DNA from: Nitrososphaerales archaeon
GTDB lineage: Archaea > Thermoproteota > Nitrososphaeria > Nitrososphaerales > Gagatemarchaeaceae
Direction: 5' to 3'
Length of the DNA stretch: 64,000 bases
Assembly (NCBI GenBank): GCA_014874415.1
Contig: JACWAI010000099.1
Span: 1 to 64,000 of the forward strand
Position 1 is the first letter of the stretch. The number at the start of each line of letters is the position of its first letter. The notes under the pieces are model-generated. The model did no database searches, was not told the DNA's origin, and saw only the letters and a list, made by a program, of their open reading frames with translations. The position numbers and the translations under genes were made by a program. Positions 1 through 64,000 of this stretch are shown here, one piece after another.

Positions 1-470
1 TAGACCAGCCCTTCGGTGTCCCCGACCAGGGCCGGGGTCGAAGCCACGTTGACGATGGAGGAGCCCCACTTCATTAGCTTCGCCGCGCCCTGGGCACAGA
101 GGAAGGTGCCGTAGGCGTCGACGGCGAACACCCGCTTCCACATGTCCAGGGTGGTTTGATTCAGGGTCAGGTTCCACAGGCTGCGGTCCGCCAGTCCGGC
201 AGTGTTGACGAGTATGTCTAGGCCTCCGAGCTTGTCGGCGATCTCGCCGAACATGGACTTCACGCTGGCAGGGTCGGAAACGTCCGCGTGCACGACCATG
301 CCTTTCCCTCCCGACCGCCTGACTGCGGCGTAGGTCGCCTCGGGGTGCGGCCCCGATGTGCGGTGGTTGATGACGACGGTGGCGCCCTCCTTCGCGAAGA
401 GCTTGGCAATCTCGGCTCCGATGCCCTGAGACGAGCCCGTGACTAGGGCCCGCTTGCCCTGGAGCCTCAA
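1..470 (-). CDS. short-chain dehydrogenase/reductase, C-terminal part beyond the window edge
   Basis: Partial NAD(P)-dependent oxidoreductase of the classical SDR family; the substrate cannot be told. The frame starts at TTG 470 and opens with TGSSQGIG, the TGxxxGxG dinucleotide-binding motif, at about residues 9-16. LVNTAG further on is the family NNAG-type motif. The last complete codon is Val and the next codon begins TA at the edge, so the catalytic Tyr of YxxxK is probably split by the window boundary. The C-terminal half is not visible. The SDR family call is firm; a specific reaction is not claimed. Confidence 0.85.
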   Translation of the reverse strand, partial: MRLQGKRALVTGSSQGIGAEIAKLFAKEGATVVINHRTSGPHPEATYAAVRRSGGKGMVVHADVSDPASVKSMFGEIADKLGGLDILVNTAGLADRSLWNLTLNQTTLDMWKRVFAVDAYGTFLCAQGAAKLMKWGSSIVNVASTPALVGDTEGLV

Positions 471-511
471 ACAGGAGGACGGCCCCCCGTTGTCTCTTAA
501 GGGTTCGGCGC

Positions 512-1021
512 CTAGGGGCGGGGAGCCCTATCTCTGGCGTTCGAGCCGACGGAGTATTCCTTCAGGAATCTGATGTTGAAGAGGGACGCACGGGCAGAGT
601 TCCTGACCATCTCGTCGGGGTCGTCGATGGCCTCCGTCAGCACCTTCTCCGAATCTGCGCTTCCCACCGAGCCCAGGGCGGCTGCGGACTCGTGTCTGAC
701 TATGGGGTCTCCGTCGTGCCTAACTGCTTCTGAAAGGGCGATGTTGCCTTCCGACAGCCCGATCTGACCGAGGGAGAAAGCGGCTTCGTGCCTGACGAGA
801 GGGTCCGGGTCGTGGAGGAGGACATCGGAAAGGGTGGGGATGCACTTCTCTCCACCCACCTCTGCAAGGATGCACACTGCGTGGACCCTGAGCACCAGGC
901 TGGGCTCTTCCTTCAGCACGGCGATGAAATATGATTCATCCTTGTCCTCCCAGGCCTTCTCCATGCCGCGCATGACCTGCATCGCCCTTTCCTCGTCGTC
1001 GACGACGACGGTGGTGTACAT
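512..1021 (-). CDS. small HEAT-repeat protein resembling one half of deoxyhypusine hydroxylase
   Basis: A 169-residue alpha-helical HEAT (PBS-lyase-like) repeat protein. Two repeats carry His-Glu pairs, RHEAAFSLGQIG with HE at 78-79 and RHESAAALGSVG with HE at 110-111; a third repeat near 133-150 has lost the pair. In eukaryotic deoxyhypusine hydroxylase (DOHH) four HE pairs in two symmetric halves bind a di-iron centre. This protein has one half, with 32-residue spacing close to the 33 of DOHH. A role in eIF5A/aIF5A hypusination would require dimerisation and is inference. Otherwise it may be a HEAT scaffold. The ATG start at 1021 fits the first helix. The frame ends just upstream of the divergent SDR start. 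Confidence 0.8.
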   Translation of the reverse strand: MYTTVVVDDEERAMQVMRGMEKAWEDKDESYFIAVLKEEPSLVLRVHAVCILAEVGGEKCIPTLSDVLLHDPDPLVRHEAAFSLGQIGLSEGNIALSEAVRHDGDPIVRHESAAALGSVGSADSEKVLTEAIDDPDEMVRNSARASLFNIRFLKEYSVGSNARDRAPRP

Positions 1022-1077
1022 CCAGACAAGCCGCTTCTGTTCCCGCTATAAAGAACGCGGGCGGGCGGCCGGACGTT

Positions 1078-2610
1078 TCAGGGGATGAGTAGCATCTTGC
1101 CCAACACTGCCCTGGACTCGATTATTTCGTGGGCCTCCCGGGCAGACGCAAGGGGGAGCTCCCCCTGGATGGACGGCGAGAGCTTCCCCTGGGCGGCGAG
1201 CCCAAGGACAGTCTCGAGGCTCGCCCTGGATTGTCCGTAGACCCCGATGATGCTCAGCTCGTCCGCATAGATCCTTCGCACGTCGAGCTCCGACTTCGGC
1301 CCGGAGGCGAGCCCCAGGGCCAGCATCCTCCCGCCTCTTGCCAGGCACTCCACGCTCCTGGGCCAGGTGTCCCCTCCGATATGGTCGAAGACCACCGAAG
1401 CGCCGAGGCCGTCCGTCAGGGACCGGACACTTGCGACGAGGTCTTCTGTCCTGTAGTTCACCGATTCAGCCCCCAGGGATTCGACGAAATGCCTCTTGCT
1501 GTCGTCCCCGACCGCCGCGACGACCCTGGCACCGAGGAGCTTCGAGATCTGTATCGCGGCGTGCCCCAGGCCTCCCGCGCCCCCCCACACCAGGACCGTG
1601 TCCCCAGGTCCGACCTGTGCCTTCTCGAGTCCGCACCAGGCCGTCCCGAAGTCGACGGGCATGGCGGCCGCCCTCTTGACGTCCATCCCGCCTGTCGGGA
1701 TGATGCTGGAGGCAGGGACACTTACGTATTCTGCGTAGCCTCCGTCGGTGGCGACCCCGATGAATCCTCGGCTGATGCAGAGGTTCGGCTTCCCCTGGAG
1801 GCAATAGGCGCAGGTTCCGTCCGACAGCAGCGGGTGGACGACGACTTTGGACCCCGCATTGTAGTTGGCGACGCCCAGGACAGTCGATACGGCCCCGCAG
1901 AGGTGCCCCCTTATCCAGTCGCTGTTGGGAGCGCTGGTACGCTTCCCTTCGCACTCGATGTTGTGCGAGATTGTGATGACGAAATGGTAGCCCTCGAAGT
2001 CGGCGCTGAGGAATTCAGCCCGGCCGACGCCGTTGGCTGAGTAGGCCTTGATCGCCTCACGGGCCAAACCCTGAAGGCCTACATTCATGCTCTTCCTGAT
2101 CTTCCCGGCGGCGAGCGAACCCAAGGCCAGGCCCTGTTGGTACGAGATTACTCTTCCACCGCTCCCGAACTCCTCCGTGACAGCGCCGAGCATCTTTTGT
2201 AGCGCCTCTTGGCCGAAAAGGAGGACCCTGTCTCCTGCGGTCGTAACAATCGGGAAAAACAAGTCGTCGGCGATGAACTCGTCTCCTCCCACGATCTTGA
2301 GGTCATGAGCCAAGGCAAGCTGGTCGAGCAACGTCCTCAGTTCTCTTGGTGTGACCGAGCGATCCCCGCAGTCCAGGAAGATGTTCCACATTCCATCCCC
2401 TTCGTGGACATTCGAGAGAGAAGAGCTCAATATATTGATGCCACGCTTTTCCAGCGCTACCCAGAGCTTCGTCAGGGGCTCCTTCTTGACGTTGGCCCTG
2501 AAGGCGACCTGGAATAACCTATGGCCGGGCTTGTAGAGTATGGTCACAATCTCCTTGGAGCCTGCTGTGGATGCCTGATCCTCATTCCCTCCATCGGCCG
2601 TCGACTTCAT
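1078..2610 (-). CDS. chimeric protein: ACT-like and V4R domains joined in frame to a truncated zinc-type alcohol dehydrogenase
   Basis: A 510-residue frame with two unrelated parts. Residues about 20-108 look like an ACT-type domain and 110-246 like a V4R (4-vinyl reductase) domain, including SDWIRGHLCGAVSTVLG near its end, a pairing seen in archaeal regulators. From about 247 the sequence is a medium-chain zinc dehydrogenase entered inside its GroES-like domain: structural-zinc Cys at 267, 270 and 278, then the nucleotide-binding loop GGAGGLG at 343-349. The C-terminus of V4R and roughly the first 75 residues of the dehydrogenase, including its catalytic-zinc Cys and His, are missing. The dehydrogenase part is therefore probably not a functional alcohol dehydrogenase. 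A TATA-like GATATTAG lies at 2638-2645 on the minus strand. An in-frame deletion or an assembly join would explain the structure. Confidence 0.8.
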   Translation of the reverse strand: MKSTADGGNEDQASTAGSKEIVTILYKPGHRLFQVAFRANVKKEPLTKLWVALEKRGINILSSSLSNVHEGDGMWNIFLDCGDRSVTPRELRTLLDQLALAHDLKIVGGDEFIADDLFFPIVTTAGDRVLLFGQEALQKMLGAVTEEFGSGGRVISYQQGLALGSLAAGKIRKSMNVGLQGLAREAIKAYSANGVGRAEFLSADFEGYHFVITISHNIECEGKRTSAPNSDWIRGHLCGAVSTVLGVANYNAGSKVVVHPLLSDGTCAYCLQGKPNLCISRGFIGVATDGGYAEYVSVPASSIIPTGGMDVKRAAAMPVDFGTAWCGLEKAQVGPGDTVLVWGGAGGLGHAAIQISKLLGARVVAAVGDDSKRHFVESLGAESVNYRTEDLVASVRSLTDGLGASVVFDHIGGDTWPRSVECLARGGRMLALGLASGPKSELDVRRIYADELSIIGVYGQSRASLETVLGLAAQGKLSPSIQGELPLASAREAHEIIESRAVLGKMLLIP

Positions 2611-2665
2611 CTTTCAATAACCGTAGCGGACTGCGGCTAATATCAAGGCTCATTTTTTCCGGGAT

Positions 2666-2695
2666 TGTTGTACAAAATACAGCTGATGTACAACA
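2666..2695. promoter_or_regulatory. perfect 9-bp inverted repeat, probable operator
   Basis: TGTTGTACA at 2666-2674 is repeated as its exact reverse complement TGTACAACA at 2687-2695, with a 12-bp spacer. The half-site centres are 21 bp apart, about two helical turns. It lies between the chimeric dehydrogenase gene (start 2610, minus) and an RHH gene (start 2744, plus), so a dimeric or tetrameric regulator bound here could control either gene. Autoregulation by the RHH protein is inferred. Confidence 0.6.
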
Positions 2696-2743
2696 GCTTT
2701 TTGAACTTGCGGTTCGGACAGAGCGCTTGGAAATGGCGGAAAA

Positions 2744-3301
2744 TTGAGGAGCAAGAGAAAGAGGGGCAGGCCCCCAACGGTACTCAGGACATTCAGACTA
2801 AGTTCAGCCATCGATGAAGTGCTGACCAGGGATGCCGAGCGAAAGAAGATCGGGAAAAACGCCCTAGTGACGTCCATTCTTAGCAAATACGTCGAGTGGG
2901 ATTCTGGCGCAGCAGACTTCGGGTATCTGACTGTCCCGCCAGAAATGATATTCAAGCTGATCGCAAGCCTCGACGAAGACACGATTGCCACGATAGCAAG
3001 AGAGGTGTCGTTGAAAGTCGCCTCATCGCTGCAGCTCTGGTTCGGATCGGCGGACCTGGATGGCATTATCAAGTATTTTGAAACGAGCGTCAAGTACAGT
3101 GGAGCACGGTTGCCGCAGCGAATAGAGAGAGTGGGGAATGTAACTCGCATCATTGTCTATCAACCGTTCTCGAAGAACGGACTTGCTTGGATCAGAGCTT
3201 TCGACGTCAGCCTGATTCAAAATGTGCTTGGTTACCCGCCAACGATAATCGAGCACGCGGATTCGATTGAGACAATAATCGTGTCGAAAGAGAAACCCTG
3301 A
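2744..3301 (+). CDS. RHH-type DNA-binding protein with AT-hook-like basic N-terminus
   Basis: A 185-residue protein starting at TTG 2744. The N-terminus is strongly basic and contains KRGRPP, an AT-hook-like motif. The next 40 residues (TFRLSSAIDEVL, then KIGKNALVTSILSKYVEW) have the strand-helix-helix pattern of ribbon-helix-helix regulators. The C-terminal 130 residues are a separate domain that I do not recognise, with alternating strands and helices that could bind a ligand or mediate oligomerisation. The perfect inverted repeat at 2666-2695 lies about 50 bases upstream and suggests autoregulation. The region reads AT-richer than its neighbours, consistent with acquisition by transfer. 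Confidence 0.6.
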   Translation: MRSKRKRGRPPTVLRTFRLSSAIDEVLTRDAERKKIGKNALVTSILSKYVEWDSGAADFGYLTVPPEMIFKLIASLDEDTIATIAREVSLKVASSLQLWFGSADLDGIIKYFETSVKYSGARLPQRIERVGNVTRIIVYQPFSKNGLAWIRAFDVSLIQNVLGYPPTIIEHADSIETIIVSKEKP

Positions 3302-3556
3302 AAAGATTCTCCAGCGTTCCAACAGATTCCTTCGCATTCTAGCTGCCGGGGTGCTAGTCTGATATCGCAACCTCAAAGCTCGACGCGCCAGAAAGGGCCC
3401 GATTTGTCCCGCTCGATTCCATGAGCGAGTCCAACGGTTGGCCGGAAGCAATCCCCGCATTTTCGTTGCATTCGTCATGCCCTACGTGCATAAGACCCGA
3501 ATGGGTGGAATCAAGCCCTCTTTGCCGCACAGAGCGTGCTTTGGGCTAAACGGACG
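3302..3556. other. intergenic stretch without recognisable gene
   Basis: Between the RHH gene and the tRNA-like elements I see no coding frame with family resemblance, no repeat and no tRNA. Confidence 0.5.
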
Positions 3557-3641
3557 CGGGCCTGGTGGGATTTGAATTCGCGGGCGCTTTGACGCCTCCC
3601 ACGGCATGCTGGTTACTCCCACTAGCTAGCTAAGACCCAAG
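3557..3641 (-). pseudogene. tRNA-Lys(CTT)-like 3' half with an insertion in the T-arm
   Basis: Read on the minus strand from 3641 this holds an anticodon-arm 5' strand CTTGG (3641-3637), GTCTTA with anticodon CTT, a 17-nt intron-like insert (3630-3614), then A-CCAGC, variable ATGCC, T-stem GTGGG, a 21-nt insert (3597-3577), T-loop TTCAAAT, T-stem CCCAC, acceptor strand CAGGCCC and discriminator G at 3557. It parallels the 3' half of the complete tRNA-Lys just upstream. The T-stem is fully paired despite differing from that copy. No 5' acceptor strand (GGGCCTG) or intact D-arm is found upstream. The anticodon stem has one C-C mismatch and one wobble. It may be a truncated duplicate or the 3' half of a split tRNA gene. 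Confidence 0.55.
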
Positions 3642-3682
3642 TCCCTATTCTAGATCATCGAGATTCAAGAAGCAAATTAGTA

Positions 3683-3808
3683 GCGGGCCCGCAGGGATTC
3701 GAACCCTGGGCATGCTGGTGACTCCGGTCAGACCTAAGAGCCAGCCGTTTTATGTCGTACACTCTAACCTGGCTTCTCGCAGAGGGTATCTGCTCTGAGC
3801 CACGGGCC
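3683..3808 (-). tRNA. tRNA-Lys (anticodon CTT) with three introns
   Basis: The 126-nt gene folds into a canonical 75-nt tRNA only if three segments are removed: 22 nt from the D-loop (3793-3772), 14 nt between positions 26 and 27 (3758-3745) and 15 nt at the canonical site 37/38 (3733-3719). Exons are 3808-3794, 3771-3759, 3744-3734 and 3718-3683. The product has acceptor GGGCCCG/CGGGCCC, D-arm GCTC-AGCCAGGTTA-GAGT, anticodon arm GCTGG-CTCTTAA-CCAGC, variable loop ATGCC, T-arm CAGGG-TTCGAAT-CCCTG and discriminator G. Exact borders can slide by a base without changing the product. A TATA-like CTTTAAACC lies 24-32 bases upstream at 3832-3840. Archaeal tRNA introns are removed by the EndA splicing endonuclease. 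Confidence 0.85.
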
Positions 3809-3831
3809 CTCGTGCGCCCGCGCTCAGTAGG

Positions 3832-3840
3832 CGGTTTAAA
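3832..3840 (-). promoter_or_regulatory. TATA box of the tRNA-Lys gene
   Basis: Minus-strand CTTTAAACC, 24-32 bases before the first tRNA base. It overlaps the stop codon of the upstream LAGLIDADG gene. Confidence 0.45.
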
Positions 3841-4513
3841 GGCTTGCTGAGTGCGGAACCAGTTTGTACCTCGGCCGGATGACCTCGAAGAATCGTCTGA
3901 TTTCACCCTGTGCCGTAATCCGGAGGGTGTAGACTCCGTCCTTTTCAATCAACCGGTTCGGATGGATACCGAGATTTACGAGTTCAGTTCGAATCTGATT
4001 CATCAACGTCCTCAATTTCATCCTAATCTGAATCACAAGGAGGTTGCTGTACACCTTCCGATGGGTGTTGTACATTTTCGAGTATCTTCTGTAAAGAGAT
4101 CCTTCGGCGTGGTATATCCCTCTAATGAAATGTTTGACTAATCCCTGTTTGAGTATTTCTGGTGGTATCGACGCGTCGAGTTTCTTCCCGATAGGAATGC
4201 CCAAACTTGCGAGGTAAAGTACTATCCTCTTGCTGCCGACACGAAGGCGTGTGGTATTATCGTTCCTGAGGTAAACCCGACATTTAACTGCGAAAGTGGT
4301 GTCGATGGTCGGTTTGACGAAGTCCTGGTAGTATAGATATTCGGCGGGACTTGCAGTGAATGCTACTTGATAACTGGACTGCCTTTGCGAAAGGTATTGA
4401 TAAATGCCGCCGTCTCCCAGGTTTAGACCTATTACTTCCGCAAGCTCGGGCGACATTTGCAAGGATTCTCGAAGCGTCAAGCCTCTAATTCGGTAATTGA
4501 ATCCAACGCCCAC
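3836..4513 (-). CDS. LAGLIDADG-family homing endonuclease
   Basis: A 225-residue single-chain protein with two LAGLIDADG-type helices: LAEVIGLNLGDG at about residues 24-35 and FIRGIYHAEGS at about 129-139. Each keeps the acidic residue just before the final Gly that binds the catalytic metal. Between and after them is the expected alpha-beta DNA-binding fold. It starts at GTG 4513 and ends 27 bases before the intron-containing tRNA-Lys on the same strand. Such enzymes spread introns, inteins or themselves by cutting DNA. Here it is free-standing, and whether it is linked to the tRNA introns is inference. The patch reads AT-richer than its flanks. Confidence 0.85.
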   Translation of the reverse strand: MGVGFNYRIRGLTLRESLQMSPELAEVIGLNLGDGGIYQYLSQRQSSYQVAFTASPAEYLYYQDFVKPTIDTTFAVKCRVYLRNDNTTRLRVGSKRIVLYLASLGIPIGKKLDASIPPEILKQGLVKHFIRGIYHAEGSLYRRYSKMYNTHRKVYSNLLVIQIRMKLRTLMNQIRTELVNLGIHPNRLIEKDGVYTLRITAQGEIRRFFEVIRPRYKLVPHSASL

Positions 4514-4658
4514 AAAGCTCGCTGTTGGGGGAGAGGTCCGTGGAACTGTCAGGATTATCGGTCCTTACGGTTGCCAGTCACCGATTCCTACCCGGCCTTG
4601 ATCGCATATTGTTCCTTGACAAAACTAGTTAATTAGACGAGTTCTCTCTGTCCTAATA

Positions 4659-5699
4659 TTGGGTCGCCTCAGCTTCGTCGGCCTCGGTCTTGGAGCGAAG
4701 GGAGTCACCCTCGAAGGGGTGGGAGAGATGATTGGGGCCGACATCAACTACCTCGAGTATTACACCACCCCTCACGAGCCGCAGCTCCTGAGGCAGGTCC
4801 AGAACGCGACGGGCAAGGCTTTCACGATAGTCGACAGACAGTTCGTTGAGGACGGAAGCAAGATCCTGGGAGAAGCAGACGCCAAAAAGGTCGTCCTGGC
4901 TGTTCTCGGAGACCCCATGATAGCCACGACTCACAACGAGCTCCGCGTCAGGGGGATCAAGCTCGGGATTGAGACCCGCGTCATCCATTCGGCCACGATA
5001 GCTTCGGCAGCCGCTAGCGCCTCTGGACTCCACTCCTATAAGTTCTCGAGGACTGTCACCGTGACCCGCGAGTCGGTAGGAAAGCTGACCCAGGCGTACC
5101 ACATCCTGCACGAGAACCTCCTCGAAGGAGCCCACACCCTCCTGCTCCTCGAGTATGACGTCCAGAGCGGCGAAGGCGTGTCGCCTGCCGATGCCCTGGC
5201 CGGGCTCCTGCTGGCCGAGGGGAACTTCAAACGCGGGGTCGTCGGCGAAGGGACTTTCGCGATATTGCTCTCGAGGCTAGGTAGGGAAGACGCGGGGATT
5301 GCAGCCGGGACCTTTGTAGAGCTATCAAAGAAAGAAGTGGGAGGTCCTCCCCATTGTTTGGTCATCCCGGGGAAGCTCCACTTCACAGAGGTCGAGGCAA
5401 TATCGGCGATCTTCTCTGTCAAGCAGCCCGATGTCAAGGGCAACTCAGACGGGGTCCTTAGGACCGCCCAGACTCTTGTGCCCAGGTATGTCGCAAAGAC
5501 AAGACGCGCGCTCGACTCGGTCAAGCCCAGGGTAGGTCCTCAGTACGAGCACGTCATGGAGAACGCAGAGCTGTACATGAAAGACGCGGAGAGTTTCCTG
5601 GCAAACGGGGAGGACGAAATGGCGATGCTGAGCATAGGCTACGCCGAAGGGCTTTTGGATTCGCTTTCCTTCGCAGGCGTCGTCAAGATAGACTGGTAG
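4659..5699 (+). CDS. dph5: diphthine synthase (Dph5) fused to a C-terminal DUF357 domain
   Basis: S-adenosylmethionine-dependent methyltransferase that methylates the modified histidine of aEF2 during diphthamide synthesis. Residues about 1-260 are the tetrapyrrole-methylase-type Dph5 domain, opening with LSFVGLGLGAKGVTLEG and containing VLGDPMIATTH. The last about 80 residues (VAKTRRALDSV, then YMKDAESFLANGEDEMAML) are a helical DUF357 domain, which makes this protein longer (346 residues) than a plain Dph5. TTG 4659 is the start. The cytidylyltransferase gene begins two bases after the stop, so the two form an operon. Confidence 0.92.
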   Translation: MGRLSFVGLGLGAKGVTLEGVGEMIGADINYLEYYTTPHEPQLLRQVQNATGKAFTIVDRQFVEDGSKILGEADAKKVVLAVLGDPMIATTHNELRVRGIKLGIETRVIHSATIASAAASASGLHSYKFSRTVTVTRESVGKLTQAYHILHENLLEGAHTLLLLEYDVQSGEGVSPADALAGLLLAEGNFKRGVVGEGTFAILLSRLGREDAGIAAGTFVELSKKEVGGPPHCLVIPGKLHFTEVEAISAIFSVKQPDVKGNSDGVLRTAQTLVPRYVAKTRRALDSVKPRVGPQYEHVMENAELYMKDAESFLANGEDEMAMLSIGYAEGLLDSLSFAGVVKIDW

Positions 5700-5701
5700 C
5701 C

Positions 5702-6301
5702 ATGGACAACAAGCACACCCTGACAGCTATCTTCTCCATAGGGATCAAAGGCGAGAAGGCGGATGCGAGGGCAATCTCCAGGAGGCTTGGGCTCAAGCTA
5801 GCCGAAGCAAGCCGCGAGATCGAGCTCTTGGAGGAGCTCGGAATGGTCGTGAGTAAGAATGGATCAGCGAAGCTCACCGCCAAAGGGAGGAAGGCCATCA
5901 AAGTTGTATTCATCGGCGGAGGGTTCGAGCTGATCCACTACGGGCACGTATACACAATCTCGAAGGCAAAGGCTTTGGGGGATGCGCTCGTCGTGTCTGT
6001 GGCCAGAGATAGCACCATTCGGAAGCGGAAGCATCGGGAGCCGCTGATCAATGAAAACGACCGCGTAACCCTGCTCTCATCGTTGAGGCAGGTCGACGCC
6101 GCGATTTTGGGGGTCGAGGGAGACATCTACATCACGTTGGAGAAGGTCAAACCAGATGTGGTCGCGCTGGGATACGACCAGTATCATCTTGAGGACGAAG
6201 TCAAGAGGGAGGCTGCAAAGAGGGGCATGGAGCTGCGTGTGGTGAGGCTCGGCTCCCCCTACCCGAAGATCAAGACGACGAGGATCCTGAACGAGCTCTA
6301 G
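5702..6301 (+). CDS. nucleotidyltransferase (FAD synthase/cytidylyltransferase type) with N-terminal winged helix
   Basis: A 199-residue protein. Residues 1-65 form a winged helix-turn-helix-like domain. From about 66 there is a nucleotidyltransferase fold with GGGFELIHYGH, whose HYGH is the HxGH nucleotide-binding motif, and KIKTTRIL near the C-terminus in place of the usual KTSTT-type motif. Archaeal relatives include FAD synthase RibL and glycerol-phosphate cytidylyltransferases, so the exact substrate is open. It follows dph5-DUF357 directly (2-base gap) and converges tail to tail with the translin gene, overlapping it by 4 bases. Confidence 0.8.
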   Translation: MDNKHTLTAIFSIGIKGEKADARAISRRLGLKLAEASREIELLEELGMVVSKNGSAKLTAKGRKAIKVVFIGGGFELIHYGHVYTISKAKALGDALVVSVARDSTIRKRKHREPLINENDRVTLLSSLRQVDAAILGVEGDIYITLEKVKPDVVALGYDQYHLEDEVKREAAKRGMELRVVRLGSPYPKIKTTRILNEL

Positions 6302-6930
6302 CGGGCCGCCCTGGCGCCCAGTTTCTTTTCCAGACGCGCCATCGAAGCGCTCACGGACTCCCTCCCCATCTCTTCGGCCAGGAGCCCCCTCGTGTCTTCG
6401 ACGAGCATCCTCGCGACGTCAATCTTGCGCCTCGTGCCGTTGACCACGTGGTCGTAGACCGCCAGAGGAGAGCAGAGGGAATAGAGCTCCTCCATGACTT
6501 CGAAGTATTTCTTCGCCTTCGTTGGCTTCCTTTGCAATATCGAATCGAGGACAAGCCTCTTCAGCTCGCCCACCGTGTCCAGGAGTCCGAGGAGGTATGC
6601 CTCGGGGGAGGCGTCGAGGGAGTCCATCGAAGGGACATCCCTATCCTTGGCCAGGGCGATCACTGCCGAGGCCTCAACGAACTCGGCCTCGGGGGACACA
6701 AGGTAGCGAGAAGCGGAACCGCCTGATGTCTTCTTCAGAGAAGAGAGGAGAGCCTTTGCGTTCGAGAGCTCCTTCTCGGCTTCCTTCATCTTCCTGGTGT
6801 GGACGCTTATTATCGCCCTGGAGCATGATGAGATGACGTCCCTGCTTTCCTTGAGCACCCTGTCGCGGCGTTCGAGCTGGCTCGAGAATTGGCCTTCCAT
6901 CTCTTTCATCGAGTTTCTGACGTTTTCCAA
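6298..6930 (-). CDS. translin-family RNA/ssDNA-binding protein
   Basis: A 210-residue, almost wholly alpha-helical protein with translin features: a long N-terminal helix (RRDRVLKESRDVISSCSRAI), the EAEFVEASAV segment containing acidic residues of the family, and a C-terminal YDHVVNGTRRKIDVARMLVED helix pair that matches the translin core. Archaeal translins are single-strand nucleic-acid binders, some with RNase activity. It starts at TTG 6930; an internal ATG eight codons in is an alternative. The gene is monocistronic. Confidence 0.85.
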   Translation of the reverse strand: MENVRNSMKEMEGQFSSQLERRDRVLKESRDVISSCSRAIISVHTRKMKEAEKELSNAKALLSSLKKTSGGSASRYLVSPEAEFVEASAVIALAKDRDVPSMDSLDASPEAYLLGLLDTVGELKRLVLDSILQRKPTKAKKYFEVMEELYSLCSPLAVYDHVVNGTRRKIDVARMLVEDTRGLLAEEMGRESVSASMARLEKKLGARAAR

Positions 6931-7090
6931 GTATTGCCACGCCGCCTCGCCCGATGTGATAAGTCTACTCGTCAGGAGGATTTACAGTCGGGTGGTGAGT
7001 CAAGAAATGGTACGAGGTAGTCTCGACAACCCTGACATTTTCAGATAAACACATTCGCGAAACCCTCCACCAAGGCTGTCACTTCAAAGG

Positions 7091-7753
7091 ATGGAACTTT
7101 ATCTTAAAGGTCACCCCTGGTGGTGTAATCCGAATTTGGGAGGTTCTTCAAAATGGAAGAAGGTACCAGTCAAATGCGTGGTCTGCGGCGTGTTCTTCAT
7201 CAGGAAGGCCCACTGGGGGGAAAGGCTCTGCTCACGAGACTGTTCGAGGAAGCAACATACTTTCCTTCACGCGAGATACGTCGAGAGGAACAAGGAACAC
7301 ATCAGACAATATGCAGCCTCATGGAAATATAAGGTGTGGGGGAAATCCAACAAAGACGTCGCAAAGAGAGCGGAGGAAATTGCGGCCAACGGGATCTTGC
7401 CTGGCCTTGGGCTGTCGCGAGTGGTTCACGTTTCAAAGCTTAGAAGGTTGGTACCTTTCGACATCGTTGGAATGACGAATGGGGAACGGGTCCTTGTGGA
7501 TGTTACAACGTCATACTGCAAGAGTGGACCTTACTACAAGACCGCTGTCTCTCTTGCAAACGCCCTTGGGATGAAGCTATTTGTTCTGTTCGTAAAACCT
7601 GACTTGTCACAGTTCGCGATGAAGCCCGCTTCGAAGGCTCGCGGGGCGTATTGTTCGACTCGGGATCTTCAAGCGATAGTCCCCAACAAACTTGGAGGGA
7701 ACGGACTTGTGGGCGCTACGACAGCTGTCTCCGACCGCAGCCAGGAACCTTGA
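7091..7753 (+). CDS. zinc-finger protein with PD-(D/E)XK nuclease-like domain, copy 1
   Basis: A 220-residue protein I do not recognise as a named family. Cys29, Cys32, Cys47 and Cys51 (CVVC and CSRDC) form a zinc finger. A basic linker with KYKVWGKSNKDV follows, then a domain with Glu95/96, VPFDIVG (Asp124) and RVLVDVTT (Asp137), a spacing reminiscent of PD-(D/E)XK nucleases, but with DVT where ExK is expected. Lys144 or Lys150 may substitute. The next gene is a clear paralogue whose ATG overlaps this stop (TGATG), so the two are translationally coupled. The gene reads AT-richer than its surroundings. Role in DNA cleavage, defence or mobility is inference. Confidence 0.6.
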   Translation: MELYLKGHPWWCNPNLGGSSKWKKVPVKCVVCGVFFIRKAHWGERLCSRDCSRKQHTFLHARYVERNKEHIRQYAASWKYKVWGKSNKDVAKRAEEIAANGILPGLGLSRVVHVSKLRRLVPFDIVGMTNGERVLVDVTTSYCKSGPYYKTAVSLANALGMKLFVLFVKPDLSQFAMKPASKARGAYCSTRDLQAIVPNKLGGNGLVGATTAVSDRSQEP

Positions 7754-8310
7754 TGTCCAAATCGAACACCTCGTTAGAACCAGATGCCGGCAAAGATTTC
7801 ACTTGCAAGATCTGCGGCAAGGTCTTCCACAAACCTAACCGCTATCGATATTCATATTGCTCGGAGCAGTGTCGAATCAAAGGGAAAGCTCTCGTTCATC
7901 GCATGTACGCCAAGGAAAACGGTGAGCACCTTAGAGCCTACGAAAAACAACGGCGCTACAAGATTTGGGGCACATCGAATCGCGAGACTGGCAATATTGC
8001 AGAACTATTTGCGATGCGACGCTTGCTACCATCTCTCGGCTTTACCAACATCTTCCATGCCTCGAGCGATCGTCGATTCGTCCCATTCGATTTCGTCGCC
8101 ACGTTTCAAGGTGATAGGGTTCTTGTCGACGTTACCACAGGCATGAGGAAGAGTGGAGGATACAGCAAAACAGGCATCATGGTCGCGAACGCGTTGCACA
8201 TGCGTCTCATTAGAGTGTTTATCAAACCAGATTTTACTGGCTTCATGGTTCGTGATGCTTCGGAGGGTGGAGGAATAATCCTGAATAGGGTGAAGCCTCT
8301 TCCCAAATAG
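7753..8310 (+). CDS. zinc-finger protein with PD-(D/E)XK nuclease-like domain, copy 2
   Basis: A 185-residue paralogue of the preceding gene: zinc ligands Cys18, Cys21, Cys36 and Cys40, shared linker YKIWGTSNRETG, then Glu84, VPFDFVA (Asp113) and RVLVDVTTG (Asp126). The conserved acidic positions in both copies argue that they are the active or metal-binding residues. I chose ATG 7753, which overlaps the stop of copy 1, although the frame is open further upstream inside copy 1. A strong AGGAGGT overlaps its stop codon and belongs to the next gene. Divergence between the copies is large, so the duplication is not recent. Confidence 0.6.
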   Translation: MSKSNTSLEPDAGKDFTCKICGKVFHKPNRYRYSYCSEQCRIKGKALVHRMYAKENGEHLRAYEKQRRYKIWGTSNRETGNIAELFAMRRLLPSLGFTNIFHASSDRRFVPFDFVATFQGDRVLVDVTTGMRKSGGYSKTGIMVANALHMRLIRVFIKPDFTGFMVRDASEGGGIILNRVKPLPK

Positions 8311-8315
8311 GAGGT
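8309..8315 (+). promoter_or_regulatory. strong Shine-Dalgarno sequence
   Basis: AGGAGGT overlaps the stop codon of the zinc-finger paralogue. It is one of the few clear ribosome-binding sites in the window. It implies a translation start near 8320, but no ATG, GTG or TTG exists there in the frame of the next gene; GTT at 8318 is the nearest near-start codon. Confidence 0.6.
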
Positions 8316-8347
8316 ACGTTTCGGGAAGAGCGCGCGAGTACCAAGCT

Positions 8348-8608
8348 ATGAACACTCTGAGAGAGGATGGCTGGATGGCTTCGCGCAGTGCGGCGTCCCA
8401 TGGCGCGGTTGACGTCTTCGCCGCCAAGGATGGAAGGGTGCTTCTCGTACAGGTGAAGAGCGGAAGGGCGACGGCGACGAAGGAAGAGCTCGAAGAGCTC
8501 CTCAAATGGGGGAAGAGCGCGAACGGCGACGCCGAGGTGTGGTACTACAAGGGGAGGGGCAAGGTGGTGAAGAGGAGGGTCCACGCCGCGAAGCGAGGTC
8601 TGGCTTGA
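8348..8608 (+). CDS. Holliday-junction-resolvase-like (Hjc/PD-(D/E)XK) nuclease, start uncertain
   Basis: From ATG 8348 the protein has 86 residues and shows the Hjc-type core: SRSAASHGAVDVFAAKDG with the motif Asp22, then VLLVQVKSG with QVK in place of the usual ExK. The codons just upstream in the same frame read GRAREYQA, which matches the family N-terminus and supplies the first catalytic Glu. A start at 8348 would delete it. The Shine-Dalgarno at 8309-8315 also points to a start near 8318, where only GTT is found. So a non-standard start, a start-codon mutation or a sequence error is likely. Confidence 0.75.
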   Translation: MNTLREDGWMASRSAASHGAVDVFAAKDGRVLLVQVKSGRATATKEELEELLKWGKSANGDAEVWYYKGRGKVVKRRVHAAKRGLA

Positions 8609-8763
8609 AGGCGAAGTGCTACTTTTGCGACGCCGAGCTGGAAGTGATCGTCCACACCTTCAAGGTGGGCCCCAGAGACGAGCCCGTCTGCGAAGAATGC
8701 CATCTCAAGACGGTCAACAGGCGGAACGCGAAGGCGGAAGAAGGGAAAGGGGCTTCAGGATGA
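8605..8763 (+). CDS. small zinc-ribbon protein
   Basis: A 52-residue protein starting at TTG 8605, which overlaps the stop of the nuclease gene. CYFC near the N-terminus and CEEC about 30 residues later make a four-Cys zinc ribbon, followed by a lysine-rich tail. Function unknown; the coupling suggests it acts with, or is at least co-expressed with, the Hjc-like nuclease. Its end overlaps by 9 bases with the convergent TPR-like gene. Confidence 0.55.
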   Translation: MKAKCYFCDAELEVIVHTFKVGPRDEPVCEECHLKTVNRRNAKAEEGKGASG

Positions 8764-9114
8764 GGCGCAGGCGCGCTTCAGCTCCCTGATCAAGGTGGAG
8801 CACTCGGTGAACCTCTCTTCATCGTCCCCCTTGCGATAGCAATCGAGCGCCTTCTCATAGTCCCCGAGGGCGCTCAGCGCCTTCAACGCGGGGGTCACGC
8901 TGGGTTCGGAGAGGATGAGGCGCCCCGCAGTCTCGAACCATCCCGCGGCGTCGTCGTACTGCTCCAGTTGGTAAAAGCAGGTGGCGATGGACTCGCAGGC
9001 CTCTACCTTGTGGGGCGAAGAGGAGAACACCTCAAACTGCTCTTTCAGAAGATAGACCGCCGCGTTTCCGCTGCGCATCTTTTCGACCCTGAAACCCTCT
9101 GAAAAATCGCGCAT
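8755..9114 (-). CDS. TPR-like helical repeat protein
   Basis: A 119-residue all-helical protein. ESIATCFYQLEQYDDAAGWF and ALKALSALGDYEKALDCY fit the 34-residue TPR pattern (small-large-small residue spacing, Ala and Tyr at the helix contacts). There is no signal peptide or enzymatic motif. It probably acts as a protein-binding scaffold; the partner is unknown. It converges on the small zinc-ribbon gene. Confidence 0.55.
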   Translation of the reverse strand: MRDFSEGFRVEKMRSGNAAVYLLKEQFEVFSSSPHKVEACESIATCFYQLEQYDDAAGWFETAGRLILSEPSVTPALKALSALGDYEKALDCYRKGDDEERFTECSTLIRELKRACASS

Positions 9115-9193
9115 CAGCGGGTCAAGTCTGCAGGGTGCCTATGAGCGGCGTGCTCTAGTTTTGTTGAGCCGTAAATCAAGCCGGCGGAACAGG

Positions 9194-9682
9194 TCAGACC
9201 TCGCGGTGCGATGCGTGCTCCGTTTCTCGGAGTCTTCTCCTTGCTTGGGCCTCCTTGAAGCGCCGCCTCTCGTCGGAGGTGGTTACAATCAGCCGGGGGA
9301 TGGGGCAGGGCTTCCCCTCCTCGTCGAGAGCCACGTAGGTCAGATAGCAGGAGCCCGTGTGGGTCCCCTTGCGGGTCGTTGGATCCTGGGCCTCGATCCT
9401 GACCCCGATCTCCATGGAGGTGGTCCCCACAAAGTTGACCGACGCCTTGAGGATGAGGAGATTACCTACATACACAGGCGCGTAGAAGTTCATCCTGTCG
9501 ATGGAAGCTGTCACCACGTTCATTCCGGCGTGTCGCCAGGCGACGATGGCCGCGATTTCATCCATGTATCTCATTATGGCGCCGCCGAAGACGTTGCCGA
9601 GTACGTTCGCGTCTGTGGGCATCATCAGCCTTGCGGTGGTCATCTCAGACTCGGAGGGCCGCTTCCCTGCGCGATTCGCCAT
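9194..9682 (-). CDS. acyl-CoA thioesterase, hotdog fold
   Basis: Hydrolyses acyl-CoA thioesters. After ATG 9682 the 162-residue protein has the hotdog-fold features of the YciA/BFIT type: MMPTDANVLGNVFGGAIMRYMDEIAAI, in which the Asn and the Gly-Gly before the central helix are conserved and the Asp is the likely catalytic acid, followed by VTASIDRMNFYAPV. A longer reading to 9790 exists, but those 36 residues do not resemble the family. It diverges from a metallo-hydrolase gene. Together with the acyl-CoA genes at 30-37 kb it fits fatty-acid turnover. Confidence 0.85.
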   Translation of the reverse strand: MANRAGKRPSESEMTTARLMMPTDANVLGNVFGGAIMRYMDEIAAIVAWRHAGMNVVTASIDRMNFYAPVYVGNLLILKASVNFVGTTSMEIGVRIEAQDPTTRKGTHTGSCYLTYVALDEEGKPCPIPRLIVTTSDERRRFKEAQARRRLRETEHASHREV

Positions 9683-9752
9683 GCAGAAGGGCGCGCCCCG
9701 TCTGAGCTTGATAAAGGTGAACTCCTGCGGCCGTGGCAGGGGATCCTGGCAG

Positions 9753-10355
9753 TTGATCGTCAGACAAATCCCAGTGGGGACGATGGCCAACTTCGTCTAC
9801 CTGGTCGTCGAGGAAGGAAGCAGGGAGGCTATGGTAGTGGATTCCGGTTGGGAGACGGCTCCATTGGAGCGGGCGGCGAAAGAAGCTGGAGCGAAGGTGA
9901 AGTTCGCCGTGGCAACGCATGAGCACTTCGACCATGTCTCGACCTTGAAGGAGGTGGCCGACAAGCTCGGGGCCAAGGTCGTGGCACATGAAAACTCCCC
10001 GATAGTTTGCGACCTGAAGGTCAGGGACGGGGAAGAGCTCAAGCTGGGCGGGAGATCGGTAAGGGTACTCCACACGCCAGGGCATACTGAAGATAGCATT
10101 TGCCTGTACGACGGCCGCGAAGTGTTCACGGGCGACACCCTGTTCGTGGGGGCCATCGGGAGGTTCGACAGGGTTCGCGCCGAAGCTATCTATCACAGCC
10201 TTCATGAGGTGATCCTGAGGCTGCCCGGCGAGACTGTGATGTACCCAGGTCACGACTACGGGGAGGTACCCTCGAGGACGCTGGGGGAAGAGAAGCATTC
10301 CAATCCCTTCCTCATGACAAGAGACCTCAGGAGCTTTCTTTCGCTCTTTTCGTGA
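9753..10355 (+). CDS. metallo-beta-lactamase-fold hydrolase, glyoxalase II/persulfide-dioxygenase type
   Basis: A 200-residue protein from TTG 9753. The metal-binding motif THEHFDHV (HxHxDH) is at about residues 56-63, TPGHTEDS supplies the next His, FTGDTLF the bridging Asp, and YPGHDYG the last His, all in family order. The domain resembles glyoxalase II and ETHE1-like enzymes, so the substrate may be a glutathione-like or other thioester, or a persulfide. The frame is open to 9501, but that part is antisense to the thioesterase gene. Its stop overlaps the convergent threonine dehydratase gene by 29 bases. Confidence 0.85.
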   Translation: MIVRQIPVGTMANFVYLVVEEGSREAMVVDSGWETAPLERAAKEAGAKVKFAVATHEHFDHVSTLKEVADKLGAKVVAHENSPIVCDLKVRDGEELKLGGRSVRVLHTPGHTEDSICLYDGREVFTGDTLFVGAIGRFDRVRAEAIYHSLHEVILRLPGETVMYPGHDYGEVPSRTLGEEKHSNPFLMTRDLRSFLSLFS

Positions 10356-11322
10356 GTATGGAGCGCAAGAGATCGATGGAGATGTTGCCCCCGCTTATCA
10401 CGAGGATGAGCTTTTTCCCAGGTTCCCCCCTGAGCGACCCCTTCATCGCTGCCAGCGGAGACGCTCCGGCAGGCTCTGCCAGGACCCTGCCAAGAGTGAG
10501 CAGTTCGTAAATCGCGTCTTCGAGCTCCGGGTCAGAGACGAGGCCGATCCTGTCGACATGCCTCCTGACCGCCTCGAAGGTCAGCTCCCCCGGACTGGCC
10601 GACTGCATGCCGTCGGCGATGGTGGGCTTCGGGTCGACCGTGCGGATGCTTCCCTTCTCGATTGACTCGTACATCGAAGGTATGGCGATGGTTTCGGCTC
10701 CGTAGACCCTCGCCTTCGGGAGGCTCCCCTTCACAGCTATCGACACCCCTGATATCAGCCCCCCGCCCCCGATGGCCACGGCGGCCGAGTCCATGTCGGG
10801 GAGCTGCCTCGTCATCTCGAGGCCGCATGTGCCCTGGCCGGCCATCACATCTCTGTCGTTAAAGGCGTGGACAAATGTAAGCCCCCTCTTGTCGGCGGTC
10901 GTTATCGCGTATTCGTAGGCCGCGTCGTACCCTGGGCCGTGGCGGATTATCTCCGCCCCCTGGTCCTCGATTGCCCTGACTTTCTGAGGGTTCGCGTTCT
11001 CGGGGACGCATATCGTAGCCTTCACGCCGAACACCCTGGAAGCGTATGCGATGGCGAAGCCGTGGTTTCCGGAGGAGGCGGTGATCACCCCTCTTTTGAG
11101 GGCGGAGTCGGGCAACGATAGGAGCTTGTTCAGCGCCCCCCGCAGTTTGAAGACACGTATGGGGAGGTAGGTCTCGAGCTTCAGGTATGTTTCTCGGCCG
11201 AGAATGCCTGAGATACCCTTCGAATACTCGAGCGGGGTGGGCGGGAAGTAGTTTCGAATCCTCCCCTCGGCCGCCTCGATGTCGTTCAGGGTGGGAAGCT
11301 GAAGCTCCTTCAGCCGAACCAT
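10327..11322 (-). CDS. threonine dehydratase (PLP-dependent, TdcB/IlvA type without regulatory domain)
   Basis: Deaminates threonine (or serine) to 2-oxobutyrate (or pyruvate). In the 331-residue protein from ATG 11322 the PLP Lys is in RVFKLRG (Lys59), SSGNHG at about 83-88 binds the cofactor phosphate side, GGGGLISG is the glycine loop and ISGGN lies near the C-terminus. There is no ACT regulatory domain, so it resembles the catabolic enzyme. An upstream extension to 11454 would lie inside fen1 and looks non-coding. The ATG overlaps the fen1 stop by 13 bases, so the two are co-transcribed. With Tdh and Kbl at 55-58 kb it gives a second route for threonine breakdown. Confidence 0.88.
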   Translation of the reverse strand: MVRLKELQLPTLNDIEAAEGRIRNYFPPTPLEYSKGISGILGRETYLKLETYLPIRVFKLRGALNKLLSLPDSALKRGVITASSGNHGFAIAYASRVFGVKATICVPENANPQKVRAIEDQGAEIIRHGPGYDAAYEYAITTADKRGLTFVHAFNDRDVMAGQGTCGLEMTRQLPDMDSAAVAIGGGGLISGVSIAVKGSLPKARVYGAETIAIPSMYESIEKGSIRTVDPKPTIADGMQSASPGELTFEAVRRHVDRIGLVSDPELEDAIYELLTLGRVLAEPAGASPLAAMKGSLRGEPGKKLILVISGGNISIDLLRSILTKRAKESS

Positions 11323-12335
11323 TTTTCCAGAGTCTCCGATTGCGTGGCTTTCTTGGACTTGACCCTGTTGATCGCGGCCTCGACCCGGTCGCGTGAGAAC
11401 GAGTGCTCTCGCACAAGGAATGAGACCACTTTCTCCCTGTCCAGGGCTCCCCACTCTGGGTGGACGCCTTTGACGGAAGGGGCGTTAAGGTACAGGTCCC
11501 TTATCTCCCTGAAGTTGACGGTCTGAATCGCATCCTTCAGCTCCTTGACCTCCTCGAGGCGTCCGTATTTCTTCAGATACTTGAGGGCGGTGGCAGGGCC
11601 GACCCCCTCGAACCCGTCTGGGTTGAAGTCTGTCCCCAGGAGGATGGCGAAATCGACCAGCTGCTCCCTTGTCAGCCCGGTCGCCTCCAGGACCGAGGAG
11701 AGGGTTATCCTCTCAGGTACGACGTTGATCATGATCCCCTTGCTGGGGAGGCGGCGCTTGCCTGAGATCGTGACGTTTCTGACGAGCACCGGCGCGCCGA
11801 ACACGATGGAATCGTGATCCTGAGACGCCACTGCCCTGACGGTCCCCTCGATGGCCATGGTGGTCGCCTGCGCCTCCCCTTCCGAGGGCGCGTCCACCCA
11901 GGGGATGCCCATGGCGTCGAGGAGTTCCTTGGCGTCGGCTACCATGTCCCTGCGCAGGATTGTGGAGGCTTCGGCGTACTTCCTCGCCTGCACCATGTCG
12001 CCACTCTGGAGCGCGCGCAGGTACTGGTCCTTCGCCTCCCTGCGCTGTTCCGAGCGCCTCCTGATCTCTTCCATCTTCAGGTCTGGGGGCTTGCCGTCGA
12101 AGACGTAGACCAGCTTCATCCCAAGCTCCAGGAGGTTGACGTTCCTGTAGAAGAGGCCCGAAATGTGGGACGTTACCCGTCCCTGCGAGTCCTTCAGGTG
12201 CCCCCCGTCCATGCCGCGAATTATGGCGAGGAACTGGTACAGAGTGTTGTATCCGTCTACGGCCAGTGTCCAGCCTGATATGTCCTCGAGTTGTATCTTC
12301 TCTCGGGGGATCGAGTCCCCGAAGTCGACTCCCAA
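11310..12335 (-). CDS. fen: flap endonuclease FEN1
   Basis: Structure-specific nuclease that removes 5' flaps in lagging-strand maturation and base excision repair. The 341-residue protein has the XPG N-domain (AVDGYNTLYQFL, VYVFDGKPP), the XPG-I domain (APSEGEAQA, SQDHDSIVFG) with the metal-binding acids, and an H3TH motif (LLGTDFNPDGFEGVGPATA). The C-terminus SETLEKWFG resembles a PCNA-interacting peptide with Ser in place of the usual Gln. It starts at TTG 12335 with a TATA-like GATAAATCG about 30 bases upstream on the minus strand. Confidence 0.95.
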   Translation of the reverse strand: MGVDFGDSIPREKIQLEDISGWTLAVDGYNTLYQFLAIIRGMDGGHLKDSQGRVTSHISGLFYRNVNLLELGMKLVYVFDGKPPDLKMEEIRRRSEQRREAKDQYLRALQSGDMVQARKYAEASTILRRDMVADAKELLDAMGIPWVDAPSEGEAQATTMAIEGTVRAVASQDHDSIVFGAPVLVRNVTISGKRRLPSKGIMINVVPERITLSSVLEATGLTREQLVDFAILLGTDFNPDGFEGVGPATALKYLKKYGRLEEVKELKDAIQTVNFREIRDLYLNAPSVKGVHPEWGALDREKVVSFLVREHSFSRDRVEAAINRVKSKKATQSETLEKWFG

Positions 12336-12377
12336 TGGTGTCCTGCTCCCGCGGGGTTGAGCGATTTATCGGTTCGG

Positions 12378-12626
12378 TTACTCCCTGATGCGAGGCATCC
12401 GCGGCTCTTCGGTTGGCCTCTCCTGGAACTCTATCCGGCGCTTGTCCTTCGAGACCCAGCGGATTGTTATCAGGCCCAGGATTTCGAGCTGCATGAGCAG
12501 TTTGTCCAGCTCGTCAGGGGAGCACTTGCTCCCGTTCTTGTTGAGAGCCTCCAGTAGGTCGTCGTCCGTCGCACTCTTCTTCTCCTTCATCCATTCGTAG
12601 GCTGCATATCTAAGGGGATATCTCAT
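12378..12626 (-). CDS. small winged-helix-like protein upstream of fen1
   Basis: An 82-residue basic protein that I do not recognise as a named family. Helical segments (ATDDDLLEALNKNG, SPDELDKLLMQLEILGLI) followed by a strand TIRWVSKDKRRIEF resemble a minimal winged helix. It lies 42 bases before fen1 on the same strand and may be co-transcribed, suggesting a DNA-related role, but this is only context. Confidence 0.55.
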   Translation of the reverse strand: MRYPLRYAAYEWMKEKKSATDDDLLEALNKNGSKCSPDELDKLLMQLEILGLITIRWVSKDKRRIEFQERPTEEPRMPRIRE

Positions 12627-12684
12627 TCAGTTTCACATCGTATGAGAAACGGCAAGAAAGACGCTCCTCGCTGAGGTATAAAAG

Positions 12685-13041
12685 TTATCCCAAGTCATTC
12701 ATGCTGACGTGGGGAGGACGGCGTGTACGGCGCCTAGGGTCGACCTCAGCGACTCGATGGGGCGGTAGCTTGCTCGACATCCGGCTGACGGCGATAAGCT
12801 CGTACTGGCCCACCAGGGGCGCCTTGGAGACTACGTCCTCGATCTTGTCTATGACTCCTTCTTCCTCGGGGGCGACTACGTCCACGATGATGGCAGAAAG
12901 CCCGTAGGCGATAGGCTCGATCTTCTGGCTCCGGATCTGGGCCGGCTTCGGCAAGAGACTGGCCACTGATTCGACTATCTTCTGATGGTCAGTAGTCGTG
13001 TCCTGAGGGAGCAGCTTTAGCCTGATGACGTACGAACCCAA
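12685..13041 (-). CDS. archaeal elongation factor 1-beta (aEF1B), nucleotide exchange factor
   Basis: Exchanges GDP for GTP on aEF1A. The first about 90 residues have the alpha-beta sandwich of EF1B: YVIRLKLLPQD, IEPIAYGLSAIIVDVVAPEE and the C-terminal ELIAVSRMS strand, matching the conserved EP-IAFGL core. An about 25-residue Arg-rich tail is extra compared with the usual 88-90 residues and may contact RNA or the ribosome. It starts at TTG 13041, 10 bases after the zinc-ribbon gene, an arrangement common in archaea. Confidence 0.88.
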   Translation of the reverse strand: MGSYVIRLKLLPQDTTTDHQKIVESVASLLPKPAQIRSQKIEPIAYGLSAIIVDVVAPEEEGVIDKIEDVVSKAPLVGQYELIAVSRMSSKLPPHRVAEVDPRRRTRRPPHVSMNDLG

Positions 13042-13051
13042 GGATTACCGC

Positions 13052-13234
13052 CTACGGGCCTTCGAATCCGCAGTTCACGCACTTGTAGCGCCTGGAGAAC
13101 TTCCTGCACTTCTCGGAGCGCCAGATCACCGATTCGTGGCAGTTGGGGCAGTTGAAGTGGACGGCCCTCTCGGCGGGTTTGATGGGCCGATTGCAGGAAT
13201 TGCAAAGCGGGAGCGTGACTGTTCCCTGAGACAT
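13052..13234 (-). CDS. HVO_2753-type double zinc-ribbon protein
   Basis: A 60-residue protein with four CxxC knuckles: CNSC, CPNC, an EKC-R-K segment and CVNC, making two zinc ribbons, and ending in the typical CGFEGP. This small family is widespread in archaea and is usually linked to the aEF1B gene, as here. The haloarchaeal member is a zinc-finger protein studied for swarming and biofilm effects; its molecular role is not settled. Start ATG 13234. Confidence 0.85.
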   Translation of the reverse strand: MSQGTVTLPLCNSCNRPIKPAERAVHFNCPNCHESVIWRSEKCRKFSRRYKCVNCGFEGP

Positions 13235-13292
13235 TTCTGAGGAGGCCTTTTTGCGCCGGCTGATATAGGTTGCTGAGGTTGGCGCTCAAATT

Positions 13293-14441
13293 TCAGCCGT
13301 CTACTAGAAGCGAACGGACCTCAGCCGATGCCACCACCTTTGCGACCCGCAGCAGGCCCGGGAGCCCAAGGGCTCCAAGGACCGCGCTCGCATGGAAATC
13401 GAAGTCGCTGTGTGAGAGCTTCTGGACGAGCTTCGGGGTCGCAAGGGCCGTGAGCAGGGCCTCCATGTCCGCGTTGGAGAGCTTCTCGAGGACACCCCTC
13501 AGCCTCATCATAGACTTCGTCTCCTTCAGGAAGGCCGCTTCCCACTCAGGCTGGTAGTTCGCAAGCAGCCCTGGCTTGCCTTCTCCGAGGCTGACGCAGG
13601 TCCATTTCGCCGCGATGACTGCGCCGGCGATCGACGTCATGATCCCGCCGGCCGTCGTCGGTTTGACCTGCCCAGCTGACTCCCCCACGAGGATGCGTCT
13701 GCCAATAACGAACCTCTGGGCCGGTCCTCCGACATAGATGGGGGCCGAGACCTTTCGTAGGATCTTGTGGTGCCGGCCGGCTAGGAATCCGTCCAGCGCC
13801 TTGAAGGGATTTACCCCGCGACCTGCTGCTCCCACCTTGGCCAGATGCTTGCCGTAAGGTATCACCCATGCGAAGAAGCCGGGATAGCGCTCGGCGTCCA
13901 TGAAGACTTCGACCACGTGCTGCCTGATCCAGTCCCCCTCGATTTCGTACTTCGCCGCGGGGAGTATCCCTCGCCTCAGGCTCGAAGACGGGCCAGTGGC
14001 GTCCACGAAATATCTCGAGCGGACTTCGGCACCCCCCATTTTCACCTCGACTTCTGTGCCCTTCTCGACGGAGTTGGTCACGCGGGTTCCCGTCATGATT
14101 TCAGCCCCGTTCGACGACGCCGCTTTGGCGACCTGCTTGTCGTAGGCGCTTCTGTCGAGGACGACCACGTCAAGGGCTGTCGCGTCTACCGCGACCTGGC
14201 GTCCAGAGGGAGAGTGGATTAGAGCGGTGCCTATTTCGTTCTGGATGACGCTCTGTTCAGGAGGATAGCCGTACCTTCTCAGCCCGCGGAGGCTCACGAG
14301 CCCGTCGCACTTCTCCGGCTCACCGATCTCGTCATGCTCCTCTGCGACGAGTACCCTGGCGCCGCGCCTGGCCGCCTCGGCAGCGAAGGCGAGGCCCGCG
14401 ATGCTTCCACCGGCAACAACGACGTCGTAATCTTGCGCCAA
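13293..14441 (-). CDS. geranylgeranyl reductase family flavoprotein
   Basis: FAD-dependent reductase that saturates isoprenoid chains of archaeal membrane lipids, or a relative. Of 382 residues, the start DVVVAGGSIAGLAFAAEAA is a Rossmann GxGxxG variant (GGSIAG), GEPEKCDGLVS is the family CxG motif around residue 42-52, and GESAGQVKPTTAGGI is the second FAD-binding motif (usually GDAAG). Start probably at TTG or ATG 14441, with a minus-strand TATA-like GATTAAG at 14464-14470. It shares a divergent promoter region with pth2. Confidence 0.88.
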   Translation of the reverse strand: MAQDYDVVVAGGSIAGLAFAAEAARRGARVLVAEEHDEIGEPEKCDGLVSLRGLRRYGYPPEQSVIQNEIGTALIHSPSGRQVAVDATALDVVVLDRSAYDKQVAKAASSNGAEIMTGTRVTNSVEKGTEVEVKMGGAEVRSRYFVDATGPSSSLRRGILPAAKYEIEGDWIRQHVVEVFMDAERYPGFFAWVIPYGKHLAKVGAAGRGVNPFKALDGFLAGRHHKILRKVSAPIYVGGPAQRFVIGRRILVGESAGQVKPTTAGGIMTSIAGAVIAAKWTCVSLGEGKPGLLANYQPEWEAAFLKETKSMMRLRGVLEKLSNADMEALLTALATPKLVQKLSHSDFDFHASAVLGALGLPGLLRVAKVVASAEVRSLLVDG

Positions 14442-14463
14442 AGTCCGGAACTTGCTGGAAACC

Positions 14464-14483
14464 CTTAATCGGACTCATAATAA
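14464..14483. promoter_or_regulatory. divergent promoter pair between geranylgeranyl reductase and pth2
   Basis: Minus-strand GATTAAG (14464-14470) lies 23 bases before the reductase start; plus-strand ATAATAA (14477-14483) lies 23 bases before TTG 14506. Confidence 0.4.
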
Positions 14484-14505
14484 CCGTTGACAGACTGTCG
14501 CTGAT

Positions 14506-14853
14506 TTGAAACAAGCCATCGTGGTCAGGACCGATTTGAAGATGGGCAAGGGCAAGGTTGCGGCCCAGGTGGCGCACGCTTCTCTTGCGGCCGCGGAGGC
14601 GGCGCAGGAAAGGAAGCCCAGATGGTACGAGGAGTGGAAGAGGGAAGGTCAGGCCAAGATCGTGCTGAAGGTCGAGTCGGAGGGGGAGCTCGACGAACTT
14701 TTCCGGAAGGCGAAGAGCGCCGGCCTGCCGGCATCGTTGATCCAGGACAGGGGCCTGACCCAGATCGAGCCAGGCACAGTCACGTGCGTCGGGATCGGGC
14801 CCGGTCCCGACCCCGAAATAGACGGCATCACAGGGAAACTAAAGCTGCTTTGA
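14506..14853 (+). CDS. pth2: peptidyl-tRNA hydrolase, archaeal/eukaryal type Pth2
   Basis: Releases stalled peptides from tRNA. The 115-residue protein has the Pth2 signature: KQAIVVRTDLKMGKGKVAAQ, then VAHASL with the catalytic His, and QDRGLTQIEPGTVTCVGIGPGP near the C-terminus. TTG 14506 is the start. Its TGA overlaps the TTG start of truD (TTTGA), so the two are translationally coupled. Confidence 0.95.
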   Translation: MKQAIVVRTDLKMGKGKVAAQVAHASLAAAEAAQERKPRWYEEWKREGQAKIVLKVESEGELDELFRKAKSAGLPASLIQDRGLTQIEPGTVTCVGIGPGPDPEIDGITGKLKLL

Positions 14854-16118
14854 CGCCCCCGGCCGAAGCAGAAAGGGCTGTCGGGATCGAGTGCTACGCT
14901 ACGTCCGGCGCTCCGTGCACGGCCAGGGCGAAGGCAAAGGCAGAGGACTTCGTCGTAGAAGAGCAGATCGTCCAGGAAGGTCTCGTGAACGAAGCCCGGC
15001 CTGACTTCTTCCCTCTTTATCGGGTGGAGAAACGCTCCGTAGACACCATGCACATGGCAAAGGAGCTATCCGCAGCCCTCAGGAGCAGAGTGAGCTACGG
15101 CGGTCTGAAAGACAAGAGGGCAGTGGCCGTGCAGTTCGTCACGCCCACCAGTCTTAGGGCGGAGAGGCCGATCAGGGTGGTCAGAGAAAGTTTCACTGCA
15201 GACCTGGTCGGATACGTTCCGAGGCCCCTCTCCCGCTCGGCTCTGTCAGGGAACGGGTTTGCTGTCGTCCTGAGAGACTGCTGTGATGGAGTAGGATCTC
15301 GGATTCAAGACACCATGAAGCTTGCGGGGGAACGAAGGCTGCCGAACTTCTACGGCCTCCAGAGGTTCGGAGCGTCGGGGAGCGGCACCCACCTGATAGG
15401 GAAAGACCTGGTGAAGAGAGAATTCGAAGAGGCGGTCGTACGGATGCTTTCAGCCGCGAACCCTTCTGAAACAGAGCGCGGCAGGGTCATAGGCGAAGCT
15501 CTGAGTGATGGAAAGTATGACGAAGTCATCAGGCTCCTTCCCCCAGGAAAGGACGTCGAGAAGCTGGTGGCCAATGGGCTGAGCCGGCATCCGGGGGAGT
15601 GGGTCAGGGCCCTGAGAGCGGTGCCCGTCAGGCTCAGGCGCCTCTACGTTCAAGCTTACCAATCCCTGATTTTCAACAAGACTTTGAGCAATGCGATGAA
15701 GAAGGGAGAAGACATTTCGAAGTTAGAGGCAGGGGACAACTGGGCCCCCACCTACGGAGGCGGGCTTGTGACGAAGGCAGTGCGCGGGGTGAAGGAAACG
15801 CACCTCGATGCAGCGGTGCCGATGGTGCAGGTCGTGGGCTACGCGTTCCGGGACTATGGCTCGAGGTTCGATGCCATAATCAAGGGGGTTCTCGATGAGG
15901 AAGGGACAGCTCCGGCAGAGTTCTACGTGAAGGAGATGCAGGAGGTGTCGGCGGAGGGGGGTTTTAGGCGGCCCCATCAGGCTGTCCGTGACGCCTCCTG
16001 GAGCACAGCCGGTCGCTCTGCCACGCTCAAGTTCGTCCTGGGGAAAGGCCAGTATGCTACCATCCTCCTGCGCGAGATAATCAAGCCCCGGGACCCGGTC
16101 GCCTCTGGTTTGGCCTAA
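14850..16118 (+). CDS. truD: tRNA pseudouridine synthase TruD
   Basis: Converts a uridine to pseudouridine in tRNA (position 13 in characterised members). From TTG 14850 the protein has 422 residues. YGGLKDKRAVAVQF carries the catalytic Asp (about residue 88), FYGLQRFG is the second conserved motif, and the TruD insertion domain and the C-terminal FVLGKGQYATILLREI follow. The frame is open further upstream inside pth2, but the family N-terminus (AEDFVVEE) begins only after 14850. Coupled to pth2 by overlapping stop and start. Confidence 0.93.
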   Translation: MTPPAEAERAVGIECYATSGAPCTARAKAKAEDFVVEEQIVQEGLVNEARPDFFPLYRVEKRSVDTMHMAKELSAALRSRVSYGGLKDKRAVAVQFVTPTSLRAERPIRVVRESFTADLVGYVPRPLSRSALSGNGFAVVLRDCCDGVGSRIQDTMKLAGERRLPNFYGLQRFGASGSGTHLIGKDLVKREFEEAVVRMLSAANPSETERGRVIGEALSDGKYDEVIRLLPPGKDVEKLVANGLSRHPGEWVRALRAVPVRLRRLYVQAYQSLIFNKTLSNAMKKGEDISKLEAGDNWAPTYGGGLVTKAVRGVKETHLDAAVPMVQVVGYAFRDYGSRFDAIIKGVLDEEGTAPAEFYVKEMQEVSAEGGFRRPHQAVRDASWSTAGRSATLKFVLGKGQYATILLREIIKPRDPVASGLA

Positions 16119-16130
16119 ATCCAAAGAACG

Positions 16131-16139
16131 CTTATACAT
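16131..16139 (+). promoter_or_regulatory. TATA box of the ferredoxin-NADP reductase gene
   Basis: CTTATACAT, 29-37 bases before TTG 16168. Confidence 0.45.
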
Positions 16140-16167
16140 CGTTCTCAGGTGGCCAGCCAGGAAGCCA

Positions 16168-17163
16168 TTGCCGGATGATGTCTACGACCTGACCATAGTC
16201 GGGGCCGGCCCGACCGGGCTTTTCGCCGCCTTCTATGCGGGCTTGAGGCAGATGAAGACCAAAGTGATCGACGCCCTCGAACAACCAGGAGGCCAGGTGG
16301 CGGTGCTGTATCCTGAGAAGTACATCTTCGACGTCCCAGGTTATTCGAAGATCCTGGCAAAGGACCTGGTGAAGTGCCTTGTAGAGCAGGGGTTCCAGTA
16401 CAACCCGACTGTAGTGCTCGGGGAGCGCGTAACTTCCATGCACAGGATCAACGGTACCATCGAGCTCGGGACGGACAAGGGGACCAGGCACGTGACGAAA
16501 GCCGTCCTTGTCGCAGCTGGGGTCGGAGCGTTTTCACCCAACAGGCTGGAGGCGAAGGGGGCAGCCGACTACGAAGGGAAGGGGGTCTACTATTTTGTGA
16601 AGGACAAGGGCACGTTCAAAGGCAAGAACCTGCTCATCGTAGGGGGAGGAGACTCGGCTGTCGACTGGGCCCTCAACATCAAGGACATCGCGAAGAAGAT
16701 CACCCTCGTCCACAGGAGGGACGTCTTCAGGGCGCACGAAGGGAGCGTGGCAGAGCTCATGAAATCGAGCGTCGATGTCAAGCTCTTCTTTGAAGTAAAG
16801 AGCGTTTCAGGGGACGGTTCCAATGTGACCCAGGCTGTCATCTATGACAACAGGTCGCAGGCCGAGACCACCCTGGACGTGGACGCCATACTCGTCAACA
16901 TCGGTTTCAGGGCGGACCTGGGGCCAATCAAGGACTGGGGGCTTCAGATCGACGGGAGGGAGATCAGGGCGAACGGAAAGATGGAGACGAGCATCCCCGG
17001 GGTGTTCGTCGCCGGGGACATCGCGGGACCCCAGGATGGCGTGAAGCTGAACCTTATCGCGACAGGGTATGCTCAGGCGGCCATGGCTGTGAACGTGGCA
17101 AAGGCGTTCGTCGACCCTAACTCGAAGATATTCCCGGGCCACAGCAGCGAGATGAAGAAGTAG
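16168..17163 (+). CDS. ferredoxin-NADP(+) reductase, thioredoxin-reductase-like (type 2)
   Basis: FAD enzyme moving electrons between ferredoxin and NADPH. The 331-residue protein has the FAD motif IVGAGPTGLFAAFYAG, QPGGQVAVLYPEK, the NAD(P) motif IVGGGDSAVDWAL and the second FAD motif VFVAGDIAG. The CxxC redox pair of thioredoxin reductase is absent from the NADPH domain, which separates type-2 FNR from true thioredoxin reductases. It starts at TTG 16168. Monocistronic, converging on rpl15e. The ferredoxin at 50.3 kb is a plausible partner by inference. Confidence 0.88.
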   Translation: MPDDVYDLTIVGAGPTGLFAAFYAGLRQMKTKVIDALEQPGGQVAVLYPEKYIFDVPGYSKILAKDLVKCLVEQGFQYNPTVVLGERVTSMHRINGTIELGTDKGTRHVTKAVLVAAGVGAFSPNRLEAKGAADYEGKGVYYFVKDKGTFKGKNLLIVGGGDSAVDWALNIKDIAKKITLVHRRDVFRAHEGSVAELMKSSVDVKLFFEVKSVSGDGSNVTQAVIYDNRSQAETTLDVDAILVNIGFRADLGPIKDWGLQIDGREIRANGKMETSIPGVFVAGDIAGPQDGVKLNLIATGYAQAAMAVNVAKAFVDPNSKIFPGHSSEMKK

Positions 17164-17164
17164 C

Positions 17165-17731
17165 CTAGTCCACGATGCCCAGGATGCGCCTGTAGTTGAA
17201 GTCGTTCTTGATGGCAGGGTGCATCGGGTCGATCAGGATGCATTCGAACCAGGCATGGATGCCGTCCTCCCAGACCGGGTACGAGCCCAGGAGCCTCATG
17301 TTGGGATGCCTTTCGGCCGCCCTCCTCTCGGCGACTTGCTGTGACGAGACGGCTGATTTTATCTTGAGAACACCCATGTGCTTCGGTCTCCTTCCCGACG
17401 TAGGACGCTGTTTTCTCATCCCGCCTCTTGATACGCGCATGCGGACCACGACGACCCCTTCCTTTGCCTTGTAGCCCAGAGCCCTAGCCCTGTCGAGCCG
17501 CCAGGGATGGTCGACCCTTAGCATGGCAGGCTGCTTCCTTAGCTCAACGGCTCTCGCTCTCATGTCTCCTCCCTTCTCATGGAGGATGTCTTGCCAGGTC
17601 TTCGAAATCTGCCTGTACATGGGCTTGAGCGCCTCGTTTTCGGTCGGCAAATAAACGTTCTCGGCTTTCGTCAGGCTCTGTTCTTCGTATTCCTCGTCGC
17701 CCAATTCGAACCGCGTTGGTTCGGTGGTCAT
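17165..17731 (-). CDS. rpl15e: large-subunit ribosomal protein L15e
   Basis: Core matches L15e: MYRQISKTWQDIL, AVELRKQPAMLRVDHPWRLDRARALGYKA, the glycine-arginine segment RGGMRKQRPTSGRRPKHMGV and the end WFECILIDPMHPAIKND. The frame from ATG 17731 gives 188 residues, with 37 acidic residues before the usual start. Met38 (17620) is the alternative and would match the family length. The 5' end sits 10 bases from an inverted-repeat operator shared with an RHH gene, an unusual position for a ribosomal gene. Confidence 0.93.
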   Translation of the reverse strand: MTTEPTRFELGDEEYEEQSLTKAENVYLPTENEALKPMYRQISKTWQDILHEKGGDMRARAVELRKQPAMLRVDHPWRLDRARALGYKAKEGVVVVRMRVSRGGMRKQRPTSGRRPKHMGVLKIKSAVSSQQVAERRAAERHPNMRLLGSYPVWEDGIHAWFECILIDPMHPAIKNDFNYRRILGIVD

Positions 17732-17740
17732 GTTCTGATA

Positions 17741-17792
17741 GCAATAGGTATACAGGGTAGAGCATATTAGTGTGCCTATTGATACCTATTGC
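17741..17792. promoter_or_regulatory. 11-bp inverted repeat with a third half-site, operator of the RHH module
   Basis: GCAATAGGTAT (17741-17751) is exactly inverted as ATACCTATTGC (17782-17792). A further CCTATTG at 17775-17781 lies 10 bp, one helical turn, before the CCTATTG within the right arm. A TATA-like CATATTAG lies between the arms, 24-32 bases before the RHH start. Occupation by the RHH protein would block its own promoter and could affect rpl15e. Repeat is seen directly; function is inferred. Confidence 0.65.
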
Positions 17793-17793
17793 A

Positions 17794-17937
17794 ATGATGG
17801 AGCGCGTAATGCTATCAGTCTCCGAGGAGATGCTGAAGGCCTTGGAGCAGGAAAGGAAGCTGAGGAAACTTGAGACGGTTCCCGAAGCGGTGAGAGCCGT
17901 GCTAGGTGAATACTTCAAGGTCAAGGAAGCTAGATGA
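17794..17937 (+). CDS. 47-residue ribbon-helix-helix (CopG/VapB-like) regulator
   Basis: A very small protein starting at ATG 17794 (or 17797). RVMLSVSEEMLKALEQERK followed by TVPEAVRAVLGEYFKVK has the complete RHH pattern of one strand and two helices with nothing else, as in CopG, Arc and antitoxins. Its last bases (ATGA) overlap the start of the next gene, so the pair is co-translated. Palindromic CAATAGG repeats lie immediately upstream. An autoregulating antitoxin or repressor is the likely role, by inference from layout. Confidence 0.75.
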   Translation: MMERVMLSVSEEMLKALEQERKLRKLETVPEAVRAVLGEYFKVKEAR

Positions 17938-18521
17938 AGCCTTTAGAAGATTCTACCTTGGCGCTTAACAGCGCGAAAAGTCTCAAGTTGGGGATAAACG
18001 GTGAAAATTGGGCCTTGAGTGTAACTCTCACTGATAGATTGAAGTGGTTGCTTACGATTGTCAAGCTAGTTGGAGAAGTCGAGGGTGCGACCAGACTACA
18101 GAAGCTGACGTTTCTGGTTAGTCAGAACGTGAAAGAACTCGAAGAGTATCATTTCTACGGCGATTGGATAGCTGGCAAGTTTGGCCCATTCAGCCAAGAC
18201 CTTGCAGACGACGTTGAGCTAGCCATAGAACAGAAAACAATGTGGGGTGGGCTGGTCAAGAATAATGCAGGACATGAAGTAGTCAACTACGCCCTTACAG
18301 AGGAAGGCATGAGAATAGCAGACCAGACTGTAAAGGACAATCCCAAAATCAAATCGAAGATAGAAGAAATAGTGAACCAATATGCGAGAAGCGGTCTGAT
18401 GAGTCTCTTGCATGATGTTTACTATCGATATCCTCAATACACTAGCGGAAGCACGATAAAGGGAGAGATTGCGCGGGGCTCAGGATACCAAGATACCGCC
18501 CTCGACAGGAAATACGACTAG
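17934..18521 (+). CDS. Panacea/YwgA-like protein coupled to the RHH regulator
   Basis: A 195-residue protein beginning at ATG 17934 inside the stop of the RHH gene. The core TRLQKLTFLVSQ, then YHFYGDWIAGKFGPFSQDL and a YALTEEGMRIAD wing resembles the Panacea (DUF4065)/YwgA-type domain (LQKL...FxY..YGPyS...L) that accompanies many toxin-antitoxin systems. A function as antitoxin partner or phage-response factor is not shown. The gene reads AT-richer than the surrounding genome, consistent with transfer. Homology is judged by motif pattern only. Confidence 0.55.
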   Translation: MKPLEDSTLALNSAKSLKLGINGENWALSVTLTDRLKWLLTIVKLVGEVEGATRLQKLTFLVSQNVKELEEYHFYGDWIAGKFGPFSQDLADDVELAIEQKTMWGGLVKNNAGHEVVNYALTEEGMRIADQTVKDNPKIKSKIEEIVNQYARSGLMSLLHDVYYRYPQYTSGSTIKGEIARGSGYQDTALDRKYD

Positions 18522-19043
18522 GCCTTCAGCCCGCTTCTTTTTCGAATCTTCCTCTTCAACTCAGAAAGTCGAGTGAAGGTCTTGTAAAAAGACCAGCTCC
18601 CAATAAGCCAAATTCCTGAAGCAAAGAAACCGATCAGCAATGTCAGTCCCGCGAAGGTAGAGCCATTCGGGTCTGGAAGGGTTGCCCCGTAGGCAAGGGC
18701 ACCAGTGACTAACATGCCGACTACGGTGGCGATATCTCCCCTTACCCCTCGCCGAATTGTCAACCTCAAGTCGGTCGAGTTCGGTGTTAATTGATTTTAC
18801 TGCGGAGAACTGGGAAGCGATGGAGACCACGCTGTCAACTTTGTCTTGTTGTGCGCCAGCATCAACGACGGTGTTTACTTCATTGCCCAAACGTGTTTGA
18901 ATCTCTCCTAACCACGCTTCGCTTTGCTTTATCAGTTCGGGTATCATTTCTTCCCATTTGTCTATCCTAATGAAGAGGAAGACCAAAGTAATGGCAACGG
19001 CAGAACCGACAAGACCATACACGGCTGTCAAGTCGATGGACAA
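18518..19043 (-). pseudogene. membrane protein gene split over two frames (probable frameshift)
   Basis: From 19043 one frame encodes a membrane helix (AVYGLVGSAVAITLVFLFI) and a helical stretch up to about 18775 (SINTELDRL). It then turns into Arg/Cys-rich nonsense. In the next frame, from TTG 18769 to 18518, lies an 83-residue stretch with two membrane helices (DIATVVGMLVTGALAYGA and GLTLLIGFFASGIWLIGSW) and a basic tail. A single base change near 18770-18790 would join them into one protein with three membrane segments. Two overlapping genes are the alternative. A TATA-like sequence lies at 19064-19073 on the minus strand. Function unknown; the patch is AT-richer. Confidence 0.5.
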
Positions 19044-19139
19044 TAGAGGTATGGGTTCGGACTGTATTATTTGAAGCGTGGTCTGCTAACCGACTGGTGC
19101 TGAACGCCTCCGAAGGGCGTAAGTTACCAGAACCTTTCG

Positions 19140-20051
19140 TCAGCCGGCGGCGAAGAAGGCCCTCACCTTCTCCCCGATCACGACAATGGCGTTCGCCTGA
19201 GCCTCCTCTGTCTGGCCCCCTATGTGGGGCGTGAGAATCGTGTTGGGAGCAGACATGATCGCCCCCGAGGGAGGCTCGCTTTCGAACACATCCAGGGCCG
19301 CTCCCCCGATGCGGCCCTCTTTCAGGGCGGCAGCCAGCGCCTCCTCGTCGATCACCCCTCCACGCGAAGTGTTGACAAGGACCGACGTCTTCTTCATCTG
19401 GGCGATCTTCTGCGCCCCCAACATGTGCCTGGTCTCAGGCGTCATCGGCACATGAAGGGTGATGTAGTCAGAGGTGGTCAAGAGCTCGTCGAGGGTAGCC
19501 ACCCTGGCGCCGAGCGAGGAAAGCACCTCCGGAGGTATTGCTATCACGTCATAGAAGAGCACGGACATCCCCAGAGTCTTCCCGATCTCTGCTATGCGGC
19601 GCCCGATCCTGCCGAGGCCCACCACTCCCAGAATCTTGCCTTTCAACTCCCTCCCCATCAGGGCGTTCTTCTCCCACTTCCCCGACTTCGTGCTTGAATC
19701 GGCCTGGACGAGCTTCCTGCTCAGGGCAAGCATCAGCAGCACGACGTGCTCAGATACGGCTTCTACGAGGGACTCGGGACTGTTGATGACCGACACGCCC
19801 TTCGACTTCGCGTACTCCACATCGACGTTGTCCAGGCCGGTACCCGGCCTGGCGACCAATCTTAGTCGGGTTCCCCTGTCGAGCACCTGCCGGTCCACCT
19901 TCGTCCTGCTCCGGATGATGAGCCCCTCGTAGTCGCCGACGGCGGCGAGGAGCTCCTCCTTCGTGATCGTCGGTCGATAGAATACGTCGATGCCTGGTCC
20001 GAGGGCTAGCTTCTCCACCTCGACATGGTCGCAGATCAGGACCTTCGCCAT
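19140..20051 (-). CDS. serA: D-3-phosphoglycerate dehydrogenase, short form without ACT domain
   Basis: First step of serine synthesis from 3-phosphoglycerate, NAD-linked. In 303 residues: LVARPGTGLDNVD (substrate loop), the dinucleotide motif GVVGLGRIGRRIAE, NTSRGGVIDE with the catalytic Arg, ALDVFESEPP with the Glu, and LTPHIGGQT with the His. The C-terminal ACT or ASB regulatory domain of long forms is missing, so serine feedback is unlikely. Other 2-hydroxyacid dehydrogenases cannot be excluded. Its ATG overlaps the end of the flavoprotein gene by 16 bases. Confidence 0.85.
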   Translation of the reverse strand: MAKVLICDHVEVEKLALGPGIDVFYRPTITKEELLAAVGDYEGLIIRSRTKVDRQVLDRGTRLRLVARPGTGLDNVDVEYAKSKGVSVINSPESLVEAVSEHVVLLMLALSRKLVQADSSTKSGKWEKNALMGRELKGKILGVVGLGRIGRRIAEIGKTLGMSVLFYDVIAIPPEVLSSLGARVATLDELLTTSDYITLHVPMTPETRHMLGAQKIAQMKKTSVLVNTSRGGVIDEEALAAALKEGRIGGAALDVFESEPPSGAIMSAPNTILTPHIGGQTEEAQANAIVVIGEKVRAFFAAG

Positions 20052-21265
20052 TCGCGCAACCCCAGCCTAGCGGTCTCAGAAATCAGCGATATATCGCTTG
20101 AACTCGAGCCTCCGTAGGCAAGAGCTTGAAGGCTGATCCCCGACGAAATGGGCACAGCGACGGCGGGGGCTGAGCTTGTTGGCGCCAGCAACTCGACCCC
20201 TACGACCCGCTGGCTCTTCTTTTCGTAGAGGATTTCACATGCGCCCGATTTCCCCCAGCACTTGTCTACGGCCTTGACCGCAAGCCCGCGTGCGCGAGCT
20301 CCGCGACACCCCAAGCCCACCCTGCACCATCTCAGCCCGAAGGCGGACGTCTCGCCGAACCTTGCCGTGCTTATGCGGTGTTCTTCCCCCATACAATTTG
20401 CACCTGCAATCAGGCCAGAAATGGCGGCCTCGCTTTCGAGCGTCGCGGCCGGGGCCAAACCCGTTTCCAGCTCCGCGCACCCGCCGGCAGCGAACACACC
20501 AGGGCACGCCGTATTCATCGACCTATCCACCAGCAGACCGCCCAACCTCCCGCTAGACGCGGGCGTAGGGAGCACCTTGGGGACCCTCCGAGGGACGACG
20601 GCGAGCGTCGAACAGGCAATCACTTCTGAGTCCGTCAGGACGGCCTCGAGGGCGTCTACCCCAACTGCCTTCCCGATTCTTCCGTAGGAGACGACGACCC
20701 CGCTTGATCGGACCGCGTCAACCAGCAGCCCGAGGATGGAAGGGGACGGCAATTCGTGCTGCCACTCTGAGATGACCAGGTGCACCTTCGGGCAAAGCCC
20801 CCTCAGCCTTTCGGCCACCTGGAGCCCTCGAAAACCCTCGCCGACAACCACGACCCCTCCCGAGGAGGCTGCCGAAACCCCAAGGTCGGCGTAAGAGTCA
20901 GGGGAGTCGAGATGGATTACCCCATGCTTTCGGGAGCCAGTGAAAACGGGGCCGCGGAAGGAACTGCCTGTCGCTACAATCGCAGATTCAAACGATTTGG
21001 GGCCGACAGAAGTCACGACGGAACCGGAACCCACGGCCTTCGCTTCAGCCCTCAGGATCTCCCCAGGGGGGACCGGTAGTCTGCGCAGAGCATCGGTCGG
21101 ACCTGCAGTCTCGACTGTTGGACCGATCAGGTCAGGCCAAGTCGCCCACGGCGGAGCCTGCGCCTCCAATCGTTCGATGATGGTGACGTCTGCCCCCTTC
21201 TCTCCGGCCTCCAGGGCAGCCTCTGAGCCCGCAGTCCCACCTCCAACCACGCAGACCCTTACCAA
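20036..21265 (-). CDS. pyridine-nucleotide-disulfide-oxidoreductase-like flavoprotein
   Basis: A 409-residue FAD protein resembling dihydrolipoamide dehydrogenase/NADH oxidase relatives. VCVVGGGTAGSEAALEAGEKG is the FAD motif, VVVVGEGFRGLQVAERLRG the NAD motif and GVFAAGGCAE the third FAD motif. The redox CxxxxC pair after the first motif is absent, so it is not a lipoamide dehydrogenase; coenzyme-A-disulfide-type chemistry is not supported either. A C-terminal dimerisation domain follows from about 300. Starts at TTG 21265, 24 bases from a symmetrical TATA box. Operon with serA. Confidence 0.75.
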   Translation of the reverse strand: MVRVCVVGGGTAGSEAALEAGEKGADVTIIERLEAQAPPWATWPDLIGPTVETAGPTDALRRLPVPPGEILRAEAKAVGSGSVVTSVGPKSFESAIVATGSSFRGPVFTGSRKHGVIHLDSPDSYADLGVSAASSGGVVVVGEGFRGLQVAERLRGLCPKVHLVISEWQHELPSPSILGLLVDAVRSSGVVVSYGRIGKAVGVDALEAVLTDSEVIACSTLAVVPRRVPKVLPTPASSGRLGGLLVDRSMNTACPGVFAAGGCAELETGLAPAATLESEAAISGLIAGANCMGEEHRISTARFGETSAFGLRWCRVGLGCRGARARGLAVKAVDKCWGKSGACEILYEKKSQRVVGVELLAPTSSAPAVAVPISSGISLQALAYGGSSSSDISLISETARLGLREWRRS

Positions 21266-21288
21266 CGAAACAGTCGCAGGGTGAGACG

Positions 21289-21296
21289 GTTATAAC
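21289..21296. promoter_or_regulatory. palindromic TATA box serving two divergent genes
   Basis: GTTATAAC is a perfect palindrome 24 bases from the minus start (21265) and 23 bases from the plus start (21319), so one box could direct both transcripts. Confidence 0.5.
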
Positions 21297-21318
21297 GGGC
21301 AGGGAACGCGGCAGGCTC

Positions 21319-22524
21319 GTGCTCGTGGGGGTCGTCGGCAAACCTAATGTCGGGAAGTCGACATTCTTCGCAGCTTCGACCCTGAAGGACGTGCCCATCG
21401 CAGACTACCCCTTTACCACGATCCAGCCCAACGTGGGGGTCGCCCACCTGAAGACCAGGTGCGTCTGCAAGGAGATGGGCGTGACCGACAATCCAAGGAA
21501 CTCCGCCTGCGTGAACGGCATCAGGCTTGTCCCCGTGAAGATCGTCGACGTCGCAGGTCTGGTGGAAGGTGCCTCGAAGGGGAAGGGGCTGGGCAACCAG
21601 TTCCTCGACGACCTCAGGCAGGCCGACGCCCTGATCCAGGTGGTCGACGCTTCCGGGTCTACAGACCTCGAGGGGAGGAAGGTCCCGCCAGGCTCGCACG
21701 ACCCCCTGGGAGACATCGCCATGGTCGAGCGCGAATTCGACCTCTGGATGTTCGGGATCCTCAAGAAGGATTGGGAGAAGGCGACGAGGTCACTGGAGCA
21801 GACAGGAGGGAAGATCGTGGAGCACCTCGCTGAGAGGCTCTCGGGGCTGTCGGTCACCTACGCAGACGTGGAGCACGTCATCCTGCACCTCCATATGAGG
21901 ACCGAGAAGCCCAGCGCCTGGAGCGACGACCAGCTTATGCAGTTCGTGGTCGAGATGAGGAAGCTCACGAAGCCATCACTTATCGCAGCGAACAAGGCGG
22001 ACCTACCGACCTCGCCCGGCAACATCGAAGCACTCGGGAAGACGGGCCGAAAGGTCGTCCCGTGCGCCTCGGAGGCGGAGCTTCTCCTCAGGAAGGCGGC
22101 GGAACACGGGCTGGTGGAGTACACACCGGGCGACCCTAGATTCAACATCAGGGATCCTGCGAAGCTGAGCCCCGCGCAGGCCAACGCCCTCAAGATGGTC
22201 GATGAGAAGGTGATGAAGGCCTATGGGGGGACAGGGGTCCAGGAGGCGGTCAACCAGGCTTTCTTCGAGCTTCTGCATGCGATTGTCGTGTTCCCGGTCG
22301 AAGACGAGACGAGGCTCACAGACAAGGACGGGAGGGTGCTCCCTGACGCTTTCGTGATGAGGGGAGGGTCCACGGCGATCGACCTTGCCCGGACGGTGCA
22401 CAGCGAACTGGCGGAGACATTCATCTACGCCATCGACGCGAGGACCGGAAAGAGGCTCGGGTCGGACCACGTCCTCAAGGACAGGGACATCGTGAAGATC
22501 GCGTCAAGCGGCAAGAGGGGCTAG
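21319..22524 (+). CDS. YchF/OLA1-type translation-associated GTPase with TGS domain
   Basis: Obg-family P-loop NTPase that binds ribosomes. In 401 residues from GTG 21319: P-loop GKPNVGKST at about 7-15, switch II DVAGLVEGASKGKGLGNQFL, NKAD (AANKADLP) for base recognition, and a C-terminal TGS domain (PDAFVMRGGSTAIDLARTVH) ending in GSDHVLKDRDIVKI. The end overlaps the convergent rps3ae gene by 21 bases. Confidence 0.93.
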   Translation: MLVGVVGKPNVGKSTFFAASTLKDVPIADYPFTTIQPNVGVAHLKTRCVCKEMGVTDNPRNSACVNGIRLVPVKIVDVAGLVEGASKGKGLGNQFLDDLRQADALIQVVDASGSTDLEGRKVPPGSHDPLGDIAMVEREFDLWMFGILKKDWEKATRSLEQTGGKIVEHLAERLSGLSVTYADVEHVILHLHMRTEKPSAWSDDQLMQFVVEMRKLTKPSLIAANKADLPTSPGNIEALGKTGRKVVPCASEAELLLRKAAEHGLVEYTPGDPRFNIRDPAKLSPAQANALKMVDEKVMKAYGGTGVQEAVNQAFFELLHAIVVFPVEDETRLTDKDGRVLPDAFVMRGGSTAIDLARTVHSELAETFIYAIDARTGKRLGSDHVLKDRDIVKIASSGKRG

Positions 22525-23127
22525 CTGCTCGGCCTTCCGCGGCTCTGGCCGGGTTATCAGCTTGCTCTTCCTGACCCCCACGTGTCTCAGGTGGGTGACC
22601 TTCTTCGCCTCGTTGTAGACATCGGAGGCGACCTTCTGCAGGACTAGCTCCTGCGCGAAGCCTTCGTAGTTCATGCTCGCCGCCTTCTCCCTGATTACCT
22701 GGTCCATTATCAGCCTGAGGTCGTGCTTCTTGGAGCTGTTCATCTTGCCCTGCGAGAGCGCGGTGCAATAGACCCTGACGACGTAACCGTCTTTTGTCGT
22801 GTAATCGTGGATGAAATCAGACATTGAAGAGCCGCGCCTTATCAGGCTCCTGAGGAACTCGCGCGAGTACTCGTGCCCCTTGAAGACTGTGTATGCAGTC
22901 CCGCCCTCTATCCTGTCGACCTGGAAGAAGAGCTTGAACGCGTAATGCTGGGGGTCCTGCTTGAGTATGTCATACAGTGTCGTTTCGATCACCCTCCCCT
23001 CCGGCTTCTGGATGTCCGTGAGCGGTATCCTCGCTATGGGCGCGTTCCCGAAGGATGGGGACGCCGTGACTGTGACCCAGGACTTCAGCTTCCACTTGTC
23101 CCTCACCTTCGCTGCTTTCTTCGGCAA
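22504..23127 (-). CDS. rps3ae: small-subunit ribosomal protein S3Ae
   Basis: Eukaryotic-type small-subunit protein (eS1). In 207 residues: KVRDKWKLKSWVTVTAS and the GRVIETTLYDILKQD segment are the family hallmarks, followed by a RRGSSMSDFIHDYTTKDGYVVRV core and a Lys/Arg tail. Starts at TTG 23127 with the minus-strand TATA box GTTATAAG at 23153-23160 (about 26 bases upstream), so it has its own promoter although it follows serS by 34 bases. Confidence 0.95.
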   Translation of the reverse strand: MPKKAAKVRDKWKLKSWVTVTASPSFGNAPIARIPLTDIQKPEGRVIETTLYDILKQDPQHYAFKLFFQVDRIEGGTAYTVFKGHEYSREFLRSLIRRGSSMSDFIHDYTTKDGYVVRVYCTALSQGKMNSSKKHDLRLIMDQVIREKAASMNYEGFAQELVLQKVASDVYNEAKKVTHLRHVGVRKSKLITRPEPRKAEQLAPLAA

Positions 23128-23152
23128 ACTTTGACGCCCCGTTCCTCTCGCG

Positions 23153-23160
23153 CTTATAAC
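23153..23160 (-). promoter_or_regulatory. TATA box of rps3ae
   Basis: Minus-strand GTTATAAG about 26 bases before the TTG start of rps3ae, just downstream of the serS stop. Confidence 0.5.
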
Positions 23161-23161
23161 C

Positions 23162-24442
23162 TCAGTGCTTGCGCAGAGCCTCTATGCCCCCCATGTAGGG
23201 GGCCAGAGCCTTCGGTATCTTCACGCTCCCGTCCTTCTGCTGGAAATTCTCCACCATGGCCACCAGGGTCCGCGTCACGGCTGCGGTAGAATTGAGAGTA
23301 TGCACCAGAGTCGTTGGGTCGCTCTGCTTCTCCCTGTACCTGATCAGAAGGCGCCTTGCCTGATAGTCCGTGATGTTGCTCGCGGAACCCATCTCCCTGT
23401 ATTTCCCCTGCCCAGGAAGCCAGGCTTCCAAGTCGTAGGTCTTGGCAGACATGAAACCCGTGTCTCCGCTACATAGAGCCACGACACGGTACGGGATTCC
23501 AAGGGTTTGGTAGATCTCTTCATGGTTCGCTATCAGCTCTTCGTGGATCTCCCAGCTCTGTTCAGGCTTGCTGAAGACCACCTGCTCAACCTTGTAGAAT
23601 TGATGGACCCTGAATATCCCTTTGGTGTCCTTCCCGTGGGCGCCCGCCTCGACCCGGAAGCAGGGGCTGAGGCCGCAGTACCTCATGGGGAGTTTTGACG
23701 CATCGATGATTTCGTCCATGTGCATCGACACTAGAGGATGCTCAGAGGTCGCGATGAGATGGAGATCCTCCCCCTCTATCTTGTAGATCACTGGCCCGAA
23801 GTCTTCGAGGTTGACCACCCCTTGGTATGCGGAGCGGTTTAGCATGAACGGTGGCTCCAAGGGGGTGAAGCCCTTGGCGCGGAGAGAGTCGAGGGCGAAC
23901 TGCATTATGGCGTGCTCGAGCTTGACGGCGTCCCCCTTGAGGAAGAAGAATCGAGCCCCTGCGACCTTGGCTCCTCTCTCCATGTCGACCATATCCAGGG
24001 CTGTGAGGATATCGACGTGGTCCTTGGCCTCGAAGCCGAAGTCAGGATGCCTCCCCCAGGTCCGGATGGTCACACTTTCAGTTTCATCCCTGCCGTTGGG
24101 GACGCTTTCGTGCAGGATGTTCGGGAGGCTCAGGAGGGCCCTCGTCAATCTTGCGTTGCTTTCGTCCGCCTTTAACTCCAGCTCCTTAATCTTCTGAGGG
24201 ATATCCTTTACCTCCTTGAGCTTCTCCTCGATCGGCTCTCCCTTCTTCTTCAGGGAAGCGACCTGGGCGGTCAGTTCGTTCTGCCTGTGGCGGAGCCTGT
24301 CGACCTCTGTCTTGAACCTTCGCCAGTCAGAATCAGCGCTCGATGCGGCTTCGACGAGAGGGACCTTGTCGTCAGCGCCCCTCCTCTTCAGGCTGGCTAT
24401 TATGGCGTCGGGGTTTTCGCGCACCAGCTTCACGTCCATCAT
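23162..24442 (-). CDS. serS: seryl-tRNA synthetase
   Basis: Class II synthetase charging tRNA-Ser. In 426 residues: an N-terminal tRNA-binding coiled coil (about 30-105, DRLRHRQNELTAQVASLKKK), then motif 2 (CFRVEAGAHGKDTKGIFRVHQF) and motif 3 (LNSTAAVTRTLVAMVENFQ). It is the common bacterial/eukaryal type, not the rare methanogen type. Part of a minus-strand operon: Pcc1 ends 6 bases upstream. Confidence 0.95.
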   Translation of the reverse strand: MMDVKLVRENPDAIIASLKRRGADDKVPLVEAASSADSDWRRFKTEVDRLRHRQNELTAQVASLKKKGEPIEEKLKEVKDIPQKIKELELKADESNARLTRALLSLPNILHESVPNGRDETESVTIRTWGRHPDFGFEAKDHVDILTALDMVDMERGAKVAGARFFFLKGDAVKLEHAIMQFALDSLRAKGFTPLEPPFMLNRSAYQGVVNLEDFGPVIYKIEGEDLHLIATSEHPLVSMHMDEIIDASKLPMRYCGLSPCFRVEAGAHGKDTKGIFRVHQFYKVEQVVFSKPEQSWEIHEELIANHEEIYQTLGIPYRVVALCSGDTGFMSAKTYDLEAWLPGQGKYREMGSASNITDYQARRLLIRYREKQSDPTTLVHTLNSTAAVTRTLVAMVENFQQKDGSVKIPKALAPYMGGIEALRKH

Positions 24443-24447
24443 CTAGG

Positions 24448-24717
24448 TCAAGCCCTCTGGACCCGGGCTGGCCTTCGATGCGATAAAAGCCATACCTCCT
24501 CAAAGAGCGAGACGTCTCGCAGGATCCCCAAGACGGTCGAAATCGAAACCGAGGCAGAGTCGGATTCGGCGAGGAACTCGATGGCGGCCCCTCTCTCCCG
24601 CACCGAGAGTCGCAAGCCCGGCGGGGCGCCCTCGTTGTCTGCGGCGAGGACGGAGCCCAGCGCTTCACGGACTTCGACGCCGGACAGGACCAGCTTCAGG
24701 GAAGCTCTCGACTTCAA
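24448..24717 (-). CDS. pcc1: KEOPS complex subunit Pcc1
   Basis: Small dimerisation subunit of KEOPS, which makes t6A37 in tRNA together with Kae1 and Bud32. The 89-residue protein shows VLAADNEGAPPGLRLSVRER and SISTVLGILRDVSLFEEV, matching the Pcc1 pattern (short beta-sheet then a long helix that packs on Kae1). Its ATG overlaps the DHH phosphoesterase stop (ATGA). Kae1 and Bud32 lie upstream in the same operon, which supports the call. Subunit Cgi121 is not seen in this window. Confidence 0.75.
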   Translation of the reverse strand: MKSRASLKLVLSGVEVREALGSVLAADNEGAPPGLRLSVRERGAAIEFLAESDSASVSISTVLGILRDVSLFEEVWLLSHRRPARVQRA

Positions 24718-26120
24718 GCGGCGACTCTTTCCAAGACAGCTTTTGAGAAGGATTCCGCCTTTGACGAAGGGATCTTGGCTCCGGCTGCCATGGAATGCCC
24801 GCCCCCCACCCCGTCCACTTCTTCAGCGGCCTCCCGCATTATCAGGCCCAGATTCACTTCCCCAGTGAACGCGTCTCCGACCCTCGACGATATCTTCAGG
24901 TCTGAATCCCTGCTGATGGCGCTCCCCACGACCACCTTGTCCTTGAACTCGGGGGAGGATGTCAAGATCGAGATGACCGGACCCAGGAGCTTCTCGTCGA
25001 CTACGCCATCGCCTCTCACAAGGACCAGGCTGCCGTGCTGCTCGATCCTCGACGGTTCGGATGCGATGCCCTCTAGCGCCTTGTTGATCCCCGACCTGTA
25101 CTCTGAGAGTGTCTTCATCGCTGCCTTCAGTGCCTCCGACCTGTCCCCCAGGCAGATGGATATACCGGTCCCGGTCGCGCCCATCCTTCCGCAAGCGTTG
25201 AGGAGGGTCCCGAACTCCCTCGCGTCTCTCAGTGGGGTGAATGAATCCTCGAATTCGAATGTATAAGCTTCCCCGACTAGGCTCGCGAGAGCCTCGGTCG
25301 CCCCCTCGGCGGTCCCCACTGCACCCGCTATCACTTCTGTCAGCTTCATCTTCTCGTCGGGGGTCAGCGAGGAGATCGTCCTCCAGGTCCCTCCGTCCTT
25401 CAGGGTCATCCCCGATCGATGCAGCGCGGCCAGCACGGCGTCCTTGCTCCCCGTAAGGCCCTTCAGGAACGGGGTCGACGTGAGGGCGACCGCTTCGTGG
25501 ACGGGCCTTGTCTCCCTCCCGGTGAACATCAGGTCCTTGGTGACCGAGAGCAACCCCCGGCCCTGGGCGTCCTCCACGGCCGACCTGTTCAGCCCTGTCA
25601 GGGATCTCCCCTGACCTGTGTCCTGTCTGTCTGCCAGCGCCCCCACGACGGCGAGCGGAGAAAGGTCGTCGTTGGCCGGGTCAAGTGTCGTTGCGAAGTA
25701 GTATGCCATGGCCGACGAGCAGGCTTCCTTCCCGCCGTCGTAGCCGTAGGTCCAGGCGTTGACCACTGACCTGTTCCCGGAGTCTTCCGCCGGGATCTGA
25801 TGGTGGTCGAGGACCAGGTATCTCCCCTTGAAAGCGGATTCCAGTTCAGGGATCAGCGTCGATGCGAGGTCTGTGAAGATGTGGTAGTCGAACTTCTGCG
25901 CCTCCAGGCTGGAGATCGTCTTCGGATCGAGGTCGGGCACAGTCCGAAGGACGACGTTCGCCCCATTGCGCATCAGCGCGGCGAACACTATCGAGCCGCT
26001 GCACAGGCCGTCGGCGTCTATGTGAGTGACGACGAGGACCCGCCTGCCGCTCCGGACTACCTTGAGGAGGTTGGGAGAGAGGGCCCTGTATCTCGCGAGG
26101 AGGCCTTCGAAGTCGGCCAT
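24714..26120 (-). CDS. DHH-family phosphoesterase, archaeal RecJ-like/GAN type
   Basis: A 468-residue DHH/DHHA1 protein. THIDADG (His33, Asp35, Asp37) is motif I, FTDLAS motif II, LVLDHHQIP (Asp105-His106-His107) the DHH motif, and GGGHSMAAGA near residue 440 the DHHA1 motif. All metal-binding residues are present, so it should be active. Archaeal relatives are GINS-associated nuclease (GAN) and other RecJ-like single-strand nucleases; which one this is cannot be fixed from sequence alone. Located between rps15p and pcc1 in the operon. Confidence 0.88.
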   Translation of the reverse strand: MADFEGLLARYRALSPNLLKVVRSGRRVLVVTHIDADGLCSGSIVFAALMRNGANVVLRTVPDLDPKTISSLEAQKFDYHIFTDLASTLIPELESAFKGRYLVLDHHQIPAEDSGNRSVVNAWTYGYDGGKEACSSAMAYYFATTLDPANDDLSPLAVVGALADRQDTGQGRSLTGLNRSAVEDAQGRGLLSVTKDLMFTGRETRPVHEAVALTSTPFLKGLTGSKDAVLAALHRSGMTLKDGGTWRTISSLTPDEKMKLTEVIAGAVGTAEGATEALASLVGEAYTFEFEDSFTPLRDAREFGTLLNACGRMGATGTGISICLGDRSEALKAAMKTLSEYRSGINKALEGIASEPSRIEQHGSLVLVRGDGVVDEKLLGPVISILTSSPEFKDKVVVGSAISRDSDLKISSRVGDAFTGEVNLGLIMREAAEEVDGVGGGHSMAAGAKIPSSKAESFSKAVLERVAA

Positions 26121-26134
26121 AGGCCACCTTCCGA

Positions 26135-26584
26135 CTACGCCAGCTGGGCGACGACCGCGGTGTACTTGAAGTCGCTCGACAGGATTCCTTTCTGCTTGTA
26201 ATATTTAGAGAGGCGGTAGATCTTCGCTTCCACCAGCTCGAGGGAATGGACGTTCTTCCTGTCGCTCTTGTGCGCCTTCAGGTGTTTCTGGACCCGCTGC
26301 GCCCTTTCTATGAGGTCCTGGAGGTCCTGTGGGACTTTGGGAGCGACCTTGCCTTCGGCCAGCACCTTGCCCAGGGACTTGCCCAGGAGCGGCTTCAGGA
26401 GTGGAACACCATAATCGTCGCGGAGGGTCTGGCCAATCCTGCTCGGGGAGACACCGTCTTTTGCAAGCTTGAGCACCGTCGCCTTCGCGTCGCCGGGGGT
26501 CGTGGTGACCCAGTTGGGCGTGTTCTTGCTAGGGGGCCTCGTCTGGTGAGACTTCCCGTGCCTGTGAGAATGGATCCTGGCCAT
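26135..26584 (-). CDS. rps15: small-subunit ribosomal protein S15 (archaeal S15P/S13e)
   Basis: 149 residues from ATG 26584: MARIHSHRHGKSHQTRPP is the characteristic archaeal/eukaryotic N-terminus, and GVSPSRIGQTLRDDYGVP and HSLELVEAKIYRLSKYYK are the conserved helices. Eight further in-frame codons upstream are probably untranslated. TATA-like CGTTTATCAG lies about 35-44 bases upstream, so this gene may have its own promoter inside the operon. Confidence 0.95.
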   Translation of the reverse strand: MARIHSHRHGKSHQTRPPSKNTPNWVTTTPGDAKATVLKLAKDGVSPSRIGQTLRDDYGVPLLKPLLGKSLGKVLAEGKVAPKVPQDLQDLIERAQRVQKHLKAHKSDRKNVHSLELVEAKIYRLSKYYKQKGILSSDFKYTAVVAQLA

Positions 26585-26648
26585 GTTTGGACGGTTCAGT
26601 CGAGTCATCCGTGTTGGGCTGATAAACGTTGCCCGCCGACAACTCGTT

Positions 26649-27323
26649 TCATATGATCCGGGCGTACCTCCCCCTCCTCTCTATGCTATGCAGCTGCTTC
26701 TGAACTGCCCTGGACCTTCCAGGGCCCGCCACAGAGGTGTACCCCCGGAGCAATGCTTCCAGGGCAGGTTCGGCCGCCTCCGCATGGGCGCCGAAGAGCG
26801 TCTCTTTGATGAGCCTCAGATCCACGGCGTGGTCCTCCAGCCTTGTGGTCCTGATCGAGAGTCCGAAGTCGATGAAGACGAGCGTCCCGTCCCTCCTCAC
26901 CAAGTTGGCGGTGGTCAGGTCCCCGTGCATCATCCCAGCCGCATGGAGCCTGGCGGCCCCCTGGCCGAACTCGAAGAACGTGTCGGCCATCTTCTCCTGT
27001 GACAACCTTTCGACGAGGTCCTTGACCCTTTCCCCACGGACGAACTCCATGACCAGGGTCGAAGTTGGCACGTCCACGCAGTAAAGGAAAGGGGAGGGGA
27101 CACCCGCATCCTTCGCGGAGCGGATCATCTCCGCCTCCCTCACCGTCCTCTGCCGTCTTATCGCCTCGTCGATGACAGGGAGCCTGTACTTCAGGGGCTT
27201 CCTGATCTTGTAGACCGCGTCGAGCCCCTGCCACTCCCCGCGGACCACGTCTGCTTCGGCTCCCTTGTAGAGGAGGAGCCCATGAATGGTTTCAGCTGCG
27301 CCATGGTATGTCGACGCGGTCAA
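26649..27323 (-). CDS. bud32: KEOPS kinase/ATPase Bud32
   Basis: Small RIO-like kinase that activates Kae1 in t6A synthesis. LYKGAEADVVRGEW replaces the glycine loop, VYKIRKPLKYRLP holds the lysine, MHGDLTTANLV the catalytic loop Asp and FIDFGLSIRT the DFG-like motif, all typical. C-terminal RRGRYARII is a variant of the basic tail. The start is uncertain: TTG 27323 gives 224 residues and overlaps the kae1 end by 32 bases; the longer reading to 27404 lies inside kae1. Separate Kae1 and Bud32 genes here contrast with fused forms of some archaea. Confidence 0.92.
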   Translation of the reverse strand: MTASTYHGAAETIHGLLLYKGAEADVVRGEWQGLDAVYKIRKPLKYRLPVIDEAIRRQRTVREAEMIRSAKDAGVPSPFLYCVDVPTSTLVMEFVRGERVKDLVERLSQEKMADTFFEFGQGAARLHAAGMMHGDLTTANLVRRDGTLVFIDFGLSIRTTRLEDHAVDLRLIKETLFGAHAEAAEPALEALLRGYTSVAGPGRSRAVQKQLHSIERRGRYARII

Positions 27324-28284
27324 GCCTCCAAGACTGTAGGACCTGCGAGTCCTCGATGGGAACCTTGATGTCGCTCTTGTAGGCGAGCCATCCTGTCCAG
27401 GCAATCTGTGCTCCGCAGTCCCCGCTGTACTCGATGGGGGGCATGGCGACGCTGGCGCCGTGCCTCTCTGCCATTTCGCTCATCATGCCGCTCAGGCGCC
27501 TGTTTGCTGCGACCCCCCCAACGACCATGACCTCCTTTTTCCCGGTGAACGCCAGAGCCCTCTCGGTCACCTCAGCCACCATGGCGAATGCCGTCTCCTG
27601 GACCGAGTAGGACACCTCGGAGAAGGACCTACCACCGTCGAGGAGGAGCTTTGACGCCGTCAGAAGGCCCGAGAAGGAGACGTCGTTGCCTTTCACGGCG
27701 TATGGGAGCCTGAGGTAGCTCGTCGAAGTCGAGGCCGCCTCCTCTATCGCCCTCCCGCAGGGAGACGCAAGGCCGTGGTGGCGGCCGAACTGGTCTAGGA
27801 GCTGGCCAAGGGTCAGGTCCAGGGACTCTCCCAACACCCGCCAACGCCCCCCCGAGTACGCTAGTATCATTGTGTGCCCGCCGGAGACTAGCAGGACCAC
27901 AGGGTCTTTCGCCCCGGTGAGGAGGCAGCCGAGCTCGATGTGACCGACTGCGTGGTTGACGGGGACCAGCGGGACCCCCAGTGAGGCCGCCAGGGTTCTC
28001 GCGACCACAGCACCCACCCTGAGGCAGGGTCCCAGCCCAGGCCCCATGGCGTAGGAGATGGCACTGAGGTCCCCCAATGGCACCCCAGACCTGTCGACTG
28101 CCTCGGCCAGGACCCCGGGCGCGGCCGCCAGGTGGCTCTGGGACGCTTCGAAGGGGTGAATCCCGCTCCCCTCCGGTGGCTTGTAGACAGACTTCGCGTT
28201 GGAGAGGATCCGGCCGTCGGACGAGACAACGGACACGGAAAAGGTGTGGGCCGTGCTCTCGACCCCGAGGATGTATCCCCTCAT
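27292..28284 (-). CDS. kae1: KEOPS catalytic subunit Kae1 (tRNA t6A transferase)
   Basis: Transfers the threonylcarbamoyl group to A37 of ANN-reading tRNAs. In 330 residues: ILGVESTAHTFSV (ATP-binding), VNHAVGHIELG with the iron-binding His pair, LLVSGGHTMI, VVGGVAANRRL and EYSGDCGAQIAWTG with the last metal ligand. All expected ASKHA-fold motifs are present. It begins 6 bases after an unknown gene and overlaps bud32, forming the core of the KEOPS operon. Confidence 0.95.
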   Translation of the reverse strand: MRGYILGVESTAHTFSVSVVSSDGRILSNAKSVYKPPEGSGIHPFEASQSHLAAAPGVLAEAVDRSGVPLGDLSAISYAMGPGLGPCLRVGAVVARTLAASLGVPLVPVNHAVGHIELGCLLTGAKDPVVLLVSGGHTMILAYSGGRWRVLGESLDLTLGQLLDQFGRHHGLASPCGRAIEEAASTSTSYLRLPYAVKGNDVSFSGLLTASKLLLDGGRSFSEVSYSVQETAFAMVAEVTERALAFTGKKEVMVVGGVAANRRLSGMMSEMAERHGASVAMPPIEYSGDCGAQIAWTGWLAYKSDIKVPIEDSQVLQSWRLDRVDIPWRS

Positions 28285-28290
28285 CGTCGA

Positions 28291-28815
28291 CTACATCTTG
28301 CGGGTCTGACGATAAAGGTCGCCCAGGAGGTTGATGTAGGGCTTGACCTCTATAAGGAAGTCTTCGAACTTCGCCCTCTCGAACGTCGAGTCGTGCTTCT
28401 TCCCGTCCACCACAATCTTGGCGGCCAGGACTATCCCTCCGCTCCTGTCAGGGTTCGCCTTCAGCTTCGGGAAGTGGATCAGTGCACCGTACCCGACCCG
28501 CTGCTTCCCCTTCGTGAAGACGACGTTGTAATACATACTAAGCGTCTTGGTGAACTGGGCAAGCTGTTTCTTCCTGCTCTCGCTCCTTTTCACGTTGTCG
28601 AAGTTCGCCGTGGCGAGGGTGTCGATCATCTCCTTGAGAATCTTCATGTCGCCGACTCTGTTGGTGTAGCCGGCGTACTCGATGGGCAGCTGGTAGACGC
28701 TCTGCATGACCGAGTCCCAGTCGTCGACCACCGCGTAGGTCTCGGTGTCCATGTTCATCTCGCGCTTCAGCTCGTCGGAGAGGATGTCCTCGATGGTCAG
28801 CTTCTTGGGCGCCAC
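28291..28815 (-). CDS. conserved-looking protein of unknown function directly upstream of kae1
   Basis: A 174-residue acidic-to-basic protein that I do not recognise. The N-terminal half is helical (LTIEDILSDELKREMNM, VGDMKILKEMIDTLATANF); the middle has RKKQLAQFTKTLSMYYNVVF and a GKQRVGYGALIHFPKL strand, and the C-terminus is again helical. No signal peptide, metal motif or known KEOPS subunit pattern is visible (it does not look like Cgi121 or Gon7). It is the first gene of the kae1-bud32 operon, 6 bases before kae1, so a role in tRNA modification or translation is suggested only by context. Confidence 0.6.
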   Translation of the reverse strand: MAPKKLTIEDILSDELKREMNMDTETYAVVDDWDSVMQSVYQLPIEYAGYTNRVGDMKILKEMIDTLATANFDNVKRSESRKKQLAQFTKTLSMYYNVVFTKGKQRVGYGALIHFPKLKANPDRSGGIVLAAKIVVDGKKHDSTFERAKFEDFLIEVKPYINLLGDLYRQTRKM

Positions 28816-28906
28816 ATGAAGGCGTTCCGGACGGGCATAGTTAATCTTCTCTGTGGCCGATTCTCCTCTTCGTTTCTTGACGTTAGGAGGTCGGCTGGAA
28901 GCACAG

Positions 28907-28915
28907 CTTATAGTG
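28907..28915 (+). promoter_or_regulatory. TATA box of the exosome-associated RNA-binding gene
   Basis: CTTATAGTG, 23-31 bases before ATG 28938. Confidence 0.45.
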
Positions 28916-28937
28916 GGACTCCGATTCGGAGTCTACG

Positions 28938-29369
28938 ATGAAAAGCCCCTTTCAGTCACTGGACCTATCGTACCTCCTTCACGCTACGGAGGACCCCGAG
29001 AAGGTCGAGTCTGCCGTCAGGATCGCATTCGAGTCCGAAGCCCCGCTTGAGAAGGAAGAGATGTCCGGCCACTTCGGCAACACCATAATGAAGTTCGGAC
29101 TTCATCTGCACGGGGAAGATGCTTGGAAGGCGTTTCAGGTGTTGATGTCAAAGCTCCCTAGGGCGCTGAAAGGAGAGCTGGCGAACAACCTTGACGGGCA
29201 TGTAGATGAGCACTCCTCGCTTTTCGTGAGGCTCGACAAGCAGAAGCTCGTGATGGGAGAACTGGCGCTGGGGTCGAACGACGTAATCAGGCTGAAGGTC
29301 AAGCCGAGGGCCTTCGTAATGAAGGGGCGCGCGAAGGAGTTCTTCGCCGGCCTGCTGGAGGAGAAGTAA
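28938..29369 (+). CDS. RNA-binding protein of the DUF54 (exosome-associated) family
   Basis: A 143-residue protein with the PF01877-type pattern: EKVESAVRIAFESEAPLEKEE, GHFGNTIMKF, then a helix and HSSLFVRLDKQKLVMGELAL followed by NDVIRLKVKPRAFV. Members lie near exosome and RNase P genes and bind RNA. The next gene starts 16 bases after its stop and may encode an RNase P-type subunit, which supports an RNA-processing role. Confidence 0.8.
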   Translation: MKSPFQSLDLSYLLHATEDPEKVESAVRIAFESEAPLEKEEMSGHFGNTIMKFGLHLHGEDAWKAFQVLMSKLPRALKGELANNLDGHVDEHSSLFVRLDKQKLVMGELALGSNDVIRLKVKPRAFVMKGRAKEFFAGLLEEK

Positions 29370-29385
29370 GCTGTCAAAGCGCTAC

Positions 29386-29670
29386 GTGCTTTTCCTGGCG
29401 AGCTCCGACCTCACCGATGAAGATGTCAAGGCATTTGCTAGCATAATAGATCGCAGGCACGGACCGGCGAAGGTCATTCCGGTGAAAGGGAACCCAAGGT
29501 CATTGATAGTCAAGACGACGAACGCCATCGCCCCGCTGCTCCGGGGGGAAGGAGCAGGCTTCAGGCTCGGCGACAAGAGCCTGGTCAGCGTCCTCACGTC
29601 CGGCGCCATAGGTAACCTCAAAAGGAGAGCGACGAGGGCGGCCCCGAATGGCGAAATACCTCAGCGATGA
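29386..29670 (+). CDS. Rpp14/Pop5-like small protein, possible RNase P subunit
   Basis: A 94-residue protein from GTG 29386. YVLFLASS-type first strand, RRHGPAKVIPVKGNPRSLIV, then a helix with APLLRG and the ending VSVLTSGAIGNLKRRATRA resemble the Pop5 (RNase P component 2) core, whose last motif is vSGTi..l+++. Its position after the exosome-associated gene is typical for RNase P/exosome islands. The similarity is judged by pattern, and the protein is shorter than usual. The end overlaps the SCP2 gene start by 23 bases. Confidence 0.45.
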   Translation: MLFLASSDLTDEDVKAFASIIDRRHGPAKVIPVKGNPRSLIVKTTNAIAPLLRGEGAGFRLGDKSLVSVLTSGAIGNLKRRATRAAPNGEIPQR

Positions 29671-30025
29671 ATACTTCTCTCAGGTGCTCGCTGCACTGAC
29701 CCAGGACCAGAAGTGGGCCGAGAGCACGAAGACTCTCAAGACGAGCATCGCACTGAGCGTGCCTGACATCGGGCAGAACTACATCCTTGGGGTGGAGAAC
29801 GGGACGACGTCCCTGCAAAAGGTCGCGCCGGGGACCCCGGCGGAGTTCTCACTGGAAGGCACCTATGACTCCTGGTGCAAGGTGGCGAAAGGAGAGGTGG
29901 ACCTTCAGTCGGCGGTGCTGAAAGGGCAGCTCAGGTTCAAGGGCTCCCTCGTGAAGGTGCTGTCCCTAAGGGACAAGCTTGCCAGGGTCGCAGACGTGAT
30001 GAAAGAAGTCCCGAAAGAGTTCTAG
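29648..30025 (+). CDS. SCP2 (sterol carrier protein 2)-domain protein
   Basis: A 125-residue single-domain lipid/acyl-CoA carrier-like protein. The SCP2 fold is suggested by IALSVPDIGQNYILGVENG and FSLEGTYDSWCKVAKGEVDLQSAVLKGQLRFKGS, with the DLQSAVLKGQLRFKG segment matching the conserved dqaf..Gklkv.GD region. It ends overlapping (4 bases) with the DUF35 gene on the other strand, at the edge of the acyl-CoA cluster. Binding of acyl-CoAs is a plausible but unproven role. Confidence 0.8.
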   Translation: MAKYLSDEYFSQVLAALTQDQKWAESTKTLKTSIALSVPDIGQNYILGVENGTTSLQKVAPGTPAEFSLEGTYDSWCKVAKGEVDLQSAVLKGQLRFKGSLVKVLSLRDKLARVADVMKEVPKEF

Positions 30026-30453
30026 GCCTTCACGAAGACGTAGTACGGATTTCCTTCTTTGCTGGTCCGCGCCTCGACCTTCATCTTCATCCCGTGCCTG
30101 ACTTCCTCAGGCTTGACCCCCTCCAGCCAGGCAAGCACCTTGAGCCCTTCGGATAGCTCCCCTATGGCGATGACGTAGGAGTCGCTGTCCGCGAAGCTGG
30201 CAGGGGTCATGCGTACGTGGGTGAACGTCACGAGGGTCGCGTCCCTGTCAAGGTCGACCCATTGGAACTCGCTGCCCATGCACCTGGGACAGTCGGCCTG
30301 CGGGGGGAAGGAGACGTTGCCGCAGTTGGAGCACTTCGTTGTCACGAACCCACCCCGCTTGAGGGCATCCCAGAACTCGTGGGTCTTCGAGATAGGGATG
30401 TCGAACCTGAGATTGAGGGCCCTCCGCGAGTGCAGGGACGGGGCTTCCGACAC
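30022..30453 (-). CDS. DUF35 zinc-ribbon/OB-fold protein, thiolase partner
   Basis: A 143-residue protein with a rubredoxin-like zinc ribbon (KCSNC at about 40-44 and CPRC at about 55-58) and a C-terminal OB fold (TLVTFTHVRMTPASF, GELSEGLKVLAWLEGVKPEEV). Such proteins bind CoA and bridge thiolase with its partner enzyme. It follows the thiolase gene with a 2-base gap, the normal arrangement. Confidence 0.88.
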   Translation of the reverse strand: MSEAPSLHSRRALNLRFDIPISKTHEFWDALKRGGFVTTKCSNCGNVSFPPQADCPRCMGSEFQWVDLDRDATLVTFTHVRMTPASFADSDSYVIAIGELSEGLKVLAWLEGVKPEEVRHGMKMKVEARTSKEGNPYYVFVKA

Positions 30454-30455
30454 GG

Positions 30456-31616
30456 CTAGCTCCTCGAGAGGATGGTCACGTAGGCGTAGTGCCCGGTCCC
30501 CCCGATGTTGTGCATGAGCCCGAAGCCGTTCTTGATGGGTGCCTGGCGCTTGCCCGCCTCTCCCCTCAGCTGCTTCGTGATCTCGACCGCCATGGAGACG
30601 CCTGTCGCCCCGATCGGGTGCCCCTTCGCCTTCAGCCCGCCGTCAAGGTTCACGGGTATCTTGCCCCCGAGCTCCGTCTGGCCCTCTCGGATCAGCTTGG
30701 CCGCCTCCCCCTTCTTGCAGAAGCCCAGGTCTTCGTAGGCCATCAGCTCGGCGATGGTGAAGCAGTCGTGGGCCGTGGCGACGTCGATGTCCTGAGGGGT
30801 CACCTTGGCCATGGAGTATGCCTTCTTGGCCGCGGTGACCGCGGCTTGGAGCCCGACGTAGTCCCCCCTCCTGCTCAGGTTCGCCGTGTCCGAGGAGTAG
30901 CCGACCCCCTTGATCCAAACAGGCGTGTCGGTAAGCTTCTTCGCTGCATCCTCGGAGGCGAGGACGACTGCCGCAGAACCGTCTGTCAGAGGGCAGGAGT
31001 CGTAGAGCTTGAGGGGCCAGGCGACGACCTGTGACCCCATCGCCTTCTCGAGGGAGATTTCCTTCTGGAACTGCGCCAGCGGGTTCATGGAACCATAATG
31101 ATGCGCCTTGACAGACACCCTGGACATGTCCTCTTCCGTAGTCCCGAACTTGTTCATGTGGGCGACGGCGTAGAGGGCGTAGTAGGCAGGGAAGGTCATG
31201 CCATAGTTCTCGAACTCCCACATGTACGAACCTGCTCTGCCGATCAGCTCCACCGACGTAGGAGTGTCGACCTCAGTCATCTTCTCTACCCCCACGGCCA
31301 TGGCCACGTCGGTCTCTCCGCTGAGTATGCTGTTGTAGGCCGACTTCAGCGCCGCGCTCCCGCTCGCGCAGGCCGCCTCCACGCGCATCGTCCCTGCTCC
31401 ACTCAATCCAGCGTACTCGTCGACGACCACCGCGGGGAGGGACTCCTCGTACCACCCCCCTGCGCTTCCCACAACGACGTTCCCGATGTCCTTCCTGTCC
31501 ACGCCGGAGTCGTCGACGGCCTGCTTGATGGACTCGAACGCCAGCTCCCCGACGTTGACGTCAGTCCTCCGGCCGAACTTGCTGTGCCCTATGCCGACGA
31601 TGGCGACCCTGCTCAA
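30456..31616 (-). CDS. thiolase-family protein (acetyl-CoA acetyltransferase, archaeal type)
   Basis: 386 residues with the thiolase fold. RVEAACASGSAAL carries the nucleophilic Cys near residue 84, HDCF the first His region, LDGGLKAKGHPIGATG the conserved His and GFGLMHNIGGTGHYA the end, where HNIGG replaces the CxGGG of degradative thiolases. This matches the archaeal acetoacetyl-CoA-forming type that works with DUF35 and HMG-CoA synthase. No HMG-CoA synthase is in this window, so its partner may be elsewhere or it may serve the beta-oxidation genes here. Confidence 0.88.
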   Translation of the reverse strand: MSRVAIVGIGHSKFGRRTDVNVGELAFESIKQAVDDSGVDRKDIGNVVVGSAGGWYEESLPAVVVDEYAGLSGAGTMRVEAACASGSAALKSAYNSILSGETDVAMAVGVEKMTEVDTPTSVELIGRAGSYMWEFENYGMTFPAYYALYAVAHMNKFGTTEEDMSRVSVKAHHYGSMNPLAQFQKEISLEKAMGSQVVAWPLKLYDSCPLTDGSAAVVLASEDAAKKLTDTPVWIKGVGYSSDTANLSRRGDYVGLQAAVTAAKKAYSMAKVTPQDIDVATAHDCFTIAELMAYEDLGFCKKGEAAKLIREGQTELGGKIPVNLDGGLKAKGHPIGATGVSMAVEITKQLRGEAGKRQAPIKNGFGLMHNIGGTGHYAYVTILSRS

Positions 31617-31679
31617 CCTAACTCATCTGGGGCGGACACAACGTCGCTCGTATTTCAATTTCTTTTCCGGGCGGTGCGG

Positions 31680-32873
31680 CTAGCCCAGGACCCCCATTTC
31701 CTTCGCCACCTCCTTCATTATGGTGAGGCGCTGGATGTCGTTGGTCCCCTCGTAGGTCTTGATTATCTGCGAGTCTCGGAGTATCCTCTCAACCTTCATT
31801 TCAGTAGAAACGCCGTAGGCCCCCATGATCATCATGGCCATGTGGGCGTTCTTCTCTGCGGCTTCGGTCGCCGCGATCTTGGCTATGGAAGACGCCTTGA
31901 TGAAGTCCTTACCCTTCTTTGTGAGCGTCGCGGCCCAGTAGGTGAGGAGCCTCGCCGTGTGGACAGCCGCCGTCATCTCGGCGATCTTGAACTGCACCTG
32001 CTGGTAGCTGAGGAGGTAAGTGTCGAAGGTCTGCCTCTGGGTGGAGTAGTCCAGGGCTGCTTCCAGGGCGGCCTGGGCGAGCCCCGTCCCCTGGGCGGCC
32101 ACCCCCACGCGGCCGTGGTCGTAGCAGGTCAGGGCGATCCTCACCCCCCTTCCGACCTCGCCTACGACGTTGCCTTCAGGGACCTCGAGGTGGTCGAAGA
32201 CAAGCTCGACGGGCTGGTCTCCACGTAGGCCAATCACGTCGGACCTCTGGCCCACGGACAGCCCTGGCATCCCCTTCTCTGCTATGAACGCGGTGACGCC
32301 ATGGTGCCTCTTCCCCTCTTCCTTCGGGCTCGTCCTGGCGAAGATGAGGAAGGTCTCTGCCTTGTCCCCGTTGGTGATGAACATCTTCTTTCCGTTGATG
32401 ACGTACTTGTCCCCGTCCTTGGTCGCCGTCGTCGCTATGGCTGCAACGTCGGAGCCTGTGCTCGGCTCGGTCATGGCGTGCGCTGCGATCTTCTCTCCCT
32501 TGGCTATTGGCACGAGGTACTTCCGCTTCTGCTCTTCAGTCCCGAAGAGGAAGATGGGCGTCGACACGAGATATGTCGCGCCGACCACCGCCGAGAAGGC
32601 GGCCGAGAACCTCGCGATCTCCTCCGTTGCCAGGACGAGCGAAAGGTCGTCCCCTGCGCCGCCCCCGTACTCTTCGGGGAACGGGACGCCGAAGAGGCCC
32701 AGGTCCGCCGCGCGCTTGACCAGGCTCATGTCCATCTGGTTCTCCATGTCGATCTTCTGCGCGACGGGCGCCAGCTCCTTTTCTGCAAACTCCCGGACTG
32801 CCTTCCTGAAGGCCTCCTGCTCCTCAGAAATCGTGATGTTATAATCTGAAGGCAAAGGCGAAAGGGTGCTCAA
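31680..32873 (-). CDS. acyl-CoA dehydrogenase
   Basis: FAD enzyme forming trans-2-enoyl-CoA. In 397 residues: AMTEPSTGSDVAAI and YVINGKKMFITNGDKA are family signatures, TFDTYLLSYQQVQFKIAEM lies in the C-terminal helical domain and TYEGTNDIQRL carries the catalytic Glu (about residue 377). It is the first gene of the minus-strand arm and diverges from the 3-hydroxyacyl-CoA dehydrogenase/enoyl-CoA hydratase gene; a possible operator lies between them. The electron acceptor (ETF) genes are not in this window. Confidence 0.93.
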   Translation of the reverse strand: MSTLSPLPSDYNITISEEQEAFRKAVREFAEKELAPVAQKIDMENQMDMSLVKRAADLGLFGVPFPEEYGGGAGDDLSLVLATEEIARFSAAFSAVVGATYLVSTPIFLFGTEEQKRKYLVPIAKGEKIAAHAMTEPSTGSDVAAIATTATKDGDKYVINGKKMFITNGDKAETFLIFARTSPKEEGKRHHGVTAFIAEKGMPGLSVGQRSDVIGLRGDQPVELVFDHLEVPEGNVVGEVGRGVRIALTCYDHGRVGVAAQGTGLAQAALEAALDYSTQRQTFDTYLLSYQQVQFKIAEMTAAVHTARLLTYWAATLTKKGKDFIKASSIAKIAATEAAEKNAHMAMMIMGAYGVSTEMKVERILRDSQIIKTYEGTNDIQRLTIMKEVAKEMGVLG

Positions 32874-32936
32874 TTCAGTCTTCCCAGGAACTTCGCATTG
32901 AACGGCGCGGTCCCTTTTTCGTTCGCTCTCATGAAG

Positions 32937-32958
32937 GTGGTATCCTCGCGGTAACCAC
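32937..32958. promoter_or_regulatory. imperfect inverted repeat between divergent beta-oxidation genes
   Basis: GTGGTATCC (32937-32945), spacer TCGC, GGTAACCAC (32950-32958): arms match at 7 of 9 positions. It is centred between the acyl-CoA dehydrogenase start (32873) and the multifunctional gene start (33038). A repressor responding to acyl-CoA could bind here; this is inference. Confidence 0.45.
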
Positions 32959-33037
32959 GATTTCCAGTGAAAGATAACCTTTCCCCCTTACGACAGCCCA
33001 CAAAGCGTAAAGCGACCTCCGGTCGGGCTCGGACAGG

Positions 33038-35050
33038 ATGGCGATGGAGATCAAGAAAGTGGCAGTGGTCGGAGCCGGGGACATGGGGCACGGCATCGCG
33101 GAGCTCTTTGCCGTCAACGGCTACGAGGTCAAACTGATGGACAAATTCCCGGCCATGCTCGACAAGGCGAAAGCAAGGATCGGGGCGAGCCTCGACAAGC
33201 TCGTCGAAAAGGGGAAGCTCTCGAAGGATGATTCGGATTCAGCGAGGTCGAGGCTGGCCTTCTTCAGTGACATGGGCGAGGCGGTGTCGGACGCCGACCT
33301 GGTCGTGGAGGCTGTACCCGAGTCCCTTGAACTGAAGAGGTCGATATTCAAGGAGGCGAGCAGCCACGCGCCAAAGGACGCGATACTCGCGTCGAACACC
33401 TCGAACATCAGGATCACAGACCTCGGAGAGGCGACATCGAGGCCCGGTCAGGTGGTGGGGTTCCACTTCTTCAACCCACCGATGCTGATGAAGCTCGTCG
33501 AGGTCATCCCGGGCTCCAAGACGGAACCTGCCGTGGTCGATGTGATGGAGGCAGTCGGGGAGAGGCTGGGGAGGACGGTCGTCAAGGTCCTGAAGGACAG
33601 CCCCGGATTCATAGTCAACAGGATCAATGCGGCCGACACGTTGCTCTTCTGCCTGATACTCGACAAGGGAATTGCCACGCCTGCAGAGGTGGACAACTTC
33701 GCCAGAGGGCAGGGCCTCCCGATGGGGCCCTACGAGCTCCTCGACTTCGTCGGGGTGGACATAGGGGCTGACTCTCTCGCATACTTTTCGCAGGCGCTCT
33801 CTTCCGACTACGGCAAGGGGACCACCTTCGCCCGCATGGTGAAAGAGGGCAACCTCGGCAAGAAGACAGGGAAGGGTTTCTATGACTGGTCGACGGGAAG
33901 GGCTCAGATACCCAAGGTCCCTGCGACTGACAAGGTGTCCTTGATGGACATCTTCGCGCTTGAGATAAACGAGTCTGTGAAGATGATCGAGGAGGGGGTC
34001 GCGAGGCCGGAAGACATCGAGAAAGGGGTCACGCTCGGGATGAACAGGCCTTTCGGGCCGATAACAGTGGCCAAGGACCTGAGCAACGCAGAGGTGAAGG
34101 GGAAGCTGGAAGAGCTGGCGGCTAGATTCGAATGCAATATCTTCGCCCCCACGAGGTCCATCGCCGAGGGGAAGCTCCGGGACGCGATAGAAGGGAGGCT
34201 CTCCCCGCCTGCTCCCGGCGCTCAGGTCACTCATGCGGCTGCGCCCCCGGCCCCGGCTCAGGAACCACCCACGGAGGCGGAACCCATACGCCTGGAGAGG
34301 CTCGAGGGTGGGGTCGCGAGGATTCTCATCAGCAGACCCAGGCTCAACCTGATCAATGCAAGCGTGCTGGACGGTCTAGACAGGATCGTGTCAGAACTGT
34401 CGAACGACCCCGACGTGCGCGTGGTGCTGGTGTCCGGGGAAGGCAAGGTGTTTTCCGCTGGGGCGGACCTATCACAGTTCTACAACAACTCGGTCGCCTT
34501 CATGGAGTTCGCGAGGAAGGGAGCACGCACGCTCAGGAGACTGAGCGACATGCCCAAGCTGACCATCGCCGTCCTGAAAGAGTACGCCCTCGGCGGGGGT
34601 CTCGAGCTGGCCCTCGCTTGCGACCTTCGGGTGGCGACGGAGGACGTCGAAATCGGATTCCCCGAGCTCACCAGGGGCCTCGTCCCGGCGTGGTCGGGGA
34701 GCCAGAGGCTCCCTCAGCTGCTGGGTCTCTCGCGCGCCAACTCGCTCATCCTGACAAGCGAGAGGATCGACGGGAAGCGCGCCTACGAGATGGGGCTCGT
34801 GAACAGGCTGCTCTCACAGGGGGACCCTGACGATGCAGCCGCGAAATACGGCGCCGAACTCGCCTCGAGCCAGGCGCCCGTCTCCACCATGCTGGCCAAG
34901 AAGCTGCTCAACCGGGGGTCTGAAGTCCCCTCCGACGTCGGACTCGAGATGGAGGCGATGGCCGCGGGGATCTTGTTTGGGACGGAGGACCTGAGGGAGG
35001 GGATATCCGCTTTCCTCGGGAAGAGGAAGCCCGAGTTCAAGGGGAAGTGA
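33038..35050 (+). CDS. bifunctional 3-hydroxyacyl-CoA dehydrogenase/enoyl-CoA hydratase
   Basis: 670 residues in two enzymes. Residues 1-290: NAD-linked hydroxyacyl-CoA dehydrogenase with AVVGAGDMGHGIAELFA (dinucleotide motif), NTSNIRITDL, VGFHFFNPPMLMKLVEV with the catalytic His and NRINAADTL; a second dehydrogenase C-domain reaches about 390. After a Pro/Ala-rich linker (about 390-410), residues 415-670 form the crotonase fold: VSGEGKVFSAGADLSQF and KEYALGGGLELALACDLRVA (oxyanion hole), then ELTRGLVPAWSGSQRLP. This dehydrogenase-first order is found in crenarchaeal crotonyl-CoA hydratase/3-hydroxybutyryl-CoA dehydrogenase, so it may also serve carbon-fixation-type chemistry. Followed at 4 bases by a thiolase gene. 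Confidence 0.93.
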   Translation: MAMEIKKVAVVGAGDMGHGIAELFAVNGYEVKLMDKFPAMLDKAKARIGASLDKLVEKGKLSKDDSDSARSRLAFFSDMGEAVSDADLVVEAVPESLELKRSIFKEASSHAPKDAILASNTSNIRITDLGEATSRPGQVVGFHFFNPPMLMKLVEVIPGSKTEPAVVDVMEAVGERLGRTVVKVLKDSPGFIVNRINAADTLLFCLILDKGIATPAEVDNFARGQGLPMGPYELLDFVGVDIGADSLAYFSQALSSDYGKGTTFARMVKEGNLGKKTGKGFYDWSTGRAQIPKVPATDKVSLMDIFALEINESVKMIEEGVARPEDIEKGVTLGMNRPFGPITVAKDLSNAEVKGKLEELAARFECNIFAPTRSIAEGKLRDAIEGRLSPPAPGAQVTHAAAPPAPAQEPPTEAEPIRLERLEGGVARILISRPRLNLINASVLDGLDRIVSELSNDPDVRVVLVSGEGKVFSAGADLSQFYNNSVAFMEFARKGARTLRRLSDMPKLTIAVLKEYALGGGLELALACDLRVATEDVEIGFPELTRGLVPAWSGSQRLPQLLGLSRANSLILTSERIDGKRAYEMGLVNRLLSQGDPDDAAAKYGAELASSQAPVSTMLAKKLLNRGSEVPSDVGLEMEAMAAGILFGTEDLREGISAFLGKRKPEFKGK

Positions 35051-35054
35051 TTCG

Positions 35055-36248
35055 ATGCCAGAGCTGAGGGACGTTTACGTCGCCGACTTCCTCAGAGTGC
35101 CTTTCTCCAGGTCGAGGCCCTCGCAGCCCGAGAGGGACGTCTACAACTCCATCAGGATGGACCAGGCGCTCAGCATGCTGATTAGGACCATCCTGCAGAA
35201 GACCGCATTCAAGCCCGAGGAGATAGGGGACGTGGTGACGGGGTGCGCGTTCCAGACGGGGGAGAACTGGCTGTACGGAGGCAGGCACCCTGTCCTACTC
35301 GCAGGGCTACCGGTGTCGGTCCCGGCCATGGGGATGGACAGGGCTTGTGCCTCATCGATGAACGCTGCTGCGGAGGGGGCCATGGAAATAATGACTGGGA
35401 ACTCCGATGTGGTGCTCGCGGGGGGGATGGAACACCTGACCCACGTGCCGATAGGCGACAACCCTGCCCTCGCGCCGAACACAAGGCTGCTGACCAGGCC
35501 TGAGTACATGAAATATCAGATGAGCACGGGTTATTCCATGGGACTCACAGCGGAAAAGCTCGCCCAGGAGGAGGGCTTCACGCGGTCAGAGATGGACCTG
35601 TTCTCGGTCGGCTCGCACGCAAAGGCCTCGAAGTCACTCGATGACGGATGGTTCAGGAGGGAGCTGTTGCCCATGAAGGTCGAGGTGTCCGGGGAGGAGA
35701 AGGTCATCGACGCGGATCAGAGCATAAGGAGGGACACCACGCTGGAGCAGATGGAGAAGCTCGAGCCCTCGTTCAAGGCGGGGGGGCTGATCACAGCAGG
35801 GAACTCGTCCCCGCTCAATGCCGGGGCGTCGATGGTAGCGCTCGCCTCAAAGGAAAAGATCGAAGAGCACGGTCTGAAGCCGCTGGCCAGGATCGTGTCC
35901 ATGGGCTGGGCTGGGGTGGACCCGAGCGTGATGGGGAAGGGCCCGGTGCCGGCATCGCAGAAAGCTCTGGCACGGGCAGGATTGAAGGCTGACCAAGTGG
36001 ACCTTTGGGAGATCAACGAGGCCTTCGCCGTCGTAGTGCTATACGCCATCAGGGAGTTCGGCCTCGACCCTGCGAGAGTGAACGTCCATGGGGGCGCGAT
36101 TGCCATAGGGCATCCGCTGGGCGCGTCAGGCGCGAGGCTGGTGGGGACCCTAGCCAGGGAGCTTCAGGACACAGGAAAGGAATACGGCATGGCGACCTTG
36201 TGCGTCGGCGGAGGACAGGGGTTCGCCATACTTCTGCAGCGTGCCTAG
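35055..36248 (+). CDS. acetyl-CoA acyltransferase (degradative thiolase)
   Basis: 397 residues completing beta-oxidation by thiolytic cleavage of 3-ketoacyl-CoA. DRACASSMNAAAEGA holds the nucleophile Cys (about residue 97), NVHGGAIAIGHPLGASGAR the active-site His and MATLCVGGGQGFA the second Cys, all in the FadA/AtoB pattern. It differs from the DUF35-linked thiolase at 30.5 kb in having the CxGGG motif. Begins 4 bases after the bifunctional gene, so they form one operon. Confidence 0.93.
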   Translation: MPELRDVYVADFLRVPFSRSRPSQPERDVYNSIRMDQALSMLIRTILQKTAFKPEEIGDVVTGCAFQTGENWLYGGRHPVLLAGLPVSVPAMGMDRACASSMNAAAEGAMEIMTGNSDVVLAGGMEHLTHVPIGDNPALAPNTRLLTRPEYMKYQMSTGYSMGLTAEKLAQEEGFTRSEMDLFSVGSHAKASKSLDDGWFRRELLPMKVEVSGEEKVIDADQSIRRDTTLEQMEKLEPSFKAGGLITAGNSSPLNAGASMVALASKEKIEEHGLKPLARIVSMGWAGVDPSVMGKGPVPASQKALARAGLKADQVDLWEINEAFAVVVLYAIREFGLDPARVNVHGGAIAIGHPLGASGARLVGTLARELQDTGKEYGMATLCVGGGQGFAILLQRA

Positions 36249-36258
36249 GGCGCCGACG

Positions 36259-37404
36259 TCACTGTATGGCGCCTTTTGAAATAAGTTCCGCCACCTCTTG
36301 CCTCGTGTAGCCGAGCGACTTCATGATGGAGGGCGTGTCCTGGCCTAGCTCGGGGGCCTTCGTGAACCTCTTGGCTCTCATCCTGGGTTCAGACCTGATC
36401 GGACCGTTGAGGACAGTCTCATCATCGGAGATGTCCAGGAGCATAGAGAGGCTCCTCGCCCAGTCGCTGGTCAGTGCCTCCTCCACCGTGAGCACGGGAG
36501 TGGTGCATGTGTCTTTGTGCATCAGGAGGCGAGCCCATTCGTCGCGCGTCCTGGTCGCAAAGATGCGGGTCAGTGCGGAAGTGACCTCGCGTCTCTCCTT
36601 CGGGGTGCCGAACCTGAACTGGTCCATCTCGGGGATGCCCAACTCCCTGAGCAGGTTCACCCAGAATCCCTCCTCTATGGCGGCGACTGCCATGTGCTTC
36701 CCGTCAGAGGTCTTGTACAGTCTGTAGTAAGGGGTCGACCCGAAGACTAGGCTGTGGCCCTCTCTCGGCGGGCGGCCGGTCGCCAGGTACGCTGAAGCGG
36801 GGATCACCATCCACGAGAGAAGCGATGAAACTATGGGGACGTCCAGGTGCACCGCCCCTTTCCGTTCCACCAAGGCGCCGAGTATCCCGAGCGCCGCGTA
36901 CATCCCCGAGGTCATGTCCCCCAGCTGGAGCAACGGGACTTCCGGACCGGAAGAGTAGCCGAGCGTCCCCGCCATGGCCTGGAAGTTGATGTCGTGCCCG
37001 GGCATCGAACTCAGCCCACTGTCCTGACCATAGGCGGAGATGGAGCAATAGACTATCCTCCTGTTAATCTTCTTGACCTCGCCGAAGGAGAATCCCAGAC
37101 GGGACATGGCGCCTGGCCTGAAGCCTTCGATGAACACGTCCGCCTTCCGGAGCAGCCGGCGCATCACGTCCTTCCCTTCCGGGGACTTTAGGTTGATCCC
37201 GACGCTCATCTTGTTCCTGTTCACTGTCGAATGGACAGGACTCTTCCCCTTCTTCGTGGGGGGGGTCGCCCTCATGTAGTCCCCCAGGCCCGGCTCTTCG
37301 ACTTTGATGACGCCGGCCCCCATGTCGGAGAGGAGCATCGAACAGAACCCCCCGGGGAGGAGCCGCGTGGCGTCGACAACTGTCATGCCGTCGAGAAAAC
37401 CCAC
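36259..37404 (-). CDS. CoA-transferase family III (CaiB/BaiF, AMACR-like)
   Basis: 381 residues. The start GFLDGMTVVDATRLLPGGFCSMLLSDMGA, then VIKVEEPGLGDYMR and FIEGFRPGAMSRLGF match class III CoA-transferases and alpha-methylacyl-CoA racemases; NFQAMAGTLGYS and LLQLGDMTSGMYA follow with an Asp at the catalytic position. Substrate unknown; it may activate branched or dicarboxylic acids for the neighbouring beta-oxidation genes. The AMACR alternative cannot be excluded by sequence. A minus-strand TATA-like sequence is at 37420-37431. Confidence 0.85.
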   Translation of the reverse strand: MGFLDGMTVVDATRLLPGGFCSMLLSDMGAGVIKVEEPGLGDYMRATPPTKKGKSPVHSTVNRNKMSVGINLKSPEGKDVMRRLLRKADVFIEGFRPGAMSRLGFSFGEVKKINRRIVYCSISAYGQDSGLSSMPGHDINFQAMAGTLGYSSGPEVPLLQLGDMTSGMYAALGILGALVERKGAVHLDVPIVSSLLSWMVIPASAYLATGRPPREGHSLVFGSTPYYRLYKTSDGKHMAVAAIEEGFWVNLLRELGIPEMDQFRFGTPKERREVTSALTRIFATRTRDEWARLLMHKDTCTTPVLTVEEALTSDWARSLSMLLDISDDETVLNGPIRSEPRMRAKRFTKAPELGQDTPSIMKSLGYTRQEVAELISKGAIQ

Positions 37405-37569
37405 GCCCGCGGGTCAAGAAACCGCAAATAAAGCTAAATCGCGGACGAAATCCGAGACCCCGACGATGAGGTGAACGCCGTCCCAGTCATAGCCCGGAGT
37501 AAGCTCCCGGGCAGATGATGAACTCGCGACGAACTGAGTCAACCTAGGTTTAGATAGTCCAGGCGTGAA

Positions 37570-37764
37570 ATGAGAATGATGGGGAAATCGGTGAAAGTCC
37601 ACGACGACACCCACAGGGCACTGAAACTCCTGAAGGCGAGAAGGAGGAGCCAGAGCATTGATCAGGTGATTCGTGAGATCATAAAGTCGGCCACCGGTTC
37701 GTCGGTCGAGCCCATAAAGCCTGACGATAACGCCGAGGAGCTCACGAAGTATCTCAAGGAATGA
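37570..37764 (+). CDS. RHH-type small DNA-binding protein (antitoxin-like)
   Basis: A 64-residue protein. KSVKVHDDTHRALKLLKARR followed by SQSIDQVIREIIKSATG has the strand-helix-helix pattern of RHH antitoxins; the acidic tail may bind a partner. ATG 37579 is a good alternative start, since TTTAGATAG lies about 25 bases before it. No toxin-like gene follows in the same operon; the next gene is a 48-residue unknown protein. Confidence 0.6.
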   Translation: MRMMGKSVKVHDDTHRALKLLKARRRSQSIDQVIREIIKSATGSSVEPIKPDDNAEELTKYLKE

Positions 37765-37808
37765 ACCGGTAACACAGAAATACGAACCCGCCCAGCCCCA
37801 ACAGAAAC

Positions 37809-37955
37809 ATGGCAAAGTTCGACGGCATAGTGGGGAAGGCGCTCCTGACTGTCGAAGAGAAGGAGAACGAGCTCACCCTCGTCTTCGCAGACAACAGGTT
37901 CCTCTTCGTCAAGCTGGACAACGGCAAGATTCACTCGGAAAGCGTGCCTGAATAG
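37809..37955 (+). CDS. 48-residue protein of unknown function
   Basis: ATG 37809 to TAG 37955 encodes a small protein with a strand-rich pattern (FDGIVGKALLTVEEKENELT, LVFADNRFLFVKLDNGKIH). It has no cysteine motif or hydrophobic segment. It is preceded by the RHH gene (44-base gap) and its stop abuts the convergent metal-hydrolase gene. Coding is supported by sensible amino-acid composition only. Confidence 0.45.
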   Translation: MAKFDGIVGKALLTVEEKENELTLVFADNRFLFVKLDNGKIHSESVPE

Positions 37956-38609
37956 CTACTCAGGCTCGAGTATCTCTACGGTCCTCACGCCTTCGAGGAG
38001 CTTCCTGAACCGTTCGGCGTCCCGCCTGTCTCCAACGATTTTTCCAAAGTGCATCGGGATCACGATCTTCGCCCTCATCCCCTTCGCCGCTTCTGCCGCC
38101 TCCTCAGCGGTCATCACGTAGGTCCCCGAGACAGGGAGCAGTGCCAGGTCGACGTCGATGGCATTCATCTCAGGGATGGCGTCGGTGTCCCCGGCGTGGT
38201 AGAAGCTCACCCCGTCCAGGGTGACGATGTATCCCACCTTTCCGTCCGCCTTCGGATGGAAGACCTTGCCTGGCTCCCTGAACTTGTTGAGGTTGTACGC
38301 GGGTATTGCTTCGACCTTCACGCCTTTCAGTTCGACCTTGGACCCCGGCTCAACGAACTTCTTCTCCTGTGAGTGCTTGCGCAGGGGCTCCTCGCATATC
38401 TTGGGCGCTACCAATATGGTGGACTGGTTCGCGAACCTTCCGATATCGTCGTCGCTCAGGTGGTCGTAGTGCTCGTGGGAGATAAGGAGGAGGTCGGCTT
38501 TGTAGTCCCCCTTGGCCTTGAACGGGTCGAGTATCACGGTCTTGGAACCCTGTAGGACGAACGAGTCGTGCCCGAGCCAGTGGACCTTGACCCCCTTGTA
38601 TGTCCACAA
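37956..38609 (-). CDS. UPF0173-type metal-dependent hydrolase
   Basis: A 217-residue metallo-beta-lactamase-fold protein of the UPF0173 type. VHWLGHDSFVLQ is the family N-terminus, LLISHEHYDHLS is HxHxDH, FYHAGDTDAI gives the Asp and IPMHFGKI the final His. Starts at TTG 38609, 12 bases after the proteasome beta-type gene, so they may be co-transcribed. Substrate unknown. Confidence 0.85.
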   Translation of the reverse strand: MWTYKGVKVHWLGHDSFVLQGSKTVILDPFKAKGDYKADLLLISHEHYDHLSDDDIGRFANQSTILVAPKICEEPLRKHSQEKKFVEPGSKVELKGVKVEAIPAYNLNKFREPGKVFHPKADGKVGYIVTLDGVSFYHAGDTDAIPEMNAIDVDLALLPVSGTYVMTAEEAAEAAKGMRAKIVIPMHFGKIVGDRRDAERFRKLLEGVRTVEILEPE

Positions 38610-38621
38610 GCTCCGGACCCC

Positions 38622-39221
38622 CTAGAGATTGACCCCTTCTTCCCGGATGCCTGTCCTGTCTATCGTAAGTATGTCGATGCCGTTGCCGCTCATCGCATCC
38701 CTTGCGATCGCCGCCTTGATGGCAGATACGACGAGGTCGCGGGCTTCCTTTTGGGACATCGTCGGGCTGTAGCCCGCTTCGACGACACCGATCGCGGTCT
38801 CCTCCCCTGTGCCCACGGTCGCATATTGGTCTGAAATGATGCTGCCGAGCGGATCGAGGACGTACACCACCGGCTTGTCCCCCAGGCCCCCGAGGATCAC
38901 CTGCGTCAGGAGAGGGGCATACCTGTTCTGGAACATCAGGGTCGACATCAACTTGGCGACCGAGTTGGGCTTCAAGGACTTCCTCGACTCGAGCTCCTTG
39001 AGCTTCGAGTAGACGGCAACCTCCTTCACCAGGTTCTGCATGTCGGCGACCATGCCGGCGCAGACGGCTCCCACGCTCTCCGTCACCCTGAAAACCTTCT
39101 TGCCTGACTTGCTCCTGACGAAGCTCCCGAGCGTGATCCTGCGCTCCGCCCCAAGAACCACGCCGTCCTTGTAGGCGACCCCCACCGCGGTGGCTCCTGG
39201 CATGTACTGTTCATAGGACAT
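38622..39221 (-). CDS. psmB: proteasome beta subunit with Ala in place of the catalytic Thr1 (probably non-catalytic)
   Basis: 199 residues with the 20S beta fold. The usual junction G-TTTVG is G-ATAVG here (residues 9-14), so the nucleophile Thr1 is Ala while Glu17 and Lys33 (mature numbering) are kept. The last part ISAIKAAIARDAMSGNGIDIL is typical. A processing-defective, structural beta subunit that pairs with the active one at 44.0 kb is the natural interpretation, and some TACK archaea do carry one inactive and one active beta. Minus-strand TATA-like sequence at 39252-39259. Confidence 0.88.
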   Translation of the reverse strand: MSYEQYMPGATAVGVAYKDGVVLGAERRITLGSFVRSKSGKKVFRVTESVGAVCAGMVADMQNLVKEVAVYSKLKELESRKSLKPNSVAKLMSTLMFQNRYAPLLTQVILGGLGDKPVVYVLDPLGSIISDQYATVGTGEETAIGVVEAGYSPTMSQKEARDLVVSAIKAAIARDAMSGNGIDILTIDRTGIREEGVNL

Positions 39222-39275
39222 TAGAATTCGGAAAGGGCGCGCAGGGCCGCCCTTTTAGACATTATGCCCGATTAG

Positions 39276-40322
39276 TCATTCATGCCCGCCCCTTGGTTCG
39301 ATCATCACCATCAGGGCCCCATCCTTGTTATCTGCGGACCAGCTGCACCCGGTGAACTGGCTGGCGAGGTCCAGCCCTGATTTCAGATGGGATGTCATTT
39401 CGGGGACGAGCACCTTCGAAGGCTCGCGAGCGAGGGCGAGCAGGGGGATCAACATGTCCGCGAGGTTGCCGTCGAGGGCGCATCCCGACTCCGCCGCTCG
39501 GAGGAACCTACCTGCGGTCTCCGCCCCGACTTCCTCGGCAGGCTTTCCCCTGGAGCCGATGCCGTCAGCCCCGAGGAAGGCGCCTGCGCCAACATGGTAG
39601 ATGAGGATGGACGAGCCAGGAGAGTCAGCTTCCTCCTGCGCTAACTTCGCATCGACAACCTTCAGCCCCGATTTCTCCAGCTCGCCGACAGAGGACGACA
39701 GTTGGCGCTCGGCGACGTGCCTCGGCAAGCTTGCGCACCTGCTGATCAGTTCGACCCCAGGCATCTCCATCGTTGAAGACAGGTCCAATGAGGAAAGGGA
39801 ATCGCATGGCTCGATTGTAGCCTCTACCCTCCCCCCGCCCCTGGGATAGTATCCCCTGCGGGAGGCTCCGAGCTGGAAACGGATGCCGACTTTCAGGTAT
39901 GCTTCGCGGACGACACGATCAAAGTAGTCGAAGGTCGGGCTCCAAGGCACGTCCGTCCCCCCGACCAGCTGCAGCCTGAGCCTACTGCGGGTGAGCGCTA
40001 CCGCTGGCACGACGGCCTGGAGCACCAGGGTGACGCTTGCGGCAGTCCCCATGTCGACGGAGACCTCCTGCGACCTCTCACTCCCCGGGACGAATGTGAT
40101 CGCGCTCGAGCCCTCGGTGGCCCCCGTAAGCTCACCCCCGAAAACCCTGTTGAGGACCTGAAGCGCGGAGATGTGTTGCCTTTTCAGGCCGGGAACCTCC
40201 CTCCCAGCCCTTATCCCGCTGACCCTAACGCCCCTTCCCTGAATCACGGCGAAGGCGACCGCAGACCGGAGGATCTGCCCCCCTCCCTCTCCCCTAGAAC
40301 CGTCGACCTCGATCAGGTCCAC
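39276..40322 (-). CDS. rtcA: RNA 3'-terminal phosphate cyclase
   Basis: Converts RNA 3'-phosphate to 2',3'-cyclic phosphate. In 348 residues: EVDGSRGEGGGQILRSAVAFA at the N-terminus (nucleotide-binding), GAGAFLGADGIGSRGKPAEE in the C-terminal part with the signature. The catalytic His is expected in the C-terminal region (the visible HLKSG segment near 318). RtcB and archease are 14 kb away. Starts at ATG 40322, with a minus-strand TATA-like sequence at 40345-40351. Confidence 0.92.
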   Translation of the reverse strand: MDLIEVDGSRGEGGGQILRSAVAFAVIQGRGVRVSGIRAGREVPGLKRQHISALQVLNRVFGGELTGATEGSSAITFVPGSERSQEVSVDMGTAASVTLVLQAVVPAVALTRSRLRLQLVGGTDVPWSPTFDYFDRVVREAYLKVGIRFQLGASRRGYYPRGGGRVEATIEPCDSLSSLDLSSTMEMPGVELISRCASLPRHVAERQLSSSVGELEKSGLKVVDAKLAQEEADSPGSSILIYHVGAGAFLGADGIGSRGKPAEEVGAETAGRFLRAAESGCALDGNLADMLIPLLALAREPSKVLVPEMTSHLKSGLDLASQFTGCSWSADNKDGALMVMIEPRGGHE

Positions 40323-40367
40323 GGCAGCCTTCCACGGTAGGCCGGGATAAGCGGTGATGCGTGCTCT

Positions 40368-40376
40368 CTTAAATAG
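40368..40376 (+). promoter_or_regulatory. TATA box of nadM
   Basis: CTTAAATAG, 30-38 bases before ATG 40406. Confidence 0.5.
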
Positions 40377-40405
40377 GCCCGGCCGGGCCGCGGCTCGAGA
40401 ACGGA

Positions 40406-40942
40406 ATGCGGGTCGGTCTTTTTGTGGGCCGCTTCCAGCCTTTCCACCTCGGCCACCTCGGGGCAGTAAAGTACGCGCTCAAGCAGGTCGACTACCTCTA
40501 TGTCGTAGTAGGATCCGCCCAGAGGAGCCATGAGAGGGACAATCCATTCACCGCGTCTGAACGCATCATGATGATCAAGAGCGCCCTGGACGGGAACGGC
40601 GTCGACCCTTCGAAGTGGATGGCCATCCCCATCGCCGACGCTGACTCCCATTCCCTCTGGGTGTCGACGGTCGAGTCAATGGTGCCGAAGTTCGACGTTG
40701 TCTTCACAAACGACGCCCTGACGTTTCTCCTGTTCAATGAGGAAGGGATCCAGGCCAAGGCGGTCCCCTACCTTGACAGAAGCAGATACTCGGCGACAAA
40801 CGTGCGCGATAGGATACTGGAGAGGAAGGACTGGGAGAGCCTCGTCCCGCCCCAGGTCGCGAAGCTGGTGAAGAAGTTCGGGGGGGTGGAGAGGGTGAGA
40901 GCCCTTATGCGCAAGGATCTGAGAGGTGGGGAGCATGGATAG
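40406..40942 (+). CDS. nadM: nicotinamide-nucleotide adenylyltransferase
   Basis: Makes NAD from NMN and ATP. In 178 residues: VGLFVGRFQPFHLGHLGAVK contains the HxGH motif at residues 16-19, and NPFTASERIMMIK and SRYSATNVRDRI (ISST-like site) are the archaeal NMNAT signatures. Its stop overlaps the aminotransferase start by 8 bases. Confidence 0.93.
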   Translation: MRVGLFVGRFQPFHLGHLGAVKYALKQVDYLYVVVGSAQRSHERDNPFTASERIMMIKSALDGNGVDPSKWMAIPIADADSHSLWVSTVESMVPKFDVVFTNDALTFLLFNEEGIQAKAVPYLDRSRYSATNVRDRILERKDWESLVPPQVAKLVKKFGGVERVRALMRKDLRGGEHG

Positions 40943-42032
40943 CCGTCAGCAGCTCATCATGCTTCCTGGGCCGACAAACGTCTCAGATAGGGTGATGCGG
41001 GCGATGCTTGGCCCGATAATCAACCATCGCGGGGACGCATTCAGGGAGCTATACAAGGGGGTGCTCGAGAAGACGAGGCGCCTGTTCCAGACCGAAGGCG
41101 AGGTGGTGGTCCTCTCCTCCTCCGGGACCGGAGGGGTCGAGGCGGCCGTGTGGAACATCATCAGGCCCGGAGACGTCGCAGTCGTCCCCGTCTTCGGCGA
41201 GTTCAGCACGCGGCTCGCAGAGACCGTCGAGATGGCCGGGGGAAGGGCCGTCAGGGTAAGCTCCGATTTCGGAAAGGTCCCGGCCTTCGACCAGCTGAAG
41301 GCGGCCATGGAGGCGCAGGGGAGCTTCAAGGCGCTTTTCCTGGTGCACAACGAGACAAGCACCGGGGTGGCCGCACCCTACGTGGAGGAGGCTGCGAAGC
41401 TGGCTAGGGAGCACGGGGCGTTCGCTGTCATAGACGCGATCTCGAGTCTCGGGGGGTACGCGATCCCAGTCGACAGGTGGGGGGTAGACGTGTGCATCAC
41501 GGGGAGCCAAAAGTGCGTAGCCGCCCCGCCAGGGCTGGCCCTGCTTTCAGTGAGCCAGAGGGCCGTGGAGTTCATGAAGAAGTCCCCTCCGAAGACGAGG
41601 TACTTCGAGCTGCCCAGATACCTGGAGTACGGGGCCAAAGGGGAGACGCCTTTCACCCCGGCTTTGCCTCTTTACTATGCTCTGGATGAGGCGTTGGAAG
41701 AGCTGCTAGAAGAGGGCCTGTCGAAGAGGGTCGAAAGGCACGACAGGATGTCCGCCCTCATCTACGAGGGCCTGGCAGGCCAGGGGCTGAAGGCTGTGGC
41801 CGAGAAGTCAGTCCGGTCGAAGACAGTGATCGCCTCGTTCTATCCCGCGGGCGTGGACGACGCCAAGTTCAGGAAGGCCCTGGCGCATGAAAGGGGGGTG
41901 GTCATTGCGGGGGGGTTCGGTCCATTCGCCGGGAAGGTGTTCAGGGTTGGGTGCATGGGGCAGATCAACGAGGAGATGGTGGAGACTACCCTGAAGGCCA
42001 TCGGCGAGACCATGGCCAACTTTCCCCATTGA
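40935..42032 (+). CDS. class V aminotransferase (alanine-glyoxylate/serine-pyruvate type)
   Basis: PLP enzyme of the AGXT family, 365 residues from ATG 40935. MLPGPTNVSDRVM and INHRGDAFR are the N-terminal signatures, SSSGTGGVEAAVWN binds the cofactor phosphate, AVIDAISSLGGY gives the Asp and CITGSQKCVAAPPG the PLP Lys. An earlier GTG (40926) is possible. It may use alanine or serine with glyoxylate or pyruvate; the true substrate is open. Overlaps nadM by 8 bases, so it is co-expressed with it. Confidence 0.88.
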   Translation: MDSRQQLIMLPGPTNVSDRVMRAMLGPIINHRGDAFRELYKGVLEKTRRLFQTEGEVVVLSSSGTGGVEAAVWNIIRPGDVAVVPVFGEFSTRLAETVEMAGGRAVRVSSDFGKVPAFDQLKAAMEAQGSFKALFLVHNETSTGVAAPYVEEAAKLAREHGAFAVIDAISSLGGYAIPVDRWGVDVCITGSQKCVAAPPGLALLSVSQRAVEFMKKSPPKTRYFELPRYLEYGAKGETPFTPALPLYYALDEALEELLEEGLSKRVERHDRMSALIYEGLAGQGLKAVAEKSVRSKTVIASFYPAGVDDAKFRKALAHERGVVIAGGFGPFAGKVFRVGCMGQINEEMVETTLKAIGETMANFPH

Positions 42033-42069
42033 AAGCCTATTAACCCAACCCGGAGGCTGGTCGGTTCCG

Positions 42070-42864
42070 TTGGCTTTCGAGAAAGGGACGCTGATATTCG
42101 CGAACTACACTGCCAGGGTCAAAGATACCGAGGAGGGGATAGAGTCGACCGTCGAGGATGAGGCCAAGAAGCTCAAGATATACGAAGAGTCGAGGAAGTA
42201 TGAGCCAAGGCTCGTCGCCGTGGGGGAAGGGTGGCTGATAGCGGGGCTAGACGCCGAGGTCGCAAAGCTCTCGGTCGGCGAAAAGAAGGAGATCGAGCTC
42301 CCCCCAGAGAAGGCCTTCGGCGTGAGGGACCCCACCCAGCTCCGCATGATTCCGCTTAGGAAGTTCGGAGAAAGGGAGCACGAGCTTTCGGTGGGGGACT
42401 CGGTCGAGATAGACAACCGCGTCGGGATAGTGAGGTTCGTCGGATCCGGAAGGGCGCAGATGGACTTCAACCACAGGCTCGCCGGCAAGTCCATAGTCTA
42501 TGACTTCCAGGTCCTGAAAACAGTCGATACCGATGACGACAAGGTGAGAGCGCTGGTCGACAGGAGGCTCGCCGGGGAGGGGACGAAAACTACGTTCGAG
42601 CTTGCCGATGGCGCGCTCACGGTGACAATCCCCGAGGACCTGTTTCTGGTCGAGGGGCTTCAGATAATCAAGAGGGGCATAGCCAACGACGTTTTCAAGT
42701 TCGTCCCCAGCCTGAGGGCTCTGACTTTCGTCGAGAGGTTCAACAATCAGAAGCCTCAACCGAAGAAAGAAGATGCAAAACCGGAGGAGCCGAAGCCAGA
42801 GCTGAAAGAACAGGCTACGAAGCCGAGGCGGAAGAAGGCTGAAGCAGCCCCCCGGGCCGCCTAG
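42070..42864 (+). CDS. FKBP-type peptidyl-prolyl isomerase, long archaeal form
   Basis: 264 residues from TTG 42070. The FKBP core with IF (insert-in-flap) type arrangement: FANYTARVKDTEEGIEST, LIAGLDAEVAKLSVGEKKEI, PEKAFGVRDP, then NHRLAGKSIVYDFQVL, as in SlyD-like archaeal proteins. An additional about 70-residue domain and a Lys/Pro/Glu-rich tail (KPQPKKEDAKPEEPKPELKE) follow. A folding helper in the cytosol, probably ribosome- or client-associated. Overlaps the convergent egsA gene by 4 bases. Confidence 0.9.
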   Translation: MAFEKGTLIFANYTARVKDTEEGIESTVEDEAKKLKIYEESRKYEPRLVAVGEGWLIAGLDAEVAKLSVGEKKEIELPPEKAFGVRDPTQLRMIPLRKFGEREHELSVGDSVEIDNRVGIVRFVGSGRAQMDFNHRLAGKSIVYDFQVLKTVDTDDDKVRALVDRRLAGEGTKTTFELADGALTVTIPEDLFLVEGLQIIKRGIANDVFKFVPSLRALTFVERFNNQKPQPKKEDAKPEEPKPELKEQATKPRRKKAEAAPRAA

Positions 42865-43901
42865 ATCACGCCCGTAGACTTCGCGAGGGCGGCCGCTGTC
42901 GCCCGCGTGAGCTTCCTCCTCGAAAGGATGGTGTACCTGTCAGGGCGTATCGAGCTTGCCTTCACAAGCGACTCGACCACCATCGAGTCGTCCACCCCGA
43001 TCTGAGACGCTCCTGTCGGCGCTCCCACGTTCTTCAGCGCCGACCTGACCCGCTTCCAGTCTAGGCCGTGAAGTTTCGCCATCATGATGGTCCCCAGGCC
43101 GCACTTCTCGCCGTGCAGCCCCGATTCCGGGGCGAGCATGTCGAGGTAATGGCTGAAGAGGTGCTCTGATCCCGAGCAAGGGCGGGAGCTCCCCGCAATC
43201 CCGGCCGCGACCCCCGTGCTGATCAGCGCTTCCACCAGGTCCCTGACGCTGTCCTTCCCGAACCTGCCCAGCGTCTTGGACCTATCCAACACGGCGTTGG
43301 CGCTCATCAGGGCCAAGCTGGCGGAATAGCTTCCATAGTACTCCCCTGTGACCCTGTGGGCAAGCTCCCAGTCTTTCACCGCGGTGAGTTTTGAAACTAG
43401 GTCCCCGCACCCCGAAGCGAGCAGCCGCCTCGGCGCCGACGCAATCACGTCTATGTCTGCAAGTATCCCCACCGGTGGCTTCGCCATTACAGAGTAGGGC
43501 CTGTCCAGGCCCTTCAGCGAAGCGAATGGGCTAGAGATACCGTCGTGAGATGCGCTGGTGGGGACAGAGAAGAAGGGGAGGTGCATCCTGAACGCTGCGA
43601 GCTTCCCCACGTCGACGCTCTTCCCGCCTCCCACCCCAATTATGCTCCCTGAGCCCGAGGAAGCGGCGATCACTCTGTCGACGTTCCCTGTGTCGGCAGC
43701 CGTGACCTCGACCCAGATGGGCTCGGCATGGAGAGCCGCCTCCACGGCCCTCTTCACTTTCGAAGTGACGTTCGAGCCCGCGGCAATGACCACCCTTCTG
43801 TCCCCAGTGGATTCTTCGACGAAGTCCCCCAGTTTGGAGATGACCCCGCTCCCGATCAACACCTTTGTCGGGAGCTCCATCAGGTGATAGCCAGGATCCA
43901 C
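42861..43901 (-). CDS. egsA: sn-glycerol-1-phosphate dehydrogenase
   Basis: Makes the G1P backbone of archaeal membrane lipids. In 346 residues: IIGVGGGKSVDVGKLAAF (nucleotide-binding), VPTSASHDGISSP, SGCGDLVSKLTAVKDWELAH with the metal-binding Asp, then CSGSEHLFSHYLD and GLHGEKCGLG with metal-binding His residues. Complete and typical. Minus-strand TATA box CCTTAAATC at 43924-43932, 23 bases upstream, back to back with psmB2. Confidence 0.93.
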   Translation of the reverse strand: MDPGYHLMELPTKVLIGSGVISKLGDFVEESTGDRRVVIAAGSNVTSKVKRAVEAALHAEPIWVEVTAADTGNVDRVIAASSGSGSIIGVGGGKSVDVGKLAAFRMHLPFFSVPTSASHDGISSPFASLKGLDRPYSVMAKPPVGILADIDVIASAPRRLLASGCGDLVSKLTAVKDWELAHRVTGEYYGSYSASLALMSANAVLDRSKTLGRFGKDSVRDLVEALISTGVAAGIAGSSRPCSGSEHLFSHYLDMLAPESGLHGEKCGLGTIMMAKLHGLDWKRVRSALKNVGAPTGASQIGVDDSMVVESLVKASSIRPDRYTILSRRKLTRATAAALAKSTGVI

Positions 43902-43978
43902 GATGCCCGAGCTTCCCGCTTGTGATTTAAGGACGATTCGACCTGCCCGGAGGCGATCCGCCCGCCGACCCTTGGAAA

Positions 43979-43989
43979 GATTAAATAAG
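43979..43989 (+). promoter_or_regulatory. TATA box of the active proteasome beta gene
   Basis: GATTAAATAAG, 39-49 bases before GTG 44028. The minus-strand box of egsA lies just to the left at 43924-43932. Confidence 0.45.
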
Positions 43990-44027
43990 CAACAGGAGCG
44001 CAGGATTTTTGTCCGTTCTGAAGGCTT

Positions 44028-44708
44028 GTGAATCCAATGTCGAGAGACTTCAATTCAGTGGGGGGGAAGACGGTGGGCTCTGCCGTCTACCATGGCACCA
44101 CGACCGTCGGGCTGGTGTGCTCGGACGGCGTCGTCCTGGCCACTGACACGAGGGTCACGGCGGGTGGCTTCATCGCCCACAAGAGAGGAAAGAAGCTCCT
44201 CAGGATCGACAGCAACATCGCCATGACAATCTCCGGGGGGGTGGCGGACGCCCAGAACGTGGTCGACACGCTGAAGTATTACACGAACCTCTACAGGATG
44301 GAGAGAAGCAGGCCGATGCCTGTGAAGGCCGCGGCCCAGGTAGTCTCGAACATGCTCTTCGCTTCCAGGCTCTACCCGTTCATCGCTGACGTCCTGGTGG
44401 GAGGGGTGGACACTTCTGGCGGGTCCCTCTTCAACGTGGACTTCTTCGGGTCGATAAACAAGGAGAAGATGATCGCGACAGGGAGCGGGTCCCCGGTGGC
44501 CTACGGCATTCTAGAAGCCGAGTTCAAGGAAGGGGCGCCCGCGGCCAAGACCTATCCGCTGGCCGCCAAGGCGATCATAGCGGCGACGAGGCGCAACGTG
44601 GCCACGGGGGACCACTTCGACGTGGCGATCCTTGACAAGGACGGGTTCAGGGAGATCCCAGAGCAGGAGAAGGACAAGCTCCTCGCTCAGTTTACAACTG
44701 AAAATTAG
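44028..44708 (+). CDS. psmB: proteasome beta subunit with catalytic Thr1
   Basis: 226 residues. A propeptide of about 22 ends at HG, followed by TTTVGLVCSDGVVLATDTRV: Thr1, Asp17 and, further on, HKRGKKLLRID with Lys33 form the catalytic set. Unlike the copy at 38.6 kb it should be processed and active. ATG 44037 is the alternative start to GTG 44028. Two bases after the stop the aCPSF1 gene starts, so they are in one operon. Confidence 0.93.
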   Translation: MNPMSRDFNSVGGKTVGSAVYHGTTTVGLVCSDGVVLATDTRVTAGGFIAHKRGKKLLRIDSNIAMTISGGVADAQNVVDTLKYYTNLYRMERSRPMPVKAAAQVVSNMLFASRLYPFIADVLVGGVDTSGGSLFNVDFFGSINKEKMIATGSGSPVAYGILEAEFKEGAPAAKTYPLAAKAIIAATRRNVATGDHFDVAILDKDGFREIPEQEKDKLLAQFTTEN

Positions 44709-44710
44709 TC

Positions 44711-46624
44711 TTGGAACAGAAAGCGAACGGCGCGAGCCTGATGGGCGCCATCCTGAACAATATCCCAGCGGAAGCTCAGATAACCAGGATAGAGTATGAA
44801 GGGCCGAGGATCGCGCTCTACACCAAGAACCCGGCCTTCCTCCACAAAAACAGCTACGTGATCTCCGAGATTGTAAATTCGCTCAAGAAGCGCGTCGTCA
44901 CGCGGACTGAGAAATCCATAAGGAAACAGGAGAGCGAGGCGAGGCAGGCCCTGGACAAACTATTCCCCCCCGAGGCAGGGGTCTCGAACTACTTCTTCGA
45001 CGACGCCCTCGGCGAGATAACGGTGGAGGCCGAAAACCCGAGGATGCTCTCGCAGGAAGCGGGCTTCGACATCGGCGCTGCCATGGACCAGACGGGGTGG
45101 AAGGTCAGGGTGAGGAAGGCACCCCACATCAAGTCGACGGCCATCCAGAACGTCTACTACGCGCTGAAGACAGGGAGCGAGGCCAGGGAGAAGTTCCTCC
45201 GGGAGCTAGGGGAGGCAATATTCAGACCCCGGATAGCGGCCGAGGAACACGTGACCATCAAGACGCTCGGTTCTTTCCAGGAGGTGGGAAGGTCGTGCAT
45301 ACTGGTCGAGACGGCCGAGAGCAAGGTGATGCTCGACTGCGGGATCCATCCCGGGTCGAGGAACACCTGGGACGCATACCCGCGGCTAGACTGGGCTGAC
45401 GTGTCTCCGAGGGACATAGACGCGATCGTGATCAGCCACTCCCACCTGGACCACATGGGCTTCCTCCCTGCCATGTACAAGTACGGCTACGACGGGCCCG
45501 TCTACTGCACCGAGCCGACGCTCCCCCTGATGACGCTCCTGCAGAACGACTTCGTCAAGATCGCACAGATAGAGGGAGGCAGGCTCATCTACGACCAGAA
45601 GGACATCCGCGACGTCATCCAGCACGCCATAACCCTCCCCTACGGGATGGTCACCGACATCTCCCCTGACATCAAGCTCGTGTTCAACAACGCGGGGCAC
45701 ATACTCGGCTCGGCCACGGTCCACCTCCACATAGGGGAAGGGGCCCACAACATAGTCTACACCGGGGACTACAAGTACGGCAGAACCCAGCTCTTCGACT
45801 CGGCCACCTGGAACTACCCCCGGGTCGAGACGCTGATCACGGAGAGCACCTACGGGGCGAAGGAGGACATCATGCCAGTGAGGGAGGAGGTGGAGATGAA
45901 CTTCGTCAACGCCATCAACGGCACCCTGAAGAACGGCGGGAAGGTGCTCATCCCCATCCCCGCTGTGGGGAGGGCCCAGGAGATTCTGCTCGTCATCGAC
46001 CAGTACATGAGGAACAAGGTGCTCGTGGAGGCGCCTGTCTTCACCGAGGGGATGATATCGGAAGCCACGGCCATCCATGTCTCCTATGCCGACTATCTCT
46101 CCAGAGAACTGAGGAGCAAGATCCTCGACGAGGGGGTCAACCCGTTCAAGTCAGAATACTTCACAGAGGTAGAGCACCCGACGGACAGGGAGGAGGCCTA
46201 CAGGGAGGGGCCGGCCATAATCATGGCCACTTCGGGGATGCTCGAAGGGGGGCCGGTCCTTGACTACTTCGAGCACCTGGCCCCGTCGGATAAGAACAAG
46301 ATACTCTTCGTCTCCTACCAGGTCCAGGGGACCATAGGGAGGCGAGTGCTGGATGGAGGGAGCCAGGCCAGCCTCATGGACACGAACGGCAAGATCAAGA
46401 TAGTCGACGTCAGGGCCTCGGTCCAGAAGATCGAGGGGTTCAGCGGCCACAGCGACTACAACCAGATCATACGCTTCGTTGGCAAGGTCCGGCCCAAGCT
46501 GCAGCTCGTGCTTGTCAACCACGGGGAGAAGCGCAAGACCGAGAACCTGGCCTATTCGATTCAGAGGATCTATCGCATCCCAGCGATCCACCCCGCGGTC
46601 CAAGAGGCAATCCGCGTATACTAG
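44711..46624 (+). CDS. aCPSF1/FttA, KH-domain beta-CASP ribonuclease and transcription terminator
   Basis: Archaeal transcription-termination nuclease. 637 residues from TTG 44711: two KH domains (about 20-150), the metallo-beta-lactamase core with ISHSHLDHMG (HxHxDH at 243-248) and NAGHILGSATVH, the beta-CASP domain (IPAVGRAQEILLVID and MATSGMLEGG), and the returning MBL part with VQKIEGFSGHSDYNQI and VNHGEKRKTENLA. All catalytic motifs are present. Short spacing to psmB suggests one transcript. Confidence 0.95.
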   Translation: MEQKANGASLMGAILNNIPAEAQITRIEYEGPRIALYTKNPAFLHKNSYVISEIVNSLKKRVVTRTEKSIRKQESEARQALDKLFPPEAGVSNYFFDDALGEITVEAENPRMLSQEAGFDIGAAMDQTGWKVRVRKAPHIKSTAIQNVYYALKTGSEAREKFLRELGEAIFRPRIAAEEHVTIKTLGSFQEVGRSCILVETAESKVMLDCGIHPGSRNTWDAYPRLDWADVSPRDIDAIVISHSHLDHMGFLPAMYKYGYDGPVYCTEPTLPLMTLLQNDFVKIAQIEGGRLIYDQKDIRDVIQHAITLPYGMVTDISPDIKLVFNNAGHILGSATVHLHIGEGAHNIVYTGDYKYGRTQLFDSATWNYPRVETLITESTYGAKEDIMPVREEVEMNFVNAINGTLKNGGKVLIPIPAVGRAQEILLVIDQYMRNKVLVEAPVFTEGMISEATAIHVSYADYLSRELRSKILDEGVNPFKSEYFTEVEHPTDREEAYREGPAIIMATSGMLEGGPVLDYFEHLAPSDKNKILFVSYQVQGTIGRRVLDGGSQASLMDTNGKIKIVDVRASVQKIEGFSGHSDYNQIIRFVGKVRPKLQLVLVNHGEKRKTENLAYSIQRIYRIPAIHPAVQEAIRVY

Positions 46625-46701
46625 CTGCGGGCGTACTATCTGAATGAGGCGAGGGACCCACTCGAGATACAGCTCGCAGACGTAGTTAGCAGATACCTTA
46701 A

Positions 46702-47592
46702 ATGAAGAAGAAGATTGATGATACCAGTGTGGAATCAGGCATGAAGCTCACACCCGAAAGCGCGTACGGAGGTCCCACCCTGGACGGGGTGTTTCCGTCC
46801 CTATTCTCAAAATCCTGCCCCGTCGCCGAAGGAGGATCTCCGTTGATAATGGTTGCCTCGCTCTTGCGCTTTCATTCCACGGATGCGGCTATGCTTCTTG
46901 TGGACGGAAAGGAGCCAATGCGCGTGCAAGGCAGGTTTGCGTTTGTCTGAGGGTACTCGATACTCAAATCGCTTTTCACCTGCCCTCCCGACGAAAGCTA
47001 CAAGCAGATGTTCGAGCCCTGCAGCAGAAGCACAATTCTAATGCCCTCCCTTGAATCCAACCAAAGCATACGCGACCTGCTCTTACTCTTCCAAGGAGAA
47101 AGGTTCGGTTTTGCGGCGGTAACACGGAAGGACATGTTCAGCATGGCCGAGCTCTATGATGTGCTCGGCCTCTTCAAAGAAGGTAGACTGAAGACAGAAC
47201 TCCGCGTGGCGGACGTAGCAACGATGCCGATATCCGTTACTCGGGACGCTACCATCAGGGATTCCATAAGCCTGATGCTCGAACGCAGAGTAAGGAGGCT
47301 CTTCATCCAGGGAACCGGCTCCTTTGTCTCCGACAGGGAGATTATCAGTTACCTTTTCAGCCCGCGAAAGCTGCAGGAAACAAAAGACAATCAGGCCACT
47401 ATGCTCTCAGGAAAAGTGATAGAGGCTAGGCCCGTGGAGGCGCTGCGCATCGAGGCCGATCTGCCCCTGGCGGAGGCTGCGCAGCTCGTTACGCAGACCC
47501 AGGGGGGAACGCTGACTTGCAGGAACGGAATCGCTTCAACCTGGGACATCATAATGAAGCCTTTCGCCTCTGGCGACCTGAGCCTCGGCTAG
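46702..47592 (+). pseudogene. CBS-domain protein gene interrupted by an in-frame TGA
   Basis: One reading frame from ATG 46702 (or 46741) runs to TAG 47592 with a single TGA at 46948-46950. Before it, LIMVASLLRFHSTDAAMLLV and EPMRVQGRFAFV; after it, GYSILKSLFTCPPDESYKQM, NQSIRDLLLLF, RFGFAAVTRKD and SVTRDATIRDSISLMLERRV: together the repeating pattern of CBS domains, which sense adenylates. Because the sequence continues seamlessly in one frame over the stop, a point mutation (for instance TCA to TGA) is the simple explanation. The part from ATG 47008 would be a shorter surviving protein of 194 residues. AT-richer than the neighbours. Confidence 0.65.
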
Positions 47593-47643
47593 TGGAATGC
47601 AAGAGCAGCAACGCATCCCACGCCGCTTTGATTCGGGTCTGGT

Positions 47644-47940
47644 CTACTGAAGCCCGCGCCAGATCTTCACGCCTGGCGGCGTGATGACGACCCTCTCGTC
47701 TCCGAGCCTCGCTATGTCGCCGCCCACCGAGGTGGCGAACTCGTAGAGCTGCTCGACAGACGACTTCAGCTCCTCCAGGCTCTTCTGGGCAAGGGGTGTT
47801 ACCTTCAGTATGACTATGGTCTTGTTGGTTACGTCCTCCTGGATCTTCGGTATGTCTTCGATGCTGCGGAGGGCGAGGGCCTTCAGAAGTATCTCCTTGC
47901 TCTTCCCCTCCATCTTCCTTTCCTGCATCACTCCAGACAT
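47644..47940 (-). CDS. sepF: SepF-like cell-division protein
   Basis: FtsZ-anchoring protein in archaea with FtsZ-based division. From ATG 47940, 98 residues: KALALRSIEDIPKIQEDVTN, IVILKVTPLAQKSLEELKSS and DIARLGDERVVITPPGVKIW match the SepF fold. A longer frame to 47997 would start upstream of the TATA box CTTAATAATAAC (minus strand, 47968-47979), so I prefer the shorter start. The amphipathic N-terminus (MSGVMQERKMEGKSKE) may contact the membrane. Confidence 0.88.
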   Translation of the reverse strand: MSGVMQERKMEGKSKEILLKALALRSIEDIPKIQEDVTNKTIVILKVTPLAQKSLEELKSSVEQLYEFATSVGGDIARLGDERVVITPPGVKIWRGLQ

Positions 47941-48109
47941 TTCTTTGTTGTCTCTCCTTTTGCTCCGGTTATTATTAAGCGTAGGGCGGCTCTGCAATTC
48001 TATGATAGGTATGAATTAGTTAGACCGAGTTGTAGAGAATAGTTCAGACAGGACGAATTTCGTTCTCAGCATATAAGGGGAGGGATCGGCGAAAGTAATG
48101 TTGGGTCGC

Positions 48110-48589
48110 TCACAGGGCCTTGTGCAGGTTCCAGTACCTGTCCCCCACATGGTGGAGGTTCTTCACGCATCCCCCCTTCGTCATGCCCTGCGCCTCCGAG
48201 CTTGCCACGAGGGATGGGCCGACGGCCACTGCCCTCCCCTTCTTCTCCTCTCTGACGACGACCATCCTTCCCGCGGGACCCCATTCGTCGAGCTTCCTGA
48301 TGCCGGGACGCATGACGTCCGCCCCGTTGAGCAGGAACCTTATCGCGCCCTCATCTACAACCGCCTGGGGAAAAAGTGCCAGTGTCTCCTGCGATCCAAG
48401 ATACGGGAAGAAGTCATCCCCCGCCTTGACGAACTCGTAGCCGTCGAGGCCCACGAACACCGCCCCCTCTTCCGGCTCGGCGCACTGGGCCTGGGCTGAC
48501 TTCGGCATCCTGAGAGAAAGGCCCAGGGAGGATTCGATCTTCGAAATCATCTCGGCCGAATCGCGCCGGGACAGGACCCACTTCTTCAA
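48110..48589 (-). CDS. PUA-domain RNA-binding protein
   Basis: 159 residues, an MCT-1/archaeal PUA type. N-terminal domain with KKWVLSRRDSAEMISKIES; the C-terminal PUA domain includes DEGAIRFLLNGADVMRPGI and GRAVAVGPSLVASSE. In eukaryotes relatives act in translation reinitiation; this archaeal protein probably binds ribosomal or tRNA. Divergent from the Sm-like gene with a shared TATA region at 48611-48620. Confidence 0.82.
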   Translation of the reverse strand: MKKWVLSRRDSAEMISKIESSLGLSLRMPKSAQAQCAEPEEGAVFVGLDGYEFVKAGDDFFPYLGSQETLALFPQAVVDEGAIRFLLNGADVMRPGIRKLDEWGPAGRMVVVREEKKGRAVAVGPSLVASSEAQGMTKGGCVKNLHHVGDRYWNLHKAL

Positions 48590-48610
48590 CTAGTCCGACG
48601 GGCACCACTG

Positions 48611-48620
48611 CTTAAATAAA
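48611..48620. promoter_or_regulatory. TATA box shared by divergent PUA and Sm-like genes
   Basis: CTTAAATAAA lies 22 bases from the minus start (48589) and 32 bases from the plus start (48652). Confidence 0.45.
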
Positions 48621-48651
48621 TGAATCCGAGAGCCCGGTTCAAGGGACAGAT

Positions 48652-48882
48652 TTGTCGGTAGACATGGCGGTCAAGGTGCTCGACGAGAGCGTCGGCAAGG
48701 TCGTTCTGATCAAACTGAAGGGGGGGAAGATAATCAGGGGGAACCTTCAGGGCTTCGACCAGCACATGAACCTCTCACTCGAGAAGGCGGAGGAGGTAGC
48801 AGAGGACGGGCAGTCGACTTCCCTCGGGACTCTGATCGTCAGGGGAGACAACATCATCATGATATCCCCGCCCCCCAGCTAG
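48652..48882 (+). CDS. Sm-like archaeal RNA-binding protein (LSm)
   Basis: 76 residues, forms a heptameric ring that binds U-rich RNA. VGKVVLIKLKGGKIIRGNLQG is Sm1 and GTLIVRGDNIIMISP is Sm2, both complete with the RG(D/N) loop. Starts at TTG 48652. Confidence 0.95.
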   Translation: MSVDMAVKVLDESVGKVVLIKLKGGKIIRGNLQGFDQHMNLSLEKAEEVAEDGQSTSLGTLIVRGDNIIMISPPPS

Positions 48883-48942
48883 AGGCCGCGAAATTCTACT
48901 TTTATACCGAAGCCGCCTGAGCACAGGCAAGGAATCAGCTGC

Positions 48943-49605
48943 ATGGTCGATATTCTGACCGCCGTCGTCGCCGGAGTAGTGGGTCTCGGCCTCGGGGGTG
49001 TGGTCACCAGGTACGTCTTCTACCCGCGGGCAAAGCAGGAGACCGTGGTCGTCACCAGGCCGGAGCCGGGAACCGGGCCGACCGAGTCGACCGTCACCAG
49101 CGCCGACCTTGAGCGCTCGAGGAGGGACATGCGCACGATCATGGTCGAAAGGGACCTGCTTTCGTCCGCGATGATGAAGCTCTACGAGGCGGAGACAGAG
49201 GGGAGGATAACCCGCGAAGAGAGGGAGACGATCTCGAAGCGGTACAGCGACCAGATCAAGGAACTTCAGTCGAAGCTGAAGGACGTCGAGCTCGTCGTCG
49301 AGGTCGGGGAGCTCGAAGGGCTGAGGAAGGACCTGGTCTCGCTCTTCGAGGGGAAGATACAAAACATCGAAGCCAGGCTCGAGGTAGCGAGGCAGAGGCT
49401 CGGCCCGGCGGCCCCGCAACAGGTCAAGAAGGAAGGCCCCCCGAGGGTAGAAAGGGGGACCGAGCTCGAGAAGGTGGTCGAGAAGCGTTCGAAGCCCGAG
49501 ATGACGGAAGCTGAGCGCAGGCGGAAGGAGATAATGGACGACGTCATGGGGGAGCTCGCCCGCCTCGAGCAGATCGACATAGAGAAGAAGCAGCAGGAAA
49601 ACTGA
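48943..49605 (+). CDS. membrane-anchored coiled-coil protein
   Basis: 220 residues. One N-terminal membrane helix (DILTAVVAGVVGLGLGGVVT), then after a short linker a highly charged helical region (SKRYSDQIKELQSKLKDVEL and KEIMDDVMGELARLEQIDIE) with heptad-like spacing. No enzymatic motif. Function unknown; the C-terminal part could tether a cytosolic partner to the membrane. TATA box CTTTTATACC at 48899-48908. Its stop is directly followed by rpiA. Confidence 0.6.
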   Translation: MVDILTAVVAGVVGLGLGGVVTRYVFYPRAKQETVVVTRPEPGTGPTESTVTSADLERSRRDMRTIMVERDLLSSAMMKLYEAETEGRITREERETISKRYSDQIKELQSKLKDVELVVEVGELEGLRKDLVSLFEGKIQNIEARLEVARQRLGPAAPQQVKKEGPPRVERGTELEKVVEKRSKPEMTEAERRRKEIMDDVMGELARLEQIDIEKKQQEN

Positions 49606-50298
49606 TTGGACCGCGTCAGGGAGGCTCTAAAAGGCGTCGCGCGGGAGCTCGCCAGGAGCATCGTCCCAGGCACCACGCTCGGGCTCGGGAGCGGCTCGAC
49701 CGTCGCGACCCTGCTGGAGGAACTCTCTCCCCTGATCCTGGCGAAGGCGAAGACAATCGACGGCGTTCCCACCTCGACTCAGATCGAGCTAGTGGCGTCG
49801 AGGTCAGGCATCAACCTCGTCCCCTTCAGAGGCTCGGTGGACCTCGTGATAGACGGGGCCGACCAGGTGGACAGGGAACTTAACCTGGTGAAGGGAGGAG
49901 GCGGCGCCCTCCTAAGGGAGAAGGTCGTCATGGGGAGCTCCAAGAACATCGCGATCGTCGCAGCTGAGAACAAGTTCGTCAATAGGCTCTGCGAGAACGG
50001 GGTGAGGGTGCCGGTGGAGGTGTTCCCCATGGCGCGCCAGAGCGCCAAAGTGAAGCTTTCCATGCTGGGCGGTGTCGCCGACGAAAGGCTGATGCCGAAG
50101 GGGTATCCATATTTCACGGAGAACGGTAACATGATACTTGACACCCTGTTCGAGCCAGTGGAAGACCCTCGCGCGCTGGAGGTCGCTATCAGGTCGACCC
50201 CCGGGGTAGCAGAAGTCGGGATATTCACTTTCAAGCCGATGACCGTGTACCGCCTCGGAGGCGACGGAAAGTATGAAGTCCTGAAAAGAGACGACTAA
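49606..50298 (+). CDS. rpiA: ribose-5-phosphate isomerase A
   Basis: Interconverts ribose-5-phosphate and ribulose-5-phosphate. In 230 residues: LGLGSGSTVATLLEEL, IDGVPTSTQIELV, DLVIDGADQVDRELNLVKGGGGALLREKVV with the catalytic Asp/Glu and Lys, and KGYPYFTENGNMILD. Complete. Starts at TTG 49606 at the stop of the upstream gene. Confidence 0.95.
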   Translation: MDRVREALKGVARELARSIVPGTTLGLGSGSTVATLLEELSPLILAKAKTIDGVPTSTQIELVASRSGINLVPFRGSVDLVIDGADQVDRELNLVKGGGGALLREKVVMGSSKNIAIVAAENKFVNRLCENGVRVPVEVFPMARQSAKVKLSMLGGVADERLMPKGYPYFTENGNMILDTLFEPVEDPRALEVAIRSTPGVAEVGIFTFKPMTVYRLGGDGKYEVLKRDD

Positions 50299-50308
50299 AC
50301 TTATAACC
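50298..50308 (+). promoter_or_regulatory. TATA box of the ferredoxin gene
   Basis: AACTTATAACC, 29-39 bases before ATG 50337. Confidence 0.5.
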
Positions 50309-50336
50309 ACCTCAGGGGACGCGCTTCGCAGGTATC

Positions 50337-50765
50337 ATGACTCGCGATGTCGGCTACAAATCAGCACCGATAGACCCGAACTTCCTCTCCAAGCCGGACC
50401 AGTTCCCTGTGACCGGGGAGCACAACGGGCACAAGGTAAGGGCCCAGGGGGTGTCGAGGATGGACGGGGAAGGGAAGCCTTACCCCACCACGAACGGGGT
50501 CCACGGGACGCAGGTGGCCGTCGACTGGGAGTCGTGCGTGGCCGACGGCGTCTGCATGGACGTCTGTCCGGTGTTCGTTTTCGAGTGGCTTCTGAATCCA
50601 GGCCAGGCGGGGACAGGGAAGGACAAGGTCCTGGACAACGGGAGCCCGGAGTGGACGCAATACAGGAGCGACAAGTCGGAGCCGGTGCGGGAGATGGACT
50701 GCATCTTCTGCATGGCGTGTGAGACTAGCTGCCCGACTTTGTCCATCAAAATCACTCAGCCGTAA
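50337..50765 (+). CDS. zinc-containing seven-iron-type ferredoxin
   Basis: 142-residue electron carrier of the archaeal Zfx type. The N-terminal extension (about 40 residues) with His residues resembles the zinc-binding region of Sulfolobus ferredoxin. CVADGVCMDVCP has Asp where a fourth Cys ligand would stand, giving a 3Fe-4S or 3Cys/Asp cluster; CIFCMACETSCP is a full 4Fe-4S motif. Partner of oxidoreductases such as the type-2 FNR at 16.2 kb (inference). Monocistronic. Confidence 0.93.
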   Translation: MTRDVGYKSAPIDPNFLSKPDQFPVTGEHNGHKVRAQGVSRMDGEGKPYPTTNGVHGTQVAVDWESCVADGVCMDVCPVFVFEWLLNPGQAGTGKDKVLDNGSPEWTQYRSDKSEPVREMDCIFCMACETSCPTLSIKITQP

Positions 50766-50794
50766 GCCACAACCGGCTGCTTAGGCGAGTAATT

Positions 50795-51866
50795 TCAGGT
50801 CGGTGCTAGGACTCGTCGGTGAGGTCTTGACAGGTACAACCTCTCTGCCTCGGCGACAAACGAGTCACGGGCTGACCTGATTGAACTTCTGATTCCCTGC
50901 ACCTTGGGTTCCACTTCTTTCCAAAGATGCCCTGGAATCAGAGAGCACGCGAGTCCACGCTTGTCGATCTTCTCGAGATGTTTGATGGGCAACGACCGCA
51001 GGAACATCTGACATTCTTCGAATCTGCCCAGGACTACACGCCAGTAGTCCTTCTTCATTTCGATATGATAGCCGGGCGATCTGAATCCTTTCTTCTTGTC
51101 AAGATAAGGCTCGACGGGACGATAGCCCAGGCCCTTGATTGCGATGAATACGAAATTCATAAGTGCCAAGTTCGTGTTGTAGTGGGTAGCAGTTACAGAC
51201 GTGAGCAACTTCGCGGCGTGGATGCTAACGCTCCCCTCGGCGTCAAATAGTCCAGCGAGATAAGCCAGCGTGATTGAAGGTTTAGAAAGAATCCAGTCGG
51301 CCGATCCGAGAACGAGGAAAAGAGGAATCCGAAGCTATCGTCCACATATGTGGCCAAATTCCATTCGTAACTGTTCGTGTCCTTCTTGTAACGAGGTTCT
51401 TGATACACGTGTCCATATCGCTCGAATAGTGAACGGAACAGTTGTGCCATTGCAGGATGAGTCGTGCTCGTGGATACGCGCACAACCCCATTGTATGGCC
51501 TGTACACCGACAGGTCCCCGTGCCTCGGCCCAGCAGGTACGCCTTGTCCTCGTCGGTCCCGCCGAACGGCTTCCGCTCGTACTTCCTCCTCTTCTCCCTG
51601 ATCCCCTTCAGCCTAGCCTCCTCGAATGGCCTTGGCTTGACCCCCACCTGCCTGCATACCCAAGAAGTGTATCCACTTGTCTTGTTCCCCACTATCTTAG
51701 CGATGTCATTAAGCGAAAGCCCTTTCGTGTTGTGAAGGTAGTCAAGATACATGCGCAGAGCTTCCTTCTTCTTGCTGTCAAGCTCTTTGATGCTGAGACC
51801 TTTGGTTCGAAGAATGGTGAGGCACTCTTCTACGTCCCCGTCGAAAGCGACTTCGTCACGAAGCAA
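50795..51866 (-). pseudogene. frameshifted LAGLIDADG homing endonuclease with N-terminal DNA-binding domain
   Basis: Three adjacent pieces in different frames join into one endonuclease. From TTG 51866 the first piece has a helix-turn-helix region (GLSLNDIAKIVGNKTSGY) and the start of a LAGLIDADG helix (DEDKAYLLG); the frame then shifts near 51520 and VYRPYNGVVRVSTSTTHPAM continues in a second piece. Near 51250 a second shift leads into LAYLAGLFDAEGSVSI, the second LAGLIDADG motif with its acidic residue, then a C-terminal piece ending at 50795. Two independent shifts imply a decayed gene. The DNA reads AT-rich, as for the endonuclease at 4.5 kb. Confidence 0.75.
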
Positions 51867-51982
51867 CCGAGTCGGCTACTCACCGAGAGAGATATGCTTG
51901 CTGGGACCAAGGAGTACTCTAGAGCTACATTCCAGTCCTCTGCGGCAAACTAATCGGGAAGGCGAAGGTCAGCAATCGTTTT

Positions 51983-52390
51983 ATGGCCAAGGAATCGGGA
52001 GGCCAGAAGGCCATGGAAGAGGACGCGGACCTTAAGCTGCTGGAGCAGAGGAAGCTCGAGGCCATACGGCGGAGGCTGAAGGCAGCCGCTCCCTCAGAGA
52101 AGAAGGAAAAGACGGACAGGCAGGTCGTGGAGGGGGTCCTCTATGACAGGGGGGACGAGGTGCTTGACGCCGCCTATTCGTTCTATCCCGCGGAGACGGA
52201 GAGGCTCGTGCAGGAGATCGCAGGCATGGTAAGGAGCGGACGGCTCAACGACAAGGTCGCAGGAGGGGAGCTCCTCTCCATATTCAGGCAGCTGGGGCTT
52301 AGGTTCAGGCTGAAGACCTCGATCAAGGTGATGGACCAGGGGAAGCTGGTCGACCTCAGCGAGAAGCTGGGGAGGAGGGAAAGGGAGTGA
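51983..52390 (+). CDS. PDCD5-family DNA-binding protein
   Basis: 135 residues. LEQRKLEAIRRRLKAA is the basic N-terminal helix, FYPAETERLVQEIAGMVRSGRL and GGELLSIFRQLGLRF follow, and the end SIKVMDQGKLVDLSEKLGR fits the PDCD5/TFAR19 fold. Archaeal members bind DNA non-specifically. Start ATG 51983; its stop overlaps the PAC2 gene by 4 bases. Confidence 0.8.
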   Translation: MAKESGGQKAMEEDADLKLLEQRKLEAIRRRLKAAAPSEKKEKTDRQVVEGVLYDRGDEVLDAAYSFYPAETERLVQEIAGMVRSGRLNDKVAGGELLSIFRQLGLRFRLKTSIKVMDQGKLVDLSEKLGRRERE

Positions 52391-53157
52391 AGGTCCCGGT
52401 AGTCACCGAGAAAGTGTTGGCCGTTCCCAAAGCGGCGAACCCGGTCCTTGTCTGCGGCCTTCCCGGGAGCGGCTACGTCGGGAAGCTGGCCGCCGACCAC
52501 CTCGTGAGTTCCTACGGCCTGAAGAAGGTGGCCGAGTACTCGAGCTCAACCTTCCCGCCCCAGGTCAGCGTCAAGGAAGACGGGACTGTCGACCCGCCGA
52601 AAGGGGAGCTGTTCTACGCGACTGCAAAGAGGAACAGGGGGCTTTTCGTGTTCACGGCTGACGCCCAGCCCACGACGTCCGAAGGGGAGTACGAGCTGTC
52701 AGACGCGGTCGTGAAATTCGCCAAGAAGTGCGGTGTGAAGAAGGTGTACACGCTCGCCGCCTACATCACAGGTTCTTTTTCGAAGTCCCCGCGAGTGTTC
52801 GGGGCCGGGACGTCGAAGGGGATGGCGGACTCCCTCGCGCAGAGCGGTGCGACCCTGATGAAGGACGGGGGCATCAGCGGCATGAACGGGCTCCTGATCG
52901 GCGTGGCGGCGCTAAGGGGGCTTGAGGGGGCGTGCCTCCTGGGCGAGACCTCGGGGTACGTCGTCGACGCCGGGGCGTCGACGGCCGTCCTTGAGCTGCT
53001 CTCCAAGGTGGTCGACCTCCCCATCGACACCTCGAAGCTGGAGGAGAAGGCGCAGGAGACCCAGAAGGTGATCAGCCAGCTCCAGGCGATGGCGGACCAG
53101 TCACGGGAGAGCGCTCCTCAGCCCGGACGCGAGCCTAGGCCAGGGTACATAGGATAG
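52387..53157 (+). CDS. PAC2-family proteasome-assembly chaperone-like protein
   Basis: 256 residues. VLVCGLPGSGYVGKLAADHLV is the typical start and QPTTSEGEYELSDAVVKFA and AAYITGSFSKSPRVFGA follow, with ISGMNGLLIGVAALRGLEGACLL near the end, all PAC2/PbaB-like. The C-terminal RPGYIG does not end in an HbYX motif, so its docking on the proteasome is uncertain. Co-transcribed with PDCD5. Confidence 0.87.
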   Translation: MKVPVVTEKVLAVPKAANPVLVCGLPGSGYVGKLAADHLVSSYGLKKVAEYSSSTFPPQVSVKEDGTVDPPKGELFYATAKRNRGLFVFTADAQPTTSEGEYELSDAVVKFAKKCGVKKVYTLAAYITGSFSKSPRVFGAGTSKGMADSLAQSGATLMKDGGISGMNGLLIGVAALRGLEGACLLGETSGYVVDAGASTAVLELLSKVVDLPIDTSKLEEKAQETQKVISQLQAMADQSRESAPQPGREPRPGYIG

Positions 53158-53162
53158 GGCTG

Positions 53163-53537
53163 TCAGAAGGGGAATAAGTCGGGGAACGACACCCCGAAGG
53201 CCGCGAGGAGGAGAAGGTCGATGACAAGCAGGATGACCCAGGCGAGCACGACGATCCCCACGGCTCCGAGCCAGGTGGTGCGGAAGGCGCCCCTGAAGAC
53301 GGCGAGCCAGGCGAGCAGGCCCAGTAGTAGCGCTATGACATCAGCCGGAGAGCCTATGACAGCGCCAAGGAAGAACGAGACTACGAAGAAGACGACGTAG
53401 TAGACCAGGACGCCCCCGAGGGTCGCACCCATGGCGTCCCCGAAGGTGGCGCTCCTCCCCTTGATCGCCCTGCCGGCGAAGCAGACAGGGAGCGAGACGA
53501 CGATCCAAAGCACCACGAGACCCACGAGGTAGACCAC
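53163..53537 (-). CDS. small multi-pass membrane protein
   Basis: 124 residues with four hydrophobic segments: VYLVGLVVLWIVVSLPVC, GGVLVYYVVFFVVSFFLGA, VIALLLGLLAWLAVF and LGAVGIVVLAWVILLVIDLL. No recognised transport or enzymatic motif. Between the PAC2 and rtcB genes. Confidence 0.6.
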   Translation of the reverse strand: MVYLVGLVVLWIVVSLPVCFAGRAIKGRSATFGDAMGATLGGVLVYYVVFFVVSFFLGAVIGSPADVIALLLGLLAWLAVFRGAFRTTWLGAVGIVVLAWVILLVIDLLLLAAFGVSFPDLFPF

Positions 53538-53582
53538 GAAGCCGAGAGGGTCGGTCGGAAAGTGGAACGACGCCGCGTCGTG

Positions 53583-55013
53583 TCACCCCTTTATGTTCCC
53601 CACCGGCCTCAGGGCGACGACCTTCTTGGATATGCCCGCCCTGTCCATTGTCTCGACCACCTCCGAGATGTCCTTGTAGGCCATCCCGGCCTCTTCGGCC
53701 AGGCCGTCCATGGTGGCCGCCTTGACGTAGATCCCCCTTTCCAGCATCTTCCTCTGGAGCTCCGCACCGCGGACCTCCCTCTTGGCCTGAGTGCGGGACA
53801 TCGTCCTCCCGGAGCCGTGGGCGGTCGAGCCGAAGGTCTCTTCCATGGCCTTCTGGGTCCCGACCAGCAGGTAGGAGCCTGTCTCCATCGAGCCGCCGAT
53901 TATCACGGGCTGGCCGACCCCCCTGTAGGGGGCGGGAATGTCAGGATGCCCAGGGCCGAAGCTCCGCGTCGCCCCCTTCCTGTGGACCAGGACCTTGGAG
54001 TTGATGCCGTCGTAGGTGTGGGTCTCCACCTTGGCCACGTTGTGGCAGACGTCGTATATCAGGTGCATGTCAAGCGACTCGGCGTCCCGGTGGAAGACCC
54101 TGGAGAACGCCTCCCTCACCTTGTTGACTATGATCTGCCTGTTGACGAAGGCGAAGTTCGCGGCGCAGACCATGGCCGAATAGTAGTCCTCCCCCTCCTT
54201 CGAGCTGAATGGGAGGCAGGCCAGGTCCCTGTCTCTGACCTCGATGCCGAAGCGCCTCATGCCAGACTCGAAGGTGCGCAGGTAGTCGGTGCAGACCTGG
54301 TGACCGAAACCCCTGCTCCCGCAGTGTATCATCACCATCACCTGGTCGTCGTGAACGATCCCGAACTCCTTCGCGAGGTTTCTGTCGAGATACCTGGCCG
54401 GGTCGACCACCTGGACCTCAAGGTAGTGGTTTCCAGAGCCAAGGGTGCCGAACTGGTTGACCCCGCGGCTGATCGCCTGCCTGCTGACCTTCGAGATGTC
54501 CGCCCCCTTGATGTAACCCCCCTCTTCCACGTGCTCGGGGTCGTCCTCCCAGGCGAGGTCGTGCTCGGCGCACCATTTCACCCCCAGCGAGGTGATGTCC
54601 CCCATCTGAGACTGAGCGAAGCCCTGCGTGCCTTTCACCCCCACCCCCGCGGGGACGAGGGTGAATATGAGGTCTACAAGCTCCTTAACCCTTGATTTGA
54701 CCTCTGAATAGTGTAGATTCGTCCGGATAAGGCGCATCCCGCAATTGACGTCGAATCCGACACCGCCAGGCGATATCACTCCCTTTTCGGTGTCGAACGC
54801 TGCCACTCCGCCTATGGGGAAGCCGTAGCCCCAGTGTGCGTCGGCCATGGCATAGGAGTACCTCGCAATCCCAGGGAGGCAGGCGACGTTGGTGACCTGC
54901 TCTATCACCCCGGAATCCATGTTGTCGAGGAGCTTCTTCGTCGCGTAGATGCGCGCGGGGACCTGCATCCCTGGCTTGTATGTCGTCGGGATCTCCCAGG
55001 TGACGTCGGACAC
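53583..55013 (-). CDS. rtcB: RNA-splicing ligase RtcB
   Basis: GTP-dependent ligase that joins tRNA halves after intron removal. 476 residues without intein: YAMADAHWGYGFPIGGVAAF and SPGGVGFDVNCGMRLIR form the metal site, GSGNHYLEVQ and MIHCGSRGFGHQ follow with the conserved Cys and His, and STAHGSGRTMSR carries the guanylation His. Its archease partner is the next gene upstream, and multi-intron tRNA-Lys at 3.7 kb is an expected client. Confidence 0.95.
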   Translation of the reverse strand: MSDVTWEIPTTYKPGMQVPARIYATKKLLDNMDSGVIEQVTNVACLPGIARYSYAMADAHWGYGFPIGGVAAFDTEKGVISPGGVGFDVNCGMRLIRTNLHYSEVKSRVKELVDLIFTLVPAGVGVKGTQGFAQSQMGDITSLGVKWCAEHDLAWEDDPEHVEEGGYIKGADISKVSRQAISRGVNQFGTLGSGNHYLEVQVVDPARYLDRNLAKEFGIVHDDQVMVMIHCGSRGFGHQVCTDYLRTFESGMRRFGIEVRDRDLACLPFSSKEGEDYYSAMVCAANFAFVNRQIIVNKVREAFSRVFHRDAESLDMHLIYDVCHNVAKVETHTYDGINSKVLVHRKGATRSFGPGHPDIPAPYRGVGQPVIIGGSMETGSYLLVGTQKAMEETFGSTAHGSGRTMSRTQAKREVRGAELQRKMLERGIYVKAATMDGLAEEAGMAYKDISEVVETMDRAGISKKVVALRPVGNIKG

Positions 55014-55096
55014 TTGCTTGATGGCTGGATTTGCTGGCGTAAAGGTGCACTCTTCGGTTCCGCAGCCTCGGAATTACTTCTTTAAGCGTTTGGAGC

Positions 55097-55519
55097 TCAG
55101 ATGTCGAGGACGACGGTGGTCTTCCAGGTCCCCCCTTCGTTCTTTATGCCGAAGAGGTGCATCGTTACTGCCTTGACGTCGTTCCGGAGGCTGTGCCTCT
55201 CCCTGTCTATGGTCTCTCCTGTCGCCACTGCCTTGAGGGATGTACCCTGGGGGGAGACTTTCGTCTCGAACTTGCCGAAGAGGAGGGAGTCGACGTCTTT
55301 CATGACTATCAGCTCCGTCATGAAGTCGTAGAGGAGGCGGTCGAGGTCCTCAGACACGAAGGATATTTCTCTCTGCGTCGTGTTGCGCAGCGTCTTGGGG
55401 TCCACCATGATGTCGGTGATGGCGAGGGCGCATGTCTCGAAGAGGCCGTCGACGGTGTCCGATTCCGCCTCGAAGGCGATGTCGGCGAGGGCGACGTCGG
55501 GAAGGTACCTGAATGGCAT
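55097..55519 (-). CDS. archease, RtcB activator
   Basis: 140 residues. FRYLPDVALADIAFEAESDT at the start with an Asp of the metal site, EDLDRLLYDFMTELIVMKDV, and ending AVTMHLFGIKNEGGTWKTTVVLDI match archease. It speeds RtcB turnover. Lies 83 bases upstream of rtcB on the same strand. Confidence 0.93.
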   Translation of the reverse strand: MPFRYLPDVALADIAFEAESDTVDGLFETCALAITDIMVDPKTLRNTTQREISFVSEDLDRLLYDFMTELIVMKDVDSLLFGKFETKVSPQGTSLKAVATGETIDRERHSLRNDVKAVTMHLFGIKNEGGTWKTTVVLDI

Positions 55520-55558
55520 TGGCGGTTCGACCTCCGCCCTGGTCCCAGGCCACTTAAC

Positions 55559-56776
55559 CTATGCGCGACCGGATTGTCTGGCAGGGATGATCTCGAGCTC
55601 CTTCCCGGCCTCCTCGAAGGCCCCGATGGCGAAGTCCAGGTCCTCTCTGGTGAGGGCCGCGTTCATGATGGTCCGGATCCTTGCCTTCCCCTGCGCGACC
55701 ATGGGGTACACGATGGGGAGGGCGAAGACGCCGGCCTCGAAGAGCTTAGAGCTTAGTTTCTTCGCTTTTCCGCTTTCTCCAACCATCACAGGGGTTATGG
55801 GGGTCTCGCTCCTGCCTATGTCGAAGCCCAGTTCCCGCATCGCCTTCTTGAAGTAGTTGGTGTTGTCCCAGAGGTTCCGCACATGCTGGGGCTCGTGCTC
55901 TAGGACGTCCACGGCAGCCAGGCAGGCGGCGACGACGGCTGGGGGGTGCGAGCCGCTGAGCAGCCAAGTCCTCGACCTGTTGTAGGCGAAGTCGACCAGG
56001 TCCTTAGACCCCGAGACGTGGCCACCGACCACTCCGAAGGCCTTGGAGAAGGTCCCCATTTCCACTTGTACCCTTCCGCGGGGGAGTCTGAAGTGAGACA
56101 CTATCCCTCTCCCCCCTTCGCCGAGCACCCCCTCCCCGTGGGCGTCGTCGACATAGACCATGGCTCCATGCTCCGAGCCGAGGCTCGCCACCCTGTCCAG
56201 GGGGGCGATGTCCCCGTCCATCGAGAACACCCCATCGGTAATGATGAGGATCCGCCGGTAGGGGGCGGACGCCTTCTCCGACTCGTCGAGGACCCTCGCC
56301 AAGTCGCCGGTGTCGGCGTGCTTGTACATCTTGCGCTCTGCCAGGGAGAGGCGGACCCCGTCTATGATGCTCCCGTGGTTGAGCTCGTCGCTTATGATGA
56401 GGTCTCCTTTTCCTGCCAGCTGGGGGATGAGCCCGGAGTTGGCCGCGAAGCCGGTCTGGTACACCAGGGAGGCCTCGGCCCCCTTGAACCTTGCGAGGCG
56501 CCGTTCGAGCTCCATATGGAGGTCCATGTTGCCTGCGATGGGCCTCACCGACCCTGACCCGGCTCCGTGCGTCTCTACGGCTTCGATGGCCGCGGCCTTG
56601 AGCTTCGGGTGGTTGCTAAGGCCGAGATAGTTGTTTGAACAGAACATTAGCACCTTCTTCCCGTCGACGACGCACCAGGGGGTGCTTGGCCCTCCGAGGA
56701 CCCTTAGCTTCCAGTCAAGCTCCTGTCTGACAAGGTCTTCGTACTCCTGCCTCAGGAACGATGTGGGGTCTCTCAA
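55559..56776 (-). CDS. kbl: 2-amino-3-ketobutyrate CoA ligase (glycine C-acetyltransferase)
   Basis: Second step of threonine breakdown to glycine and acetyl-CoA. 405-residue alpha-oxoamine synthase: MFCSNNYLGLSNHPKL, GSGSVRPIAGNMDLHMELE, DELNHGSIIDGVRLS, VYVDDAHGEGVLGEGGRGI (Asp and His), and GTFSKAFGVVGGHVSGS with the PLP Lys. Follows the tdh gene by 30 bases as expected. Confidence 0.93.
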   Translation of the reverse strand: MRDPTSFLRQEYEDLVRQELDWKLRVLGGPSTPWCVVDGKKVLMFCSNNYLGLSNHPKLKAAAIEAVETHGAGSGSVRPIAGNMDLHMELERRLARFKGAEASLVYQTGFAANSGLIPQLAGKGDLIISDELNHGSIIDGVRLSLAERKMYKHADTGDLARVLDESEKASAPYRRILIITDGVFSMDGDIAPLDRVASLGSEHGAMVYVDDAHGEGVLGEGGRGIVSHFRLPRGRVQVEMGTFSKAFGVVGGHVSGSKDLVDFAYNRSRTWLLSGSHPPAVVAACLAAVDVLEHEPQHVRNLWDNTNYFKKAMRELGFDIGRSETPITPVMVGESGKAKKLSSKLFEAGVFALPIVYPMVAQGKARIRTIMNAALTREDLDFAIGAFEEAGKELEIIPARQSGRA

Positions 56777-56806
56777 CGCTCTCGTGGCCGAGAGACTGGC
56801 TTGGGG

Positions 56807-57772
56807 TTAAACGTCTTTTGCCTGGGCCGTCTGCCTTTCACGAAGGCGCCCGATCATGTCCGAGACCATGCCTTTCAGGTCGTACTGCGGCCGCCATCCC
56901 CAGTCTTTCCTGGCATCCGAGTCGTCGATGGACTGCGGCCAGGAGTCGGCGATCTTCTGGCGCGAGTCCGGGGAGTAGGTGACCTTGAAGGCCCCGATGT
57001 GCTTCATTATCTCAGCCGCCAGCTCTGCAGGCGAGAAGCTCATCGCAGCCAGGTTGTATCCGATGTGGAGCCTCACCCTCCTCCCTTCGACCTCCATGAT
57101 CTGGACGGCTGCCCTGAGGGCGTCGGGCATGTACATCATGGGCAACGTAGCGTCCTCCCTGAGGAAGCAGTCGTAGCTCCCCTTCTCTATGGCGGAATGG
57201 AATATCTCGACGGCGTAGTCGGTGGTCCCTCCCCCAGGCGGAGCCTCGCTGCTTATGAGGCCGGGAAAGCGCACGCTCCGGACGTCCAGGCGGTGTTTGA
57301 GCGAATAGTATTCGCAGAGCAGCTCTCCGGACACCTTCGTGACGCCGTACATGGTGGTGGGGTTCAAATTCGCGTCCTGTGGAGCCATCACCTTGGGAGC
57401 GTCGGGCCCGAACACGCCTATGGAGCTCGGCCAGAACAGGCGGTCCACCCCTGCACTTGAGGCGGCGTCGAGCACGTTCTTCAGACCGTTCATGTTGACG
57501 TCCCAGGCGAGGTCTGGGTTCGCCTCCCCGACGGCGGACAGGATGGCCGCCAGGTGGTAGACGGTGTCCACGCCGTGCCGCTTTATCGCCCGCTCCACAG
57601 CCTGCCTGTCGAGGATGTCCAGCAATTCCAACGGGGGTTCCGCCCCTCGGCTCGGTCTCCTGACCTTGTCTGTGGCGAAGACGTTTGCCTCTCCGTATTT
57701 TTGGACGAGCACGGTGACCAGCTCAGAGCCGATCTGGCCTCCGGCGCCCGTGACCAGGACCCTGGGCTTCAA
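56807..57772 (-). CDS. tdh: L-threonine 3-dehydrogenase, epimerase-like (SDR) type
   Basis: NAD-dependent oxidation of threonine to 2-amino-3-ketobutyrate. 321-residue extended SDR: VTGAGGQIGSELVTVLVQKYG (GxxGxxG), STIGVFG-type segment (WPSSIGVFGPDAP), MYGVTKVSGELLCEYY with the YxxxK pair and VRSVRFPGLISSEAPPGGGTTDYAV, the signature of the non-zinc threonine dehydrogenase. Next to kbl, which supports the function. Confidence 0.92.
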   Translation of the reverse strand: MKPRVLVTGAGGQIGSELVTVLVQKYGEANVFATDKVRRPSRGAEPPLELLDILDRQAVERAIKRHGVDTVYHLAAILSAVGEANPDLAWDVNMNGLKNVLDAASSAGVDRLFWPSSIGVFGPDAPKVMAPQDANLNPTTMYGVTKVSGELLCEYYSLKHRLDVRSVRFPGLISSEAPPGGGTTDYAVEIFHSAIEKGSYDCFLREDATLPMMYMPDALRAAVQIMEVEGRRVRLHIGYNLAAMSFSPAELAAEIMKHIGAFKVTYSPDSRQKIADSWPQSIDDSDARKDWGWRPQYDLKGMVSDMIGRLRERQTAQAKDV

Positions 57773-57815
57773 CGGAGTGCCTGCCTCTGAGATTGGGTTA
57801 AAACGTTGATGCCGT

Positions 57816-58046
57816 CTAGGATAGGATCTTCATCGTGATGGTGGAGACGACCCCGGGCCTCGATCTTAGGCCCTCCGCGATGGTGGTCTTGACCGCCTGG
57901 TCGTCCGCCCCCTCTACCATGACGAGCAGGTCGTAGAGGCCGTAAAGCTGGTAGACCGACTTGATTCCCGCCATGCCCTTCAGGGCTGAGATGCTTGCCT
58001 CTTCAGAGCCCGGGCTCAGGTTCACCAGGACGATTGCCCTCTCCAT
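57816..58046 (-). CDS. stand-alone Lrp/AsnC-type RAM domain protein
   Basis: 76 residues from ATG 58046 (an earlier start at 58058 is possible). MERAIVLVNLSPGSEEASIS, then SVYQLYGLYDLLVMVEGADDQAV and PGVVSTITMKIL give the complete ligand-binding alpha-beta sandwich of Lrp regulators without the DNA-binding part. It may bind amino acids and pair with full-length Lrp; next to threonine and glycine genes this is attractive but unproven. Confidence 0.85.
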   Translation of the reverse strand: MERAIVLVNLSPGSEEASISALKGMAGIKSVYQLYGLYDLLVMVEGADDQAVKTTIAEGLRSRPGVVSTITMKILS

Positions 58047-58097
58047 GCCAGTGCACATTGATATGAAATGCTTGGATTAAAGATTATGCCGTCCGCT

Positions 58098-59366
58098 TCA
58101 GGGCATTATCCGCCTCAAGGCAGCCTCGAAGGGGATGAGCTCTTCTTTGCCGGTTTTCATCTCCTTGAGCGTCACCCCCTTCGCCCTGGTCTCCTTCTCC
58201 CCCACTATCATCACCCAGGCCGCGTCCAGCTTGTCCGCGTCTTCCAGCTGCTTGGAGAGGGTTTTTGGCATGAGCGCCGCCTCGCAGGGAACCCCCGTCG
58301 CCCTGACCTTCCTCTGTATCTCGAGCGCTCGGCCGGTGAAACTTTCTCCGGCGGCGGCGACGTAGACCAGAGACCCCCCGGGGCCCTCGATTTCGGCAAG
58401 CGACATGGCGATCCGCTCGATGCCCCCGGCCGCGCCAGTGGCTGAAAGGTCCGGCCTGCCGAAGATCTTCGGGAGTGCGTCGTACCTTCCTCCCCCGAAG
58501 AGGGAGCCGAGTCTGGGGTTGCCCGTGTCGGCACCCTCGAAGACTATTCCGGTGTAGTAGTCGATTCCTCTTACGACGCTCATGTTGTATTCCACGTTCT
58601 TCACTCCCCGAGAGTCGAGCCTGTCGGCGAGGGTGCGAAGCTCCCCGACCGACTCCAGGCGGAGCTCGGACGCCTTCGAAAGCACTTCGTCCGGCGTCCC
58701 CCTCAGCTTCCCGAAATCAAGCACCTTGTTGATCTGACCTGCCTCGAACCCCTTCCCCACGTACTCGGACCTGAGATCGTCGGCCGTTTTCTTCTCGACC
58801 TTGTCGTTGGCCCTCATCAGCTCGATGACCCGTTCGTCCTCTTCGATCCCGACCTTGGTCCTGATGTAATCTTCGACCACGCGCCTGTCCCCCACCTTCA
58901 CGGTGAAATCCCGGATCCCGGCCCGCAGCATGATGGCAGAGCTCGCGTCTATGACCTCGGCGTCGGCGTCGACCGACGGCGGACCGAACACTTCGAGGTC
59001 CCACTGGTGGAACCATCTATACCTGCCAAACTGTGGTTCGTCGTATCTCCACATCCCGCCAGACGCCGCCAGTTTTACGGGAAGCCTGAGGCCCTTGCGC
59101 GAGCAGACATATCGGGTGATCCCGACGGTAAGGTCGAACCGTAGGCCCAGGTCGCGCCCCGCCTTGTCCTTGAAGGAGTAGATCTCCTTGTCGATGGCCG
59201 CCCCGCTCTTGGCTCGCAGGGTGCTGAGGTGCTCGACGGAAGCGGGCTCCATCACATCGAAGTTGTAGATTTTTGAGACCTCCTCGAAAGCAGCTCTGAC
59301 CCTGGCCTGGCGGGCATAGCGCTCAGGCTCGATGTCGTCCACCCCTCTCGGCGTGGAGAGGTCCAA
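58098..59366 (-). CDS. hisS: histidyl-tRNA synthetase
   Basis: Class II synthetase. 422 residues from TTG 59366: LDLSTPRGVDDIEPERYARQ (start of domain), LRFDLTVGITRYV, motif 2 (WRYDEPQFGRYRWFHQWDLE), the histidine-specific VVRGIDYYTGIVFE and GGGRYDALPKIFG, then an anticodon-binding domain. The frame is open to 59501 but that part lies in rfcS. It starts one base after rfcS, so they are co-transcribed. Confidence 0.93.
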   Translation of the reverse strand: MDLSTPRGVDDIEPERYARQARVRAAFEEVSKIYNFDVMEPASVEHLSTLRAKSGAAIDKEIYSFKDKAGRDLGLRFDLTVGITRYVCSRKGLRLPVKLAASGGMWRYDEPQFGRYRWFHQWDLEVFGPPSVDADAEVIDASSAIMLRAGIRDFTVKVGDRRVVEDYIRTKVGIEEDERVIELMRANDKVEKKTADDLRSEYVGKGFEAGQINKVLDFGKLRGTPDEVLSKASELRLESVGELRTLADRLDSRGVKNVEYNMSVVRGIDYYTGIVFEGADTGNPRLGSLFGGGRYDALPKIFGRPDLSATGAAGGIERIAMSLAEIEGPGGSLVYVAAAGESFTGRALEIQRKVRATGVPCEAALMPKTLSKQLEDADKLDAAWVMIVGEKETRAKGVTLKEMKTGKEELIPFEAALRRIMP

Positions 59367-59367
59367 G

Positions 59368-60336
59368 CTAGTCCCTCTGGCCCTTGAGAGAAGCGAGTTG
59401 AGCGAGCATCGCAGTGAGCTGCAGTTCGGGCTGTGAGCCCTGCACGAGCCGGAAGTCGTACTCCGCGAGTATCGAAACGGCTTTCCCCAAGTCGGGGACA
59501 TTCATCGATCCGAGAGCCTCGTTGGCGAACCTGAGGAAGTCCCTCTCGGGTATGCCGTAGACCCTGGTGAGCTCTATCATCTTCGTCCGGGCCATGTCGA
59601 AGTTCCCGTCCATCGCCGTCCGGATGATCTCAGAGACACGGGACTTCGCGCTCGCCCCGGACGCTGATTTCACCGCTTCGATGGAAAGCTCCCCCGAGGC
59701 CGAGGCGGCCTGCATCAGGTTGATGGCCTGCCTGAGGTCCCCCTGAGTCGCCTCGAAGATCGCTCCGAAGACGGCGTCCCCGCCATGCTTCAGTTTTTCC
59801 TTCTTGGCAATCGACTTCAGATGCTCGGTGACCGACGCCTCGTCATAGCGCTGGAACCTGAATATGGCGCACCTGCTCTGCAGTGGCTCGATTATGCCGG
59901 ATGAATAGTTGCAGATCAATATGAACCTCGTGTGCTCGGAGTTCTCCTCCATTATCCTCCTCAGGGCGGTTTGTGCGTCCGATGTTGTCTCGTCCGCCTC
60001 GTCAAGAACCACGAGCCGGAAGGGGATGCCTTCCGCCCTGTCTGCGAAGCGGGCGAATGTCTTGATCCTCTGTCGGACGGTGTCGATGCCCCTTTCATCA
60101 CTGGCGTTCAAAGAAAGTGTGTAGTCCCGCCATCTCTCTCCGAGCAACTGCCTCGCGATTATCATCGCCATGGTCGTCTTGCCCGATCCCGGGGGGCCAG
60201 CGAAAAGGAGGTGAGGGAGCTGCGCCTTCTTCTGGATGAGGAGCTCGAGCCTATGCTTGACGGTGGCCTGGTCCACGAGATCCACGAGTGCCATAGGCCG
60301 ATACTTCTCGACCCACATGAGGTCTTCGACCGGCAT
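59368..60336 (-). CDS. rfcS: replication factor C small subunit
   Basis: Clamp loader ATPase subunit for PCNA. 322 residues: LMWVEKYRPMALVDLVDQ (RFC box II), FAGPPGSGKTTMAMIIARQL (Walker A), LVVLDEADETTSDAQTALRR (Walker B and box V), ICNYSSGIIEPLQSRC with the Arg-finger SRC motif. No intein. Ends one base before the hisS start. Confidence 0.95.
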   Translation of the reverse strand: MPVEDLMWVEKYRPMALVDLVDQATVKHRLELLIQKKAQLPHLLFAGPPGSGKTTMAMIIARQLLGERWRDYTLSLNASDERGIDTVRQRIKTFARFADRAEGIPFRLVVLDEADETTSDAQTALRRIMEENSEHTRFILICNYSSGIIEPLQSRCAIFRFQRYDEASVTEHLKSIAKKEKLKHGGDAVFGAIFEATQGDLRQAINLMQAASASGELSIEAVKSASGASAKSRVSEIIRTAMDGNFDMARTKMIELTRVYGIPERDFLRFANEALGSMNVPDLGKAVSILAEYDFRLVQGSQPELQLTAMLAQLASLKGQRD

Positions 60337-60426
60337 TAACCCAGCCCCTCCTGGTATAGCTGTCCCAGCAACTTTCTGTCCCGGGCGACTGTTCTTCTTA
60401 TTTATCCGTTGGTAGGAAAAAGCGAG

Positions 60427-61146
60427 CTAGGCGCTGGCCGCCTTCATGCCGAGGTACATCCGCGCCAGCTCCTGGTGCGCCAGTAGTTCACTCGCAGCGC
60501 CCACGAAAGCGTTCTTCCCCCCCACGAGGAGGTAGGCCCTGTCCCCAATCTCGAGCGCCCTCTTCGCGTTCTGTTCGACGAGGACAATGGTCAGGCCCCT
60601 CTCCTTCCCCAGTTTCTGGATCGTCCTCAAGACCTCTGTGGCGTACTTCGGGGAAAGGTTGGCAGTCGGCTCGTCGAACAGGATGACCTGGGGCTTCCGA
60701 AGGAGGGCCATCGTCATGGCGACCATCTGCCTCTCCCCTCCGCTGAGGTTCACCACCTTGGTGTTGAGATACGAGCTAAGCTGCGGGAAGATTCCAAGGG
60801 CGTCCTTTAGGCGCTCCGCGTACTCGGCCTTGGAAACCATGTATGCCGCCATCTTGAAGTTCTCTGATACTCGGAGCTTGGTGAACACGCTCTCGGTCTG
60901 GGGCAGGTATGCTAGCCCCGTCCTCGCAATCATGTGGGCAGGACGGCCCGTGAGCGCCTTGGCGTCCATGGTGACCGTGCCCTTGTAGATGTTGGTCAGG
61001 CCCGCTATGGTCTTGAGAAGGGTGCTCTTCCCTGAACCATTTGGCCCCACCACTATCGTGATCTCGCCTGAAGAAGCCTCCAGGGACACGTCCGTGAGGA
61101 TCTGGAGTTTCCCGTATCCGGCCGAGACGGTGTCTACTTTGAGCAT
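60427..61146 (-). CDS. livF: branched-chain amino-acid ABC transporter ATPase LivF
   Basis: 239 residues. Walker A VGPNGSGKSTLLKTI (about 35-49), the Q-loop region LAYLPQTESVFTKLRVSENF, signature LSGGERQMVAM, Walker B VILFDEPTANLSPK, and the switch His residue expected near VLVEQNAKRALEI is Gln/Asn, as usual for LivF. Follows livG by 3 bases. Confidence 0.92.
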   Translation of the reverse strand: MLKVDTVSAGYGKLQILTDVSLEASSGEITIVVGPNGSGKSTLLKTIAGLTNIYKGTVTMDAKALTGRPAHMIARTGLAYLPQTESVFTKLRVSENFKMAAYMVSKAEYAERLKDALGIFPQLSSYLNTKVVNLSGGERQMVAMTMALLRKPQVILFDEPTANLSPKYATEVLRTIQKLGKERGLTIVLVEQNAKRALEIGDRAYLLVGGKNAFVGAASELLAHQELARMYLGMKAASA

Positions 61147-61149
61147 CTC

Positions 61150-61908
61150 TCAGGCACCGAGATAGGCTTCTATGACCTTGGGATCGGACATGACCTGCTC
61201 GGGCTTTCCTTCGGCGACAACCTTGCCAACGGCCATCGCAGTGACCGTGTCCACATACTCGAGGACGACCTCGAGTCTGTGCTCGACTATGAGAAAAGTC
61301 ACCCCGAGCTCGTCTCTGAGCTTGAGTATGCGGCCGAAGATTTCATGGGCGAGGGTCGGATTCACCCCTGATATGGGCTCGTCGAGGAGTATCAGCCTGG
61401 CTCCGCTCATGAGAGCCCTGCCCAGCTCCAGGAGTTTCATCTGCCCTCCGCTGAGCGTCGACGATTCGTGCTCACTGACCTTGTCGAGGCCGAGAAGCTG
61501 AAGAATCGCGAATGCCTTTTTGGTTGCCTCGGTCTCCTCCTTGACCCAAGCCTTCTTGAACAGTGATTTTACGAAGGATTCCCCAGGATTGTTCTTCGCG
61601 GCGACCAGGACGTTCTCCAAGACTGTCAGTTTAGTGAAGAGGCTCGGGATCTGGAATGTCCTCGAAACTCCGAGGGCGTACGCCTTGTGCGGGGGGAGAC
61701 CGGTGATGTCTCTGCCTTCGAAGATCACTCTTCCCGAATCGGGTTTGTAGAAGCCGCCTACGACGTTGATGAGGGTGGTCTTCCCAGATCCGTTAGGGCC
61801 TACCAGGATGTGGACTCCCTTTTCCTTCACCCCGAGCGTCACTCCGTCCAGTGCGCGCAGGCTTCCGAAGGCCTTTCTCACGTCCTGAATTTCCAGGATT
61901 CCTTCCAA
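61150..61908 (-). CDS. livG: branched-chain amino-acid ABC transporter ATPase LivG
   Basis: 252 residues. Walker A VGPNGSGKTTLINVVGGFYK, signature LSGGQMKLLELGRALM, Walker B LILLDEPISGVNPTL, switch region FLIVEHRLEVVLEY with His, and the LivG-type C-terminal AVGKVVAEGKPEQVMSD. In the same operon as livK (37-base gap) and livF. Confidence 0.92.
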   Translation of the reverse strand: MEGILEIQDVRKAFGSLRALDGVTLGVKEKGVHILVGPNGSGKTTLINVVGGFYKPDSGRVIFEGRDITGLPPHKAYALGVSRTFQIPSLFTKLTVLENVLVAAKNNPGESFVKSLFKKAWVKEETEATKKAFAILQLLGLDKVSEHESSTLSGGQMKLLELGRALMSGARLILLDEPISGVNPTLAHEIFGRILKLRDELGVTFLIVEHRLEVVLEYVDTVTAMAVGKVVAEGKPEQVMSDPKVIEAYLGA

Positions 61909-61944
61909 GTGCTACCACGAAAAAAGAGGAGTGGGGGACTTTTC

Positions 61945-63291
61945 CTAAGGTGGCGCGTTGCCTGATGTCCAGCTGATTGAGTTGGTTGCGTAATCCCACT
62001 GGCCGGCCAGTACCCATTCGTATGAACCGGTCCCGGTGGCTACGACCTTCCAGATCTGGTAGCCTGAGCCAGGGAACAGGGCACGGTCGCCTGCGGGGTT
62101 CAACGCTTCAGGGCCCGTGAGCCCGTAGAAGTTCGCTGCCACAGATGGGAGGATCTTCTGAATGTCTTGGCCATTGTTCGCCCCTGCTGACATGATTGAA
62201 AGCGCTGCGAGCCAGACGTCGTCATAGCCCTCGAAGTCGTAGAACGCCCCTCCCGCCAGGATTTTCGCACCAGCCGACGTGCCCGCTATTCTGGTGTAGA
62301 ATGCAGACGACTTCGTGTTGTTCGAAAGGATCCCGAAGAGGGTCGAGTAGACCCCTACCTGGGCCGAGTAGCTGGCGACGTTGCTGGACGAGTTGGATAG
62401 GTCTGTGTTCTGGGCGATCCCGTCCATCCCGAACCATGGAAGCGGGGTGTTCAGAAGCTGGGGAGCCTGTGTGTGTACCTGGTCGAGTATGGCGCCGTAT
62501 TCCTGGAATGCGACGATGTAAATCGCCACATGGGCTGGACCGACCTGCGCGGCGAACTGGTTGTACTGGCTCACCATCGTCTGGATGGTCGAAGTGAAGT
62601 CGCTCGCGGTCTGGCCGTACTTTGTCGGCCCGCCGATCAGGATGCTAGGGTCGCCGACCTTCAGCCAGGTCTGCGTTGCGTTGGCGAGGCCGTTGCCATA
62701 GGTGTCGTCTCTGTTGACGATGACCACCGCCTGCGCCCCGGCTGCCAGAAGCTCCTTCGCGTCCGCCTGTCCCTGGGCTGCGTCACTTGGAGCAGTCCTG
62801 AACAGGTAGTCGTTGGGGATGGCCAGTGCCTGGGATGTGGAGGACGGGCTGATCAAGACCATGTGGTTGGTGTCAGCATAGGTCAGCAGCGCGCCTGCCG
62901 TACCGCTGTTGAGCGGACCAATCACGACCTGAACTCCGTCAGAGTGGAATGTTGACATTATGGATGAGGCCGTAGAGTCGTCCAGTTTGTAGTCCTGGCT
63001 GTTCAACGAGAAAGTCAGGCTGCACCCAGAATTCTGCAAGTAGGTGTTGACGTCTCCGATAGCTAGTTGCTCGGCCGCCTGCTCTCCTGCACCCTGAACG
63101 GAGAGCGTTGAGCTCAGGTCGTTCAGCGCGCCGATGGTGATTGTCTGGCCGTTGCAGAGTCCCGAATTGCCGCCACTGATGCCAAGAGATGGAGCTGCGA
63201 CATAGGTGATTCCTACGCCTACGAGAAGTCCCACAATTAGTACTCCGATAAGTGCTGTGCTAGTTGCACCTCTCTTTTTCAACGGAGCCAA
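61945..63291 (-). CDS. livK: branched-chain amino-acid ABC transporter substrate-binding protein LivK
   Basis: 448 residues. A basic start (PLKKRGA) and a hydrophobic helix (about 12-34) anchor it at the outer face of the membrane. The periplasmic-binding type 1 fold follows: ITIGALNDLSSTLSVQGAGE, VQVVIGPLNSGTAGALLTYA, MVLISPSSTSQALAI and AVVIVNRDDTYGNGLANAT. There is no lipobox. Starts at TTG 63291 (TTG 63282 is an alternative) with a TATA-like GTTAAAATACT at 63308-63317, shared with livH on the opposite strand. Confidence 0.88.
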   Translation of the reverse strand: MAPLKKRGATSTALIGVLIVGLLVGVGITYVAAPSLGISGGNSGLCNGQTITIGALNDLSSTLSVQGAGEQAAEQLAIGDVNTYLQNSGCSLTFSLNSQDYKLDDSTASSIMSTFHSDGVQVVIGPLNSGTAGALLTYADTNHMVLISPSSTSQALAIPNDYLFRTAPSDAAQGQADAKELLAAGAQAVVIVNRDDTYGNGLANATQTWLKVGDPSILIGGPTKYGQTASDFTSTIQTMVSQYNQFAAQVGPAHVAIYIVAFQEYGAILDQVHTQAPQLLNTPLPWFGMDGIAQNTDLSNSSSNVASYSAQVGVYSTLFGILSNNTKSSAFYTRIAGTSAGAKILAGGAFYDFEGYDDVWLAALSIMSAGANNGQDIQKILPSVAANFYGLTGPEALNPAGDRALFPGSGYQIWKVVATGTGSYEWVLAGQWDYATNSISWTSGNAPP

Positions 63292-63307
63292 AGGCTGCTG
63301 GGCGAAA

Positions 63308-63317
63308 GTATTTTAAC
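63308..63317. promoter_or_regulatory. shared promoter between livK and livH
   Basis: AGTATTTTAA (plus), TTAAAATACT (minus) lies about 17-26 bases from the livK start (63291) and 34-43 bases from TTG 63351, so one AT-rich box could serve both directions. Confidence 0.45.
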
Positions 63318-63350
63318 GCTTGTGCGAGCGCGAAGCAGAGCCTAGAGCAG

Positions 63351-64000
63351 TTGGTACCAGCGTACCTGATTTCAGCTGAGGTGTATGCTGCCCTTTTCGC
63401 TTTGATGGCTATGGGTCTGACGCTGACGTACATGACCACCAAGGTGCCCAACTTCGCCTATGGCGACATGGTGCTCCTCGGCGTCTACTCGTCCTATGCG
63501 ACCGTAAAGATCTACCACTCGGACCCCTACGTCGGGAGCGCCGTCGGATTCGTCGTGGCCGGGCTGGTGTCGATGGCCATGTATCTCATCGTCCTGCGCC
63601 CGCTCGCAAGACGAGGGGCGTCCATCGTATCCCTCATGATAGCGACCTTCGGGGTTGACATCGGATTCGCCGGCATCTTCGGCATCTACACAGACTACCT
63701 CACGAATGCCTACGTGTTCAACGACGCCAAGGAGTTCTACACCCTGGGGCCCGACTTCAGCATAGCTGGTTACCCTGGGATAGATTTTGCGGCTCCCGTG
63801 GCGGTCGCAGCCGTCGTCTTGATCATCTATCTCCTTCTTACCAGGACGAAGTTCGGCGTCGCCATGAGGGCTTCCATCGAGAACCCCCCACTGGCCAAGG
63901 TTCTGGGCATCAACGTAGACATGGTCTACACCTCCTCTTGGTTTCTAGCCGGGGGGCTTGCGGGGTTTGCCGGGGCCTTCCTCACGCTTGACCTCCCGCT
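63351..64000 (+). CDS. livH: branched-chain amino-acid ABC transporter permease LivH, partial
   Basis: N-terminal about 216 residues of the permease; the gene runs off the window. From TTG 63351 it has hydrophobic segments SAEVYAALFALMAMGLTLTY, GFVVAGLVSMAMYLIVLRPL and a later AAPVAVAAVVLIIYLLL, plus the LivH signatures NFAYGDMVLLGVYSS and FGVAMRASIENPPLAKVLGIN (the EAA-like loop that contacts LivF/LivG). Divergent from livK. A livM gene is likely to follow outside. Confidence 0.9.
   Translation, partial: MVPAYLISAEVYAALFALMAMGLTLTYMTTKVPNFAYGDMVLLGVYSSYATVKIYHSDPYVGSAVGFVVAGLVSMAMYLIVLRPLARRGASIVSLMIATFGVDIGFAGIFGIYTDYLTNAYVFNDAKEFYTLGPDFSIAGYPGIDFAAPVAVAAVVLIIYLLLTRTKFGVAMRASIENPPLAKVLGINVDMVYTSSWFLAGGLAGFAGAFLTLDLP

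What the first reader, a model, noticed from the sequence alone, without database searches (positions are those of the whole stretch)
3683..3808. tRNA-Lys(CTT) gene interrupted by three introns, two at non-canonical positions
Removing 22 nt in the D-loop, 14 nt between positions 26 and 27, and 15 nt at 37/38 gives a flawless 75-nt tRNA-Lys; the arithmetic of exons (15+13+11+36) and introns matches the 126-nt span exactly. Multiple short introns in one tRNA are known mainly from Thermoproteales, and three in a single tRNA are rare. Whether a heterodimeric EndA cuts all sites is open.
Basis: partly seen in the sequence, partly recalled or inferred. Interest (0 to 1): 0.75.

Follow-up and report, generated by a model that had tools for sequence, protein, structure and literature searches.

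The report
Triple-intron lysine tRNA beside homing endonuclease
An uncultured soil or mine-drainage archaeon has a lysine tRNA gene broken by three tiny introns, and comparison with about 35 relatives suggests that such intron-laden tRNA genes are swapped between species as cassettes with a DNA-cutting homing endonuclease gene next door, which would give a testable route by which archaeal tRNA introns spread.

Summary
Confirmed with corrections: window 3684-3809 (minus) is the only tRNA-Lys(CTT) found in a Nitrososphaeria MAG, with three introns at 15/16 (22 nt), 24/25 (14 nt; not 26/27) and 37/38 (15 nt). Relatives lacking each intron independently prove every junction. The genome has a crenarchaeal-type catalytic EndA and a second EndA subunit without the catalytic His. 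Three-intron tRNAs are known, so the gene alone is a new member of a known kind.

The surroundings are the more interesting part. A LAGLIDADG ORF (I-DmoI-like, both catalytic acids) abuts the gene's promoter, and a 3' fragment of a different tRNA-Lys allele lies just downstream. Across ~35 relatives this locus shows four intron sites in seven combinations. Endonuclease ORFs sit only beside alleles with an intron in the adjacent arm. In two sister pairs, HEG gain coincides with loss of DNA similarity between flanking genes, while control pairs align straight through. Nine of 21 other free-standing LAGLIDADG genes in the genus also abut tRNA genes.

Proposed: endonuclease-driven replacement of tRNA alleles spreads the introns. 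No enzyme activity or splicing was tested. Precedents: Caldiarchaeum tRNA-Thr, phage SegB.

The parts
3684..3809 (-). tRNA-Lys(CTT) gene, 126 nt, three introns
   Evidence: exons equal those of relatives; single copy found in the genome
3795..3809 (-). exon 1 (positions 1-15)
3773..3794 (-). intron 1, 22 nt, D-loop 15/16; AG^A ... GAGA AG^C with a GCAGA/TCTGC inner helix
   Evidence: inner helix changes sequence but stays paired in all nine alleles carrying this intron; junction shown by relatives lacking it (L044, L048)
3762..3772 (-). exon 2 (positions 16-24)
3748..3761 (-). intron 2, 14 nt, D-stem 24/25
   Evidence: junction fixed by relatives reading AGAGCGG; relaxed BHB (3 of 4 central pairs, no in-register exon helix)
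3735..3747 (-). exon 3 (positions 25-37, anticodon CTT)
3720..3734 (-). intron 3, 15 nt, canonical 37/38; central helix CTCT/GGAG, exon helix CTGG/CCAG
   Evidence: relatives without it read CTCTTAACCAGC
3684..3719 (-). exon 4 (positions 38-73)
3835..3840 (-). TTTAAA, TATA-like promoter element of the tRNA; overlaps the stop codon of the LAGLIDADG ORF
   Evidence: sequence; the same CTTTAA context upstream of tRNA-Lys in several relatives
3836..4513 (-). LAGLIDADG homing endonuclease-like ORF, 225 aa, motifs GLNLGDGG and IRGIYHAEGS
   Evidence: Pfam PF14528 above cut-off; I-DmoI by sequence E 1.7e-6 and by fold E 7e-10
3557..3641 (-). 5'-truncated remnant of a second tRNA-Lys(CTT) allele that carried introns at 37/38 and 53/54 (start approximate)
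   Evidence: matches the intact two-intron genes of relatives (e.g. L051-L067)
4659..5699 (+). dph5 (diphthine synthase), conserved divergent neighbour that anchors the locus
   Evidence: NCBIfam TIGR00522; beside tRNA-Lys in nearly all relatives

Best explanation
The window holds a working tRNA-Lys(CTT) gene whose transcript is cut at three bulge-helix-bulge-like sites by a broad-specificity heteromeric EndA and religated. This allele most likely arrived as a cassette with the free-standing LAGLIDADG endonuclease gene beside it: the endonuclease cuts a resident tRNA-Lys allele lacking the adjacent intron, and repair from the incoming copy replaces the resident gene, co-converting endonuclease, introns and whole tRNA, while the introns spare the new copy from cutting. 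Occasionally repair is imprecise and leaves a piece of the old tRNA, as seen at 3557-3641. Shown: gene anatomy, junctions, EndA genes, endonuclease-like ORF, remnant, allele swaps between sister species. Inferred: splicing, endonuclease activity, its target, the protective role of the introns.
For: Junctions independently fixed by relatives. EndA alpha matches A. pernix 3P1Z over its whole length incl. catalytic His; second subunit lacks the His. LAGLIDADG ORF with both catalytic acids and I-DmoI-like fold. Seven genomes on the dph5 tree carry this ORF on the 5' side of tRNA-Lys, all with the 24/25 intron; two carry another LAGLIDADG ORF on the 3' side, both with the 53/54 intron, each followed by a displaced intronless tRNA-Lys 3' end. 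Supported sister pairs G013/G016 and G009/G014 differ in HEG and in the whole intron set, and lose all or nearly all DNA similarity between the flanking genes while flanks are 84-88% identical; control pairs align straight through. Independent loci: among 16 genomes with tRNA-Gln(TTG), the only one with an intron is the only one with a HEG; both HEGs found next to tRNA-Cys sit at T-loop-intron alleles. Nine of 21 sampled free-standing LAGLIDADG genes abut tRNA genes, expected about 2-5%.
Against: No cleavage, target site or splicing was tested. On the tree the HEG-intron association rests on 7 independent contrasts (3-4 concordant, none discordant), p about 0.125; the Fisher p of 0.005 ignores phylogeny. 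Many intron-bearing alleles lack a HEG. In G001 versus G022 the HEG is a pure insertion with the tRNA unchanged. Intron 2's BHB is weak and the unconstrained minimum-energy fold does not show all BHBs. Other free-standing HEGs sit by protein genes. In the Ser and G000-Tyr cases no intron lies in the arm nearest the HEG.
Confidence: 0.58

Rival explanations
1. Ordinary multi-intron archaeal tRNA. Introns came and went by an unrelated route (e.g. reverse splicing or recombination among tRNA genes), and the LAGLIDADG gene merely uses the conserved intergenic slot beside tRNA genes as a harmless home.
For: Multiple non-canonical introns are known in Crenarchaeota and Thaumarchaeota (PMC8450103). 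G026, G027, G017 and G033 carry D-loop and 24/25 introns without a HEG. In G001 the HEG is present or absent relative to G022 without a change of the tRNA.
Against: No HEG was found beside an allele lacking an intron in the adjacent arm for Lys, Gln or Cys; whole-segment replacement accompanies the HEG difference in two sister pairs and not in controls; displaced tRNA fragments lie beside HEGs.
Confidence: 0.25
2. Integrase-type mobile elements (plasmids or viruses) integrated at tRNA-Lys as proposed for Caldiarchaeum tRNA-Thr; the element brought an intron-bearing tRNA end and the endonuclease is cargo or a later hitchhiker.
For: Direct repeats of the tRNA 3' end about 0.7 kb apart in G010 and G024 look like att sites; Sugahara et al. 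2012 describe a tRNA-Thr fragment plus a gained intron at 24/25, the same position as here (PMC3293823).
Against: In G010 and G024 the inserts hold only a LAGLIDADG ORF, no recombinase; in the window and other genomes the HEG is on the 5' side; replacement tracts include the whole tRNA, not one end.
Confidence: 0.13
3. The 126-nt locus is a decayed pseudogene that is not spliced; Lys AAG codons are read by tRNA-Lys(TTT).
For: No transcript data; MAG is 91.6% complete, so another copy could be missing.
Against: Exons are intact with a perfect cloverleaf and promoter; other genus genomes likewise have a single tRNA-Lys(CTT) copy in this syntenic place.
Confidence: 0.03

Closest known systems
Multi-intron tRNA genes of Thermoproteales and Thaumarchaeota (e.g. 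Pyrobaculum calidifontis, 71 introns in 46 tRNA genes; PMC8450103)
   Same: Up to three short BHB introns per tRNA at canonical and non-canonical positions; heteromeric EndA
   Different: Nitrososphaeria; one orthologous locus with four intron sites in seven combinations among close relatives, associated with homing endonuclease genes
Caldiarchaeum tRNA-Thr(GGU) locus (Sugahara et al. 2012, PMC3293823)
   Same: Intron gain at 24/25, leftover fragment of the old tRNA, insert between the fragments, suggested mobile-element origin
   Different: There a 1.8-kb insert with a putative recombinase at one tRNA in one population; here LAGLIDADG genes, several tRNAs, many species, and whole-gene replacement
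Free-standing homing endonuclease SegB of T-even phages (PMC13096335)
   Same: Free-standing homing endonuclease beside tRNA genes, promotes inheritance or amplification of the tRNA region
   Different: GIY-YIG family, phage; here LAGLIDADG, archaeal chromosome, intron-bearing tRNAs
I-DmoI and other archaeal rRNA-intron endonucleases
   Same: Same fold and both LAGLIDADG motifs; BHB introns of the host are EndA-spliced (own knowledge)
   Different: I-DmoI is encoded inside its intron; here the tRNA introns are 14-22 nt and the gene lies outside

Membership tests
Archaeal BHB-intron tRNA gene | Removal of insert gives a complete tRNA; junctions match intronless orthologues | tested here: met
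Archaeal BHB-intron tRNA gene | Each junction lies in a BHB or relaxed BHB motif | tested here: inconclusive
   introns 1 and 3 good (conserved bulges, covarying inner helix for intron 1); intron 2 weak, 3 of 4 central pairs
Archaeal BHB-intron tRNA gene | Spliced in vivo by EndA | not testable with these tools
   no RNA data
Heteromeric (alpha2beta2) broad-specificity EndA | Two endA genes, one catalytic and one lacking the catalytic His | tested here: met
Heteromeric (alpha2beta2) broad-specificity EndA | Assembles as alpha2beta2 and cuts relaxed BHB | not testable with these tools
   needs protein
LAGLIDADG homing endonuclease | Two LAGLIDADG motifs with catalytic acids and the alpha-beta-beta-alpha-beta-beta-alpha fold | tested here: met
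   Pfam PF14528, motifs, model pLDDT 67, top Foldseek hits I-DmoI
LAGLIDADG homing endonuclease | Cuts a specific long DNA site in an allele lacking the element | not testable with these tools
   needs protein
Homing (allele replacement by endonuclease plus repair) | Sporadic presence, co-conversion of flanks, element absent from alleles lacking the protecting insert | tested here: inconclusive
   pattern as expected, but phylogeny-corrected association not significant (7 contrasts) and no activity shown
Integrase-type tRNA-integrated element | Integrase or recombinase gene between tRNA direct repeats | tested here: not met
   inserts of G010 and G024 encode only a LAGLIDADG ORF
Split (trans-spliced) tRNA | Halves encoded apart, no complete gene | tested here: not met
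   complete gene present; the extra 3' fragment is a redundant remnant

The most novel reading that the evidence does not exclude
Free-standing LAGLIDADG endonucleases target intronless tRNA genes in this archaeal genus and carry intron-bearing tRNA alleles with them, so that tiny tRNA introns that cannot encode an endonuclease still spread as selfish, site-protecting inserts (collaborative homing of tRNA introns).
Probability: 0.45. Interest if true: 0.86.

Novelty: new variant of a known kind. Interest (0 to 1): 0.7.

Why it matters
How archaeal tRNA introns are gained and moved is an open question; known tRNA introns are far too short to encode a mobility enzyme. A locus where the intron set, the tRNA allele and an adjacent homing endonuclease gene change together between sister species, with leftovers of the replaced tRNA, names a concrete enzyme and a concrete target to test. 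It could also help explain why intron-rich tRNAs cluster in some lineages, and it shows how such genes are missed by standard annotation.

Tried and rejected
ARAGORN and Rfam on the window found nothing above threshold. Split tRNA and second functional copy rejected. A search for the 5' part of the old tRNA allele upstream of the LAGLIDADG ORF found none. The third PF01974 hit, inside the window at 14175, is below cut-off with a stop and was dismissed. Displaced tRNA fragments were sought but not found at the non-Lys endonuclease loci. The 408-aa ORF in the G033 insert has no Pfam or PDB relative. A simple rule 'HEG sits at the arm that carries the intron' holds for Lys, Gln, Cys and G017-Tyr but not for Ser or G000-Tyr. 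No literature on free-standing LAGLIDADG genes beside archaeal tRNA genes was found in the held library; the library is incomplete.

Full report
WHAT IS THERE. The minus strand of window 3684-3809 encodes a tRNA-Lys(CTT) of 75 nt interrupted by three inserts of 22, 14 and 15 nt. The exons are 15+11+13+36 nt. Neither ARAGORN nor Rfam sees the gene unspliced. A search of the own genome (1.69 Mb, 114 contigs, 91.6% complete) with the spliced tRNA finds only this copy, and a pattern search over 61 genomes finds one copy in most genomes of the genus. Named relatives of the neighbouring dph5 protein are mostly MAGs labelled Thaumarchaeota, Nitrososphaerota, Nitrososphaerales, or simply archaeon, so the organism is a Nitrososphaeria archaeon; assignment to group I.1c (Gagatemarchaeaceae) is plausible but was not tested.

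JUNCTIONS. Each intron is absent from some relative, which fixes all three junctions without any structural model. G043 and G041 lack the D-loop intron and read GCTCAGCCAGG. G034, G048 and the group around G016 lack the D-stem intron (G016, for example, reads AGAGCGGCTGG). G013, G017, G009 and G033 lack the anticodon intron and read CTCTTAACCAGC. In tRNA numbering the introns are at 15/16, 24/25 and 37/38. For intron 1, nine alleles keep the bulges AG^N and the GAG of the central helix while the inner helix varies (GCAGA/TCTGC, GCGG/CCGC, GTAG/CTAC, GCG/CGC), which is covariation in favour of a BHB. Intron 3 has a full exon helix and central helix CTCT/GGAG. Intron 2 has only a relaxed motif. 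Because introns 1-3 lie within 75 nt and share exon strands, they are probably removed in an order; this is inference. The unconstrained minimum-energy fold does not show all BHBs.

ENZYMES. Two EndA genes are present. One matches the catalytic A. pernix subunit over 180 residues, including the His that is replaced by Ala in 3AJV. The other lacks that His. This is the arrangement of the alpha2beta2 enzymes that a review assigns to Thaumarchaeota and Crenarchaeota and links to unusual introns (PMC4090602).

A SHIFTING LOCUS. tRNA-Lys(CTT) stands beside dph5 in nearly all relatives. The orthologous genes carry introns at four sites (15/16, 24/25 or 22/23, 37/38, 53/54) in seven intron-bearing combinations, including more than one set of three. 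On a dph5 tree of 35 genomes each intron site changes state 6-8 times.

THE ENDONUCLEASE. Between tRNA-Lys and dph5 lies an ORF (3836-4513) with both LAGLIDADG motifs, a Pfam LAGLIDADG_3 match, sequence similarity to I-DmoI (E 1.7e-6) and an I-DmoI-like predicted fold (mean pLDDT 67; Foldseek E 7e-10). Its stop codon overlaps the tRNA's TATA-like element. Relatives occur at the same place in G005, G009, G035, G043 (shorter ORF) and, broken, in G001, G013 and G030. All these alleles have the 24/25 intron (or its 22/23 variant in G001). In G010 and G024 a different LAGLIDADG ORF sits on the 3' side of tRNA-Lys, and both alleles have the 53/54 intron. Presence of the 5'-side ORF changes 7 times on the tree.

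SCARS OF REPLACEMENT. In the window, a 3' fragment of another tRNA-Lys(CTT) allele, with the 37/38 and 53/54 introns typical of other species, lies about 43 nt downstream of the working gene. In G010 the order is tRNA with 53/54 intron, endonuclease, then GTGGGTTCGAATCCCACCGGGCCCG, a tRNA 3' end without that intron. G024 is similar, and its fragment belongs to a different allele. G033 has a new gene, a 1.2-kb insert and an old gene lacking its first 9 nt. Which copy was resident and which incoming cannot be decided in G010. In two supported sister pairs (G013/G016, G009/G014) one member has HEG plus D-arm introns and the other has no HEG and the 37/38+53/54 set. Their DNA is 84-88% identical in the flanking genes, but similarity stops at the dph5 start codon and, apart from a 158-bp stretch at 69% in the second pair, resumes only beyond the tRNA. 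Control pairs with unchanged intron sets align through the tRNA, even at 72-74% identity. So the allele was exchanged as a block together with the endonuclease gene.

NOT ONLY LYSINE. Of 21 other free-standing LAGLIDADG genes sampled in the genus, chosen by open-frame length and not by neighbourhood, nine lie within about 150 bp of tRNA genes (Tyr twice, Cys, Gln, Leu, Ser and three others), one of them in the window's own genome beside tRNA-Tyr on contig C38. With about 46 tRNA genes per genome (assumed), 2-5% is expected (binomial p 1e-10 to 3e-7). For tRNA-Gln(TTG), 16 genomes were compared: only G002 has an intron (10/11 region) and only G002 has a HEG, abutting the gene's first base. For tRNA-Cys, 14 genomes: the two with a HEG at the 3' end have a T-loop intron; of the 12 without a HEG, 7 have it and 5 do not. 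The state 'HEG present, intron in adjacent arm absent' was not seen for Lys, Gln or Cys. That is the pattern of a homing cycle: empty, occupied with HEG, occupied without HEG.

LIMITS. The association is significant without phylogenetic correction (9 of 9 versus 12 of 26 for the 24/25 intron, Fisher p 0.005), but on the tree only 7 independent contrasts exist (3-4 concordant, none discordant, p about 0.125). No biochemical activity, target site or RNA was tested. Some free-standing HEGs sit beside protein genes. G001 versus G022 shows that a HEG can come or go without tRNA replacement.

COMPARISON. Three introns in a tRNA are known (PMC8450103), so the gene itself is a new member of a known kind. 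Intron gain at 24/25 with a leftover tRNA fragment was described for Caldiarchaeum tRNA-Thr and attributed to an integrating element with a recombinase (PMC3293823). Free-standing SegB endonuclease beside tRNA genes in T-even phages drives their inheritance and amplification (PMC13096335). The combination seen here, LAGLIDADG genes linked to intron-bearing archaeal tRNA alleles that are swapped as blocks, was not found in the held literature and is rated a new variant.

Noticed in passing
L160 (G000:C38:1-2600): Own genome: a 325-aa LAGLIDADG ORF faces the 3' end of a tRNA-Tyr(GTA) gene that itself appears to have a D-stem intron and a long 37/38-region insert of about 45 nt; not detected by the tRNA family search.
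   Followed up: partly
L027 (G000:C91, 491-559 and flanks, minus): tRNA-Lys(TTT) of the same genome also looks doubly interrupted (D-loop and variable region), like its CTT partner.
   Followed up: no
L001-L030: Read by eye, roughly two thirds of about 30 tRNA genes in this genome carry one or more introns, many non-canonical (D-loop, 24/25, variable region, T-loop); a rough count, not computed.
   Followed up: partly
L164 (G017:C14): tRNA-Tyr beside a LAGLIDADG ORF seems to hold three introns, including one near 59/60 that the tRNA-Tyr of G000 lacks.
   Followed up: partly
L090 (G033:C3), 1579-2805 +: A 408-aa ORF without Pfam or PDB relatives fills the insert between new and old tRNA-Lys genes; possibly another mobility protein.
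   Followed up: partly
whole genus: LAGLIDADG elements are very abundant in this genus (20 PF14528 matches in the window's genome alone), mostly inside long open frames, presumably inteins.
   Followed up: no
L164, L173, L178: Free-standing LAGLIDADG genes also recur between a peroxiredoxin-like gene and a superoxide dismutase-like gene in several species (identified by eye).
   Followed up: no
window 7091-8310, +: Two adjacent similar ORFs (220 and 219 aa) with a cysteine cluster and no confident family; perhaps a duplicated nuclease-like gene.
   Followed up: no
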